In this document: in pieces, positions 1-41,353 of the stretch
Position numbering within the stretch: position 1 is the first letter of the stretch
Layout: every line of letters begins with the position of its first letter
Origin: a virus
Length of the DNA stretch: 41,353 nt
Reading direction: 5' to 3' (one strand)
Virus record (IMG/VR): IMGVR_UViG_3300022851_000006
Location: 1-41,353 of that record
Program-made: the position numbers and the translations under genes
The notes under the pieces: generated by a model
Seen by the model: the letters and a program-made list of their open reading frames with translations, nothing else
What the model was told of the DNA's origin: nothing
Database searches by the model: none

Positions 1-732
1 TTTATTGAACCTAACATCTTAGAAGATTGCGTGTTCTACGAAGATGGGATTGCTGTGGGTTTTTATATTAAAAAAATGCCTAAAAAAATGTGCAAGTTGG
101 CGGACTTAGCTGATAACTTGCTAAGGACTAAAGATGTTCCTAAGTCTGAGATGAAAAGAGCCCCAACGGACGGGGTGGATGAAAAAACAGGAAAATATAA
201 ATATAAGAATGTTGTATTACAATATTCAACAATCATAGGAAGCATCCCGCCCAAACCCCATATGAAAAGGGATTACGCTGGGCGTTCTAGTGTGCACGGC
301 GTTAAGTCAGCACAACCTTTTATAAAAACAATGTTGCTCCTCGCCAATGAAAGCGAGATTTTGATAAAAGAAATCTTGCCAGAACAACACAAAGCACAAT
401 TAAAATTATTTGAGCAAGTTGATCAAAAATGGAGATTCGGCAATATTTGGACTAGCTCTATTTCAAATTATAATATATCTGCACCATTCCACAGAGATAC
501 TGGCAACATAGTTGGTGCTATTAATGTTATTATAACAAAAAGACTAAACTCAATTGGTGGCAACCTACACGTACCTGACTATGGAGCTACTATGGATAGT
601 GCTAATAATTCAATTTTAGTTTATCCAGCTTGGAAAAATATACACGGAGTAACACCCATCATACCTACTTTCGAAGGAGGGTATAGAAACTCTTTAATAT
701 TCTATCCTCTCAAAGCATTTGTAAATAACTAA
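1..732 (+). CDS. 2OG-Fe(II) dioxygenase, phage TET/JBP-like (3' part; gene starts at 41167 across the circular join)
   Basis: The reading frame is already open at base 1. Joined to 41167-41226 it gives a 263-residue protein starting MKRIDLIKISH. The C-terminal half has the double-stranded beta-helix iron site: H184-R-D186 in APFHRDTGN, H235 in IHGVTPI, and 2-oxoglutarate-binding R249 in YRNSLIFY. The GGNLHVPDY stretch between them matches my memory of phage TET/JBP oxygenases, which oxidise 5-methylcytosine or thymine in DNA. Context agrees: a ParB-like gene lies upstream, terminase small subunit follows after 1 nt, and a C5-cytosine methyltransferase is encoded at 33579-34577. Seen: the HxD...H...R spacing. 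Inferred: a DNA-base substrate. Another 2OG oxygenase role (protein or nucleotide hydroxylase) is possible. Confidence 0.75.
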   Translation, partial: FIEPNILEDCVFYEDGIAVGFYIKKMPKKMCKLADLADNLLRTKDVPKSEMKRAPTDGVDEKTGKYKYKNVVLQYSTIIGSIPPKPHMKRDYAGRSSVHGVKSAQPFIKTMLLLANESEILIKEILPEQHKAQLKLFEQVDQKWRFGNIWTSSISNYNISAPFHRDTGNIVGAINVIITKRLNSIGGNLHVPDYGATMDSANNSILVYPAWKNIHGVTPIIPTFEGGYRNSLIFYPLKAFVNN

Positions 733-733
733 T

Positions 734-1204
734 ATGACAAAGAAAAAACCAAAAAGTGAACATAAAAAGGAACTTATGAAAATAGAAAGAAAAAATGGGA
801 GACCTACAAAACACGAAGTTAGATATAAGGATGCTGGTAGACCACCTGCAATTACTCAAGATAAGGTCAATCAATTTAAGACGGCTTTTGGGAATGGGCT
901 AACAATAGATCAAGCTTGTATTTTCGCGAACATATCAAAACAGACTTATTATAATCACGGCAAAAAGAACCTAACTTTCTTTGACGAAATGGATGCTGTG
1001 CGTAAGCGTGTTGATATTCAAGCTAAAGTCAATGTTGTGAAGTTAATTAAAGATGGTAGCTATGAAGCTTCTAAATTCTGGCTAAGTACAAAATGTAAAG
1101 ATGAATTTAGCTTGAGGACTGAGACAACGGGTAAAGATGGGCAAGAGTTAAATTATACATCTATTAAAATAGTAGATGGTAAAGAGACAATAGAATTGAA
1201 ATAG
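734..1204 (+). CDS. terS: Terminase small subunit
   Basis: 156 residues. After a Lys/Arg-rich N-terminus comes a helix-turn-helix at about residues 55-75 (GLTIDQACIFANISKQTYYN) and the C-terminal KDEFSLRTETTGKDG, a wording common in phage small terminases. It would recognise the packaging site and load the large subunit. It begins 1 nt after the dioxygenase stop, so the two are probably cotranscribed. The large subunit lies unusually far away, beyond an ~800 bp gap, whereas terS and terL normally touch. The family assignment rests on the HTH, length and position. Confidence 0.75.
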   Translation: MTKKKPKSEHKKELMKIERKNGRPTKHEVRYKDAGRPPAITQDKVNQFKTAFGNGLTIDQACIFANISKQTYYNHGKKNLTFFDEMDAVRKRVDIQAKVNVVKLIKDGSYEASKFWLSTKCKDEFSLRTETTGKDGQELNYTSIKIVDGKETIELK

Positions 1205-1301
1205 TATATAACGGGACGTTGCTTTTTTAGATTGTCAATAGATTTTTAGTAAAAATCAAGATATTTATTTAAAATAAATGCAAATAAATTTATTATATGT
1301 A

Positions 1302-1329
1302 TTGACATTATAAAATTGATGAGTAAAAT
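1302..1329 (+). promoter_or_regulatory. Sigma70-type promoter in the terS-terL gap
   Basis: TTGACA (1302-1307), 16-bp spacer, TAAAAT (1324-1329). The -35 is perfect and the -10 matches 5 of 6. Transcription would start near 1336 and run first through the structured gap, then into the secreted-protein and terL genes. Confidence 0.65.
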
Positions 1330-1394
1330 TTGTGATGCGGATTAATTACCCGTGCTATTCAACTTTTTCGTTGTGTATTCAAGGCATTTGTGAG

Positions 1395-1410
1395 GTGGTA
1401 GAAATACCAC
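1395..1410 (+). ncRNA. GAAA-tetraloop hairpin inside the candidate RNA
   Basis: GTGGTA (1395-1400), GAAA loop, TACCAC (1405-1410): a perfect 6-bp stem with a GNRA tetraloop. The left arm plus loop recurs at 1497-1509 without the matching right arm. GNRA loops are typical tertiary-contact elements of large structured RNAs. Confidence 0.5.
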
Positions 1411-1784
1411 TTTACTTCTAGTTTTGATTAAAAAATAGCAATAAATGTCGTGAATAATACATAGCGAATATCAAAAGAAATATGTGTAGAGTTCTAGTGG
1501 TAGAAATACAAGAAACTTACTCGGATTATTCAAATCGGCTCTTTTTCTAATTAATTAAGCTCTATTCGTAAAAAATGATATAACAAGTTTTTTAAATCTT
1601 GTTAGAAACCTTGAGTGCTATTTGTCTGGTATTCTAGGACTTAGTGATGTGAAAGCATTGACCGTTGGGTATGACACAGTAAAAGCACCGCCAACCTGCT
1701 TGCTATTGAAAAACTATAGTTGTGAGACAAACCTATCGTTCTGAGACGTTGACCTTGACTCAAAAACAAGACAATTCAAAAAAT

Positions 1785-1813
1785 ATAGGAATTCCTCTAG
1801 TAGGGATTCCTAT
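1785..1813 (+). terminator. Strong 12-bp hairpin, possible 3' end of the RNA
   Basis: ATAGGAATTCCT (1785-1796) pairs with AGGGATTCCTAT (1802-1813) around a 5-nt loop, with one G-T pair. No clear T-run follows, so it may cap a stable RNA or act as a processing signal rather than an intrinsic terminator. Confidence 0.5.
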
Positions 1814-2020
1814 GTCTAAACATTGCCTTTAGCCTAAAAACATTAACATTTAAACTAATAAATAAGATTACTAAGTTAGTCAACTTAAGTAATTATCTAA
1901 AATGTATTTATTAGTTGAAAATCAAATAAAATTTCAAATAGATTAACAAAATATTAACCCTTGATTTTAAAGGTTTAAATGCCTATGCTTCATCGCACGG
2001 TTAAAACTTTAACAACAAAT

Positions 2021-2191
2021 ATGAGATACATAATTACAACAATATTAGTTTTTTTCTCTATAAATGCATTTGCACAAGTGCCATACTACAAAGAGCGTAT
2101 TGAGGACGGCAAAGAATGTCGTTATTTCTATTCTGGGGTTCAAAATGGACAAGAACAATTAGTAAGTGTTCAATGTTGGAATGCAGATTGA
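2021..2191 (+). CDS. Small exported protein
   Basis: 56 residues starting MRYIITTILVFFSINAFAQ, a short signal peptide with an AFA cleavage site, followed by a 37-residue mature part with two cysteines (KEC and QCW) that could form a disulphide. An in-frame ATG at 1979 would add 14 residues ahead of the signal peptide; I prefer 2021 because it puts the basic residue directly before the hydrophobic core. Its end overlaps the terL start. Function unknown; a periplasmic or superinfection-related role is only a guess. Confidence 0.55.
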   Translation: MRYIITTILVFFSINAFAQVPYYKERIEDGKECRYFYSGVQNGQEQLVSVQCWNAD

Positions 2192-3458
2192 AATAAACAA
2201 AGAAAACTTCTTACCCCATCAATTTAAATTTCTTCAATCACAGAAGCAAATCCTAGCTTTAGTTAGTGGCTTTGGTGCTGGTAAAACCTACGCTTTCCTG
2301 CGAAAAACATTAATTCATCATATAATAAATAAACGAAAAGATGGCTTGTCAAATGGATGGATAATTTATCCAACTCTTGATCTTGCAAATGAGTTATTTG
2401 TTGAAGATTTTAAACTATTACTAGAAAGTTTAGGGATTAGTTATGAATTTAATATCGCAAGAAATAGATTTAAAACTAAATATGGTAATATTAGGATATA
2501 CACACTAGAGCAACCTAACCGAATGGTGGGTGCAAATTTAACATATGTGGGCTTTGATGAATTTGATACAGTTAAAACCTCGCAAGCTATGAAATGTTTT
2601 CAAAAAGCAATAGGGCGACTAAGGGGCAATGATAAAACACAGCTCTATATCGTAACAACCCCCGAGGGCTATAAAGCGACATACAAAATCTTTGTTGAGA
2701 ACCAAAAACCATCACAAGAAATAATCCACGCTAAAACAAGCGATAATAAGTATTTGCCAGAGACTTTCCAAAAACTATTGGAAGAGCAATATGATGAAAA
2801 GTTATTAAAAGCTTATCTTGGCGGACAATTTGTCAACTTAACTTCTGGCAGTGTCTATTATGCTTTTGATCGTGAAATACATATTGCAAAAGATGAGATG
2901 GTTCCTTTAAATGGTTTTCCAATCAATATTTGCTTTGATTTCAATGTTTATCCCTACTCTGTGAGTTGGTGCCAAACTTTGGCAGATGATAATATAAGAT
3001 TTTTGGGCGAATGGGTTAGCAAATCACATTCAAACACAGAGGAAGCTTGTCTTGAATTAACAAAACTATTGTCAAAAGATGCTGATGTTATAATATACGG
3101 TGATGCTTCTGGCAGAAATGGTTCTGCTAGTAGCAATGTTACAAATTATCAAATAATTGATGCAATTTTCAAAAATTACTTTAAAAGTGTAAATTATAGA
3201 GTGCCGACTGGCAATCCCGCTGTTAAAGATAGATTAAATTGTGTTAATGCAAAATTAGGTAAGAACCATATTAGATTCAATCCCTCTTGCATCAAATTGA
3301 TCCAAGATTTGGAGCAAGTAACTTGGAACGAGAAAGGCACGGAGCTGGAGAAGAGCGATATTGCAAGAACACACTCAAGCGATGGTGCTGGTTATTTTAT
3401 ATGGGCTGAATATCCTATTCAAAATTTAAGAGAAAAACATAAAACACGGAGTTTATAA
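2166..3458 (+). CDS. terL: Terminase large subunit
   Basis: 430 residues. ATPase part: Walker A GFGAGKT (35-41), Walker B VGFDEFD (118-124), coupling segment VTTPEG (about 153-158). Nuclease part: CFDFN (256-260), YGDASG (311-316) and the third acidic position in RTHSSDGAGY (401-410), the usual acidic metal-binding triad. It pumps DNA into the prohead and cuts it. The start may be 2166, overlapping the upstream small gene by 26 nt, or the ATG at 2181 (MQIEINKENF). The portal gene follows after 1 nt. Confidence 0.92.
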   Translation: MFNVGMQIEINKENFLPHQFKFLQSQKQILALVSGFGAGKTYAFLRKTLIHHIINKRKDGLSNGWIIYPTLDLANELFVEDFKLLLESLGISYEFNIARNRFKTKYGNIRIYTLEQPNRMVGANLTYVGFDEFDTVKTSQAMKCFQKAIGRLRGNDKTQLYIVTTPEGYKATYKIFVENQKPSQEIIHAKTSDNKYLPETFQKLLEEQYDEKLLKAYLGGQFVNLTSGSVYYAFDREIHIAKDEMVPLNGFPINICFDFNVYPYSVSWCQTLADDNIRFLGEWVSKSHSNTEEACLELTKLLSKDADVIIYGDASGRNGSASSNVTNYQIIDAIFKNYFKSVNYRVPTGNPAVKDRLNCVNAKLGKNHIRFNPSCIKLIQDLEQVTWNEKGTELEKSDIARTHSSDGAGYFIWAEYPIQNLREKHKTRSL

Positions 3459-3459
3459 T

Positions 3460-5109
3460 ATGAACATAAATAGATTTTTCGCGTCTAAGACTAAGACAAA
3501 AGAAGGCGACATTATGAGACAACAAGCAATGACACTAACTTCTCCAAATCGTCAAAGGATAATGGAAGAGGACAGCAGGCGTAAATATGCAACAGAGTTA
3601 TTGGATACATATCACGGCTTTGGCTATAATTATATGATTAGTTATATCAATCAAAATGTTAGTAATAATAATATTAGAAGAGAGATGAGCAAAGTTTGCA
3701 GGACTTTGCCATTGTTAAAGTTTTTTACTAATTCAATTTCTAGGGTATATTCAACACAGCCAACAAGAAAATTCTATATAAACAATAAAGAGATTGTAAA
3801 GAACCCAAAAAAAGAGGTAAAAAGTGATGGACCAGAGCAATTTAATAAAACAGACAATAAAGATAAGTTTCATTATGACGACAAGTTATTTGAGTCGTTG
3901 AACAATCTTTACAATGACGATATTAACAACTCAATCAAGCAAGCTGAATGTTTCACAAATCTATTAAATACAACAATTTACAAGATTATCACAGATGAGA
4001 CGGGCAAGTTAAAGATGGTATTCTTACAAAATGATGTATTGCAAGTTAAGACAATGAATGATGACGCTTCAATGGCGGAGCAAATAGCATTTATTCAAGA
4101 CGAAATAAACTTAGCAACAAATCTAAATCAAACTGTTCCAGTGATTGAAAATTGGTCAAGAGATTTTAAAACAGTCAACAATGGCACAAATAGAGAGAAT
4201 GAACAATTAGACAACGAGGCTTCAAAAGAGTTTGAAAAGTTATTTGAAACTAAGATAAACGGGTCTGGTTTTGCTCCTTTCGTTGTTTTTAGAAATTGTG
4301 GTAGTGCTACTGATTTTTGGGATCAGAAAGACAATGACGTGGTGCGATACATCAAAGACTTAAATATGAGTATCACAGAGCTTAGGTATTTAGAGCGTTA
4401 TTGCTCATTTGGACTAAAATATACAATCAATCTTGATATGCCTGCCGATGGAGTATTAGACCCGATGGGTATTTTGGATATTGGTATTAAAAACAATTCT
4501 GTTCCTGGAACTGAAAGCGGTAAGAACTATGAGATTGGTGAGTTTAAGAACGAAGGCAAAATTAAAGAAGTAATTGAGTCAATCATTTTCAATACAAAGA
4601 TGCTGTTTTCAATGTATAATATACCGCTGGACTCTCTCATATCGTCCAATAGTGTTAGGAGTGCTGAAAATAAACAGATGGATAATGACGAGTTGTTTGC
4701 AGCGATCAATTCTCAAAGGGATATTTGGAATAATAATGAGCAAAACTTATTTAGAACATTGCAAGCAGTTAATAATAGAGATAATTCAATAAAAATACCC
4801 AAAGGGGTTGAGATGCTCGTTGATTTTGAAGAAAAGAATTCAAAAGATAAAGTAACGGACGACTGGTTAGTTGAAATTCAAAACAATATATCAACATATT
4901 TGGATTGGTTAAGTGATTTAAATCCTGATCTTGACAGAGACGAATTAGTTAGAATGTTGCAGTCAAATAAAGAGCTAAATGAGTTGCAAAAGGAAGAACC
5001 GTTGAATGTTAATAACTTTGCACAAGCGAACGAACAAGGGGAGTTAGTTATACCCAAAGTTGTAGATAAGAATGTTGATAACTTAGCAAATCAAACGCCC
5101 AATGAATAA
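3460..5109 (+). CDS. Portal protein
   Basis: 549 residues, located directly after terL as expected for the portal. After a basic N-terminus comes the helical region with RREMSKVCRTLPLLKFFTNSIS, typical of portals that begin with a conserved capsid-entry segment. Late residues 480-549 are acidic and Asn-rich. A GGAG box precedes the start at about 9 nt. It overlaps the next start by one base (ATAATGA). Assigned by order, length and general composition rather than a decisive motif. Confidence 0.7.
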   Translation: MNINRFFASKTKTKEGDIMRQQAMTLTSPNRQRIMEEDSRRKYATELLDTYHGFGYNYMISYINQNVSNNNIRREMSKVCRTLPLLKFFTNSISRVYSTQPTRKFYINNKEIVKNPKKEVKSDGPEQFNKTDNKDKFHYDDKLFESLNNLYNDDINNSIKQAECFTNLLNTTIYKIITDETGKLKMVFLQNDVLQVKTMNDDASMAEQIAFIQDEINLATNLNQTVPVIENWSRDFKTVNNGTNRENEQLDNEASKEFEKLFETKINGSGFAPFVVFRNCGSATDFWDQKDNDVVRYIKDLNMSITELRYLERYCSFGLKYTINLDMPADGVLDPMGILDIGIKNNSVPGTESGKNYEIGEFKNEGKIKEVIESIIFNTKMLFSMYNIPLDSLISSNSVRSAENKQMDNDELFAAINSQRDIWNNNEQNLFRTLQAVNNRDNSIKIPKGVEMLVDFEEKNSKDKVTDDWLVEIQNNISTYLDWLSDLNPDLDRDELVRMLQSNKELNELQKEEPLNVNNFAQANEQGELVIPKVVDKNVDNLANQTPNE

Positions 5110-5855
5110 TGACCGCCAAACAAAGAATAAAAGAGGTTAATTTAATCATAAAGGGCATTGATGACTCGTCAACCGCAATCGGCAGGGCTTCAATAGCTCT
5201 TAAAGAAAAATCAATTGATAAAGCAATTGCGGTTAACAAGATTAAGAAGGCGTATACGGCATCATCGCTGGTTGCTAAAGATGTTGATTCAAATTTAAAT
5301 AAAATCATTAAAGATTCCAAAAAAGACTTCAAAGACTTTTTGCAAGCAACAGAACGATACTTAATCGCTAATTACTCAATCAATTTGACAAAGAAGGATA
5401 TTGAGGCAATAGCCAAAAAAGGCTCATCAGTTTTAAGTGATTTATTAGCTAATACCAAAATCTTAAAAGAAGACTTACAAGCACTACTTACTCAAAATCT
5501 AGCTAAAGGTGTTAGCGAAAAGCAATTAGTGACAGGATTAAAAGAGTTATACCCCGCCTACGCACGCAATGCTTCAACTATAATAAACACGGGGTTAGGG
5601 CGGTTATTTACAGATATTAACAAGACTAAATTTGAAGAGGCGGGACAAGAGTTTTATGTTTATGCAGGACCAGACGACGCAATAACAAGAGATAATCCCT
5701 GCAAGCATTGGGTATGGCATTGGTTCCCTGCAAGCGAGTTATCACAAGTGACAGCTATTAGAAATACGTTATACAATTGTAGGCACTCTATTATACCAAT
5801 CACAAAAGAAGATATTAAAGATTATACTAGGCTTGTTTTAAGTGCTGGACAATAA
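5109..5855 (+). CDS. Minor head protein, Mu gpF-like head morphogenesis
   Basis: 248 residues. The C-terminus carries the gpF-type signature: FYVYAGPDDAITRDNPCKHW followed about 25 residues later by LYNCRHSIIPI (Cys...Cys-Arg-His, a likely metal or structural site). The N-terminal 130 residues are Lys-rich helices. Such proteins sit inside the head near the portal and may be co-injected. Overlaps the portal stop, consistent with translational coupling. Confidence 0.75.
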   Translation: MTAKQRIKEVNLIIKGIDDSSTAIGRASIALKEKSIDKAIAVNKIKKAYTASSLVAKDVDSNLNKIIKDSKKDFKDFLQATERYLIANYSINLTKKDIEAIAKKGSSVLSDLLANTKILKEDLQALLTQNLAKGVSEKQLVTGLKELYPAYARNASTIINTGLGRLFTDINKTKFEEAGQEFYVYAGPDDAITRDNPCKHWVWHWFPASELSQVTAIRNTLYNCRHSIIPITKEDIKDYTRLVLSAGQ

Positions 5856-5859
5856 AAAG

Positions 5860-5941
5860 CTTATTTTACATAATACTTCAAATTTTTATTGACTTTCTTA
5901 TTTTACATAATATCTTTGTTTGTGAGGCTTATTTTACATAA
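5860..5941 (+). repeat. Three copies of CTTATTTTACATAA before the scaffold gene
   Basis: Exact 14-bp copies start at 5860, 5897 and 5928 (spacings 37 and 31 bp) in the 142-bp gap between the minor head and scaffold genes. Each contains a TACATAA box resembling a -10 region, and TTGACT (5889-5894) lies nearby. They look like repeated promoter or regulator sites for the head operon, not coding sequence. Confidence 0.6.
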
Positions 5942-5997
5942 CGCCTTTTTTAGCTTGATAAAGCGTAAAATTATTTAAACTCAAAAAAGAGGCTCAA

Positions 5998-6576
5998 ATG
6001 ACTGAAACTATAAATCCGATTGAAAATTTACCTACAGCTCCTATTGAAAAGATAGAAAAACCCGCTGAAACTGTGCCTTTGAATTCGTTTTTAGAGCAAA
6101 AAAAAGCTTCAAAAGACTTAAAAGAAAGATTGGCAGTTTATGAAGAGAGGGACAAAAAGGACGAAGAAAATAAATTGATTGAGGAGAAAAAGTTTCAAGA
6201 TGTGATTCAAGCTAAAGAAAAGGAAGTTTTGGAATACAAAACCAAGTTTGAGTCAACAGAAAGGAATTATAAAATAAAAGACCTGCAAAATAAATTTGCA
6301 AGGGGTTTAGACAAGAACAACGCCATCAACTCAGACGATATATTAAAATTAGTAGATATTACTGATTTAATAGATTCGGAAACAGCTGATGTGCAAATCG
6401 CTAGTAGAGTTGGAGATTTAGTAAAAAATAAATCATATTTATTTAGTGCTAAAGGATCATCTCGGAGCGAAACAGAAAATGGACAGCCTACTTCTACAGC
6501 TCCAATAGTTGCACCTAGCAAAAATGCTAGGGCAAATCCAGCGATGGAACTATTGGGGAAAATCTTAAATACTTAA
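5998..6576 (+). CDS. Capsid scaffolding protein
   Basis: 192 residues, highly charged and predicted coiled coil at about 30-105 (repeated KEK/EER/EYK patterns), with a Pro/Glu-rich start and a C-terminal segment ending PAMELLGKILNT. Immediately upstream of the major capsid gene, the usual scaffold position. A GAGG box lies before the ATG. Scaffold family (DUF4355-like) is inferred from shape and order. Confidence 0.72.
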   Translation: MTETINPIENLPTAPIEKIEKPAETVPLNSFLEQKKASKDLKERLAVYEERDKKDEENKLIEEKKFQDVIQAKEKEVLEYKTKFESTERNYKIKDLQNKFARGLDKNNAINSDDILKLVDITDLIDSETADVQIASRVGDLVKNKSYLFSAKGSSRSETENGQPTSTAPIVAPSKNARANPAMELLGKILNT

Positions 6577-6580
6577 TATT

Positions 6581-7762
6581 ATGACTCAAAATTCTTATGA
6601 TTTGAACAATGGCATTAGAGATGTTTCGCCTGCATTTGATTTACTAATCTCACAATCTCCTTCATTCCTAAAACTTTTAGGTAGTTTAGGAACTTCTTTT
6701 GATCTCACGGGACAAAGTCCCATCGTTAAAGCCAATAAATACGAATGGGTTAATGAAAGTCTAACACCTTTTAGCTCTGCTATTGCGTCATTCGCAGTTG
6801 ATGGTGATGGAGTAACATTTGATGTTGCTTCTACAACTGGTTTTGAAGCTGGTTCAATCGTGCGTTTTGAAGCTGCAGCAGGTAATTCTAAAACTGAATT
6901 AGCACGTGTTACTTCTGTAAATGCAAACGGAACTTCAATCACCGTTTCAAGGGACTATGGCTCAACAACTGGAGTTACTTTGATTGTTGGTGATATTATG
7001 TTTTTAAACTCAACTCCTCAAAATGAAGCTTCTAGCAAAGGCTCTGCTAGAGTGCAACAAGGAACTATTGATTTTAATTATACAGAAATATTTCGTGCGG
7101 ATGCGAGACTTTCAAGAACTGCAATTGCTTCAAGAACTTATGACGGAGCTAACTCTATGCAGAAACAAATTTTCTCTGCAATGGTGGCATTAACACGCAA
7201 GATTGAAGGTGCTGCACTCTATGGCGTCCCTGTTGCCAGAACTGATACAATTGAGGGAACAACTGGTGGCTTGTTGCATTATCTAGGCAAAGCTGGTGGT
7301 AATATAGACTCAACTGGTGGTAATATCTCTCAAACATTAATTAATAATGTTATTGAGAGTATTTATTCTGATGGGGGAGCATTATCACAACCTGTGATTT
7401 TATGTGCTCCAAACCAAGCTAGGAGATTATCTGCACTTAATACAGCAGGCACTAATCCTATATTGCAAAAATCAAACATTGATAGAAGTTTAGGCAATTT
7501 TGTAACTTCATTCGTTGGCGATTTGCCGATTGATGGTAGTGGAGTTGTCGCTCAAATCTATTCTTGCTTTGATATGGCCAAGGATAAAGTAGCAGTGGTT
7601 GACTTATCAAAAGTCAATCTTAGAGTTATGAGTGGCTTGACTTCTGAAAATTCAAGAACACCTGGTGACGATAATCAATCTCAAAGCTTGGTTACTGAAC
7701 TTACTCTTGAAGTTGAAAACTCAACTAAAGCTCACGGCATTATCACTGGATTAAATATCTAA
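6581..7762 (+). CDS. Major capsid protein, SU10 (DUF5309)-like
   Basis: 393 residues. The segment KANKYEWVNESLTPFSSAIA near the N-terminus, an inserted Ig-like beta domain (about 68-140) and the helical RADARLSRTAIASRTYDGAN agree with the SU10 major-capsid family as I remember it. It has the richest Ala/Ser/Thr composition in the window, expected of a highly expressed structural protein. A hairpin follows its stop. Alternative: another HK97-fold capsid family. Confidence 0.82.
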   Translation: MTQNSYDLNNGIRDVSPAFDLLISQSPSFLKLLGSLGTSFDLTGQSPIVKANKYEWVNESLTPFSSAIASFAVDGDGVTFDVASTTGFEAGSIVRFEAAAGNSKTELARVTSVNANGTSITVSRDYGSTTGVTLIVGDIMFLNSTPQNEASSKGSARVQQGTIDFNYTEIFRADARLSRTAIASRTYDGANSMQKQIFSAMVALTRKIEGAALYGVPVARTDTIEGTTGGLLHYLGKAGGNIDSTGGNISQTLINNVIESIYSDGGALSQPVILCAPNQARRLSALNTAGTNPILQKSNIDRSLGNFVTSFVGDLPIDGSGVVAQIYSCFDMAKDKVAVVDLSKVNLRVMSGLTSENSRTPGDDNQSQSLVTELTLEVENSTKAHGIITGLNI

Positions 7763-7772
7763 TATTAAATAT

Positions 7773-7796
7773 GAGGGGAGTGTAAAAACTCCTCTC
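7773..7796 (+). terminator. Hairpin after the capsid gene
   Basis: GAGGGGAGT (7773-7781) pairs with ACTCCTCTC (7788-7796), a 9-bp stem with a 6-nt loop, followed by TTAATTC. The T tract is weak, so it may be a partial terminator or an mRNA-stabilising end that raises capsid expression. Confidence 0.6.
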
Positions 7797-7810
7797 TTAA
7801 TTCAATAAAT

Positions 7811-8083
7811 ATGATTATGAAATTTAAGAATTTACACACTCAAACTGGGGTTTTCTCATTTGAAGATAGAAAAATCACTTTCAACGGCATTTTAGACGCT
7901 GATAAAAAATTATCTGAATATCTAATAAATAATCCAAACTGGGTTTGTTTTGATAAAGTTGATGATGAGTTAGAATTATTAAAATTAGAAGCTCAAGATT
8001 TAGAGATAAAATTTCATCCAAATATGGGTAAAGAAAAATTATCAATTCTAGTTGAAAATAAGAAAGCTGAATTACTTAAATAA
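7811..8083 (+). CDS. Small head protein with HeH/LEM-like C-terminus
   Basis: 90 residues. The C-terminal part LEAQDLEIKFHPNMGKEKL resembles the helix-extended-helix (HeH/LEM-like) module found in small phage proteins downstream of the capsid gene. The start is 7811 or the ATG six bases later. It overlaps the next gene by one base. Role unknown; perhaps capsid decoration or head completion. Confidence 0.6.
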   Translation: MIMKFKNLHTQTGVFSFEDRKITFNGILDADKKLSEYLINNPNWVCFDKVDDELELLKLEAQDLEIKFHPNMGKEKLSILVENKKAELLK

Positions 8084-8706
8084 TGACAAAGATTTTTGAT
8101 AAAATCACAGGCACAAGCACAAGTTATGATGCAAGCGGTATTACAAATAGCGGAGCGTCATTTACAGTTAATTATTACAAGAGTTGGTATATTGTTATTT
8201 CTGGCATTGAATATCAAATAACAGGTAACACAGCAACGACGCTTAGCTTTGCTAACTCATTAGCAGGTAATGTGGATTATTCTATTGAGTTTATTGCTAG
8301 GGATAGGCTAGCGGAGATTGAAAGCGACTCATCTAATACAACTAAGATGACAGATTCCTTGATTTTAAAGAAATATAATCAAGCTAACAATGATATTACA
8401 AATAAAGTTTTTGCGTTTTTGAAAAACTATTACAAGACGGATTTTGACCCATTGGCTAATATTCTAAATTTAGCACAATTACAACAATCTTTCGCGTATT
8501 ATGTTTTGGCTAGGATATACCAAGATTTGTCAATTGATCAAGATAGCTTTGAGAGTTTTAAGGGCTATAATATGTATGAGAAGAGCTACAATGATGGCAT
8601 TAAGGACTCACTAGCACTATTACAAATTGATTTTGACGAGGACGGAGTAGTTGATAATAGCGAAATTTTAGCAAATGTTTCTAACACTGCTTTTTTATCA
8701 AGATGA
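8083..8706 (+). CDS. Head-tail connector protein with EF-hand-like loop
   Basis: 207 residues. The N-terminal 75 residues are beta-rich. A helical region (about 80-175) containing ILNLAQLQQSFAYYVLARIY follows, as in gp6-like adaptors. The C-terminus has DFDEDGVVDNSE, a textbook 12-residue EF-hand calcium loop (D1, D3, D5, G6, D9, E12). Position after the capsid and small head protein supports a connector role. Overlaps the next start. Confidence 0.62.
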   Translation: MTKIFDKITGTSTSYDASGITNSGASFTVNYYKSWYIVISGIEYQITGNTATTLSFANSLAGNVDYSIEFIARDRLAEIESDSSNTTKMTDSLILKKYNQANNDITNKVFAFLKNYYKTDFDPLANILNLAQLQQSFAYYVLARIYQDLSIDQDSFESFKGYNMYEKSYNDGIKDSLALLQIDFDEDGVVDNSEILANVSNTAFLSR

Positions 8707-9134
8707 TTACAATTAAAAGAAATGGCAATTTTAGGCTAGTAGGTGAGAAGCTAAAGAAATTAGAACAAGAATTTAAGACTGGTAATTTTTTAGAGAGAAC
8801 AGCTCAATTATTAAACAGCTCAATACAATTGAGAGTGCAAAGAAAGGGCGAAGGTTTAGACGGTAAGGTTCTAAGTCCTTACAAGCCTGCATATGCAGAT
8901 TGGAAAAGCAACAAAGGAAGGCAGGTTGGATATAGAGATTTGACTTTTAGCGGTAAGATGTGGCAATCACTTAGCACTAGCAAGATTAGTGGTGGTGCCA
9001 AGATGTTTTTTAACGGTGCTGAAAATGTAAATAAAATGAAAGGCAACGAAGCCAGAACCCCATTTTTTGGAATTGGCAGTAAAGAGAAAGAAATTATCAA
9101 ACGAGAGCTAACAAAATTATTCAATGTCAACTAG
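8703..9134 (+). CDS. Tail completion/virion morphogenesis protein, Mu gpG or HK97 gp10-like
   Basis: 143 residues, basic. It contains AQLLNSSIQLRVQRKGEG, the conserved LTFSGKMWQSL and a C-terminal ARTPFFGIGSKEKEII resembling the 'R-x-FLG' ending of gpG-type proteins. Order between connector and tail terminator fits a head-tail joining role. Confidence 0.65.
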   Translation: MITIKRNGNFRLVGEKLKKLEQEFKTGNFLERTAQLLNSSIQLRVQRKGEGLDGKVLSPYKPAYADWKSNKGRQVGYRDLTFSGKMWQSLSTSKISGGAKMFFNGAENVNKMKGNEARTPFFGIGSKEKEIIKRELTKLFNVN

Positions 9135-9570
9135 TCTTCAAAATATTATCACAGAAATTAAGACAGTTGCTTTGGCAAATGGATTTACAAGCGTTGATGA
9201 GTTGAAGCTGAATTTACAGAAAGTGGCGGATACTGAACTGCCTAAACTTTTTATAAAAGTAGCAGGTATTGATTATGAGAAATTTCAATATAATTCTGCA
9301 GTTGAATTATACAAGATGGAGTTGATTTTTGTATTAGCGGACGGGGTAAATCCTATAACTGATATTAAAACTTTAATGGATGGATTATTAAACAAGTTAT
9401 TTAATGATAATATCCTATTTTCTAGGCTTGCAAAAGGTGGGAAAATTACAATAATTGATTGCGATTTAAGCAATGATAGAGATACTTATTCAAAGCTTGG
9501 CGGAGTTAGTGCCATGCTTAGCGTAAATATAAGTAATATTAATAAATTTGGAGGAGTAAATTGTCTATAA
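9124..9570 (+). CDS. Tail terminator candidate
   Basis: 148 residues, alpha/beta. The N-terminal helix SLQNIITEIKTVALANG and segment TELPKLFIKVAGIDYE fit minor tail or tail terminator proteins lying between gp10-like and tail tube genes. Starts inside the end of the preceding gene. Assignment is mainly by position. Confidence 0.5.
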   Translation: MSTSLQNIITEIKTVALANGFTSVDELKLNLQKVADTELPKLFIKVAGIDYEKFQYNSAVELYKMELIFVLADGVNPITDIKTLMDGLLNKLFNDNILFSRLAKGGKITIIDCDLSNDRDTYSKLGGVSAMLSVNISNINKFGGVNCL

Positions 9571-9758
9571 AAAATAATAGTGCTGATCAAAAACAAGATA
9601 AAATCATTCATCTTGATAAACCAAGAATCTATATAGCACAAAAGACTATTAAAATTATCTGCAATGATAATTTTGAGTTGATAGAAGGGAAAGAAATACC
9701 AAAGGGTATTGAAAAGAGTTTTATTCAAAGTTTAATTTCTAGTAACCTAATCAAATAA
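9561..9758 (+). CDS. Small tail-region protein, TTG start
   Basis: 65 residues, MSIKNNSADQ onward, unrecognised. The TTG start at 9561 is supported by a strong Shine-Dalgarno (GGAGGAG, 9550-9556) four bases upstream, and the frame overlaps the preceding gene's end by 10 nt, typical of coupled phage genes. It lies directly before the tail tube gene. Confidence 0.6.
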   Translation: MSIKNNSADQKQDKIIHLDKPRIYIAQKTIKIICNDNFELIEGKEIPKGIEKSFIQSLISSNLIK

Positions 9759-9767
9759 CCAATAATT

Positions 9768-10637
9768 ATGACACAAAGTAAAGCATTAACTAGTTTTGGC
9801 ATTCATCAAGCAACATTTAAAGATAATTTAGACCCTACATATTGGGGTTCTGCTAAAATACTTGGTTCTGCCGAGGCTGATTTAAAACAAGAATTAATTG
9901 ATTTAGAAGGCGGTTCTTCAATCGTGCCTTGGGGTTCTGCCCCGGGTCGTGCCTCTGGTGAAATGACTTTGACTCTAAAACAATTTGACAAAGAGTTGTT
10001 AAGATTCCTTGCCCCTTGGGTTGCTGGTTCTGATACAGAAACTGCAACAGGTGAAGCCGCAGGATCAATTACTGCAATCACTAATGCAAAAAATGCTTCT
10101 GTTGTTGATGCCACAACTGGTATTGCCTCCGTTGCCGTTGGAACGGCAGCTAATCTTTCGCTGGGTAAATATAAAGTAGTCTGCACAGCAGCAGCCACTA
10201 TTGATATTTATGTTGATACTGATGTTACAGGTCAAGTTGAATATCAAGACTCAACATTAAAGATTAATGCTGCTGCAATCACTATTCCAAGTAGCTCAAC
10301 TGTTGAATATCAAGGAATTACTTTTACAGGTGGTTCTGGGACTATCGGTATGACACCTGGCGATATTGCGACTTTTGAAGTCAACCCAATATCAACATAT
10401 TTGTTGGATTATAAGATTGGCAAATTAGGAGCTTGTCAAAGAGAATTTGAACTAACCATTGTTAGTGAGTGTGTTGGTGGCAAGTTAGTAATAACCAGAT
10501 ACCCTCGTTGTGTTGGTTCTGCATCTATTCTTCCTTCTCACTTAGAGAATGATTGGTCAAGTATGGAAGCAACAATCAAGGTCCTACAACCTGCTACTGT
10601 AGCCTATGTTGCTGAAAGCAAGTTTATTAATCGTTAA
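9768..10637 (+). CDS. Major tail tube protein
   Basis: 289 residues, Ser/Thr/Ala/Gly-rich and largely beta. It contains WGSAPGRASGEMTLTLKQF and a central Ig-like insertion (about 90-195) of the kind often displayed on siphophage tail tubes. Position upstream of the chaperone and tape measure genes and a terminator-like hairpin right after its stop both fit a highly expressed tube subunit. Confidence 0.72.
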   Translation: MTQSKALTSFGIHQATFKDNLDPTYWGSAKILGSAEADLKQELIDLEGGSSIVPWGSAPGRASGEMTLTLKQFDKELLRFLAPWVAGSDTETATGEAAGSITAITNAKNASVVDATTGIASVAVGTAANLSLGKYKVVCTAAATIDIYVDTDVTGQVEYQDSTLKINAAAITIPSSSTVEYQGITFTGGSGTIGMTPGDIATFEVNPISTYLLDYKIGKLGACQREFELTIVSECVGGKLVITRYPRCVGSASILPSHLENDWSSMEATIKVLQPATVAYVAESKFINR

Positions 10638-10648
10638 TTATTAAAATA

Positions 10649-10667
10649 GGGGGCTAATCCTGCCCCC
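10649..10667 (+). terminator. GC-rich hairpin after the tail tube gene
   Basis: GGGGGC (10649-10654) and GCCCCC (10662-10667) with a 7-nt loop, followed by TCCCCTTC. The stem is strong but the tail is C-rich, so partial termination or mRNA protection is likelier than full termination. Confidence 0.6.
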
Positions 10668-10691
10668 TCCCCTTCATCTCTTCAAAAGAAA

Positions 10692-11420
10692 ATGGAACTT
10701 ATTATAAACAAAGCTACATATACATTGAAAGAGATGAACGCACCAAGAAGACAATTCTTTGTTGATAATGTTCTTAGTCATTATAATTATGAAGCCAAAG
10801 ACTTTGACAGTTTTATAAAACTAATCCAAGATGAACTACTAAATAAATATCAAATCACAAAATCAATTCTTCAAGTCAAGCAAGATTTTTTTAAACAATT
10901 CTCATTAAAACTTCATCTAACAATTTGGCAATTCCTAAATCCTAGGGATAAAAAGGAATTAAAAACTGCTGATAATTTAGATATTGAACAAGTAGAATTA
11001 CAGAAATTTATTGAAACTAATTGTGCCAAAATCAAGGAATATTCTGAATATGTTAAAACTATCCCGTCAGACGGGATAGTGGAGGATATAAACGCAATTT
11101 ATTCATATATTGCTAGTACCTATGGCTGGTCGCTTAATGATATTAAAGAGATGGACGAACTAGAATTATTATATTGCTTGGAGCAAGCAATTATCTTGAA
11201 TAAAAAGAAGAATATTGAAGATGTTAATATTCAATCTTTGGCGGGATCATATGTTAGCGGTAGCAAAAAAGCTAAATCACAAATTGACAAGATGAGTTCT
11301 CAATTAAAGAACGAAATTTTGGAAAAACAATTGCAAAAAAACAATCCTACATTGCAAATGAAAAACGAGCTAACAAAAGAGCAATTAAGACAAATAATGG
11401 AGGGTAAAGATGTCAGTTGA
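10692..11420 (+). CDS. Tail assembly chaperone candidate
   Basis: 242 residues, helical and acidic in the middle, located just before the tape measure gene, where tail assembly chaperones are encoded. N-terminal MELIINKATYTLKEMNAPRR is typical of such proteins. No second frame of useful length overlaps it, so a lambda G/GT-type -1 frameshift is not evident. A perfect hairpin sits inside the gene at 11058-11080. Its end overlaps the tape measure start by 11 nt. Confidence 0.55.
   Translation: MELIINKATYTLKEMNAPRRQFFVDNVLSHYNYEAKDFDSFIKLIQDELLNKYQITKSILQVKQDFFKQFSLKLHLTIWQFLNPRDKKELKTADNLDIEQVELQKFIETNCAKIKEYSEYVKTIPSDGIVEDINAIYSYIASTYGWSLNDIKEMDELELLYCLEQAIILNKKKNIEDVNIQSLAGSYVSGSKKAKSQIDKMSSQLKNEILEKQLQKNNPTLQMKNELTKEQLRQIMEGKDVS
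11058..11080 (+). other. Perfect 10-bp hairpin inside the chaperone gene
   Basis: ACTATCCCGT (11058-11067), CAG loop, ACGGGATAGT (11071-11080). The region is coding (reading ...KTIPSDGIVED...). A perfect inverted repeat in coding sequence, immediately after TTAAA, could pause ribosomes or transcripts. Confidence 0.6.
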
Positions 11421-13944
11421 AGAAGAAATTATTTTAAAAGGTAAGTTTGAGAATGGCAAATTAATTGTTGATACAACAAAAGATATTAATAGAAATCTTG
11501 ATCAAATGGGCAAATCTGCCCAAGCCACAGATAAAAGTAGTAGCTCCCTAGTTTCAACATTAAAAAAACTAGCCTCTGTTATTGGATTAACTGTATTGAC
11601 CAGTAAATTTAAGGACTTGGTCAAAGGCTCATTACAAGCTGCGGGTGCAATGGAGCAGGTAGATATTGCCTTGACTACAATGTTAGGTAGTGCAAAAGAA
11701 GCCGCAAGCTTGCAAAAAGACTTAATAGAATTTGCTAAAAAGACCCCCTTTGAGATTGAGGGTATATTTCAAACAACTAAACAATTGCTTGCTTATGGCA
11801 TAGCCCAAGAAGACATTATTGACACAATGGGAACGCTTGGCAATATTGCTGCTGGTGTTGGTGTTGATATGGGAAGATTAGCTCTAGCATTTGGTCAAGT
11901 AAAGACCACAGGGCGATTGATGGGACAAGATTTAAATCAATTTACACAAGCAGGCGTTCCATTATTAGCAGCATTAGCAACTAGCTTAGGTAAAACTGAA
12001 GCTGAAATTTTAAAATTGAAAGAAGCTGGTAAAATTAGCTTTGCACAAGTCAAAACAGCACTAGAAAGCTTGGCGACAGAAGGTGGTAGATTTTTCAATT
12101 TGATGGAAAATCAAAGCAAAACTTTCTTAGGAACTGTTAGCAATATGGCTGATAGTTTTTATCAAGTCAAAATCGCCTTAGGTCAAGCATTATTACCTGT
12201 TGCTAAAAAGGTTGTCAACTCAATGTTGATTTGGTTTGAGAATTTAAGAGTTGTTATTGATAATAATAAACAAGCTATTACTAACTTTGCAAGTATAACA
12301 CTAAAAGCCCTCAACTTATTAATACAGCCAATAAAATTAGTTGCAATTGGTATTAAAACACTAATTTCTCAACCATTGATAAAATGGCTTAGTATTGTTA
12401 TCGGTGCAGTTTATGGGCTAAGGATTGCCCTTCTTGCGTTATCTGCCAATCCATTTATTCTAGTAGCTACAGCAATAATTGGAGCAATTGGCTGGCTAGT
12501 TGATAGCTTTGATTCATTTTCTAACAGCACAAAAATTGCATTATTAGAAGTTGTTAAGGCTTTCAAATTATTGCAACAAAATATCTTTGTTGTAGTTGAT
12601 GCTATATTGGCAAAATTAGCTTTGTTGTCAAAAGTGCCAGGCTTTGGCTGGACTAAAGATTTATCTGATTCATTTAATGATGCAACCGTTAGTATTATTA
12701 ATGATGTTGGCAAACTTAATGCATCACTTGATGAGTTAAAGAAAGACCGTTTTAATACTAAAATCAAATCAAATATTGATGAAGCACCAAGTGCTGATCT
12801 ACCAGATAAGACTCAAAAAGTTAATACAGTTAACACCCCTACAGAAACAGCAGGGGATAAACTCAACTCATTAAAAGCTGAAAACCAATCGTTACTAGAG
12901 GAACAGAAAAACTATTTAGCAGGTTATGTCGCTAATCAAGGCGAAGCAGAGCAGTTGATAAGTGATAATAAAACACTAAAGATGCAAGAAGCATTATTGC
13001 TTGATGGTGATTATGCACTTAGGAAACAAGAATTAAATAAACAACTTATCGCTGACGAAATATCAACGGAAGATTTTAAACTAGAATTACAGCAACTAAG
13101 TAATGAAGCTAAAAATGAGGCTTTACAGACTCAGTATGATGATGAATTAGTATTATACGAAGAGAACCAAATCTTGATGAATGAGACTATCAACGAAATG
13201 CAATTGACCCAAGATGAAACAGAGTTGGAGGCGTTGCAATTAAAAAAAGATGAACAAATAATAATTGATGTTGAGAAAAATGCAAAACTTGTCGAGATTA
13301 AGACTAAGAAAGATACTGGCGATTTAAAAGCAAGAGTCATAAAAGGGAAAAAACAACTAGCAATAGAAGAGTTTTTGAATTCTGAAAATGTGAAGGCTGC
13401 AAAAGCTGTTGCAGGTGAATTAGTAGCTTTACAAAATTCTAAAAGCAGAGAACTAGCGGCGATCGGTAAAGCGGCAGCAATAGTCCAAATCACTATTGAC
13501 ACAGCAAGAGGAGCAATGGCGGCTTTCACTGGGATGACGACAATAATCCCCGGTCCTGCTGGTGTTGCTGCTGGTGTTGCTGCTGCCGCATTAGTAACTG
13601 CATATGGAGTAGAAAAGTTAGCAATAGCGAGCGGGGCTTCTTTTGCAGTAGGAACACCAAATATTCCTAGCGATCAATTAGCAAATGTTCACAAAGGCGA
13701 AATGATTGTCCCCGCTACCTTCTCAGATGCTATAAGGAGTGGTGATTTAACTTTAGGTGGAGGAAATATTGCAAATAATGATAACGGGGTTTATGCTCCC
13801 ATTACTAATATCAATATTAGCTTTGAAGGTGCTCAATTTGTTGGCACAATGAACGATGAAGACATTACAAGTATTGGCGAGCGACTAGGACAATTAATCG
13901 CTGAAAATATAATCCCTGCAATACCAACTAGGAATGCAACATAA
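11410..13944 (+). CDS. Tape measure protein
   Basis: 844 residues. The N-terminal region has the tape-measure signature AFGQVKTTGRLMGQDLNQF followed by TQAGVPLLAALATSLG. Hydrophobic stretches lie at about 325-370 and 705-740, with a long coiled coil at about 475-680. The start is supported by GGAGGG six bases upstream. At roughly 1.5 angstrom per residue it predicts a tail near 125 nm. It fixes tail length and probably helps DNA cross the inner membrane. Confidence 0.9.
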   Translation: MSVEEEIILKGKFENGKLIVDTTKDINRNLDQMGKSAQATDKSSSSLVSTLKKLASVIGLTVLTSKFKDLVKGSLQAAGAMEQVDIALTTMLGSAKEAASLQKDLIEFAKKTPFEIEGIFQTTKQLLAYGIAQEDIIDTMGTLGNIAAGVGVDMGRLALAFGQVKTTGRLMGQDLNQFTQAGVPLLAALATSLGKTEAEILKLKEAGKISFAQVKTALESLATEGGRFFNLMENQSKTFLGTVSNMADSFYQVKIALGQALLPVAKKVVNSMLIWFENLRVVIDNNKQAITNFASITLKALNLLIQPIKLVAIGIKTLISQPLIKWLSIVIGAVYGLRIALLALSANPFILVATAIIGAIGWLVDSFDSFSNSTKIALLEVVKAFKLLQQNIFVVVDAILAKLALLSKVPGFGWTKDLSDSFNDATVSIINDVGKLNASLDELKKDRFNTKIKSNIDEAPSADLPDKTQKVNTVNTPTETAGDKLNSLKAENQSLLEEQKNYLAGYVANQGEAEQLISDNKTLKMQEALLLDGDYALRKQELNKQLIADEISTEDFKLELQQLSNEAKNEALQTQYDDELVLYEENQILMNETINEMQLTQDETELEALQLKKDEQIIIDVEKNAKLVEIKTKKDTGDLKARVIKGKKQLAIEEFLNSENVKAAKAVAGELVALQNSKSRELAAIGKAAAIVQITIDTARGAMAAFTGMTTIIPGPAGVAAGVAAAALVTAYGVEKLAIASGASFAVGTPNIPSDQLANVHKGEMIVPATFSDAIRSGDLTLGGGNIANNDNGVYAPITNINISFEGAQFVGTMNDEDITSIGERLGQLIAENIIPAIPTRNAT

Positions 13945-14735
13945 TGAGATTTTTTGATACTAATTATCTATTTACTAATTTTGGAGGCACTTACACAGCT
14001 AGCAGTGGCAATGCTATTGCTTATTTAGCTTTCAATGAAAACCAAAAATTGTCTTGGCAAACAGCAGGGCAAGGAACAGATGGAACTAGTATTAGTTTAG
14101 AAAGGGTTTTAGAAGCTCCTAATGCAACTAATAGAATATTTGCTACCAATACCAATATTACTGATTTGTCTATACAAGTTGACATCGGAGCAGGTTATGT
14201 CGCTCTCTCTTCTGCTAGTGCTTTTACATTAATAAAATCTAATGCTGGGGATAGTTATTTCTATGAGTTAGCTACAACTATTAGTATTTCTAAAATTAAG
14301 TTTATCGGGAGCAATACCCTTATTGCAAACTCTGAAAAAACTATACAGCAATGCTATGCATTTAATGAATTAGGGCGAATTGCTAATAATAACGATATAC
14401 AACCAAAACGGACAAGAATACAAGCAGTAGCAAGGCTTAACAGTGGCAAATATGATATAATTAATAAAGGCAGGGAGTTTTCTTTTAAGTTGAAATTCAA
14501 GGCTCATTACAACGCGATAGATAATGCAATTATTGATACCGTATTGCAGAGAGAACAAGAGATGTGGTTATGGATTAATGACGATCAAGAAGATAGTATT
14601 GTGATGATGCAAGAGCCATATAGATTTGGAGATTTATACAAAGTTGCATTCCAAAAATCTGATAGCGTGCAATTTAGCAAAAATGCTTTCTTTTCGGGCA
14701 TTGATGTAGATTTTAACTTAGTCGAGGTTGCATAA
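13944..14735 (+). CDS. Distal tail protein candidate
   Basis: 263 residues, beta-rich, first gene after the tape measure, the normal place of the distal tail (Dit-like) protein. It contains GREFSFKLKFKAHYNAIDNA and MWLWINDDQED near the C-terminus, resembling an outer-ring beta-barrel domain. It shares one base with the stop of the tape measure gene. Function inferred from order. Confidence 0.5.
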   Translation: MRFFDTNYLFTNFGGTYTASSGNAIAYLAFNENQKLSWQTAGQGTDGTSISLERVLEAPNATNRIFATNTNITDLSIQVDIGAGYVALSSASAFTLIKSNAGDSYFYELATTISISKIKFIGSNTLIANSEKTIQQCYAFNELGRIANNNDIQPKRTRIQAVARLNSGKYDIINKGREFSFKLKFKAHYNAIDNAIIDTVLQREQEMWLWINDDQEDSIVMMQEPYRFGDLYKVAFQKSDSVQFSKNAFFSGIDVDFNLVEVA

Positions 14736-15961
14736 TGACACTAACAATAACGCAAATGTATGATAGATATTCTGTCAGAGAGTTTTGTAGAAAAATTGAG
14801 ATAAAAAGAAGGAATATTGACGGCACTTATGAGAGCGACTGGCAAGATGTAGTTGATTTGACGGGTTTAGAATTATTAGAAAAATCGGCGGCTAGTATTA
14901 ATTTTAGTATCGCAAACAATAGCTACAACTTTGGAATTGTCACAAGCGGCAATGTTATGATTAATCTTAATTCAAAGAATGGTCAATTTGATGATGAAAT
15001 AAACAGTGGCTCAGTTTTTAAAGGTTTTATCCGTCATAAATCATTAATTAGAGTCAAAGATGGCTATGTCGATAATTACACAACACCCTCCGCTCCTGTG
15101 CCTGTTTATAAAGTTGTTTTTCAAGGATTTATTGATGGCATTGGAACAGCCACAAAGGTTGATGATGAGAACTTTAAGCAAACACTACAATGTCTTGATT
15201 TATTATCATTCTTATTAAAACAATACACCGTTGCAGATGTCTCAACATTGACATCAACAACATTTAATGATGTCGTTTATGAGATAATGAATAGAAGCGA
15301 ATTCACAGATTTCTTTAGCGTTGATGTGGCTAATATATCCGCTGGTTATAATGCTACTTCAATTGATATGTCTCAATATGAAGAACAAACACAATTATTT
15401 ACAGTTTTTGAAAATATAAGTGTTGGGCATTCTTTTTTTTATGTAAAGAACGATGTTTTTTATTATAAACCAGTCAATAGTGGCAATCCTACTTCCTTTG
15501 CCGTTAATGCCAAAAAATTAATCAAATTTAGCCAATTTAATAATGGTATTTCAAATATCTTTGAATTATTTTATTGGACAGACGAACCTACAATTAAATT
15601 TGTCGCATCAGATAATACTTACAATAGAAGCCAAACAATTGATGTAAAATGTGTTACTAATAACACGCAAAGACAAAACCTAATTGATGTAATTGGATCT
15701 GTTGGTAAGTTAAAAAAAAGGGAATTCTTATTAGAAATACCATATTTTATGGATATTTTCATTTTAGATGAGATAAAGGTTGAATCTCCGTCAATTATAC
15801 CTGATGATGCTTTTATATGGGGCATTTCAAAATGGGGAGAAGGTAAGAGATGGAGAAAATCATTACAAGCAGATAGTATTCCTAATAACGCAACTTGGCT
15901 TGTTAGAGATGTCAAGCACTCTAATTTTAAAACAAAAATAAAAATGCAAGAAATTTTATAA
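14735..15961 (+). CDS. Tail tip/baseplate hub protein candidate
   Basis: 408 residues. The N-terminus (VREFCRKIEIKRRNIDGTYE) and later segments such as FKGFIRHKSLIRV and VVFQGFIDGIG resemble gp27-like hub or tail-associated proteins that form the central tip. Immediately follows the distal tail gene with one-base overlap. No peptidase motif seen. Confidence 0.5.
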   Translation: MTLTITQMYDRYSVREFCRKIEIKRRNIDGTYESDWQDVVDLTGLELLEKSAASINFSIANNSYNFGIVTSGNVMINLNSKNGQFDDEINSGSVFKGFIRHKSLIRVKDGYVDNYTTPSAPVPVYKVVFQGFIDGIGTATKVDDENFKQTLQCLDLLSFLLKQYTVADVSTLTSTTFNDVVYEIMNRSEFTDFFSVDVANISAGYNATSIDMSQYEEQTQLFTVFENISVGHSFFYVKNDVFYYKPVNSGNPTSFAVNAKKLIKFSQFNNGISNIFELFYWTDEPTIKFVASDNTYNRSQTIDVKCVTNNTQRQNLIDVIGSVGKLKKREFLLEIPYFMDIFILDEIKVESPSIIPDDAFIWGISKWGEGKRWRKSLQADSIPNNATWLVRDVKHSNFKTKIKMQEIL

Positions 15962-15962
15962 T

Positions 15963-17012
15963 ATGGCGGGAGAATTTACAAAACCAAGCTCAATATTACC
16001 AGCAATTGTAGGGCAAATTGCAAATCCTGATGAGTATAACCAAAATATTGGTGGACAAAGTCAAGATGCTCTAGTTTGTATTGATACTAACGGAGCTTTC
16101 GCAGACGGTGATATTGGTGATGAGACTTTAGGAACTAATGGCACTTTGATAAATAATATTAAGTTGAGAGAAGGTGGTTTTTTAAAATTCTACAATGCTT
16201 CCGGGGTTTTCCAAAATAATGTTAATTTAGGACAAGGAACAGATGGAGCAGTTGGTCAAACCTTTTTACCCAAACAAATCACAATTTCAAACGGCACAGA
16301 CACACAACACGATATTGACCTTACTGCTGGCAACTTCCAATTTGATGATGGAACAGGTCAAGCAGTTTTGGGGGCAATGACAAAGCAGATTGACGCTGTT
16401 TGGGTTGCTGGGACTGATAACGGAGGATTAGACACAGGAACTGTTGCAATTGATTCAACTTATCACTTATTTGCAATTTATAACCCAACAAGTGGTATTA
16501 GTGATGCTTTATTTAGTGCCTCACTTAGTCCAACAATGCCTAGTGGTTATACCAAAAAAAGAAAGATTGCTTCGTTAGTAACTGATGGTAGCTCTAATAT
16601 TAGAAATGGAAGTTATATTTTTAATAGAGATGGGAGTTATAAATGCCTTTATAGTAATAGTATTTTAGATGTGGACACAAGCATTTCAACAACTACTACA
16701 TTACCCACAATAACTGTTCCTAGTGGTATTCTTATTGATGCAATATTAAATTTTATGTCAACATCTCTCACGAATATAGACATACTTGCTTACGGTTTAT
16801 TGAGTTCTCCACTTAGAAATGTGCAAACACCTACTGCGTCAAATAACAATTGGTTCTGTAACCACGATAGTAACTTTTATAGGAATAACTATGGAAGTTT
16901 TAACTTAGAAATTACAACTGATGATGCGACCATTAGAGTTGATTTTAGTACAACTAATGCAAGTATTAGTTACTATATAAGAACAACAGGATTTTATGAT
17001 TATAATTTATAA
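15963..17012 (+). CDS. Tail fibre/tip protein
   Basis: 349 residues, Ser/Thr/Asn-rich with repeated beta segments. The motif FDDGTGQAVLGAMTKQIDAVWVA and the AIYNPTSGISDALFS stretch are typical of phage tail proteins with receptor-binding beta domains. No catalytic motif is visible. It lies between the hub and a DUF4376-type gene. Confidence 0.5.
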   Translation: MAGEFTKPSSILPAIVGQIANPDEYNQNIGGQSQDALVCIDTNGAFADGDIGDETLGTNGTLINNIKLREGGFLKFYNASGVFQNNVNLGQGTDGAVGQTFLPKQITISNGTDTQHDIDLTAGNFQFDDGTGQAVLGAMTKQIDAVWVAGTDNGGLDTGTVAIDSTYHLFAIYNPTSGISDALFSASLSPTMPSGYTKKRKIASLVTDGSSNIRNGSYIFNRDGSYKCLYSNSILDVDTSISTTTTLPTITVPSGILIDAILNFMSTSLTNIDILAYGLLSSPLRNVQTPTASNNNWFCNHDSNFYRNNYGSFNLEITTDDATIRVDFSTTNASISYYIRTTGFYDYNL

Positions 17013-17016
17013 TATT

Positions 17017-17484
17017 ATGAAAATATACACAAAAAACAAAATAACAGGTGAAATTCAAGTCTTTGAGGCAGATAGTTATTTTCAACTCTCAAAGAATATT
17101 AGAGATGAAAATGAACTAGCAACAGATGTAGAGGCAACAGCTTTTGAATTAGAGCAAGCAAAGACCTTAAAACTAACTTCAATAGTTCCTGCTAGGAATA
17201 AGTTTATGTATAGTGATATAGTCTACAATGGCTCTTCGTTTATTAATACATTAACTTCTGGCAATAATCTAACTAGTGCTTTAGCTATAATGGGGTCATC
17301 TATTAATTGGCTTGATGTAACTGGTCAAGCAGTATTATTGACAAAAGCACAAATGAAAGAGTTAGGCAGTTTAATTTTAGCTAAAAGAAGCAGTGGATAT
17401 TTTCAAGAAATTACTTTAATTAATGAAGTTAATGCTTGTATCAATTTAGCACAAGTAGAAGCTGTAAATATAAATTTTGAATAA
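17017..17484 (+). CDS. DUF4376-like tail fibre-associated protein
   Basis: 155 residues from the ATG at 17017 (MKIYTKNKITGE). An earlier in-frame start at 16996 overlaps the previous gene and is less likely. The C-terminal half, LTKAQMKELGSLILAKRSSG then INEVNACINLAQVEAV, matches the DUF4376 pattern of small tail-region proteins often near fibre genes. Exact role unknown; fibre assembly is plausible. Confidence 0.55.
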   Translation: MKIYTKNKITGEIQVFEADSYFQLSKNIRDENELATDVEATAFELEQAKTLKLTSIVPARNKFMYSDIVYNGSSFINTLTSGNNLTSALAIMGSSINWLDVTGQAVLLTKAQMKELGSLILAKRSSGYFQEITLINEVNACINLAQVEAVNINFE

Positions 17485-17492
17485 GACAAACT

Positions 17493-17777
17493 ATGTCAAC
17501 AAAAATATTAGATGCCACGACAGGAAGCTCTGCAATCTTCCATCTTCCTCAAAGGGAGTTAAGTTTTAAATTAGTCATTGTTGGCACTGCTTCTAGTAAT
17601 ATTAAAGCATTTTATGAGCCGTTGCAATTAACTAGAAATATTCTATTAAAGATAAGTGGTGTCACGGGATCGGGTGCTTATGTCAAGTTGCAATCAAAAA
17701 GCAATAACGCTGATGATGATTTTACAGATATTGGGCAAGATTTTAATGATGATTTTACAGGCACAACTCAATTATAA
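17493..17777 (+). CDS. Small tail protein
   Basis: 94 residues starting MSTKILDATTGSS, beta-rich, ending in an Asp/Phe-rich segment (DDDFTDIGQDFNDDFTG). Unrecognised. It is placed 8 nt after the DUF4376-like gene and 6 nt before the fibre gene, so probably a virion or fibre-assembly component. Confidence 0.5.
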   Translation: MSTKILDATTGSSAIFHLPQRELSFKLVIVGTASSNIKAFYEPLQLTRNILLKISGVTGSGAYVKLQSKSNNADDDFTDIGQDFNDDFTGTTQL

Positions 17778-17783
17778 GAAAAA

Positions 17784-19166
17784 ATGTTTAAAGATATATT
17801 TGCAATTATTAAGGGTGAAGTTGCTAGTTATGAATCTTCTGCTAGCTTTCCAACTATTGGGAATATCAAAACAATTTATGTTGATCAAACTAGTCTGCTT
17901 CTATATCTATGGAATGGCACAGCTTATGTTGTGGCAAATAATGGCGATATTCTTGATGGTGAAGTGCGATATTTTAATAATCTTCCATCTCCTGCGTCAT
18001 CTTACACCGATCAAACATATTATGTAAAACAATACGATGTTTTAACACCTACAAAATTATCTGGTTTTTATCGTTCTGATAGTGCTAATTGGGTTAGGCG
18101 ATCAGATAAAGTAATATATTCATTACTAAACTTTACAGGTGCTAATAAAATTGTTAAGACTAACAATGCAGGCAAAGAAGTAATAGAAACAGCTATTGAA
18201 ATTGATTCAAACAATAACCTAAATCTAAAAGCTGGTGGTTTTAAAGATGAGAATGTATCCACAGCTATTAAATTAGGTTCTGCATCAGAAACTGCATTTG
18301 ACACAAGCGACCAAACCATAATTGGCTCTTCAAACGAACTTCATACAAATATAGCAACTGTTCAAAGTAATTTAAATACTAAATCTCACAACAGTTTATA
18401 TGGTAAGCAGGGCGGAGGCTCCATAGATGATTTTAATCACGTATCAGATTCACAATTAGTCAAAATTAATAATATTTTACCAGTTAATTTAAGTAACTTA
18501 GACAACAATGATTTTCTAACACATAGCAGTGATACTTGGGTAAATAGAACGCCTACAGTTGTTGCTGGTATTTTAAGTCACAATAATTTAAGCACCTTAC
18601 AAGGTGGTAGCTCATCTGAAAGATACCATTTAACTTCAACTCAAGTAAATTATATTTTTGCAAATTCATTAACTAGTTTAGCTAATAATGATGTTTTACT
18701 TTATAATAGTAGTAATGCAAGATTTGAAAATGAGACATTAGATAACTTTAAGACTCTTTTAGGTTCTGGTATCCAAGTCGGTAATATAGCACGAAGTTCT
18801 ACAACAGAGATTTTTAACGACACCACAATATCAATTTATTGGGACGGTGCAAACCTTGCTATAAAAACTAGCATTTTGCAAGGTTCTGCCGCAGGAGGAT
18901 ATGATACTACAAAGCGTTCAAAAAGCAGTAGTGTATTTGCGCCAAATAATTATTATTCCAATAGCTCAACAGGTGGCTTATCATCAACATACAAGTTTTT
19001 TGGAGACAGCTCAATGGCAACAGTTCCAAGCACAAACAATGAAGTTAATTATTACGATTCTTACACGGCTTATATTCACCTTTATTTACAAAAAGATTAC
19101 ACTATAAAATTATACAGCAATGGCTGGGGTAGAATATTTTACACAATATTTAAAGGAATGATTTAA
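17784..19166 (+). CDS. Tail fibre protein with HxxLxxxQGG repeats
   Basis: 460 residues. Two copies of the fibre-shaft repeat are visible: SHNSLYGKQGGGSIDDFNHV and SHNNLSTLQGGSSSERYHLT (about residues 203-222 and 265-284). Repeats of this type trimerise in many tail fibres. The C-terminal 100 residues are Tyr/Ser/Asn-rich, as expected of a receptor-binding tip. Probable host-recognition protein. Confidence 0.7.
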   Translation: MFKDIFAIIKGEVASYESSASFPTIGNIKTIYVDQTSLLLYLWNGTAYVVANNGDILDGEVRYFNNLPSPASSYTDQTYYVKQYDVLTPTKLSGFYRSDSANWVRRSDKVIYSLLNFTGANKIVKTNNAGKEVIETAIEIDSNNNLNLKAGGFKDENVSTAIKLGSASETAFDTSDQTIIGSSNELHTNIATVQSNLNTKSHNSLYGKQGGGSIDDFNHVSDSQLVKINNILPVNLSNLDNNDFLTHSSDTWVNRTPTVVAGILSHNNLSTLQGGSSSERYHLTSTQVNYIFANSLTSLANNDVLLYNSSNARFENETLDNFKTLLGSGIQVGNIARSSTTEIFNDTTISIYWDGANLAIKTSILQGSAAGGYDTTKRSKSSSVFAPNNYYSNSSTGGLSSTYKFFGDSSMATVPSTNNEVNYYDSYTAYIHLYLQKDYTIKLYSNGWGRIFYTIFKGMI

Positions 19167-19191
19167 ATAATAATTAAACACAACACAAAAA

Positions 19192-19881
19192 ATGAAATAT
19201 TTTATCTCTTTTGACAAAGAAAATGAACAAAAAAATTATATCGCGGAAAACTACTGCAATACTCCTGATACCTCAGGTTTTAAAATAAATCACGATTACA
19301 CAGCTCCTGATGGTTTTGATCCTGATATAAATTTTTGTAAATTAGTAAATAATCAAGCTGTATTGATGACAGATTTAGAAAAAATGGATTATATTGCTAA
19401 GAAAGATTTACAAAATTTAATTTTTTTGGCAAAATTATCATTAAAATCTAAAGTTGAAAAATTTTATGATATTGGTGCAAGATTAATTAGAATCACAAAC
19501 GGACATATTCAGCCAGTTTTGGTAGATCAAAAATTTACTAATAATTTAGAATCTGCTAAATCTCAAGCTAATTCTAATATTGATAAATGTTATTATCACA
19601 AATTGACTGATTATCAAGGAAATTTTATTTTAGAAAATAACAAAAATATTACAACAAAATTAACTATTGAAACTTTGGAAAAAATAGAAAGCATTACTCA
19701 CGCTAGGAGGGGCTATTGTCATAATATAAAGTATTTTCATTTTGCAATAATAGATTTATTAACAGATTTGGATAAGATAAATATTTATAATATTATGGTA
19801 GATAGCGATGGTAAGCAGTATAAACCTACTAAAGAAATTAGAGTAAATAAAGACGGTAACATAATTTCTTTTAATAATTAA
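19192..19881 (+). CDS. Unknown protein after the tail fibre
   Basis: 229 residues, MKYFISFDKENEQ onward, mixed alpha/beta with Asn/Lys-rich composition. I do not recognise a family. Position right after the fibre gene suggests a fibre assembly chaperone or accessory virion protein. No signal peptide or membrane segment. Confidence 0.5.
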   Translation: MKYFISFDKENEQKNYIAENYCNTPDTSGFKINHDYTAPDGFDPDINFCKLVNNQAVLMTDLEKMDYIAKKDLQNLIFLAKLSLKSKVEKFYDIGARLIRITNGHIQPVLVDQKFTNNLESAKSQANSNIDKCYYHKLTDYQGNFILENNKNITTKLTIETLEKIESITHARRGYCHNIKYFHFAIIDLLTDLDKINIYNIMVDSDGKQYKPTKEIRVNKDGNIISFNN

Positions 19882-19892
19882 AAAAATTGATA

Positions 19893-20423
19893 ATGCAAAA
19901 TGGCAGTTATTTATTAGTTACAAGTAAATTTTCTTTTTATTTGCTTTTTACAAAACCTCTAAAATATGTTATTCAATGGACAACTGGTAGTAAATATGAG
20001 CATATGGCTATTTTTTGTAATAATAACATACTAAATGTTAATGGAGAAGGTTGCAATTTAATAAGTTTAGAAGATTTTAAGAAAAAATATAAAACTAAAT
20101 GGTCTGTAATTGATAGTTTTAATAGAATAATGCCTTTAACAAACAACAAAAGCATTGAATTATTTAATGCTATGAAATTAATGAAATCAAGAAATATTAG
20201 TTATGGAGCGTTTGAAGCCGGAACTTCAGCTTTCCAATGGAAATGGCTTTGGCGAATGTTTGATACAAAAAAACGTTCGTTTTGTAGCGAATCCGTTATT
20301 GAAGTATTAATAACTGCTAATTTGTTAAATGTTAGCTATAAAACTAGAAAATACAGTCCAAAAACTGCCAATAAATTGTTATGTAATTTAGGTTTTTATA
20401 AATTTGATAAAACAATATGTTAA
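19893..20423 (+). CDS. Permuted NlpC/P60-like (YiiX-type) cysteine peptidase or amidase
   Basis: 176 residues from ATG 19893 (a TTG six bases earlier is in frame but weaker). It shows the circularly permuted papain-like order: His in TGSKYEHMAIF before the catalytic-type Cys in KKRSFCSESVIEVL. The C-terminal YSPKTANKLLCNLGFYK fits this family. It may cleave peptidoglycan peptides or acyl bonds. Near the lysis genes, so a lysis or entry role is possible. The substrate is not visible from the sequence. Confidence 0.6.
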   Translation: MQNGSYLLVTSKFSFYLLFTKPLKYVIQWTTGSKYEHMAIFCNNNILNVNGEGCNLISLEDFKKKYKTKWSVIDSFNRIMPLTNNKSIELFNAMKLMKSRNISYGAFEAGTSAFQWKWLWRMFDTKKRSFCSESVIEVLITANLLNVSYKTRKYSPKTANKLLCNLGFYKFDKTIC

Positions 20424-20977
20424 AATTTCACAAAATGACAGAAGTAAGCGTTAAATTCTGTCTTGGATGTATTATTGTTGGTATATTATTTGGAATTTCT
20501 ATTTTACTTTTGTTCAATATTTATTATACACAATTACCAGCACAAGATAAATTGTTAAGACTTTGTAATAATTATTATATTTCTTCTATTAAAATTAATA
20601 AGAATAAATATGAATTTATTGGAGTAGAAGGTTGCGATCAAAAAAATAATATCCAATGTAGTTATTCAATAACTCAAAATATTAATCCTTTTTATTTTCA
20701 AAAAAATAGCATTGATAATGAAACTCAAGATTTTTTAAATAGTTTTGATTTTGATAAAATTTTTTACGTTGAAAACGTCCAAGAATTAGCTCCTCTTTAC
20801 CCTAGTATCAATATTATTTTACAAAATACTATTGTTAAAATTAATAAAGCTTGGTTTGTAAAAATTAAAACAAACAACGATAATTATCAAATTAATATTG
20901 TAACTAACTCTTCTAGCAATAAATCTTTTTGCCCCATTAAGATTATTAAAAAAACTTTAACTACGATGAAAATTTAA
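20417..20977 (+). CDS. Single-pass membrane protein of unknown function
   Basis: 186 residues. Membrane segment at about 17-38 (LGCIIVGILFGISILLLF), then a ~145-residue domain probably outside the cytoplasm with several cysteines (RLCNNYY, EGCDQ, IQCSYS, SFCPIK). Start at 20417 overlaps the previous stop; ATG 20435 is an alternative. Function not recognised. Confidence 0.55.
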   Translation: MLKFHKMTEVSVKFCLGCIIVGILFGISILLLFNIYYTQLPAQDKLLRLCNNYYISSIKINKNKYEFIGVEGCDQKNNIQCSYSITQNINPFYFQKNSIDNETQDFLNSFDFDKIFYVENVQELAPLYPSINIILQNTIVKINKAWFVKIKTNNDNYQINIVTNSSSNKSFCPIKIIKKTLTTMKI

Positions 20978-20978
20978 T

Positions 20979-21428
20979 ATGGATATTTTAATAAATTTAA
21001 TTGGCACTCTTGGGATATCTCAAGCTGTTGTAATGCTATTAACATTATTAATGATAATGGGCGGTATTATTTATAAGTTATTTGTGGGTAGAGTTGCTGA
21101 CAAAATAGATCACCAAAATTATAGAATTGGTGAGCAAGCAAAAGACATTGCTATTGTTAAAACTGATTTAAATGTTAGATTTGATGAGTTACGAACACAT
21201 ATTGAGGCTATGGTTGACAATAATATTACAATTTTTAAGGCTAGCATTAAGACACAGTTAGCAATTTCTGCTCAGTCAGAAAGATTAGATTTTAAAGATT
21301 TAGAAAAGTTTTGCTCTGCTTATATCAATCAACAATTTGAAAAGATTATGGAGCATAATAAAAACAATGAAATGCATAACAAATCTTTAGAAAAAATTAA
21401 TAAAAAGAATACTTATAATGAATTATAA
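20979..21428 (+). CDS. Membrane-anchored coiled-coil protein
   Basis: 149 residues: N-terminal membrane segment (about 12-34, ISQAVVMLLTLLMIMGGIIY) followed by a long charged helical part (about 45-145). Topology resembles accessory holin or i-spanin-like proteins in lysis cassettes, but no family is recognised. Overlaps the next start by 11 nt. Confidence 0.5.
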   Translation: MDILINLIGTLGISQAVVMLLTLLMIMGGIIYKLFVGRVADKIDHQNYRIGEQAKDIAIVKTDLNVRFDELRTHIEAMVDNNITIFKASIKTQLAISAQSERLDFKDLEKFCSAYINQQFEKIMEHNKNNEMHNKSLEKINKKNTYNEL

Positions 21429-21978
21429 AATTATATTACCGATAATAGTATTTACATTATTAAGTGGTAATGCTATAGCTAAAATTAATTTAGCAATTGG
21501 CACTTCTATTTCAATTGTAAAAACTAATGATAAAAATTTTAAAAATATTAGTTTTCAGGATCAATTACAACCAACAAGTTTAAATTTAGGAGTAAATTAC
21601 AAATTGCCTGAATCTCAATTCATTTTAAGTTTTTACACTAATAGATTGCTCAATAAACCTCTCACTAGAGTAGTTAAAAATATTCGCAATGGCAGTTTGT
21701 ACCAAACACAAACAAAACTTACCTCTGACTCTTTATTGGCTGGTTATCAGCTAAATAGGGTTATTCCTGCTTTTGTTATAACAAAAGTTAAAGTAAAGAG
21801 TCATATTATTAGTAAAAATGCTATTTTAGCAACTAACACAAACCGTGCTTTTGTTTTTGGTTTAAATTTAACTTATTTTATTAATAACAAGTTTTCAATT
21901 TCGACTACTTTTCTTTTGCCTAATCAAAAATTAGATTTAGAATCAGGTTTAATTTTTGGCGGTTACTACAATTTTTAA
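21418..21978 (+). CDS. Outer-membrane beta-barrel-like protein (Lom-like position)
   Basis: 186 residues. A signal peptide (MNYKIILPIIVFTLLSGNAIA) is followed by alternating hydrophobic strands and a final segment SGLIFGGYYNF ending in Phe, the classic C-terminal signal read by the BAM machinery. A phage-encoded barrel in this place recalls lambda Lom, which alters the infected cell surface. Barrel fold is inferred from pattern only. Confidence 0.55.
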   Translation: MNYKIILPIIVFTLLSGNAIAKINLAIGTSISIVKTNDKNFKNISFQDQLQPTSLNLGVNYKLPESQFILSFYTNRLLNKPLTRVVKNIRNGSLYQTQTKLTSDSLLAGYQLNRVIPAFVITKVKVKSHIISKNAILATNTNRAFVFGLNLTYFINNKFSISTTFLLPNQKLDLESGLIFGGYYNF

Positions 21979-21993
21979 CAAACAATATTTACA

Positions 21994-22242
21994 ATGAAAA
22001 TTTTTGATTTTTTAAAAGACTTAGGCGGTAAATTTTCGCACAAAAGAATTATTAGCCTTGTTGCGTCTGGGGTATTATTATTTTTTATTATCAAAGGTGC
22101 AGACTCTATGTTAGCTAGTCAGTCCTATATGGAATTTCTATATTTGATGGGTGGATTAGTAGTGTTTGTTTTATTTCTCACAAAAATAATTACTGTTGAG
22201 AATATATCTTTAATTGTAAAACAATTAAAGAAAAATGATTAA
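21994..22242 (+). CDS. Holin candidate
   Basis: 82 residues with two membrane segments (about 18-35 and 47-65) and a charged C-terminus (VKQLKKND). N-terminal KIFDFLKDLGGKFSHKRI is typical of small class II-like holins. It lies directly before the spanin pair and overlaps it by 8 nt, the classic holin position. It would permeabilise the inner membrane at lysis. Confidence 0.65.
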   Translation: MKIFDFLKDLGGKFSHKRIISLVASGVLLFFIIKGADSMLASQSYMEFLYLMGGLVVFVLFLTKIITVENISLIVKQLKKND

Positions 22243-22468
22243 ATTTATTACTGGTTTTGTAACTTTCTTAATTTCAATTTTATTTATATTTAAAAAAGGT
22301 TCTGATTTTGAGAAAAATAAACAACAGCTTAAACAAGCTAATAAAACAATTGAAATGGTCAAGGATAGACAAGAATCTAATACTATTGTTGATAGCCTTA
22401 GCGATGATATGCTTAATAACCTCTTGCAAATCAAACCCAAAGCCACAAGAAACAATAGTAAGCAATGA
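22235..22468 (+). CDS. Inner-membrane spanin, Rz-like
   Basis: 77 residues: N-terminal membrane anchor (ITGFVTFLISILFIF) and a charged coiled coil (EKNKQQLKQANKTIEMV). An o-spanin-like frame with a lipobox overlaps it in the +1 register, the Rz/Rz1 arrangement. Together they would disrupt the outer membrane at lysis of a Gram-negative host. Confidence 0.7.
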   Translation: MIKFITGFVTFLISILFIFKKGSDFEKNKQQLKQANKTIEMVKDRQESNTIVDSLSDDMLNNLLQIKPKATRNNSKQ

Positions 22469-22643
22469 TTGTTTAATTATATCCAAACCTTACTTTCCAG
22501 CTGTTAAGGAGCTATCTTGTTTGAGTAGGACATTAAAAGAAGATATCTTAGCTAAAAATATTTTGTATTGCAAAAGATGTGGCAATTCTCAAGAAACTTA
22601 CAAAGATTATTGCAAAGAACTAATTAAAAAAATTAATGAGTAG
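22350..22643 (+). CDS. Outer-membrane spanin lipoprotein, Rz1-like, embedded start
   Basis: 97 residues if it starts at TTG 22350, giving MKWSRIDKNLILLLIALAM and then the lipobox ITSC. The frame is open further upstream (TTG 22308), but 22350 gives an ideal lipoprotein signal peptide. The mature part begins CKSNPKPQ, a proline-containing linker, and has further cysteines. It starts inside Rz and runs past its end, then overlaps the DUF5675 gene by 8 nt. Confidence 0.65.
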   Translation: MKWSRIDKNLILLLIALAMICLITSCKSNPKPQETIVSNDCLIISKPYFPAVKELSCLSRTLKEDILAKNILYCKRCGNSQETYKDYCKELIKKINE

Positions 22644-23079
22644 AGTAGAAATTAGAAGAAATTTATATGACGATGCTGGCACCACTGGTTATTTGTATAT
22701 AGATGATGCCCCATTTATTATCAATGACAAGCATTGCAGGACTTTAGAGCGTCCAAAAAATGGTTATCATCCTTGTATCCAAGAAGGAACTTATCCCCTA
22801 ACTAGAGATTTTGCAGGTAAATTTAAATATTTTAAGATTGAAAATGTGCCGACTAGAACTAATATTGAAATCCATCAGGGCAATACTATTGATGATATTT
22901 TAGGTTGCGTGCTACTTGGTCGCTCTTTAGCTACTGATAATCCTAGATTTAAACATAAATTCTTTTTGCTAAATAGCACCATTGCCTGCAAAGCCCTATA
23001 TAAACATTTAGACGGTGATTACCATCAATTAACGATTAGTCATAGCAATCAATGTTTTGTGGATAAAGATTTTTTATAA
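22636..23079 (+). CDS. DUF5675 family protein, probable lysis enzyme
   Basis: 147 residues. Motifs of DUF5675 are clear: RTLERPKNGYHPCIQEGTYP, IENVPTRTNIEIHQGNTIDD and LGCVLLGRS (a Cys and His arrangement like a peptidase or transpeptidase site). These proteins are common at the end of phage lysis cassettes. Last gene of the long plus-strand late operon; followed by strong hairpins. Confidence 0.75.
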   Translation: MSRVEIRRNLYDDAGTTGYLYIDDAPFIINDKHCRTLERPKNGYHPCIQEGTYPLTRDFAGKFKYFKIENVPTRTNIEIHQGNTIDDILGCVLLGRSLATDNPRFKHKFFLLNSTIACKALYKHLDGDYHQLTISHSNQCFVDKDFL

Positions 23080-23088
23080 TGAGAAGGA

Positions 23089-23113
23089 CGACCAAATTGT
23101 CGAGATTTGGTCG
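23089..23113 (+). terminator. Terminator of the late operon
   Basis: CGACCAAAT (23089-23097) pairs perfectly with ATTTGGTCG (23105-23113) around a 7-nt loop, followed by a pyrimidine-rich tail with TTTTGTTTT. It lies 10 nt after the last late gene. Strong intrinsic terminator for the plus strand. Confidence 0.75.
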
Positions 23114-23131
23114 CTCTATCCTTTTGTTTTA

Positions 23132-23195
23132 ACGCTTCTAGCTTATGCAAAGCTAGTTACGATCAGACAAAAGATAAAATTAACATTCGAAGCGT
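23132..23195. other. Nested inverted repeats between convergent operons
   Basis: The outer arms ACGCTTC (23132-23138) and GAAGCGT (23189-23195) enclose an inner perfect hairpin CTAGCTT-ATGCA-AAGCTAG (23138-23156). No reading frame here is convincing. It may be a second, bidirectional terminator, a small RNA or a recombination/resolution site; I see no recombinase in the genome. Confidence 0.5.
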
Positions 23196-23267
23196 CAATT
23201 TGTATCTTACAATTTATTAAATCCAATGTCAAGCAATATAAATAATAAGATAGAAACTAAAGTCAAA

Positions 23268-23450
23268 TTATAAAGAAAATTTGATTTCATCACAAACTTC
23301 CCCAACTATTTTATCTTGCTCTAACTCACTTTCTTCGCCACAAAAATTTTTAACAGTTTTTCTTATAGTGTCAAGCCCATTATAGCCATAAAGATCGTCA
23401 ACCTCCATATCCCCTATTATCATTTGTATTTTTCTTTGTTTTATATTCAT
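23268..23450 (-). CDS. Small unknown protein, last gene of the minus operon
   Basis: 60 residues, MNIKQRKIQMIIGD onward, acidic with two cysteines. Unrecognised. Its ATG lies right beside the 11-bp repeat array (23453 onward), which therefore forms its leader. Coding nature is supported by codon composition and spacing to its neighbours only. Confidence 0.5.
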   Translation of the reverse strand: MNIKQRKIQMIIGDMEVDDLYGYNGLDTIRKTVKNFCGEESELEQDKIVGEVCDEIKFSL

Positions 23451-23452
23451 AA

Positions 23453-23584
23453 TTTAGACATTATTTAGTTAAACTTTAGTTAAACTTTAGTTAAACTTTA
23501 GGCTTTGAAGCCTTTGTTTATGGGGTTGTAATTTATCCGAACTTATTGAATTTTAGACGTTATTTAGACGTTATTTATTTAAAC
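23453..23584. repeat. 11-bp iteron-like array in two clusters
   Basis: Cluster 1: TTTAGACATTA (23453) followed without gap by three exact TTTAGTTAAAC units (23464, 23475, 23486) and a partial TTTAG. Cluster 2: two TTTAGACGTTA units (23552, 23563) and TTTATTTAAAC (23574-23584). Every unit is exactly 11 bp, about one helical turn, so a protein would contact the same face. A GGCTTTGAAGCC hairpin (23501-23512) lies between. Candidate replication-origin iterons or regulator array. Confidence 0.65.
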
Positions 23585-23914
23585 TTCTAAGAATAAATAT
23601 TGATAAAAAAGTTTTTTAACCATTTTTCTCTTCATAATATAAGTTGATAATTTCTTTGTAATTGGACTCTTAACATCTTCTATTACCCAAGATTTCTTTT
23701 CAGTATCAAAATAAACAAAATCTGCTAGGTATTTAATTCCTCTTTCATTTCCTGATTTATGTTTTAACGGCTCCTGGATAATAAAGGGGACTTGTTCTGC
23801 TAAATCTGTTATAACTCCTGCTTTTTGTAATAATTCAAGTTGTGAGGCTCTCTTTGCCTCCTTCTTGCTATCATAACCGCCAGTTTTCTTGGCAAAGTAT
23901 TTATTCGTTTTCAT
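23579..23914 (-). CDS. DUF1064 nuclease (Holliday-junction-resolvase-like)
   Basis: 111 residues. Matches the DUF1064 layout: DSKKEAKRASQLELLQKAG, then KYLADFVYFDTEKKSWVIED and VKSPITKK. Conserved D (ADF) and E-D-x-K (EDVK) form a PD-(D/E)xK-type site. Usually found with phage replication and recombination genes and proposed to resolve branched DNA. Complete length. Confidence 0.78.
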   Translation of the reverse strand: MKTNKYFAKKTGGYDSKKEAKRASQLELLQKAGVITDLAEQVPFIIQEPLKHKSGNERGIKYLADFVYFDTEKKSWVIEDVKSPITKKLSTYIMKRKMVKKLFYQYLFLEV

Positions 23915-23955
23915 TTTCTCTAATTATATTTATGCTATTAATAAATAACTTACAA

Positions 23956-24096
23956 TTATACATTACCGTGCATCGTTACCATCAACTCAACAGGGTTATT
24001 AAAAAAAAATTCTCTTGTTTTATTACCGCACTCAATACAATCTTTCTTATATTGCTCGTGGAATGTGAAGGTAAAATCATCTAATTTTACTTGCAT
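23956..24096 (-). CDS. Small CxxC protein
   Basis: 46 residues starting MQVKLDDFTFTFHEQYKKDC, with a single DCIECGN (CxxC) and ending VELMVTMHGNV. The frame passes through nine consecutive T without shifting. The start overlaps the previous gene's stop by 10 nt, as is common in this operon. Function unknown; one CxxC may be half of a zinc site in a dimer. Confidence 0.5.
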   Translation of the reverse strand: MQVKLDDFTFTFHEQYKKDCIECGNKTREFFFNNPVELMVTMHGNV

Positions 24097-24326
24097 CTTG
24101 ATTCTCTTATTTGTTGCATTTTATCGTGAGAAGGTATTGCCAAACCACTATGGTAAATACTTAGACCAATAATTAGTATTGAGAGTAAAATTAAAGATAA
24201 ATTTCTGCCTCCGCGATTATAATGTGGTATATTTTCCATATATCCTACTAGCCAAAATATTAAACTGAATAACAATGCTACTGCGTAGAATAGCCCCAAA
24301 AACATATAAATTATCCCTATGTCCAT
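24087..24326 (-). CDS. Two-pass membrane protein
   Basis: 79 residues with hydrophobic segments at about 4-28 and 42-60, and a basic tail (QQIRESRCK). An AGGA box precedes the ATG. Unrecognised small inner-membrane protein in the early/middle region; roles such as superinfection exclusion are guesses. Confidence 0.55.
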   Translation of the reverse strand: MDIGIIYMFLGLFYAVALLFSLIFWLVGYMENIPHYNRGGRNLSLILLSILIIGLSIYHSGLAIPSHDKMQQIRESRCK

Positions 24327-24328
24327 AA

Positions 24329-24526
24329 TTATTCCTTTTCCTTTAAAAGCCCTATAAATCCTTCAATCACCATCTTTTTGGAGGAATCAGAAAGGTCTTT
24401 ATTTTTGCAATGTGCTATAATCTTATTATAAATTTCTGTAAGCTCGTCCTGATATTTTTCAGGATTAAGTTTTACAAACTCTGGAATAATATATATTTTT
24501 TCTATTTCTGCGATTTTATTTGTCAT
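24329..24526 (-). CDS. Small helical protein
   Basis: 65 residues, MTNKIAEIEKIYII onward, predicted all-helical and charged. Not recognised. It is spaced 2 nt from the membrane-protein gene downstream and 9 nt from the HNH gene upstream, so it belongs to the same transcript. Confidence 0.5.
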   Translation of the reverse strand: MTNKIAEIEKIYIIPEFVKLNPEKYQDELTEIYNKIIAHCKNKDLSDSSKKMVIEGFIGLLKEKE

Positions 24527-24535
24527 ATTTGTTAT

Positions 24536-25009
24536 TTATTTAGTTTGGAATTGAGTAATACTCTTAATTTGCAGATCTTCCAATTGTATTGATCCGTTCA
24601 TTCCTTCTCCATTCAATTTATGCCATTGTGAATGGTGAGCGGCACATAACCATCTAATGTTAAATGGCTTTAAATAATCGTCGTGGTGGGCGTGTATGTA
24701 TATTTTAGAGCCGCACTGTTCACAGTCTTGTTTGTCTAATAAGTTGGCTCTGATTGCGTTATGTATTAATGTTTGGGCTAATTTTTTAGCAGGATATTTA
24801 TTTCCCCACTCTTGAGATTTTTCCTTTGTAATTCTATTGCCTCTCAATCTATCATACTCCCTATAATAACTAACTTTAGTCAATCTATTTTCTCTGACAT
24901 CTGTTTTATTACATTCTTTACATTTGTTAACTCTCCCACCTATCATATGTAAATGTTGGTAAAATTCTGATAATTCTTTAGTATTTTGACATTTAAAACA
25001 TTTCTTCAT
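24536..25009 (-). CDS. HNH endonuclease with two zinc-binding parts
   Basis: 157 residues. Two N-terminal CxxC knuckles (C4/C7 and C30/C33), a third CxxC (C96/C99, QDCEQCGS), then IHAHHDDYLKPF and WLCAAHHSQWHK with the H/N/H metal site. This is the free-standing phage HNH type seen near replication genes and could also be a homing endonuclease. It is the first gene after a consensus promoter at 25038-25066. Confidence 0.75.
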   Translation of the reverse strand: MKKCFKCQNTKELSEFYQHLHMIGGRVNKCKECNKTDVRENRLTKVSYYREYDRLRGNRITKEKSQEWGNKYPAKKLAQTLIHNAIRANLLDKQDCEQCGSKIYIHAHHDDYLKPFNIRWLCAAHHSQWHKLNGEGMNGSIQLEDLQIKSITQFQTK

Positions 25010-25037
25010 ATTTAAAAAGATTAATTAATAAAAGCTA

Positions 25038-25066
25038 ATTATATTCATTAAGACTCTAGTTGTCAA
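25038..25066 (-). promoter_or_regulatory. Perfect consensus sigma70 promoter
   Basis: On the minus strand TTGACA (25066-25061), 17-bp spacer, TATAAT (25043-25038), both boxes perfect. It lies about 30 nt ahead of the HNH gene start and would drive the 25009 to 23268 gene group independently of upstream genes. Confidence 0.85.
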
Positions 25067-25080
25067 TGATAAATACCGTT

Positions 25081-25509
25081 TTAAAAAGGAAGAATATCGT
25101 CCAAATCTTCTTCTTTTTTTTCTGGCTGGTAGCCATTGCCTTTTGCTTCGTTGTGAGCATCAATTACTTGCTCCACAATGTCAGCTTGGTAGATTATAAA
25201 TTGAAGGTAATTGACTTTCTTGCCATCTTTTCCATCAAATGATACTGGCTCTAAACTAGCATTAATAGTAAATTTAGCACTTAGATTGCTTTCCATCAAA
25301 GCCATAGTTTCTTTGAAGCAAATAAATTTCATTGAGGCATTTAAAAAGAAAGTAGCTCCTTCTTTATCAGTTTTTTTAATTGACCAGTTTAACTTTCCAA
25401 TTGCAAAATTGCCTTTGTTTTCAAATTGGAATTGATCTTTATCAAATTCACTAGTCTCCTCGTTCCATTTGTTAGCAATTCTGTATTTAGTATTTCCGTT
25501 TATTGACAT
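25081..25509 (-). CDS. ssb: Single-stranded DNA-binding protein
   Basis: 142 residues. The acidic C-terminal tip EEDLDDILPF is the SSB tail that recruits replication and repair proteins. The body is beta-rich, with FENKGNFAIGKLNWSIKK and NYLQFIIYQADIVEQV, an OB-fold-like pattern. Diverged from E. coli SSB. Clustered with the YqaJ exonuclease and AAA recombinase genes, whose annealing would need SSB. Confidence 0.7.
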   Translation of the reverse strand: MSINGNTKYRIANKWNEETSEFDKDQFQFENKGNFAIGKLNWSIKKTDKEGATFFLNASMKFICFKETMALMESNLSAKFTINASLEPVSFDGKDGKKVNYLQFIIYQADIVEQVIDAHNEAKGNGYQPEKKEEDLDDILPF

Positions 25510-25510
25510 A

Positions 25511-25548
25511 ATATTTATTATTAAAATTATTTATTATTAAAATTATTT
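25511..25548. repeat. Tandem AT-rich 16-bp duplication
   Basis: ATTTATTATTAAAATT occurs twice in a row just upstream of the ssb start and up to the dUTPase remnant. Probably slippage or recombination scar next to a deletion end; it contains no promoter I can see. Confidence 0.5.
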
Positions 25549-25581
25549 ACCAGTTGAACCATAGCCACCACGCTTAGTATC
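25543..25581 (-). pseudogene. dUTPase motif V remnant directly after the thyX stop
   Basis: Immediately after the TAA of thyX, in the same frame, 12 codons read DTKRGGYGSTGK and then stop. R-G-G-[FY]-G-S-T-G is motif V, the C-terminal P-loop-like tail of trimeric dUTPases. Motifs I-IV are nowhere in the window. So either a dut gene was deleted down to its last codons, or thyX carries this tail behind a stop codon. The protein match is seen; the history is inferred. Confidence 0.7.
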
Positions 25582-26511
25582 TTATAAATCAAAAGTCTTT
25601 TCTAGCTCAATCCATTGCCTAAGACTAACGCCACTTTGTTCTTGAGTAATATTCTCGCCTTTTAATTTTCTTTTTAAAATATCAATTTCTAATCCTGATA
25701 ATTCTTTGCCAGCAATTCTGTGTTCAAAAAAAGCTTCATAACAATAAGGCACCCATTTTTTGACAAGGTCTAACATTACATTAGCATATTGGCGTATTTC
25801 GTATTGGGCGTGATTATCAGCACGTAAGAATAAAAAATTAAGTAAATTATGCAAATCAATTTTCCAATACCATTGAGTGTAGCAATTAACTGGCAAATTT
25901 ATTCTTGCTAATTCTCTTGCTAAACCATCTTTGTTTTCGTCAACAATATTGCCCTGATTATCTTGATTAATCATTTCTAGATAGTGGTCATAGCATTGTT
26001 TTGCATCATTTTTTAGTAATTGCAAAACCTTTTTTTGTTGGTCAACACTTAGGGGTTTGCTTTCATCTCTGCCTTGGTGGTTGATTTTTGATTGTGGTGA
26101 TAAAACTTCTGCATTGGGGATATAAAATTCATCTTCCATAATAGAATATCTTGCAGAATATTCATTAACTGATGCTGTTCTATGGCGAATCCATTGCCTG
26201 GCAATAAAGATTGGTAATTTGATATGAAATTTTATCTCACACATCTCAAGAGGGGTATTGTGTCTATGGCTAATTAAATATTTTATTAAGCCCTTATCAG
26301 CGTTAATTTTTTTTGTTCCTGCTCCATATGAAACTCTAGCTGCTTGCACCACAGAAGAATCGTTACCCATATAATCCACAACCCTGACGAAACCGTGGTC
26401 AAGAACTTCAAAAGGTTGATATAATACTTCTTCTAAACCTTGCTTTAAATTGCTCTTCAAGAAGTTTTGTATCGCCCTCAAGAAGAGAATTAAGATTTTG
26501 TATTTTATCAC
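25582..26511 (-). CDS. thyX: Flavin-dependent thymidylate synthase ThyX
   Basis: 309 residues as drawn. The ThyX signature [15 protein letters not shown] is intact (109-123), and [23 protein letters not shown] and the C-terminal [19 protein letters not shown] are typical. It makes dTMP from dUMP using methylene-tetrahydrofolate, FAD and NADPH. The first 17 residues are hydrophobic and overlap the upstream gene by 104 nt; the TTG at 26460 ([19 protein letters not shown]) is a better family-like start. Most similar, by memory, to alphaproteobacterial ThyX. Confidence 0.93.
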
Positions 26512-26932
26512 TTAAATCTCTTCGTTCTTCGTCTAGTTTTTCTAAAAGATTTTTCGTTAAAAAAGCAGTAAATGAAATTTTTGGTTGTATTATATTGACG
26601 CTGTCAGGAATCCAAGAATTAGGTTTATCTGTCATATAACTATCTTCAAATTTTGATAAAGTATCTGCCGGCTCTATTACTTCCTTATAACCCTCACAAT
26701 TCTTACAAAGCACACAATTCTTGCAATTCTTACAACTCACACAATCCTCACAATCCTCACAATTCTCACAATTCTCACAACTCACACAATTCTCACAATT
26801 CTTGCAATCAATCAGACTCTCCAAAGCCTTAATTGCCCTTCTCTCATTGCCAAAATACTCAACCGAGCAATAATTATCGTTTTCGTCAATAAACCAAGTT
26901 ACCCCATTCATAATTTCTTTTCTATGTTCCAT
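26408..26932 (-). CDS. Cysteine-array protein (13 Cys at every third residue)
   Basis: 174 residues. After a 40-residue start comes a run of about 37 residues (43-79) where every third residue is Cys, with mostly Lys/Glu/Asn/Asp/Val/Ser between (units such as CENC, CEDC, CKNC). The C-terminal 75 residues include a coiled coil ([19 protein letters not shown]). The spacing suits metal clustering or a regular solenoid. DNA repeats encode it, so copy number can vary. Not recognised; overlaps the thyX frame. Confidence 0.65.
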
Positions 26933-27081
26933 AGTTTTTATTTATTTGTTATTATTTATTAAGCTGTCTTTCCAGCAGTCATAAGATTTCCAATAATTAG
27001 TCTCTTACATTATTATACCAGACTTAACAAGACAGGCATTATTGGCTTCACTCCAGCACTTAGTAACTGCAGTTTAAAAAG

Positions 27082-27249
27082 TTAAGTTGGCATTTTGTTG
27101 TCATCAATCGCAGTTCTTTCTCTGCCGTCAAAACAAGCCCCATTAGAATAAATCCAACACCTCACGACACCGACTTTCAGCCCCGCTTGTCTAACCCAAA
27201 ACTTTTCCCTCATATTAACCAAGTTTAGTAGAAGCACTATTGGTTCCAT
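27082..27249 (-). CDS. Possible 55-residue protein
   Basis: Frame MEPIVLLLNLVN then MREKFWVRQAGLKVGVV, ending FDGRERTAIDDNKMPT. A second in-frame ATG at 27213 would give 43 residues. Its base composition is richer in G+C than the neighbours. No family recognised, and the segment could instead be structured RNA; listed because the frame is open and the composition is protein-like. Confidence 0.35.
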   Translation of the reverse strand: MEPIVLLLNLVNMREKFWVRQAGLKVGVVRCWIYSNGACFDGRERTAIDDNKMPT

Positions 27250-27262
27250 CTTAGTTAATTCT

Positions 27263-27488
27263 CACTCTCATCTTTAACCGAGTGTCTTGATGCCTCAAGC
27301 AATTATTGATCAAATAAAATTTTACACCCGCAAGCTTTTTAAAATTTATGCTTAAAAATCTGTATCTGCTATGCCTATTGAAATAGCTTTGTTTAATACA
27401 TAGTTCAATGTAGTTAATTCTACATTTAATTAGCTAATTAACTAATTAAATATTAGGTCTGAACTTACACTCTCATCTTTAACCGAGT
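27263..27488 (-). repeat. Pair of 21-bp direct repeats
   Basis: Identical 21-bp sequences at 27263-27283 and 27468-27488 (minus-strand core ACTCGGTTAAAGATGAGAGT), 205 bp apart. The second ends 3 bp from the stop of the HTH gene 27492-27668. The ends of each copy (ACTC...GAGT) are inverted, suggesting a dimeric protein site. Confidence 0.6.
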
Positions 27489-27491
27489 AGG

Positions 27492-27668
27492 CTATCCTAA
27501 AACAAGTTCAAATTTACTAATTAATTTATCACAATTACCTGTCCACTTGTCACTGGTGGCTTTGTTAAATTGGCTTTTTGAATATCCTATTCGTTTAGCA
27601 ATCATTGTACTTGTCCACCCCATTTGTTTTAAAGTCTTTATTTGATATTGAAATTCTGATTTAGTCAT
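27492..27668 (-). CDS. Small HTH regulator, probably leaderless
   Basis: 58 residues from ATG 27668 (MTKSEFQYQIKTLKQMGWTS). The helix-turn-helix is TSTMIAKRIGYSKSQFNKAT, Cro/CopG-sized. The upstream promoter's -10 ends only 4 bp before this ATG, so the transcript should begin at or next to the A of ATG, as in lambda cI from PRM. An in-frame upstream start would lie inside the -10 box and is rejected. Likely a DNA-binding switch protein. Confidence 0.65.
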   Translation of the reverse strand: MTKSEFQYQIKTLKQMGWTSTMIAKRIGYSKSQFNKATSDKWTGNCDKLISKFELVLG

Positions 27669-27672
27669 TTTT

Positions 27673-27702
27673 ATTATACGCATAATGCTATCTATTTGTC
27701 AA
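27673..27702 (-). promoter_or_regulatory. Promoter giving a leaderless HTH transcript
   Basis: Minus strand TTGACA (27702-27697), 18-bp spacer, perfect TATAAT (27678-27673), then AAAA and ATG. The -35 lies inside a 25-bp sequence repeated at 28251-28275. Confidence 0.75.
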
Positions 27703-27717
27703 TAGTTAGCAAGGGTT
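27693..27717 (-). repeat. 25-bp repeat, copy 1
   Basis: An exact 25-bp match to 28251-28275 (core TGTCAATAGTTAGCAAGGGT), 558 bp apart. Here it carries the -35 box of the HTH promoter. A shorter version of the same core (TTTGTCAATAGTTA) is at the 32547-32575 promoter. Confidence 0.7.
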
Positions 27718-27720
27718 ATT

Positions 27721-28248
27721 TTAACCTATGGTTAATAATTCTTTTAATGTGGCATCAAAAAAACCAGATGGGAATCTTTCTCGCTCTTGGCTGCTTGAAT
27801 TAATAAAATGACCCCTGTGGTCAATCAAAATATCAGTAGCCTCCCCACTATCAGGCTCTTGATAAATGATAGAAACTTTTTCTGGCAAAATATTGCCTTT
27901 ATAAACTTGGAATCTTATTTGATTAACAAAATCTTGAGAATAAGTTTTAATCACAACAGTTTTAATTCCTTCTGCAAAATCTTTTTTATTAACTAAATCT
28001 ATCGCTAATTGTGATTGTTCTTTAGGGTGTAAATGCCTGCCCAAAGAATAATCCAAACAATGATAATTAGGCTTGGTTAGTCCCTTTGTATCTTCGCCGA
28101 TCAAAATTATATATTCCATATTATTTCTAACTTTTCTTAGCTCACTAGTTATCTTCTCCCTCTCTTCGTCCTTCAGCAACTTTAATTCATCCTGTAGTTT
28201 GTAAATTTTGGCTTGAGTTTTATCTATTTTTGTTAATTTTTTGGTCAT
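27721..28248 (-). CDS. Degenerate C-terminal domain of an OLD/DUF3696-type ATPase
   Basis: 175 residues from ATG 28248. After a coiled-coil start, the protein follows the C-terminal half of AAA/ABC-like ATPases of the DUF3696 kind: LGRHLHPKEQSQLA (where such ATPases read 'PE.HLHP..Q'), VVIKTYSQDFVNQIRFQVYK (in place of 'IETHSD.F..R.R'), EKVSIIYQEPDSGEAT and FPSGFFDATLKEL. Walker A and the N-terminal half are absent, and the Walker B Glu and H-loop His are changed. It cannot hydrolyse ATP alone; possible decoy or partner of a host defence ATPase. Confidence 0.6.
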   Translation of the reverse strand: MTKKLTKIDKTQAKIYKLQDELKLLKDEEREKITSELRKVRNNMEYIILIGEDTKGLTKPNYHCLDYSLGRHLHPKEQSQLAIDLVNKKDFAEGIKTVVIKTYSQDFVNQIRFQVYKGNILPEKVSIIYQEPDSGEATDILIDHRGHFINSSSQERERFPSGFFDATLKELLTIG

Positions 28249-28249
28249 A

Positions 28250-28435
28250 TTATTTGTCAATAGTTAGCAAGGGTTGTTTTTCTTTTTCAATTTTTTTGTA
28301 CGATTGTATTTCTGCATAAATAAATCTTAAAGTATCTAATATGTCTTTTGTTTTGTCTCCACCTGCTCTTGTTACTACCTCTGCTGCTTTTTTTAAGCCA
28401 GAAAGGTAGCCCTCTGTATATTCTTTTCTTATCAT
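28250..28435 (-). CDS. Small helical protein
   Basis: 61 residues, MIRKEYTEGYLSGLKKAAEV onward, helical and basic, with AGGDKTKDILDTLRF. Common style of small phage genes next to the YqaJ exonuclease. Its last codons lie within the 25-bp repeat (28251-28275), so the repeat is partly coding here. Unrecognised. Confidence 0.5.
   Translation of the reverse strand: MIRKEYTEGYLSGLKKAAEVVTRAGGDKTKDILDTLRFIYAEIQSYKKIEKEKQPLLTIDK
28251..28275 (-). repeat. 25-bp repeat, copy 2
   Basis: Exact second copy of 27693-27717, here overlapping the end of the 28250-28435 gene and the start region of the ATPase-like gene (the ATG is at 28248). TTGACA is present, but I see no good -10 at the right distance. 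Confidence 0.7.
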
Positions 28436-29050
28436 TTATTTTATTTTACTTAGAATTGAATCCCGAAGCAAAATAGTTTTACTAACTAACTTGTCCAGCT
28501 TAGTGATAAATTCCTCATCTCTCCCAACTCTTATTACTAATAGTTGTTTAGTGATGAAATCCGGATGATAAGAGACAAAATCACACCATTTTCTATTACT
28601 TACCCATAGCTGTCCTTGAACTTGCTGTATGTATTGCGTTGGCAGTTTATTATCTAGTAAATATTGCAAGTGAGTTGTTGCTTGTGGACATTTTATTTCT
28701 AAAAGCCCATCTTCACCAACCAACCCATCGGGTGAGCAACCATAATCACCACAATCACTAATAATAAATCCTACCTCTTCCACTAACTCAAAACTAGCTA
28801 GGCTTTCTTGATAAGCTTGCCTTGCAAAGGGTTCTAAATCATTGCCCCTTTGCATTGTCGCATTTTTATAATGCTCTTCTGACTTCATTAGCATTTTTTG
28901 AGAAGCTAACTCGTGGGCAAATTTCTCAAGTGTAGCACTTTCTTTTTCAGTTGAAGTAATAATTTTACTAAAATTAGACGCAGTTACAACCCCTTGTCTT
29001 AATTGCAACCACTCCTCACTTCCTTGATCAATATCTTTAATTATTCTCAT
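28436..29050 (-). CDS. YqaJ-type viral recombination exonuclease
   Basis: 204 residues. Clear YqaJ motifs: QGSEEWLQLRQGVVTASNFS at the start, E73 in RGNDLEP, D108 in CSPDGL, E118-x-K120 in LLEIKCP, and the QVQGQLWVS helix. A PD-(D/E)xK 5'-3' exonuclease that resects double-strand ends for annealing. It overlaps the AAA recombinase gene by 14 nt, so the two are coupled as a recombination pair with SSB. Confidence 0.9.
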   Translation of the reverse strand: MRIIKDIDQGSEEWLQLRQGVVTASNFSKIITSTEKESATLEKFAHELASQKMLMKSEEHYKNATMQRGNDLEPFARQAYQESLASFELVEEVGFIISDCGDYGCSPDGLVGEDGLLEIKCPQATTHLQYLLDNKLPTQYIQQVQGQLWVSNRKWCDFVSYHPDFITKQLLVIRVGRDEEFITKLDKLVSKTILLRDSILSKIK

Positions 29051-30110
29051 TTTTTACCTCCACTTTAGCAGATTGTAGCTTGGCAATAGATGCCGTTAAC
29101 CTTGCTTTGCAATTTTCAAACTTAAAGTTAGGTAGGTCTATAATTGAATTAATACTATAACTGGTGCATATTTTTTCAATATCAATATTAGCTTGTTTAC
29201 ATAGCTCTTCAATTTCTATACCCTGATCGCTTGTAATTGTTTCTGATGCTTGCGAATCCTCTGCGATAGTCTGTATTTCAGTTTTAAAAGTTGAGTCAAA
29301 TCTACGATAGACGATTTGCTGTTCACTCGTTAAGTTTTTAACCCAATTTTTTAAAGATAATAATCCGCTAATAGCTACTTCTCTAGCTTCATTTTTTAAC
29401 TCTTTAACTTCCAAATCAACCACCTCACCTTTACAAATCCAGTTTGCAATTATCTTGCCGTGTTTTTCGCTAATATATTCATTTTCTTTGATTTGCAAAG
29501 TTGCCTCCAAAGATTTCACGCATTTTTTAATAAATACATTACCTTTTTCTTCCATTTTAAAAGTAATCAGCATTTCAAATGGGAAGTTCTTTTCTTGAAT
29601 TGGAATTAACCCTTTATTTACTATTTCTTTTTTACCGTTAACTACTACTTGTTCTAAATCATATTTAGCCCTCGCACAAAATATAATATGGCTTTTAGAC
29701 TGCAATAGCATATTCATTAATTTTCTGTGGTCAGCCTTAGGTTTTGCCCAAGCTTGCAATCCGTTTTTTGATGATGATTGCTCTGCTTGCTCTAATAATC
29801 CACCAGTGCCTTCCCATTCGTGCGAGATGCTGTCAATTATAATAGCTTTGTAGCCCGCTTTTTGCGCGACAGTTACCGCTTGGATATATCTAAACGGAGT
29901 AAATGGCGGAGCAAGGTCTATGACATCAAAATCAAATTCGTCAGCATAATGACTTGCCCGACCGTTTTCTGTGTCAATCAAACAAATTCTATTATCGCCA
30001 ATCAAACCTTTTGCCAATGTTAATGCAGAATAAGTCTTGCCGCTGCCAGATTGTCCATAAAAACAGATGATTGCTGGTGTTGCTTTTCGTGTTGCTTTTT
30101 TAATTTCCAT
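29037..30110 (-). CDS. RecA-fold AAA_24 ATPase, Sak4-like recombinase
   Basis: 357 residues. Walker A GQSGSGKT (19-26), LIDTENG (44-50) and Walker B KAIIIDSIS with D93. AAA_24 proteins beside an exonuclease and SSB are usually Sak4-type single-strand annealing or strand-exchange factors. The ~130 residues beyond the ATPase core are longer than usual and may bind partners. Encoded just upstream of the YqaJ gene in the same transcript. Confidence 0.78.
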   Translation of the reverse strand: MEIKKATRKATPAIICFYGQSGSGKTYSALTLAKGLIGDNRICLIDTENGRASHYADEFDFDVIDLAPPFTPFRYIQAVTVAQKAGYKAIIIDSISHEWEGTGGLLEQAEQSSSKNGLQAWAKPKADHRKLMNMLLQSKSHIIFCARAKYDLEQVVVNGKKEIVNKGLIPIQEKNFPFEMLITFKMEEKGNVFIKKCVKSLEATLQIKENEYISEKHGKIIANWICKGEVVDLEVKELKNEAREVAISGLLSLKNWVKNLTSEQQIVYRRFDSTFKTEIQTIAEDSQASETITSDQGIEIEELCKQANIDIEKICTSYSINSIIDLPNFKFENCKARLTASIAKLQSAKVEVKNENN

Positions 30111-30128
30111 AATTTTTATTTATTTAAG

Positions 30129-30956
30129 TTAATAATTGATTGTTAAATTTCTAATTTTCTTTTTTGCTATTGCTTTAATAAGTTTTTTAGCAATTTCTGG
30201 GCTGTCAAAATATTCTAACAAATCTACCAAAATCTCATTATGTATTTTGGCTTGGTGGCTTACTTCATCATTAATTGGTGCTGGTTTTGGTGCTGGCTGT
30301 GTAATAACCTTTGCCTCCGCTACTTCTGCTCTTTTATTAGCATCATCAACGGCTTTTTGTGCCTCAAGTTTAGCCTTGGCAGTCGCTTCATCTCTAATTC
30401 TTTGCTCATTAACTAACCTTTGTTGCTCTTGAAATTCTAATCTGTCTTTTTCTATTTTTTCAAAACCAATAAGCTCATTTTGAAAGAAGGTTTTTGACTG
30501 CCTAATAATTGGTAATGCCTCTTCTTTTAGTCCCAACCAATCATAACTATCAAGTCGTCTTAAAGACTCAATTTTAATAACGCAACTTTGTACATTACCG
30601 CTAGTGATGAATAATTCATTTTTAATTTTTTTCAATTCTAATTCTCTTTCATAAATTGGGCTTAGTTTTTCTTCCACAATTTTGTCTAATGCTATTTTTA
30701 CTCTGCTTCTAGTTTTTGCTATTGTTCGCCCTTCCTCTTCCAACGGGTCGCAAAATTCTTTAAATTCTTTGATAAATTTATTTGCATCAGTTTTAAACTT
30801 TTTTGACTCTTTGATTGCTTCCGGTGTATCAAAAAACAAAACATTATTCCTTAAACTCTCAATATTTTTTATGAGTTCATTAATTTTTGTTTCGTCGCTA
30901 ACCTCATCTCTTTGAGTTGGTATTTTTATTTCTAAAATTGTTAATTCTTTTGTCAT
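30129..30956 (-). CDS. DUF1351-like coiled-coil protein of the recombination operon
   Basis: 275 residues, mostly helical. Residues 1-110 resemble DUF1351 (TPEAIKESKKFKTDANKF, FCDPLEEEGRTI, KIALDKIVEEKLSPI). Then an EQQRLVNEQRIRDEATAKAK coiled coil and a Pro/Ala linker. Such genes sit directly upstream of phage recombinases and are believed to assist them. The exact function is unknown. Confidence 0.65.
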   Translation of the reverse strand: MTKELTILEIKIPTQRDEVSDETKINELIKNIESLRNNVLFFDTPEAIKESKKFKTDANKFIKEFKEFCDPLEEEGRTIAKTRSRVKIALDKIVEEKLSPIYERELELKKIKNELFITSGNVQSCVIKIESLRRLDSYDWLGLKEEALPIIRQSKTFFQNELIGFEKIEKDRLEFQEQQRLVNEQRIRDEATAKAKLEAQKAVDDANKRAEVAEAKVITQPAPKPAPINDEVSHQAKIHNEILVDLLEYFDSPEIAKKLIKAIAKKKIRNLTINY

Positions 30957-30976
30957 AATTTTTATTTATTGAGTTA

Positions 30977-31375
30977 TTAAAATTTTGTTTTTAGAAGAAT
31001 AGCACTATCAAAATTAGCACCAGTAAGACTAGCATCAGTAAGATTAGCACTACTAAGATTAGCGTAACTAAGATTAGCGTAACTAAGATTAGCGTAACTA
31101 AGATTAGCGTAACTAAGATTAGTACCACTAATATTAGCACCAATAAGATTAGCATCAGTAAGATTAGTACCACTAAGATTAGTACCACTAAGATTAGTAT
31201 TAATAAAATAAGCATCAGTAAGATCAGCCCCAGTAAGATCAGCCCCAGTAAGATTAGTACCACTAAGATTAGTACCACTAAGATATTTTTTATTTTGGAC
31301 TACCAACTCTTTAAGTTCTAAAGATTCATCTTCAAACATTATTGTATCATTATAATAATTTAATATTCTGGCCAT
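30977..31375 (-). CDS. Pentapeptide-repeat protein
   Basis: 132 residues. From about residue 33 to the end there are roughly 18 A(D/N)LXX-type units (GTNLS, GADLT, YANLS, SANLT), a right-handed quadrilateral beta-helix. The DNA shows the same 15-bp unit four times in a row (31068-31127 region), so length may vary by slippage. Proteins of this fold can mimic DNA and bind gyrase. N-terminal 30 residues are not repeats. Confidence 0.85.
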   Translation of the reverse strand: MARILNYYNDTIMFEDESLELKELVVQNKKYLSGTNLSGTNLTGADLTGADLTDAYFINTNLSGTNLSGTNLTDANLIGANISGTNLSYANLSYANLSYANLSYANLSSANLTDASLTGANFDSAILLKTKF

Positions 31376-31392
31376 AATTTTTATTTATTGAG

Positions 31393-31545
31393 TTATTTAA
31401 TTAAGGTTAATAAAATAGAATTGATAAATATTATCGCAATAAATGACAAAAAAACACTGATTCCAATAATTAAATTGAGTTTTTTGTTAAGTTCCTTTGT
31501 CGTGATTGATTTTTTACCACTCAAATCCTGCTTTCTGACTTTCAT
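31393..31545 (-). CDS. Small membrane protein
   Basis: 50 residues starting MKVRKQDLSGKKSITTKELN, then one hydrophobic segment at about 26-48 (IIGISVFLSFIAIIFINSIL). Basic cytoplasmic N-terminus and a C-terminal membrane anchor. It begins 4 nt after the stop of the upstream coiled-coil gene. Function unknown. The plus-strand frame over the same bases is an antisense shadow. Confidence 0.5.
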   Translation of the reverse strand: MKVRKQDLSGKKSITTKELNKKLNLIIGISVFLSFIAIIFINSILLTLIK

Positions 31546-31548
31546 ATT

Positions 31549-31707
31549 TTATACCTCAAAAATTACTTCTACCACAGTTTCTAGCTTTGTTTTAAGAGCT
31601 AATTTATCACCTTTTAATTTTTCTATTTCTTTAGTGAGTTCTCTAATTAGCTCATCTTTTTTGCCAATTATTTGTACTATGCTAATTTCTAAATTTTCAT
31701 TGTTCAT
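31549..31707 (-). CDS. Small coiled-coil protein
   Basis: 52 residues, MNNENLEISIVQIIGKKDEL then IRELTKEIEKLKGDK, a perfect leucine-heptad helix. Its start overlaps the previous gene's stop by 11 nt and it leads into the small membrane protein gene. Unrecognised. Confidence 0.55.
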   Translation of the reverse strand: MNNENLEISIVQIIGKKDELIRELTKEIEKLKGDKLALKTKLETVVEVIFEV

Positions 31708-31957
31708 ATTCTTTAAGTTTTTTTGTTAATAATTCTTTAATCATTTGATTAGTAGTTATCATAGCCACAATTGTTAATTTTGATTGCTCAAAATCTTGAT
31801 CGCATATTATGCCTTCAATGTCTATTTTTACCCCCTCCTCTATTTTTTTATTATTAAAATCAATATCACTATAATTATCGTGAGTAATATTCCAAATTTG
31901 TAATTGATCCTCTCCCAATTCTTTTGCTTGTGCAATTTTTTTTAAAAATGAAGTCAT
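31697..31957 (-). CDS. Unknown 86-residue protein
   Basis: MTSFLKKIAQAKELGEDQLQ onward. Alpha/beta with EGVKIDIEGIICDQDFEQSKLTI and a helical C-terminus. No family recognised. Transcribed with its downstream neighbours. Confidence 0.5.
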   Translation of the reverse strand: MTSFLKKIAQAKELGEDQLQIWNITHDNYSDIDFNNKKIEEGVKIDIEGIICDQDFEQSKLTIVAMITTNQMIKELLTKKLKEYEQ

Positions 31958-31977
31958 ATTATTTATTATTTATTTTC

Positions 31978-32223
31978 TTAAGTTGTTTTTTTATTTTTAT
32001 TAGCCAAATAATATTGCTTTCTTTGCACTGCAATCTTTAATTTATTAACTAATCTATATTGGCTGTTTTTTGCATCCAGTTCTTGTTTATTATCTAAATA
32101 ATATTGCTTTTTTCGTGCCGCAATATCTACTTTATTATTTAAAAAATATTTTTTGTTATATTCTTGTCTGTCCATTAATTTTTTGGTCATATTATTCTCC
32201 GTTGTTTGATTATTCATTTTCAT
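31978..32223 (-). CDS. Lys/Tyr/Asn-rich repeat protein, paralogue of the next
   Basis: 81 residues if the start is 32223; the internal ATG at 32190 gives 70 residues beginning MTKKLMDRQEY, which matches its neighbour exactly and is likelier. Repeats of the type KKQYYLDNKQELDAKNSQYR recur about every 12-13 residues, like the charged spacer repeats found in phage HNH proteins. No nuclease motif. Tandem duplicate of 32210-32425. Confidence 0.55.
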   Translation of the reverse strand: MKMNNQTTENNMTKKLMDRQEYNKKYFLNNKVDIAARKKQYYLDNKQELDAKNSQYRLVNKLKIAVQRKQYYLANKNKKTT

Positions 32224-32425
32224 TTTGTGCTTTTTTAAGTTGATATTTCTTTTTAGCCTTTGCCTTAATAATTTCTGTATTATCTAAACGATAATTCAAA
32301 CCATATTTCTTTTGTTGCACTGCAATCTTTTCTTTATTATCTAATTTATATTGCTTTCTTTTTTCTTTGTTAAGCAAAATACATTGTGTGCAATATTCTT
32401 GTCTGTCCATTAATTTTTTGGTCAT
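32210..32425 (-). CDS. Lys/Tyr/Asn-rich repeat protein
   Basis: 71 residues from ATG 32425, again MTKKLMDRQEY then CTQCILLNKEKRKQYKLDNK. It shares a ~38-bp stretch around the start codon with its downstream paralogue and has one CxxC. Upstream in-frame codons (from 32461) belong to the leader. Unrecognised; possibly degenerate HNH-associated sequence. Confidence 0.55.
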   Translation of the reverse strand: MTKKLMDRQEYCTQCILLNKEKRKQYKLDNKEKIAVQQKKYGLNYRLDNTEIIKAKAKKKYQLKKAQNENE

Positions 32426-32426
32426 A

Positions 32427-32519
32427 TTATTTAGTTCTGGGGTGATAAAGCCATTTAGCAAGCCAAAGAGGATATTTGATTGCTGATTGCAATTTTTTAA
32501 AATGTATTTCGTTTTCCAT
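32427..32519 (-). CDS. 30-residue leader protein candidate
   Basis: MENEIHFKKLQSAIKYPLWL continuing to HPRTK. First frame after the promoter at 32547-32575, 28 nt downstream of the -10. Amphipathic with a Trp/Leu-rich middle. It ends about one base before the next ATG. Could be a real small protein or a translated leader. Confidence 0.4.
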   Translation of the reverse strand: MENEIHFKKLQSAIKYPLWLAKWLYHPRTK

Positions 32520-32546
32520 AATTTCGTTTAGTTATTTATTAAGATA

Positions 32547-32575
32547 ATGTTAGCATTATGTATATAATTTGTCAA
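32547..32575 (-). promoter_or_regulatory. Sigma70 promoter before the paralogue pair
   Basis: Minus strand TTGACA (32575-32570), 17-bp spacer, TAACAT (32552-32547, 4 of 6). The sequence around the -35 repeats the AACTATTGACAAAT core of the 27673-27702 promoter, so this may be a phage-specific promoter class. Confidence 0.65.
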
Positions 32576-32666
32576 TAGTTATTTTGAATTAATTAATAAT
32601 TTATTTAGATTTAAGTTATTAACTTAATATTGATTTTTATAAATAAAAATATTATTATTACAATAA

Positions 32667-32811
32667 TCCAGTCTGACTCTGGAGGGGGAGCTGATTTCAG
32701 CTTGCGGTTCAGCCCTTATCCCCTTAGGGGCTAGAATCGTTTCAATTTGTTCTAGACATCAGTGTCGCTAGCAGAAGCAAAACCCTTGAGTCTCTTAAGT
32801 TCAACCCCCCC
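32667..32811 (-). ncRNA. GC-rich structured element between operon segments
   Basis: Non-coding, visibly richer in G+C than all neighbours. On the minus strand several hairpins form: TCCAG/CTGGA (7-nt loop), GCTG-AAAT-CAGC, CCCC-TAA-GGGG, CTAGAA/TTCTAG (13-nt loop), GACA-CTGA-TGTC. A closing stem GGGGG+TTGA with TCAG+CCCCC needs a G-U pair that exists only on the minus-strand RNA. It follows the stop of 32812-33135 directly. Candidate stable RNA or riboregulator; no known class recognised. Confidence 0.5.
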
Positions 32812-33135
32812 TTAAAATTTAAAACCTTCGTAATATTTCACATAGTTTTTGAAATTTGGTAAAGTTTGCCCATCTTCCTTTTCAATTTCTAAATAATAAT
32901 AATCAAAAACCATCTTATAGCTTGCTTTTAACTCAATAGATTGCTTCATTCTATCTATGTTCCAAAAATGGTCTGCTACAAATAGAATACCGCCAATCTC
33001 ACCACCTACCCAATCATCATCTGTTATTATCAATCTATCTTCCTCGCAATCCGCATCATAATTATAGTAAATATCCACAAATTCTTGTGCCAATTCTTGA
33101 GTTACTTTGTTCCAGTTTTTTATAATTTTATTCAT
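32812..33135 (-). CDS. Conserved-looking phage protein of unknown function
   Basis: 107 residues, acidic, Tyr/Asp-rich (IYYNYDADCEEDRLIITDDD, then WVGGEIGGILFVADHFWNID). The alternating pattern suggests a small alpha/beta fold. I do not recognise the family. Its stop abuts the structured element. Confidence 0.55.
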   Translation of the reverse strand: MNKIIKNWNKVTQELAQEFVDIYYNYDADCEEDRLIITDDDWVGGEIGGILFVADHFWNIDRMKQSIELKASYKMVFDYYYLEIEKEDGQTLPNFKNYVKYYEGFKF

Positions 33136-33172
33136 TTTAAAATAAAGTTAATTGTGGTTGATATATAAATGC

Positions 33173-33574
33173 TCAATTGCATCTCCACCCCAGCATTTTA
33201 GCAACTTCTTGCTGTGTCTCTTCGTCTTGCTCTTCAAGAGTTGGTTTAGTTAAATCCCAATCGCAAACAGGATGGTTGAATATTTCGCGATGATAACTCA
33301 CTTCAAACAAGCTACCATCCTTGTATCCAATTTCTTTTACAGACAGAGATATCAACACTCTATCCAAAGTTAGGGGCAATCCCAAAACCTCTAAAACTTC
33401 CTTTTTGTAAATATTTTTTACACAATTATACAACACTATTTGGTCGCTGATTTTTGCTAAACAAAACATATTTAGCTTTTCTAATTCCAATGCCTCGTCA
33501 TAATTTTTGGCTGCTGGATTACAAGCTGTAATAATAGCTTTTCTATTAAATTCTTGTATTTCTTCTAATTTCAT
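33173..33574 (-). CDS. Phage protein of unknown function
   Basis: 133 residues. Features seen in a recurring but uncharacterised phage family: LDRVLISLSVKEIG, YHREIFNHPVCDWDLTKPTL and EEQDEETQQEVAKMLGW at the end. Lies 4 nt downstream of the methyltransferase stop. Function unknown. Confidence 0.55.
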   Translation of the reverse strand: MKLEEIQEFNRKAIITACNPAAKNYDEALELEKLNMFCLAKISDQIVLYNCVKNIYKKEVLEVLGLPLTLDRVLISLSVKEIGYKDGSLFEVSYHREIFNHPVCDWDLTKPTLEEQDEETQQEVAKMLGWRCN

Positions 33575-33578
33575 ATAT

Positions 33579-34577
33579 TTATTTAATTAAAGTGGTTAAA
33601 ATATGCTTAATAACCGGCACGGTAAATGAGTTTCCTAAACCTTTGTAGGCTTGAGTATTGCTAACACAATTTGTATAACCATCTGGGAAGCCTTGCAATC
33701 TTTCGCATTCTGTGGGTGTAAGTTTTCTAACCGTATAATCATCATCCGGTAAATCTATTTTATAAAGCCCTGTTTTTGCTCCTCTGCCCCCACCGTTTGC
33801 AGATAAACAAACACTTTTACCAGCGACTGAATATATTCTATCACCTTGCCCGCCACTGTTAAAATGTCCAACCCTAACAACAGTGCAACCGTCATTTCCA
33901 AATCCTTTATGCAATGATGCTGTGAGACAATTAGACTTCTCATTAAATGTTTTAAAGCCTTTTATTTTTCCATTTTTTGTATAATTAGCCAAGGCTTTAT
34001 CATTGATATAATATTTTTCGTCAACATTACTTTCTAAAATATCTTTTAAATAGATTTTTTTATCAACCGGTTGTTCAATATCCACTTTTTTATAGCTTCC
34101 ATCGTCTTGTTTTTCGCCAACAAAATAAATTCTTTTTCTATTTTGGGCTGTTAAAAGTGCAGAATTAATCATCACAAAATCTATTTTAAGATATTCACTC
34201 AAAATCTTCTTATTTTCTTTTGTCATTGAATTAACATTTTCAAACACAAAATATTTAGGTTTGGTTTGCTCTAAAATTCTTAGTAATTCAAAGAATAATT
34301 GCCCCCTCTCATCTTCCAATCCTTTGCCATTTCCAGCTATTGAAAACGATTGGCAAGGAAAGCCACCAATTAATAAATCTACATCAACAACACTTCCTCC
34401 AATGTTTCTAACATCGCCCATTTGTATAATATCTGGGTGGTTAGCTTTTGATACTTGAATAGCATATTTATCAATCTCGCTTGAATAATAATCGCAATCA
34501 ATATTTAATTCTTTGAGTGCTTGTCTAGCGCCAGAAATTCCATCAAATAATGATATTACCCTAAGTTTTTTGTTCAT
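33579..34577 (-). CDS. DNA (cytosine-5) methyltransferase
   Basis: 332 residues with all main motifs: I (VISLFDGISGARQAL), IV with the catalytic Cys75 (GGFPCQSFS), VI (FENV, 112-115), VIII (QNRKRIYFVG, 145-154), IX (RKLTPTECERLQGFP, 284-298) and X (GNSF, 315-318). The target domain of ~120 residues is single, so one recognition sequence. It would make 5mC in phage DNA for protection from host restriction, and provide the substrate for the TET/JBP-like oxygenase. No partner restriction endonuclease is seen. Confidence 0.95.
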   Translation of the reverse strand: MNKKLRVISLFDGISGARQALKELNIDCDYYSSEIDKYAIQVSKANHPDIIQMGDVRNIGGSVVDVDLLIGGFPCQSFSIAGNGKGLEDERGQLFFELLRILEQTKPKYFVFENVNSMTKENKKILSEYLKIDFVMINSALLTAQNRKRIYFVGEKQDDGSYKKVDIEQPVDKKIYLKDILESNVDEKYYINDKALANYTKNGKIKGFKTFNEKSNCLTASLHKGFGNDGCTVVRVGHFNSGGQGDRIYSVAGKSVCLSANGGGRGAKTGLYKIDLPDDDYTVRKLTPTECERLQGFPDGYTNCVSNTQAYKGLGNSFTVPVIKHILTTLIK

Positions 34578-34585
34578 AATTTTAT

Positions 34586-34747
34586 TTATATTAAATCTAT
34601 TTCATTATTTTCCAAAACAGAAACTTCACCGTTACAAATTGTATTTAGTGCATTAAGAAGCTGTTCTTTTTGAGTGGCAGATAAAATTACTTGTCCGCAC
34701 AAATCACCTTTTTTCAAAATCAAAGCTATTTTTATTTCCTTGTTCAT
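34586..34747 (-). CDS. Small protein between methyltransferase and helicase
   Basis: 53 residues, MNKEIKIALILKKGDLCGQV, then ILSATQKEQLLNALNTICNG. Below 60 codons. Its ATG overlaps the stop of the 27-codon frame upstream (TTATGA), an ordinary coupling. Beta-hairpin then helix; unrecognised. Confidence 0.5.
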   Translation of the reverse strand: MNKEIKIALILKKGDLCGQVILSATQKEQLLNALNTICNGEVSVLENNEIDLI

Positions 34748-34827
34748 AATTTTTTTTTATTGTTAATAATTCTTTTATCATTAATTTGTTTTAATAATTT
34801 AGCCAAAGCCGTGCTTATATGTTGCAT
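34744..34827 (-). CDS. 27-residue coupled frame after dnaB
   Basis: MQHISTALAKLLKQINDKRI then INNKKKL. The start overlaps the helicase stop as TAATG, and its stop overlaps the next start as ATGA, so ribosomes could pass through all three. Amphipathic and basic. May be a genuine microprotein or only a translational bridge. Confidence 0.35.
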   Translation of the reverse strand: MQHISTALAKLLKQINDKRIINNKKKL

Positions 34828-36131
34828 TAGAATTCCCCCAATTCTTTAAAGTTACTCAAATTGCCATCAAAATTTATTGATACCTCACCAGTTCGCCCAA
34901 ACCTATTTTTGGCGACAATTAATTTACCATTTGCTGAAAAATAGCCTTCTTTTTTATCATCGCTCCGATCTCTATGTAATATTACTGCAACGTCCGCATC
35001 TTCCTCAATACCGCCACTACTCTTAAAATCATTAATTGTTGGCTCTTGATTAGCACCTTCAACCGCTTTTCTGTTAATTTGTGCCAATGCTAAAATTCCA
35101 ACATCAAATTGTTTGGCAAAACCTTTAAGCATTGTAGTATTATCTTTGATAATAATTGCTTCGTTCTTATTTTTGATATCATCACCCTTGATGATCTGGA
35201 TATAATCAATAATAACTAAATCCACCGCTTGTTTCTGTAATTGATTTTTAATTCTATGCCCAATTTGTGAAACCCTCAAACTAGAACTATCATCAACAAA
35301 AATACCCATCTGCCTGATTTCTGATTTTGCGTTGTTTAAATCTTGAATCTCTGACTGATTAAAATTATAACCGTGCCTTTGCAATTTCCAGCCATCAATC
35401 ATTGCTACATTGGACAAAAATTTTAAATAAACATTTTTTTTGTCCACCTCAAGCGAAATAAATAAACATTTTTTACCAGTTCTACTAGCATTAATGATAA
35501 TATTTTGTGCTATGGTCGTCTTACCAACTGATGGTCTAGCACCAATTATTACTAACTGTTTTGAGTGAATACCGCCGTTAAGCATATCGTCAATATTTTT
35601 AAAACCCGTTGGTGTGAATTTGTTTGAAATACCTAGAGCATCGTCTCTCTCAATATCATCAATTATTTCTGAAATATGCTGTGTTTTTTTTGCCGGCTCT
35701 TGAAAAGCTAACCCTAAAATATCGTTCTCTAAAGATGCAGATACATTAGTAAAATCTTTCTTGTCCAAATCTATCAATGATTGTCTTAACATATCCTCCA
35801 GCCCTCTCTTTTGCCATAATTCCAATACTTCTCGTGCATAGTCTCTAATATCAACAACACCAGTAGCAATTGAAAGCAAATTGGATAAATATGCTAATCC
35901 TCCCACCTCTTTAATTTCAGGATCATTTTCAAAAAATTGCTTGAGTGTAATTTGATTAGCAACAATACCAGTTTTATTAACTGTGATATTTATTTGCTCA
36001 AAGATTTTTTGATTAACAGGTTCGCAAAAATGATGGGGCAACAAAAACTCTGCAACTCTGCTCAAATAAGCATTGTTCATTATGATTGTCCCTAAGATTA
36101 TTTTTTCTGCTTCAATGTTTGAATATTTCAT
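34827..36131 (-). CDS. dnaB: Replicative DNA helicase, DnaB family
   Basis: 434 residues from ATG 36131 (MKYSNIEAEKIILGTIIMNN); an earlier start would overlap the upstream gene more. N-terminal primase-binding domain, then RecA-like motor: Walker A ARPSVGKT, LFISLEV, DLVIIDYIQII (Walker B) and AQINRKAVEGANQEP with the DnaB-type motif 4, ending in KNRFGRTGEVSINFD. Loaded at the phage origin by the preceding genes. Confidence 0.95.
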   Translation of the reverse strand: MKYSNIEAEKIILGTIIMNNAYLSRVAEFLLPHHFCEPVNQKIFEQINITVNKTGIVANQITLKQFFENDPEIKEVGGLAYLSNLLSIATGVVDIRDYAREVLELWQKRGLEDMLRQSLIDLDKKDFTNVSASLENDILGLAFQEPAKKTQHISEIIDDIERDDALGISNKFTPTGFKNIDDMLNGGIHSKQLVIIGARPSVGKTTIAQNIIINASRTGKKCLFISLEVDKKNVYLKFLSNVAMIDGWKLQRHGYNFNQSEIQDLNNAKSEIRQMGIFVDDSSSLRVSQIGHRIKNQLQKQAVDLVIIDYIQIIKGDDIKNKNEAIIIKDNTTMLKGFAKQFDVGILALAQINRKAVEGANQEPTINDFKSSGGIEEDADVAVILHRDRSDDKKEGYFSANGKLIVAKNRFGRTGEVSINFDGNLSNFKELGEF

Positions 36132-36132
36132 A

Positions 36133-36582
36133 TTAGAAATTAAAATCAAATTTTGTTGTTGAAAGGGTGGTGCTAATTAATAATTTAGCTTCGTCTTTGT
36201 TTTTGTGGTTTCTCATAATCTCAAACTCTTCCTGAGATTTAAAGAATAGTTTAGCCCCGCCGCTGTGCGTTTCTATCCTCAAAACAATATTATCACCAAT
36301 AATTTTATTAACTTTGGCTACCAAAGCATCGTTGTTTGATTGTTCTGCTAAGAATTCATAATTAGCAGGTAATCTTCCATACAATGGTTTATTCCTGATA
36401 TTTGTTGCATTAGCAATAAATCTTTCTTCCGAAATATTAGAACAATCCTCAAATAATAAATTGATTTTTGCGTCAAATTGGACTTCATCAACAATGTTGA
36501 TTGAGTGATCCACGATTATTTTTGAAAGCTCGTCAATTATTATTTTTTTGCTGACTCTTTTGATTTTGATTAAACTATTCAT
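36133..36582 (-). CDS. Unknown replication-operon protein
   Basis: 149 residues, MNSLIKIKRVSKKIIID onward, alpha/beta. Sits between a replisome organiser-like gene and dnaB, both of which it overlaps or touches. This position often holds a helicase loader or primase-like accessory, but the length is short and no AAA or primase motif is visible. Function open. Confidence 0.5.
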   Translation of the reverse strand: MNSLIKIKRVSKKIIIDELSKIIVDHSINIVDEVQFDAKINLLFEDCSNISEERFIANATNIRNKPLYGRLPANYEFLAEQSNNDALVAKVNKIIGDNIVLRIETHSGGAKLFFKSQEEFEIMRNHKNKDEAKLLISTTLSTTKFDFNF

Positions 36583-37324
36583 TGTGATATTTATTTGCTA
36601 TTTTTGATAAAATACTCATTTCCGAAGTTCTTGAAACCTGTTTATTCCTAAAAATAAAGTTTTCAATTTTGGTAAATTTATCCCTGAATGATTGTGCAGA
36701 TTGAATAATGGGGAAGTATTTATCGCCATAATGATTGCTAATCTCATTGATTGCTTGTTTAACATCAAGCTCGCCACTTGTTCTAGTTTTTAAATCAATA
36801 TCAATTAATTTTCTAAAATCATTAATCCAATTATTGGTGGTAATTTTTTTATTCATTTTGTTTTCCAAAACAAATTTTAATCCGTCAACAAGATATTGAT
36901 ATTTGTTTTCTGTTTCTTTTTTTGTTTCTATCTCTGTCTCTGTTTCTGTTTCTGTATTGCTTCCGTTTCGCTTGCCCGTTTGCTTTAGCGTTTGCTTTAG
37001 CGTTTGCTTGCTTTTGCTAGCATTTGCTACCTTTTGCTCGTTTGATGGTCTTCCTCCACTCTTGCCGTTCTCTCTGTTAGCTTTGCTCTGCTTAATTCTT
37101 TTTTCTGCATCCCTCTTTAAATTATCCACGATTGTATTTACCACCATCGTTATTGCTAAGTCATTACTTTGCTCAATCTGGAATGTTTTATTGAAAATAA
37201 ATATTATTCTAAAAACCTCCTTTACCTGATCCCCAGACATTAACAAAAAATATTTATCCCAATAATCTGCATAAATTGGAAATCCTGCTTTGCTAATAAT
37301 TTCTTTTTTTATATTATCTTCCAT
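36575..37324 (-). CDS. Replisome organiser-like protein (DUF6291 type)
   Basis: 249 residues. N-terminal domain FPIYADYWDKYFLLMSGDQV (DUF6291 pattern), then the linker NRENGKSGGRPSNEQK, a low-complexity Thr/Glu run (TETETETEIETKKETE) and a C-terminal alpha-helical domain. This layout is typical of phage origin-binding or helicase-recruiting proteins. The charged linker is encoded by repetitive DNA. First of the three-gene replication block. Confidence 0.65.
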   Translation of the reverse strand: MEDNIKKEIISKAGFPIYADYWDKYFLLMSGDQVKEVFRIIFIFNKTFQIEQSNDLAITMVVNTIVDNLKRDAEKRIKQSKANRENGKSGGRPSNEQKVANASKSKQTLKQTLKQTGKRNGSNTETETETEIETKKETENKYQYLVDGLKFVLENKMNKKITTNNWINDFRKLIDIDLKTRTSGELDVKQAINEISNHYGDKYFPIIQSAQSFRDKFTKIENFIFRNKQVSRTSEMSILSKIANKYHNE

Positions 37325-37330
37325 AATTTC

Positions 37331-37379
37331 TTATTTCTAATTTCTAATATCTTATTTCTAATATCTTATTTCTAATATC
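37331..37379. repeat. Tandem 14-bp repeats in the leader of the replisome organiser gene
   Basis: TTATTTCTAATATC occurs exactly at 37352 and 37366, with a closely related partial copy before (37331-37351). On the mRNA they form an A/G-rich leader. Just beyond are two copies of GCTTTCGTTC (37387-37406). Possible binding array or slippage product. Confidence 0.6.
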
Positions 37380-37425
37380 TAATAAGGCTTTCGTTCGCTT
37401 TCGTTCGCTTTTGATGGGTTAAAAG

Positions 37426-37464
37426 TAAAACCCATTAATAACCCAAATAACCCAATGGGTTATT
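37426..37464 (-). terminator. Terminator of the 37465-37644 gene
   Basis: Reading the minus strand, AACCCATT is followed after a loop by AATGGGTTTTACTTTT, an 8-bp stem with a T-rich tail directly after the stop of the small HTH gene. An alternative shorter hairpin AACCC-ATT-GGGTT competes. Confidence 0.6.
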
Positions 37465-37644
37465 TTATTTAATTATCACTTTAGCCTTTGGTTGCTTGTT
37501 GCCTTTGCCTTTTTTTTCAATACCAAACTTAGTAAGATAGCTCATTAGAGTGGTGATAGAAATTCCTAATTTTCTAGTCAAAAAAACATTATTATTATTC
37601 AAATAAAGTTGCTCCAACTCTTGTTTTGTAATTTCAATTTTCAT
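37465..37644 (-). CDS. Small HTH-like protein
   Basis: 59 residues, MKIEITKQELEQLYLNNNNV onward. The middle, FLTRKLGISITTLMSYLTKF, is a homeodomain-like helix-turn-helix, and the end KGKGNKQPKAKVI resembles the basic GRGNK tail of the gene at 38917-39144, a likely distant paralogue. Good coding pattern though under 60 codons. Probably a DNA-binding regulator of early genes. Confidence 0.6.
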   Translation of the reverse strand: MKIEITKQELEQLYLNNNNVFLTRKLGISITTLMSYLTKFGIEKKGKGNKQPKAKVIIK

Positions 37645-37847
37645 AATATCATAAGTAAAAGTAAAAGTAAAGTATTTTTAAATTAAATTTCAATAATAAA
37701 TTGTTTTTATAGATTATAAAAGATTTACGCTTGTTTAGATATAGCATTGTGCCCTTTGGTTTGGTGGCTAAATAGGGGCACCCATCTAGCCATAAAAGAT
37801 TAGATAACTTGTGCCCAGTTACTGTTATTTATTATCAATATTTATTC
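37645..37847 (-). other. Intergenic segment with mutually exclusive hairpins
   Basis: No coding frame. GTGCCC (37749-37754), GGGGCAC (37775-37781) and GTGCCC (37811-37816) can pair in two exclusive ways, and GGCTA/TAGCC arms enclose the central part (about 37766-37790). Near the downstream gene there are three AAGTAA-type units. This arrangement recalls an attenuator or riboswitch-like leader of the small HTH gene. Confidence 0.45.
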
Positions 37848-38309
37848 TTAAATGTCAATAGTATTCCAAATTTCAATTGGCAAATACCTCCTGCAAATAT
37901 CTGCAGTGTTTTTTAGATTAAAATCAAAATATTCATATGCCTGGAGGGCAGCGGCGACATAGGCAATATAAGCTGCGTCGTCCCCTGAATCACAGAAAGC
38001 GGCGTGTGCAATATCATAAGCTTCTTGAAATTCATCAAATCCAACCGCTCCCTCTCCAAACGCAATCGCAATATCAACCGCTTTAATACTCCTTTCGTCA
38101 TTCATCAAATGTCGCACAGTATTTGCACAATGGGCTTTTGCTAAAGTTATTTCTTTTAATGAATCTGGATTTGTCCGATTGAATAGCCATAAAATCCAAT
38201 CACCCCTTTGGCAAGTTTTTAAAAACTGTTCAAGCGTCAAGTCTTTTGCAAAGACAAAGCCACTTTTGCAAGGCTCTTGTTTTCTTAAAAAGTTTTTTAA
38301 TGTTTTCAT
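37848..38309 (-). CDS. Unknown protein, immunity-like phage family
   Basis: 153 residues with Ala/Tyr-rich helices (AFGEGAVGFDEFQEAYDIAH, then AYIAYVAAALQAYEYF). The start CKSGFVFAKDLTLEQF followed by RGDWILWLF resembles small phage proteins of the 'W..A..GDWL.WL' type described as putative immunity proteins. That is recollection, not a search. Function uncertain. Confidence 0.5.
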   Translation of the reverse strand: MKTLKNFLRKQEPCKSGFVFAKDLTLEQFLKTCQRGDWILWLFNRTNPDSLKEITLAKAHCANTVRHLMNDERSIKAVDIAIAFGEGAVGFDEFQEAYDIAHAAFCDSGDDAAYIAYVAAALQAYEYFDFNLKNTADICRRYLPIEIWNTIDI

Positions 38310-38338
38310 AGTTTTTAGTTTATTATATCAATTAAATT

Positions 38339-38644
38339 TTATTTAGACCATTCCATAATTAAGAATTTAGCATACTGTTTAGGTAAATCTTTTTCTTTTT
38401 TTAAGTCGTCGCCAACAAACTCATATTGACCAGGATCGTTTTTTAACGCAGTAAAAGCTACTTGCTTGTCATTTCTTAGAGTATCCCCCAAGAATGAAAA
38501 ACAAATAGGGGCTATCGCTATCGCTTTCAATACAAATTCTTTATTTGTTTTTAGATAATCTGTGAAATATTGAAAATGCTCCCAGCCCTCTGGCGTGTTT
38601 TGCAAAAGACTCAAAGCCTCGTTTTGCTCCGTGATATCTGTCAT
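38339..38644 (-). CDS. DUF4116-like protein
   Basis: 101 residues. The segment DYLKTNKEFVLKAIAIAPIC and LRNDKQVAFTALKNDPGQYE fit the DUF4116 repeat (about 47 residues), here roughly 1.5 repeats. DUF4116 occurs in effectors and phage proteins of unknown function. Encoded 4 nt from the zinc-finger-like gene upstream. Confidence 0.6.
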   Translation of the reverse strand: MTDITEQNEALSLLQNTPEGWEHFQYFTDYLKTNKEFVLKAIAIAPICFSFLGDTLRNDKQVAFTALKNDPGQYEFVGDDLKKEKDLPKQYAKFLIMEWSK

Positions 38645-38648
38645 AATT

Positions 38649-38912
38649 TTAGTTGTTATTTTTAATAAAATTGCCTAATTTTTCTTGCTTTCTAATCTCT
38701 TTTAATTTTTGATTTTTGATTTTGACATTTAAAGCATCTTGCTTGATCCGCAAAGATTTGCTTCGTTTTGCTTGCTCCAGTAAAGCGGGTAATTCTCTTA
38801 ATAATTGGCGTTCTTTTTCCCAACAACTCCAACAATCATTATCCACTTTTTTTGGTGTTTTTGACTCAATTATTAATTTTCTACAAGTTAAACAATAATA
38901 TTGAAAATTCAT
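38649..38912 (-). CDS. Small zinc-ribbon-like protein
   Basis: 87 residues. CLTCRK and, 20 residues later, CWSC form a CxxC...CxxC site. The C-terminal 50 residues are basic helices (KIKNQKLKEIRKQEKLG). Likely a nucleic-acid-binding or adaptor protein in the early operon; the family is not recognised. Confidence 0.6.
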   Translation of the reverse strand: MNFQYYCLTCRKLIIESKTPKKVDNDCWSCWEKERQLLRELPALLEQAKRSKSLRIKQDALNVKIKNQKLKEIRKQEKLGNFIKNNN

Positions 38913-38916
38913 AAAT

Positions 38917-39144
38917 TTATTGATTTGTGTTTAGTAAAGTTGGAGTTGTGTTTTTTGATTTGTTGCCCCTGCCTTTGCGTGGTATCCTTAGTCTTGACAA
39001 ATAAACAAGCGTGGTTTTAGGGGTGCAACCCAATTTCTTGCTCAGCTCATTCAAGCCAGCGGGCTGGCAATATATATCCTCAACAGTCTTTTTTCTTTCT
39101 AAAAAACGCATATTGTTTAATATTTCTAAAAATTTATTTGTCAT
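38917..39144 (-). CDS. Small HTH protein
   Basis: 75 residues. HTH-like segment GLNELSKKLGCTPKTTLVYL followed by SRLRIPRKGRGNKSKN, a basic tail reminiscent of the 37465-37644 protein. Probably a DNA-binding early regulator. Confidence 0.6.
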   Translation of the reverse strand: MTNKFLEILNNMRFLERKKTVEDIYCQPAGLNELSKKLGCTPKTTLVYLSRLRIPRKGRGNKSKNTTPTLLNTNQ

Positions 39145-39180
39145 AATATTTAGTTGGTTGTTGTTGTTGTTATATAATTT

Positions 39181-39363
39181 TTACATTCCTCTGATTTCAT
39201 CCAGCAAGTATACCGCTTCAATTAATAGCTCTCTATCCTCCTTTAAGAGTTTATTTTTTTCTAACTTTAAAACTAAATTTTTTGTTAAAAATGTTATTTT
39301 GTTAAAATTATACTCAAAATAGCTTGAGTCTGAGGCGTCAATTAGGTTTTTGTAAATGCTCAT
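39181..39363 (-). CDS. Small helical protein
   Basis: 60 residues, MSIYKNLIDASDSSYFEYNF onward; charged helices in the second half (KLEKNKLLKEDRELLIEAVY). Unrecognised. Preceded by a terminator, so its own promoter or readthrough is needed. Confidence 0.5.
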   Translation of the reverse strand: MSIYKNLIDASDSSYFEYNFNKITFLTKNLVLKLEKNKLLKEDRELLIEAVYLLDEIRGM

Positions 39364-39390
39364 AATTTTTAGTTAGTTTGGTTGGTTAAA

Positions 39391-39411
39391 AAGGGGCTGT
39401 AAAAGCCCCTT
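39391..39411 (-). terminator. Intrinsic terminator after the first early gene
   Basis: Minus strand AAGGGGCT, TTTAC loop, AGCCCCTT, then TTTAACC: an 8-bp GC-rich stem running into five T. It lies 8 nt after the stop of 39419-39736, so most early transcripts may end here unless antitermination occurs. Confidence 0.8.
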
Positions 39412-39418
39412 AAGGTTA

Positions 39419-39736
39419 TTAAATTTTAGTATAATCATTTTTAAAATGTTCAACATCAAATTTGTAAGCAGAATAATGCTTAGTAATTTTATTAGTATTT
39501 TCGAAAAACTTATTAATTCTGTCATTAATGAATTGCACCAGATACTCATCTGATTCATTTTTATAGAAAAAGCATCCGAATGTTAAATTTAATCTTTTAA
39601 CATTTCTGTCACCTAATCCTTTATGAAGTTTTCGAGCTTTAATAGCATCTTTTGTGTTTTCAAAAAAAACCATTATGGATTGCGAGCAATACATATTAGG
39701 TATATCGTTGTCAAATAAATCTTTTTCTATGTGCAT
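39419..39736 (-). CDS. First early-operon protein, unknown
   Basis: 105 residues, MHIEKDLFDNDIPNMYCSQS onward, with KARKLHKGLGDRNVKRLNLT and an acidic/aromatic C-terminus. Unrecognised. First gene from the early promoter, followed by a strong terminator: the position of an antiterminator or host take-over protein. Confidence 0.55.
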   Translation of the reverse strand: MHIEKDLFDNDIPNMYCSQSIMVFFENTKDAIKARKLHKGLGDRNVKRLNLTFGCFFYKNESDEYLVQFINDRINKFFENTNKITKHYSAYKFDVEHFKNDYTKI

Positions 39737-39762
39737 AATTTTTAGTTTTTGGTTGTTAAAAT

Positions 39763-39824
39763 AGTTAATTTAATTAACTTCAAGTAGTTATAAACTACTA
39801 AAAATTACTTGTCAAGTAATTTTT
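39763..39824. promoter_or_regulatory. Three perfect palindromes forming an operator array
   Basis: O3: AGTTAATT-T-AATTAACT (39763-39779). O2: AGTAGTT-ATA-AACTACT (39783-39799). O1: AAAAATTACTTG-T-CAAGTAATTTTT (39800-39824), all with perfect arms. O1 is centred on the -35 and O2 on the -10 of the early promoter. The arms differ in sequence, so more than one protein, or a hairpin-forming RNA, may be involved. Confidence 0.75.
39787..39815 (-). promoter_or_regulatory. Early promoter of the minus operon
   Basis: Minus strand TTGACA (39815-39810), 17-bp spacer, TATAAC (39792-39787, 5 of 6), embedded in palindromes O1 and O2. It drives the 39736 gene about 50 nt downstream, and by readthrough the rest of the early region. 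Confidence 0.8.
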
Positions 39825-39838
39825 AATAAATAAATAGC

Positions 39839-39868
39839 TTGACTAAGAATAATATTAAGCAATAATAA
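39839..39868 (+). promoter_or_regulatory. Divergent plus-strand promoter
   Basis: TTGACT (39839-39844), 18-bp spacer, TAATAA (39863-39868). It would start a transcript about 20 nt before the HTH gene. Weaker than the opposite promoter and 15 bp from palindrome O1, so one regulator could act on both. Confidence 0.55.
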
Positions 39869-39891
39869 TATTAATGTAATTATTAAATCTA

Positions 39892-40116
39892 ATGTCAAAA
39901 ATAAGAGTTTTTAAAAAATTATCAGAGGTTGACGCTAAAGAATTTTATCAATTGTTAAAAATTGATAAAGTGATGCGGGGCAAGGACTTAGCTAAACTAA
40001 TTGGTGTGGGTGTTGCCTCAATTAGCGGATGGCATAAAAACAAATGTTATCCCGCTTACTGTAAAGCAGTGCTTGAATTGATTAAACTTAAACTTAGAAA
40101 TAGAAAAGATGTTTAA
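39892..40116 (+). CDS. Cro/CI-like HTH regulator
   Basis: 74 residues. HTH: MRGKDLAKLIGVGVASISGW then HKNKCYPAYCKAVLEL, the Cro/CI-type pattern in which the recognition helix is followed by a Trp. It is divergent from the early promoter and next to its palindromes, so it probably represses or tunes early transcription. Its stop overlaps the next start (GATGTTTAA). Confidence 0.7.
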   Translation: MSKIRVFKKLSEVDAKEFYQLLKIDKVMRGKDLAKLIGVGVASISGWHKNKCYPAYCKAVLELIKLKLRNRKDV

Positions 40117-40402
40117 TTTTGGCAAAAATAGTTTCAAAAACAAAATAAAAGGAGTTTTTGAAAACTGGCACGCTGAAACGCCAAATATTTTGGTTTATTA
40201 TCAAAGACATTATCCAAATCACTCATATAGAATATTGATTAGTGAGTTTAGAGATGTCAACTTTAAGAAGCCGTTTTTAGCTTTGTTTAACAAGAGAGAG
40301 CAGAAGGCATTAAGATTTGAGCTAGAAAAGACAATGAAATATCAAAAACTAGATAGTTCTAAAAGACAATTAATATTTAAAGAATTTAAACTAGAGAGAT
40401 AA
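40109..40402 (+). CDS. Unknown basic protein
   Basis: 97 residues, MFNFGKNSFKNKIKGVFENW onward, strongly basic with aromatic residues. Unrecognised. Translationally coupled to the HTH gene and followed after 1 nt by the coiled-coil gene. Confidence 0.5.
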   Translation: MFNFGKNSFKNKIKGVFENWHAETPNILVYYQRHYPNHSYRILISEFRDVNFKKPFLALFNKREQKALRFELEKTMKYQKLDSSKRQLIFKEFKLER

Positions 40403-40403
40403 A

Positions 40404-40565
40404 ATGATATTTTTTAAGAAAAAAAAACAACTTATTAAATTAACAAAAGATTATGATGATTTGTGGAGCGATCAAAAAGATCTGCTAGAGATTAATAATG
40501 ATTTAAAGAATGATATTATTATATTGCAACATCAACTAAAAAAAGCTAATGACAGCAAAAACTAA
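40404..40565 (+). CDS. Small coiled-coil protein
   Basis: 53 residues, MIFFKKKKQLIKLTKDYDDL then DQKDLLEINNDLKNDIIILQ, a leucine/isoleucine-heptad helix. Basic start, acidic middle. Overlaps the ParB gene start by 17 nt. Function unknown, possibly a partner of the ParB-like protein. Confidence 0.55.
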   Translation: MIFFKKKKQLIKLTKDYDDLWSDQKDLLEINNDLKNDIIILQHQLKKANDSKN

Positions 40566-41160
40566 CGTCAACAAAAGAATAACTTGGAAGATTGAAACTA
40601 GAAAATTAGTTGACTTGAAGCCTCACCCGAAAAATCCAAGAGAATTTACAGAAAAAGGTATGAAAGACCTTGAAAATTCTATTAATTCCATTGGTTTTAT
40701 GCAACCAATCAATATCAATCAAGATGGAATTATTTTGAGTGGACATGCAAGAACATTGAAGTTGAAGCAGATGGGCGAGACAGAAGTTGATGTTTATGTT
40801 CCTGACAGAGTTTTAACACCAAAACAAGAAGATGAGGTTCTAGTTAGAGCTAATGCCAACACAGCTGGAAAGTGGGATTTTGATATTTTAGCAAATGAAT
40901 TTGAAGATTTTGAGTTAGTTGAATGGGGGCTAGAGATACCAGAGTTAACACCAGAAATTGATTTATCTTTACTTGACGAGGAGGATCTAAGTAGTCAAAT
41001 GGCAGATATGGCAGATGGAGTTAGAAAAGCTATACAAATAGAATTTGAGCCTCACCACTATGAAGAAGCTTTTGAGTTAGTTAAATTTTGGAGAAATCAA
41101 GGGGTATATGTAGGCAAGATGCTGATAGACCTTTTAAAAACAAAACAAAAAACATTATAA
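40549..41160 (+). CDS. ParB-like nuclease-domain protein
   Basis: 203 residues. ParB/sulfiredoxin-fold motifs: VDLKPHPKNPREF (NPR at 29-31), ENSINSIGFMQPININ and the GHARTLKLKQMG box (65-76), followed by PDRVLTPKQEDEVLVRANAN. In phages such proteins often precede or are fused to DNA methylases and base-modifying enzymes, acting as DNA-binding or nicking/NTP-using modules. The dioxygenase gene starts 6 nt later. No partition partner ParA is present, so a partition role is unlikely. Confidence 0.82.
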   Translation: MTAKTNVNKRITWKIETRKLVDLKPHPKNPREFTEKGMKDLENSINSIGFMQPININQDGIILSGHARTLKLKQMGETEVDVYVPDRVLTPKQEDEVLVRANANTAGKWDFDILANEFEDFELVEWGLEIPELTPEIDLSLLDEEDLSSQMADMADGVRKAIQIEFEPHHYEEAFELVKFWRNQGVYVGKMLIDLLKTKQKTL

Positions 41161-41166
41161 TATAAT

Positions 41167-41353
41167 ATGAAGAGGATTGATTTAATTAAGATCTCTCACA
41201 ATGTAAAAATGGGGCAAGAATGCCCATTTATTGAACCTAACATCTTAGAAGATTGCGTGTTCTACGAAGATGGGATTGCTGTGGGTTTTTATATTAAAAA
41301 AATGCCTAAAAAAATGTGCAAGTTGGCGGACTTAGCTGATAACTTGCTAAGGA
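41167..41353 (+). CDS. 5' part of the TET/JBP-like dioxygenase (continues at base 1)
   Basis: The gene begins at ATG 41167 (MKRIDLIKISHNVKMGQECP), and after 20 codons enters the 127-base duplicate of the window start. See the entry at 1-732 for the enzyme. Starting 6 nt after the ParB-like stop, it shares that operon. Confidence 0.8.
   Translation, partial: MKRIDLIKISHNVKMGQECPFIEPNILEDCVFYEDGIAVGFYIKKMPKKMCKLADLADNLLR
41227..41353. repeat. 127-base terminal duplication of the window start
   Basis: Bases 41227-41353 equal 1-127 without a mismatch. The length equals a common assembler k-mer, so it most simply marks a circular contig. The true virion DNA may be circularly permuted and terminally redundant. 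Confidence 0.9.

What the first reader, a model, noticed from the sequence alone, without database searches (positions are those of the whole stretch)
1..732. Candidate cytosine hypermodification: C5-methyltransferase plus TET/JBP-like oxygenase plus ParB-like protein
The oxygenase keeps HxD (184-186), H235 and R249, and the genome encodes a complete C5-cytosine methyltransferase. Known phage TET systems oxidise methyltransferase-made 5mC. Here the two lie in different operons (late-side plus strand versus early minus strand), suggesting timing: methylate first, oxidise around packaging, as the oxygenase neighbours the terminase. No glycosyltransferase or other tailoring enzyme is visible, so the end product may be plain 5hmC, 5fC or 5caC.
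Basis: partly seen in the sequence, partly recalled or inferred. Interest (0 to 1): 0.8.

Follow-up and report, generated by a model that had tools for sequence, protein, structure and literature searches.

The report
Phage TET-like DNA base oxidase cassette
This bacterial virus carries a relative of the human TET enzymes that oxidise DNA bases, paired with a ParB-like partner; related viruses keep the pair but almost never the cytosine methyltransferase, so it more likely oxidises thymine than methylcytosine.

Summary
The gene spans the contig's 127-bp circular overlap (41167-41353 joined to 1-732) and encodes 263 aa with H184xD186, H235 and R249. A confident model (pLDDT 93.8) matches NgTET1, TET2, CcTet and CMD1 first, so it is a TET/JBP-fold oxygenase. 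A ParB-like gene lies 6 bp upstream, terminase genes lie downstream, and a complete C5-cytosine methyltransferase lies at 33579-34577.

The interpretation (methylate C, then oxidise 5mC) is not supported by comparison. Among 49 cassette-bearing records of 28 kb or more, only 5 carry any C5-methyltransferase. ParB is found upstream in 68 of 75 dereplicated loci. Between ParB and oxygenase sits a swappable tailoring gene: TET-associated glycosyltransferase, FkbM methyltransferase, a GT-B-like protein, or an amino-acid:DNA-transferase-like protein plus kinase. The last pair, and the same enzymes in actinophages, belong to 5-hydroxymethyluracil (thymine) chemistry. The window phage lacks any slot gene, as do a few relatives, yet its oxygenase is under strong purifying selection.

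Best reading: a minimal ParB-oxygenase cassette making 5-hydroxymethyluracil in phage DNA before packaging; the methyltransferase is separate. The substrate base is inferred, not shown. A variant of a known, previously predicted kind.

The parts
41167..41353 (+). N-terminal part of the TET/JBP-like oxygenase gene (ATG at 41167); continues at window position 1 through the circular junction (41227-41353 repeats 1-127)
   Evidence: 127-bp terminal overlap and joined translation of 263 aa without stops; open ORF
1..732 (+). Residues 21-263 of the oxygenase: H184 (490-492), D186 (496-498), H235 (643-645), R249 (685-687)
   Evidence: PF12851 E=8.5e-8; PHROG 6059 E=5.4e-52; model pLDDT 93.8; closest solved folds NgTET1, TET2, CcTet, CMD1; catalytic residues invariant
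40549..41160 (+). ParB-like protein (203 aa), 6 bp upstream of the oxygenase; the conserved partner
   Evidence: ParB_N E=0.0014; PHROG 620 E=9.5e-28 and N-terminal part of a phage DNA methyltransferase family, PHROG 498, E=8.7e-24; present upstream in 68 of 75 dereplicated loci
734..1204 (+). Terminase small subunit, next gene downstream
   Evidence: PHROG 4102 E=1.1e-15
2166..3458 (+). Terminase large subunit; cassette lies directly upstream of terminase genes in relatives too
   Evidence: PF03237 E=4e-15; TerL cluster near the oxygenase in 63 of 97 dereplicated loci
33579..34577 (-). C5-cytosine DNA methyltransferase, complete; judged a separate function, not part of the cassette
   Evidence: PF00145 E=5.3e-61, TIGR00675 E=3.1e-66, nearest solved relatives M.HhaI; PF00145 absent from most cassette-bearing records

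Best explanation
The window phage carries a minimal form of a widespread phage DNA-base modification cassette: a ParB-like DNA-associated protein followed at once by a TET/JBP-fold Fe(II)/2-oxoglutarate oxygenase, upstream of the terminase genes. I think it most likely that the oxygenase hydroxylates the methyl group of thymine in replicated phage DNA to give 5-hydroxymethyluracil (possibly oxidised further), with the ParB-like protein delivering it to DNA, before or during packaging, as protection against host nucleases. In most relatives a third enzyme in the slot between the two genes then caps the hydroxyl with sugar, methyl or amino acid; here that slot is empty, so the end product is probably the bare oxidised base. 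The C5-methyltransferase elsewhere in the genome is most likely an independent anti-restriction enzyme. Shown here: fold, catalytic residues, cassette architecture, its swapping, absence of the methyltransferase from relatives, purifying selection. Inferred: substrate base, the role of ParB, timing, protection.
For: Fold: top 26 Foldseek rows are CcTet, TET2, CMD1 and NgTET1 chains (E 5.8e-10 to 1.3e-7), ahead of FTO/AlkB; VIA Z 18.5 for NgTET1 over 201 residues. Profile of the family finds CMD1 (E=7.7e-4) and TET2 (0.009) in PDB sequences. Architecture: ParB upstream in 68 of 75 dereplicated loci, slot gene TAGT-like 36, FkbM 22, GT-B-like 4, ADDT 2 (families). Slot label needs 32 changes on the oxygenase tree. 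No methyltransferase: PF00145 in 5 of 49 records of 28 kb or more; the two nearest relatives of the window's methyltransferase lie in contigs without the oxygenase in the DNA held. Thymine chemistry: Gordonia and Rhodococcus phages have ParB, oxygenase, ADDT (PF18724) and P-loop kinase (PF18751) in one operon, described as a thymine hypermodification system in PMC11955845; locus L078, 67% identical to the window protein, has ParB, an ADDT-like protein (hhalign E=4.6e-8 to the actinophage ones), a P-loop kinase and the oxygenase. Selection: pS 0.81-0.88 against pN 0.115-0.17 for the window gene; dN/dS 0.05 for slot-less L009 against slot-bearing L004.
Against: No biochemistry. The only phage TET activity reported to my knowledge acts on 5mC (Burke et al. 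2021, known here through citations in PMC11404850 and PMC12730594). All solved TET-fold relatives act on methylcytosine or methyladenine. TAGT enzymes also act on cytosine: T6 TAGT adds glucose to glucosylated 5hmC (PMC13216743). The window does encode a C5-methyltransferase, and hosts may supply 5mC. A divergent methyltransferase could escape PF00145. The ADDT-like match of L078 rests on two small alignments and 87 columns, and its kinase is matched only weakly to known kinase families.
Confidence: 0.6

Rival explanations
1. One reading: the phage C5-methyltransferase makes 5mC early in infection, and the oxygenase converts it to 5hmC, 5fC or 5caC around packaging.
For: Both enzymes are complete and intact in one genome; the fold is closest to 5mC oxidases; phage TETs paired with C5-methyltransferases are known (Burke et al. 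2021, cited in PMC12730594).
Against: Cassette present without a C5-methyltransferase in 44 of 49 long records, including complete genomes; the methyltransferase lies about 6 kb away on the other strand; its two detected relatives lie without the oxygenase in the DNA held; the methyltransferases of G002 and G004 are only 29-33% identical to the window's, so they look independently acquired.
Confidence: 0.2
2. A broad-specificity pyrimidine oxidase: it acts on thymine by default and also on 5mC where the phage or host supplies it, so this phage carries both oxidised bases.
For: Explains conservation without a methyltransferase and the presence of one here; the invariant Asn189 sits three residues after Asp186, where TET2 has a base-contacting Asn (alignment; base contact is general knowledge), and an Asn side chain could pair with either base.
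Against: No direct data; a single substrate suffices to explain the pattern.
Confidence: 0.12
3. A decaying remnant: the slot gene was lost and the remaining pair no longer modifies DNA usefully.
For: The nearest relatives on the tree (L002, L014, L003) have a slot gene; no tailoring enzyme remains in the window.
Against: All catalytic residues are intact and synonymous change far exceeds replacement change; slot-less pairs recur (L009, L011, L192, L267).
Confidence: 0.05

Closest known systems
ParB / Tet-like J-binding protein / aGPT-PPlase2 (ADDT) / 5hmU kinase operon of actinophages (Rhodococcus Tonitrus, Gordonia CaiB and Wooper, Mycobacterium cluster B gp1-gp2)
   Same: ParB-like gene before a TET/JBP oxygenase, upstream of the terminase; homologous oxygenases (about 25-30% identity)
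   Different: The window phage has no kinase, transferase, glycosyltransferase or deacetylase; it is a distant AT-rich relative
Cassette of Prochlorococcus phage MED4-184 (CPAG_00033-00037)
   Same: 51% identical oxygenase over its full length, ParB-like gene, terminase downstream, no C5-methyltransferase in the genome
   Different: MED4-184 has an FkbM-type methyltransferase between ParB and oxygenase; the window has nothing there
Phage TET + C5-methyltransferase + glycosyltransferase cytosine hypermodification systems (Burke et al. 2021)
   Same: TET-fold oxygenase; a C5-methyltransferase occurs in the same genome
   Different: Methyltransferase unlinked and not conserved with this oxygenase family; no glycosyltransferase here
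Kinetoplastid base J pathway (JBP1/JBP2 plus J glucosyltransferase)
   Same: Proposed logic: oxidise thymine in DNA, then optionally glycosylate; relatives carry TAGT glycosyltransferases
   Different: Prokaryotic virus, ParB partner, no J-binding domain; thymine activity unproven; the window lacks the glycosyltransferase

Membership tests
TET/JBP oxygenase superfamily | Double-stranded beta-helix fold of the TET/JBP type | tested here: met
   Model pLDDT 93.8, pTM 0.89; NgTET1 Z 18.5, TET2 17.5, CcTet 16.8, CMD1 15.5, then FTO 15.2; Foldseek ranks all TET-type chains first
TET/JBP oxygenase superfamily | HxD...H iron triad and 2OG-binding Arg | tested here: met
   H184, D186, H235, R249 invariant in 53 and in 62 sequences; they align with the TET2 HRD, H and R positions
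TET/JBP oxygenase superfamily | Score above Pfam PF12851 cut-off | tested here: inconclusive
   Window protein 32.0 bits, cut-off 34.9; relatives 36.3-45.4 bits
TET/JBP oxygenase superfamily | Oxidation of 5mC or T in DNA | not testable with these tools
   Needs enzyme assay or nucleoside mass spectrometry
5mC-TET phage hypermodification system (Burke type) | C5-methyltransferase coupled to and conserved with the oxygenase | tested here: not met
   5 of 49 long records; methyltransferase about 6 kb away on the other strand here
5mC-TET phage hypermodification system (Burke type) | Glycosyltransferase or other tailoring enzyme | tested here: not met
   No TAGT, GT-B, FkbM, ADDT or kinase homologue in six-frame search of the window
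ParB-TET/JBP modification cassette of phages | ParB-like gene upstream of the oxygenase | tested here: met
   6 bp upstream here; 68 of 75 dereplicated loci
ParB-TET/JBP modification cassette of phages | Tailoring enzyme in or near the slot | tested here: not met
   Slot empty in the window, L009, L011, L192 and L267
Queuine tRNA-ribosyltransferase / DpdA (label of PHROG 6059 and of RefSeq records) | Transglycosylase domain instead of a TET/JBP fold | tested here: not met
   Strong PHROG 6059 match, but no transglycosylase family in the Pfam scan and a confident TET/JBP fold

The most novel reading that the evidence does not exclude
These phages use a JBP-like thymine oxygenase with a ParB partner as a fixed core of an exchangeable-cap DNA modification system, a viral counterpart of base J, and the window phage shows that the core alone, leaving bare 5-hydroxymethyluracil, is a working product.
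Probability: 0.4. Interest if true: 0.65.

Novelty: new variant of a known kind. Interest (0 to 1): 0.45.

Why it matters
If the thymine reading is right, TET-fold enzymes in phages split into 5mC oxidases tied to methyltransferases and thymine oxidases that need none. The second group, with hundreds of hits in environmental phages, would make 5-hydroxymethyluracil in finished DNA rather than at the nucleotide level as in the classic thymine-hypermodified phages. The slot-less form gives the simplest construct for testing the base specificity and the role of the ParB-like partner. The result also corrects the label 'queuine tRNA-ribosyltransferase' that this protein family carries in public records.

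Tried and rejected
Queuine tRNA-ribosyltransferase/DpdA (PHROG 6059 label, copied into RefSeq): rejected on fold and motifs. AlkB/FTO or prolyl hydroxylase: rank behind every TET-type chain in Foldseek, though FTO Z values come within 1 of CMD1's. A first model from close relatives only (pLDDT 75.6) was replaced by one from a diverse alignment. Searching PDB sequences with the single protein gave nothing. Rfam: no hit in the window. The methyltransferase as query found only two relatives in viral contigs, so association from that side is weakly tested. The genome collection gave one locus, a Flavobacteriaceae MAG contig with ParB, TAGT, oxygenase and terminase genes; the host of the window phage remains unknown, and its TerL is about 34% identical to enterobacterial siphophage terminases. 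Key papers (Iyer et al. 2013; Burke et al. 2021; Lee et al. 2022) are known or cited but could not be read here. The methyltransferase rate in random phages was not measured, so no claim of depletion below background is made.

Full report
What is there. The window is a circular phage contig: its first and last 127 bases are identical. The oxygenase gene crosses the junction, starting at 41167, re-entering at position 1 and ending at 732; the joined frame encodes 263 aa without a stop. L001, a contig from another metagenome, is 100% identical to the window over 8,233 bases, so the same phage was recovered twice.

Family. Pfam Tet_JBP matches at E=8.5e-8 but slightly under the curated score; the family's other members pass it. 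A model built on a diverse alignment reached mean pLDDT 93.8 and pTM 0.89. In the PDB the first 26 Foldseek rows are chains of CcTet, human TET2, CMD1 and NgTET1; FTO and AlkB-type enzymes follow. VIA-align gives NgTET1 Z 18.5 (2.8 A over 201 residues), TET2 17.5, CcTet 16.8, CMD1 15.5, FTO 15.2. A profile of the family, compared by sequence alone, finds CMD1 (E=7.7e-4) and TET2 (E=0.009) and aligns the metal and 2OG residues.

Neighbourhood. A ParB-like protein ends 6 bp before the oxygenase start; terminase small and large subunits follow. I collected 232 loci encoding relatives and reduced them to 97 at 90% identity. In 75 with at least 1.7 kb upstream, a ParB-like gene was recognised in 68; the rest are mainly actinophages or their relatives with more divergent neighbours. 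Between ParB and oxygenase there is usually one gene: a TET-associated glycosyltransferase or a relative of it (36 loci), an FkbM-type methyltransferase (22), or a GT-B-like protein of about 300 aa (4) (family matches; the GT-B assignment is my reading, no family matched above threshold). On the oxygenase tree these labels change at least 32 times, clustered more than chance but far from one origin each, so the slot is exchanged often. In the window the slot is empty, and no homologue of any slot enzyme or of the kinases was found anywhere in its six frames. Relatives L009 and L011 are also slot-less although L004, only slightly different in the oxygenase, has a glycosyltransferase. L192 and L267 are slot-less too.

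Cytosine or thymine. If the enzyme needed phage-made 5mC, a C5-methyltransferase should travel with it. PF00145 was searched in whole records: 4 of 30, 2 of 38 and 2 of 30 have a match. Restricting to records of 28 kb or more (and leaving out a 2-Mb bacterial MAG) I count 5 of 49. Genomes without it include MED4-184 (38 kb), circular contigs G005 and G016 and the actinophage records of 53-70 kb. The control genomes ring as expected, so the search works. The methyltransferases found in G002 and G004 are 29% and 33% identical to the window's. The window methyltransferase's two detected relatives lie in contigs without the oxygenase in the DNA held.

On the other side, cassette members known from thymine chemistry do occur. 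Gordonia phage Wooper and Rhodococcus phage Tonitrus carry ParB, oxygenase, an amino acid:DNA transferase (PF18724) and a P-loop kinase (PF18751) before the terminase; the authors of PMC11955845 describe this as a thymine hypermodification system and those of PMC9302106 as modification enzymes preceding the terminase, in both cases from sequence. In L078, whose oxygenase is 67% identical to the window's, the slot holds a protein related to those transferases (hhalign E=4.6e-8 over 87 columns; tblastn to Gordonia CaiB gene 3, E=3e-4) and a P-loop kinase (weak matches only). Thymine already has the C5 methyl group, so no methyltransferase is needed. Glycosyltransferases of the TAGT family do not decide the matter, since T6 TAGT works on cytosine (PMC13216743).

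Role of ParB. The ParB-like domain also occurs as the N-terminal part of phage DNA methyltransferases (PHROG 498 match; fusions surveyed in PMC12704722) and next to the cytosine carboxymethyltransferase CmoX (PMC12783734). Its P-motif region is conserved among cassette members (G65 and R68, 100% and 94%). I infer an NTP-regulated DNA-loading or targeting partner for in situ base modification; this is not shown.

Is it alive. Against its nearest relatives the window gene has synonymous differences near saturation (0.81-0.88) and replacement differences of 0.115-0.17; slot-less L009 against slot-bearing L004 gives dN/dS 0.05. The core is constrained with or without a slot enzyme.

Verdict. Observation confirmed; family assignment confirmed; coupling to the cytosine methyltransferase not supported; thymine oxidation to 5-hydroxymethyluracil is the better reading at about 0.6, with 5mC oxidation at 0.2 and dual activity at 0.12. 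Prediction of phage TET/JBP cassettes with ParB and tailoring enzymes is not new (actinophage annotations; Iyer et al. 2013 from my own knowledge, not readable here), so the finding is a variant: a core-only cassette in a widespread family with an exchangeable cap enzyme.

Noticed in passing
window 1205-1978: 774-nt stretch without ORFs of 60 aa or more between the terminase small and large subunit genes; it folds better than shuffled sequence (z -2.78), no Rfam match. Possibly a packaging or regulatory region.
   Followed up: partly
L081:17129-17914, L082:813-1730, L086:813-1691: This oxygenase family is labelled 'queuine tRNA-ribosyltransferase' (PHROG 6059, RefSeq records) or 'DpdA-like'; fold and motifs show a TET/JBP oxygenase, so the public label looks wrong.
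   Followed up: yes
L078:132-3019: Cassette ParB, ADDT-like 338-aa protein, P-loop kinase, oxygenase: a candidate aminoacyl-thymine pathway driven by a TET/JBP oxygenase outside actinophages.
   Followed up: partly
window 26408-26932 (-): Small protein with a run of CxNC/CxxC repeats ([22 protein letters not shown]) overlapping the start region of the thyX gene; no Pfam match.
   Followed up: no
window 30977-31375 (-): Pentapeptide-repeat-like protein (NLSGTNLSGTNL...) in the minus-strand operon.
   Followed up: no
L131:289-3839: The same cassette (ParB, TAGT, oxygenase, terminase genes) on a contig binned in a Flavobacteriaceae MAG, a possible host hint for that relative.
   Followed up: partly

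Follow-up and report, generated by a model that had tools for sequence, protein, structure and literature searches.

A candidate noncoding RNA gene in the terS-terL slot of a phage genome and a recurrent hairpin at its predicted 5' end

ROOL, a large noncoding phage RNA, forms a homo-oligomeric nanocage. Many GOLLD RNAs exceed 800 nt and are often found near tRNA islands (PMC12286853), and manA RNAs are annotated as cis-regulatory (PMC2864571). The locus described here lies in IMG/VR virus record IMGVR_UViG_3300022851_000006, whose full 41,353 nucleotides constitute the window that we analyzed. The original prediction had likened a long interval between the terminase genes of this virus to GOLLD and ROOL on the basis of its size and setting. 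A cmscan search of the window gave no Rfam match at the gathering score, and nothing of relevance was found in the gap at E<=10. The GOLLD and ROOL models had no match, whether the whole window was searched at the gathering score or 1150-2200 at E<=10; group I and group II intron models had no match at E<=10, and we found no tRNA, tmRNA, or tRNA island in the window. Without a model match or a tRNA island, and with about 150-190 nt of structure, the locus does not bear out the comparison with GOLLD and ROOL. The interpretation as a structured RNA itself retains support from a plus-strand promoter, plus-biased folding, and a 5' hairpin that recurs elsewhere.

A direct terminal repeat of 127 bp (window positions 1-127 equal 41227-41353; 40-127 by alignment and 1-45 compared base by base) indicates that the genome is complete and maps as a circle of 41,226 bp. 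It carries terS, terL, and head genes together with a leftward early module that includes ThyX, a YqaJ recombinase, DnaB, and a cytosine methylase. Genes are tightly packed apart from the gap at 1205-1978, which at 774 nt exceeds every other gap (the runner-up is 350 nt) and whose longest listed open reading frames (ORFs) reach about 40 codons. This noncoding insert is flanked upstream by terS (734-1204, plus strand; PHROG 4102, E 1e-15). At its downstream end is a small signal-peptide-like ORF (about 2021-2191, plus strand), identified by tblastn with a protein of the relative L338 (E 3e-19), which lies directly 5' of terL (2187-3458, plus strand; phrog_2, E 6e-33). The small ORF matches no PHROG family and is conserved in the relatives L002, L003, and L338. 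Thus, the roughly 800 bp proposed to separate terS from terL exist as a 774-nt gap, but the gap does not abut terL, because the small ORF intervenes.

We compared this slot with that of relatives, defined as viral contigs found through terL. In L002, only a few dozen bases lie between terS and the small ORF, so that the slot is nearly empty; in L338, two small ORFs occupy it, and L003 has at least the second of these. Because this position in relatives is close to empty or is occupied by protein genes, we regard the gap as a replaceable insert. A search of the gap for remnants of the L338 or L003 slot ORFs found no similarity, and we rejected a degenerate protein gene from the slot on this ground. 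One further contig (L001/L097) is a piece of the same virus, identical over 8,233 bp, and therefore gives no comparative information. Apart from this fragment, no homologue of the whole RNA was found in scans of viral contigs or in BLAST searches of phages and plasmids, the latter returning no significant match. A covariance model of 1332-1470 searched against hairpin-bearing loci and the terL relatives gave a best non-self score of 26.5 bits (L432), which was driven by a shared 15-mer. Two other kinds of candidate marker were discarded. The core words CGTTGGGTATGACAC, AAAAGCACCGCCAACC, and GAGACGTTGACCTTG gave chance matches, nearly all coding, apart from the same virus, and the GAAA hairpin GTGGTAGAAATACCAC, tried as a family signature, occurred in at least 119 stretches that were generic hairpins, terminators, and coding palindromes rather than homologues.

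The promoter proposed for this interval was found at 1302-1329 on the plus strand as TTGACA-16-TAAAAT, a sigma70-type match at 11 of 12 positions with a predicted start at about 1335-1338. It is the sole match of at least 11/12 on the plus strand of the genome (41 kb), and promoters of this quality are present in 4.6% of mono-shuffled gaps. On the minus strand, consensus promoters occur at 25066 (12/12), 27702 (12/12), and 37858 (11/12) in the leftward early region. That region also contains several noncoding gaps of 140-250 nt, possibly further small RNAs or regulatory regions.

The strongest structural signal in the insert is a long hairpin arm of 102 nt at 1367-1468 on the plus strand, composed of helices 1367-1381/1451-1468, 1383-1389/1443-1449, and 1390-1400/1405-1415 and capped by a GAAA loop at 1401-1404. 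Its folding energy is -35.1 kcal/mol compared with -15.8 in shuffles (z -6.3 on the plus strand, reached by 0 of 400 shuffles, and -2.2 on the minus strand). The GNRA hairpin with a repeated arm that had been noted at this locus is indeed present: it is the GAAA-capped hairpin at 1390-1415, which forms the tip of the much longer arm in the minimum-energy fold, and its 5' arm GTGGTAGAAATAC occurs again as a second exact copy at 1497-1509 (plus strand). The AGTGGTA of this copy could pair alternatively with the 3' arm of the GAAA hairpin. The larger region 1337-1691 has a z of -4.5 on the plus strand versus -0.3 on the minus strand; among 52 other segments of the phage, z ranged from -4.3 to +2.6, and one of the 52 came near the value for 1337-1691. 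A coding segment at 21451-21805 (plus strand) folds with z -4.3, about as far beyond shuffles as the candidate RNA.

Other parts of the predicted architecture proved weaker. Structure in 1469-1691 (z -0.16) and 1692-1782 (z +0.26) does not exceed that of shuffles, and the middle part of about 310 nt (1469-1782) folds no better than chance. A large, ornate structured RNA is therefore upheld for about 150-190 nt above chance and not for the full length of about 480 nt. The suggested long-range closing helix pairs 1337-1363 with a 3' strand at 1664-1691 (plus strand) at p 0.8-0.9, but the helix forms only with a start near 1330 and gives way to other pairings if the start is set at 1205. The helix is also incompatible with the local 5' hairpin described below, because 1337-1340 would pair with either 1350-1353 or 1688-1691. 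The final hairpin, described before as 12 bp, was recovered at 1783-1815 as a 14-bp stem of AUAUAGGAAUUCCU and AGGGAUUCCUAUGU, with z -4.4 on the plus strand and -3.0 on the minus strand. This hairpin is not a canonical intrinsic terminator, because it lacks a U tract on the plus strand; a processed or stabilized 3' end is possible. Taken as a whole, the original prediction was partly confirmed and largely real, with the closing helix and the structure of the middle as its weaker elements.

About 8 nt downstream of the promoter lies a small hairpin, GCGG-AUUAAUUAC-CCGU (1337-1353, plus strand), whose core CGGATTAATTACCCG (1338-1352) recurs in noncoding regions of unrelated phage contigs. Its CGG-AUUAAUUAC-CCG is itself in a noncoding region, the longest open frame across it having 32 codons. 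We scanned viral contigs for two words covering this hairpin, GCGGATTAATTACCC and CGGATTAATTACCCG, and obtained matches that were not random. In a test devised after the first matches, 24 of 37 non-redundant copies of CGGATTAATTACCCG fell outside ORFs of at least 100 codons, compared with 2 of 134 for three control words taken from the same RNA, whose composition is unlike that of the hairpin (Fisher p 8e-18). The second word, scanned later, led to the same result; it overlaps the first, so some contigs are common to both scans. Complementary flanks beyond CGGATTAATTACCCG were also enriched (p 6e-9). Among the noncoding copies, the first outer position is paired in 21 of 24 and shows all four Watson-Crick types, a covarying pattern, while 15 of 24 pair at the second; in the window, the outer arms of the hairpin form two G-U wobbles followed by a mismatch.

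Many copies of CGGATTAATTACCCG belong to a three-way junction of 60-75 nt located shortly after a TATAAT-like box (contigs with the AUUAAUUAC loop include L446, L452, L428, L439, L453, L420, L437, and L443; L433, L441, L444, L387, L406, L388, and others extend the set). L439 scored 34.4 bits against the int-alpA model RF02996, just short of the cut-off of 35.8. Because L439 alone among those tested scores int-alpA-like, the family as defined in Rfam is perhaps too narrow. Near-threshold manA matches (cut-off 55.2) were found at L404 800-1002 (minus strand, 52.8 bits) and L381 768-969 (minus strand, 53.2 bits), and in both the 5'-most stem is CGG-AUUAAUUAC-CCG. The L404 contig also carries five tRNA genes. 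In addition, the AUUAAUUAC hairpin occurs inside the phage tRNA arrays of L432 (3169-5431, 9 tRNAs) and L454 (419-3979, 18 tRNAs). These arrays have long, structured-looking spacers in which the hairpin stands shortly after tRNA-like sequence, and one tRNA in L432 is called Pyl by ARAGORN (CTA anticodon), possibly a suppressor tRNA. At about 8450-8910 of L384 (minus strand), two successive AUUAAUUAC hairpins are followed by a noncoding stretch of about 180 nt closed by GCGGCACTG/CAGTGCCGC; this region has no Rfam match.

In the Rfam consensuses of int-alpA (gAcgu) and manA (GAcg), the hairpin sequence is variable, and the AUUAAUUAC loop therefore looks like an exchangeable module and does not appear to define a family. 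In our literature search, no paper was found that names the AUUAAUUAC loop in the context of phage RNAs, and int-alpA appears in one paper, as an entry in a list. CGG-AUUAAUUAC-CCG differs by two central bases from CGG-AUUAGAUAC-CCG, the 16S h24 (790-loop) hairpin seen in L416 and L418 (Deinococcus and haloarchaeal 16S). Judged from sequence, this likeness may be due to chance or, possibly, to ribosome mimicry. As a tentative and rather doubtful idea, we suggest that a portable 5' hairpin, CGG-AUUAAUUAC-CCG, caps otherwise unrelated phage RNAs (int-alpA-like junctions, manA, tRNA-array RNAs, and the terS-terL orphan) and may serve as a docking site of one common infection factor.

Based on these observations, we propose that the gap is an RNA gene which the phage carries as a moron-like insertion in the terS-terL slot, with its own promoter and a product that probably acts in trans, a reading in which we place about even confidence. 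The RNA would most likely measure about 130-480 nt, with transcription running toward terL. We infer that the sigma70-type promoter would start a plus-strand transcript at about 1336. The 5' end of this transcript would fold as the small hairpin with the AUUAAUUAC loop, a putative portable module of several kinds of phage noncoding RNA, and the GAAA-capped arm would come next. The RNA block may end at the 14-bp hairpin or earlier, past the arm. The RNA would then act in trans, with the exposed loop of the 5' hairpin and the GAAA arm binding a protein or RNA partner. Expression of terL presumably does not require it, given that the insert is missing from relatives. Against an RNA gene are the middle part, which is as unstructured as its shuffles, the lack of a canonical plus-strand terminator before terL, and the weak outer pairs of the window's 5' hairpin. 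The searches that found no homologue of the entire RNA and no int-alpA or manA match also count against it, as does the one other phage segment with a similar folding z.

The main rival to an RNA gene is a cis-acting leader, which we consider possible but on the improbable side. The promoter at 1302 would then be a late promoter driving the small ORF, terL, and the head genes, and the RNA would be their long 5' leader. The promoter has the same orientation as terL, and no canonical terminator separates the RNA from terL. The GAAA hairpin at 1390-1415 followed by TTCTAGTTTT would be an attenuator, with read-through controlled by the arm copy at 1497-1509 or by the 5' hairpin. This combination of hairpin and TTCTAGTTTT scores as terminator-like, no further terminator-like site occurs on the plus strand from there to the small ORF, the repeated arm offers an alternative pairing, and the cis-regulatory annotation of known manA RNAs fits such a role. 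However, the U tract after the hairpin is interrupted, the minimum-energy fold absorbs the hairpin into the tip of the long arm, and the same operon is expressed in relatives that have no insert.

We think it unlikely that the gap is a spacer or a decayed insert, in which AT-rich sequence left behind by lost genes has acquired a promoter by chance and contains a small number of stable hairpins. The slot does hold ORFs in relatives, the middle part folds no better than its shuffles, and the core is flanked on either side by long AT-rich stretches (1230-1330 and 1815-1980). Yet the slot ORFs left no trace in the gap, the long arm combines its extreme z with strand asymmetry, and the recurrent hairpin stands directly behind the only strong promoter on the plus strand. 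Less probable still is a palindrome-containing element acting at the DNA level, for example in packaging (pac/cos) or replication. The location between terS and terL would suit such a site, as would AT-rich dyads at 1225-1315 and 1849-1920. Within the latter, a hairpin at 1853-1916 is equally stable on both strands (z -2.9 and -2.6) and is itself probably a DNA-level dyad or spacer. The main arm, however, is strongly biased to the plus strand, unlike a DNA palindrome; GC skew has its turning points near 23 kb and 39 kb, away from the gap; and the element is absent from relatives. Finally, a very divergent small-subunit rRNA fragment, suggested by a colinear order of motifs seen by eye against the 3' half of 16S (e.g., GGATTAATTACCC resembling the 790 loop GGATTAGATACCC, and AAGAAACTTACT resembling AAGAACCTTACC), was rejected as having a negligible chance of being correct, since RF00177 had no match in a direct search of the whole genome, an 11-rRNA profile gave z of -0.1 to 2.1, no better than an unrelated 16S 401-770 control, and pairwise alignment scored no better than shuffles.

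If the insert is transcribed as the proposed RNA gene, it would add a previously undescribed RNA gene to the phage repertoire, at a site where related genomes have protein genes or next to nothing, and RNAs would therefore be cargo there too. Moreover, the recurrent hairpin connects several phage RNA families of unknown function and could be used as a single pull-down bait for their binding partners.

Compared with the described systems, the candidate RNA shares with GOLLD its phage setting and a GAAA-capped stem but differs in scale and surroundings, as the gap totals 774 nt, the likely RNA is at most 480 nt, no tRNA is nearby, and no model matches. Similarly, it resembles ROOL as a large noncoding phage RNA of comparable size range, whereas the window has no ROOL model match, no tRNA island, and no sign of a dense multi-helix fold. 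The int-alpA RNA is also a short noncoding RNA of phage contigs, and CGG-AUUAAUUAC-CCG can form its second hairpin, downstream of a TATAAT-like box, as in L439. Nevertheless, RF02996 has no match in the window, direct search included, and a constrained local fold of the window lacks the int-alpA P1-P2-P3 junction, with no P1 that encloses the hairpin together with a following stem in the way seen in L446, L428, and L387. The candidate RNA has no P1 helix, greatly exceeds int-alpA in length, and is situated between terS and terL; the loop of the int-alpA consensus is not fixed. For manA, whose model RF01745 has no match in the window, the remaining structure is unrelated to that of the window; the likeness lies in its being a phage or marine RNA and in the 5'-most hairpin of the L404 and L381 RNAs, which is the same CGG-AUUAAUUAC-CCG that stands at the predicted 5' end of the terS-terL candidate.
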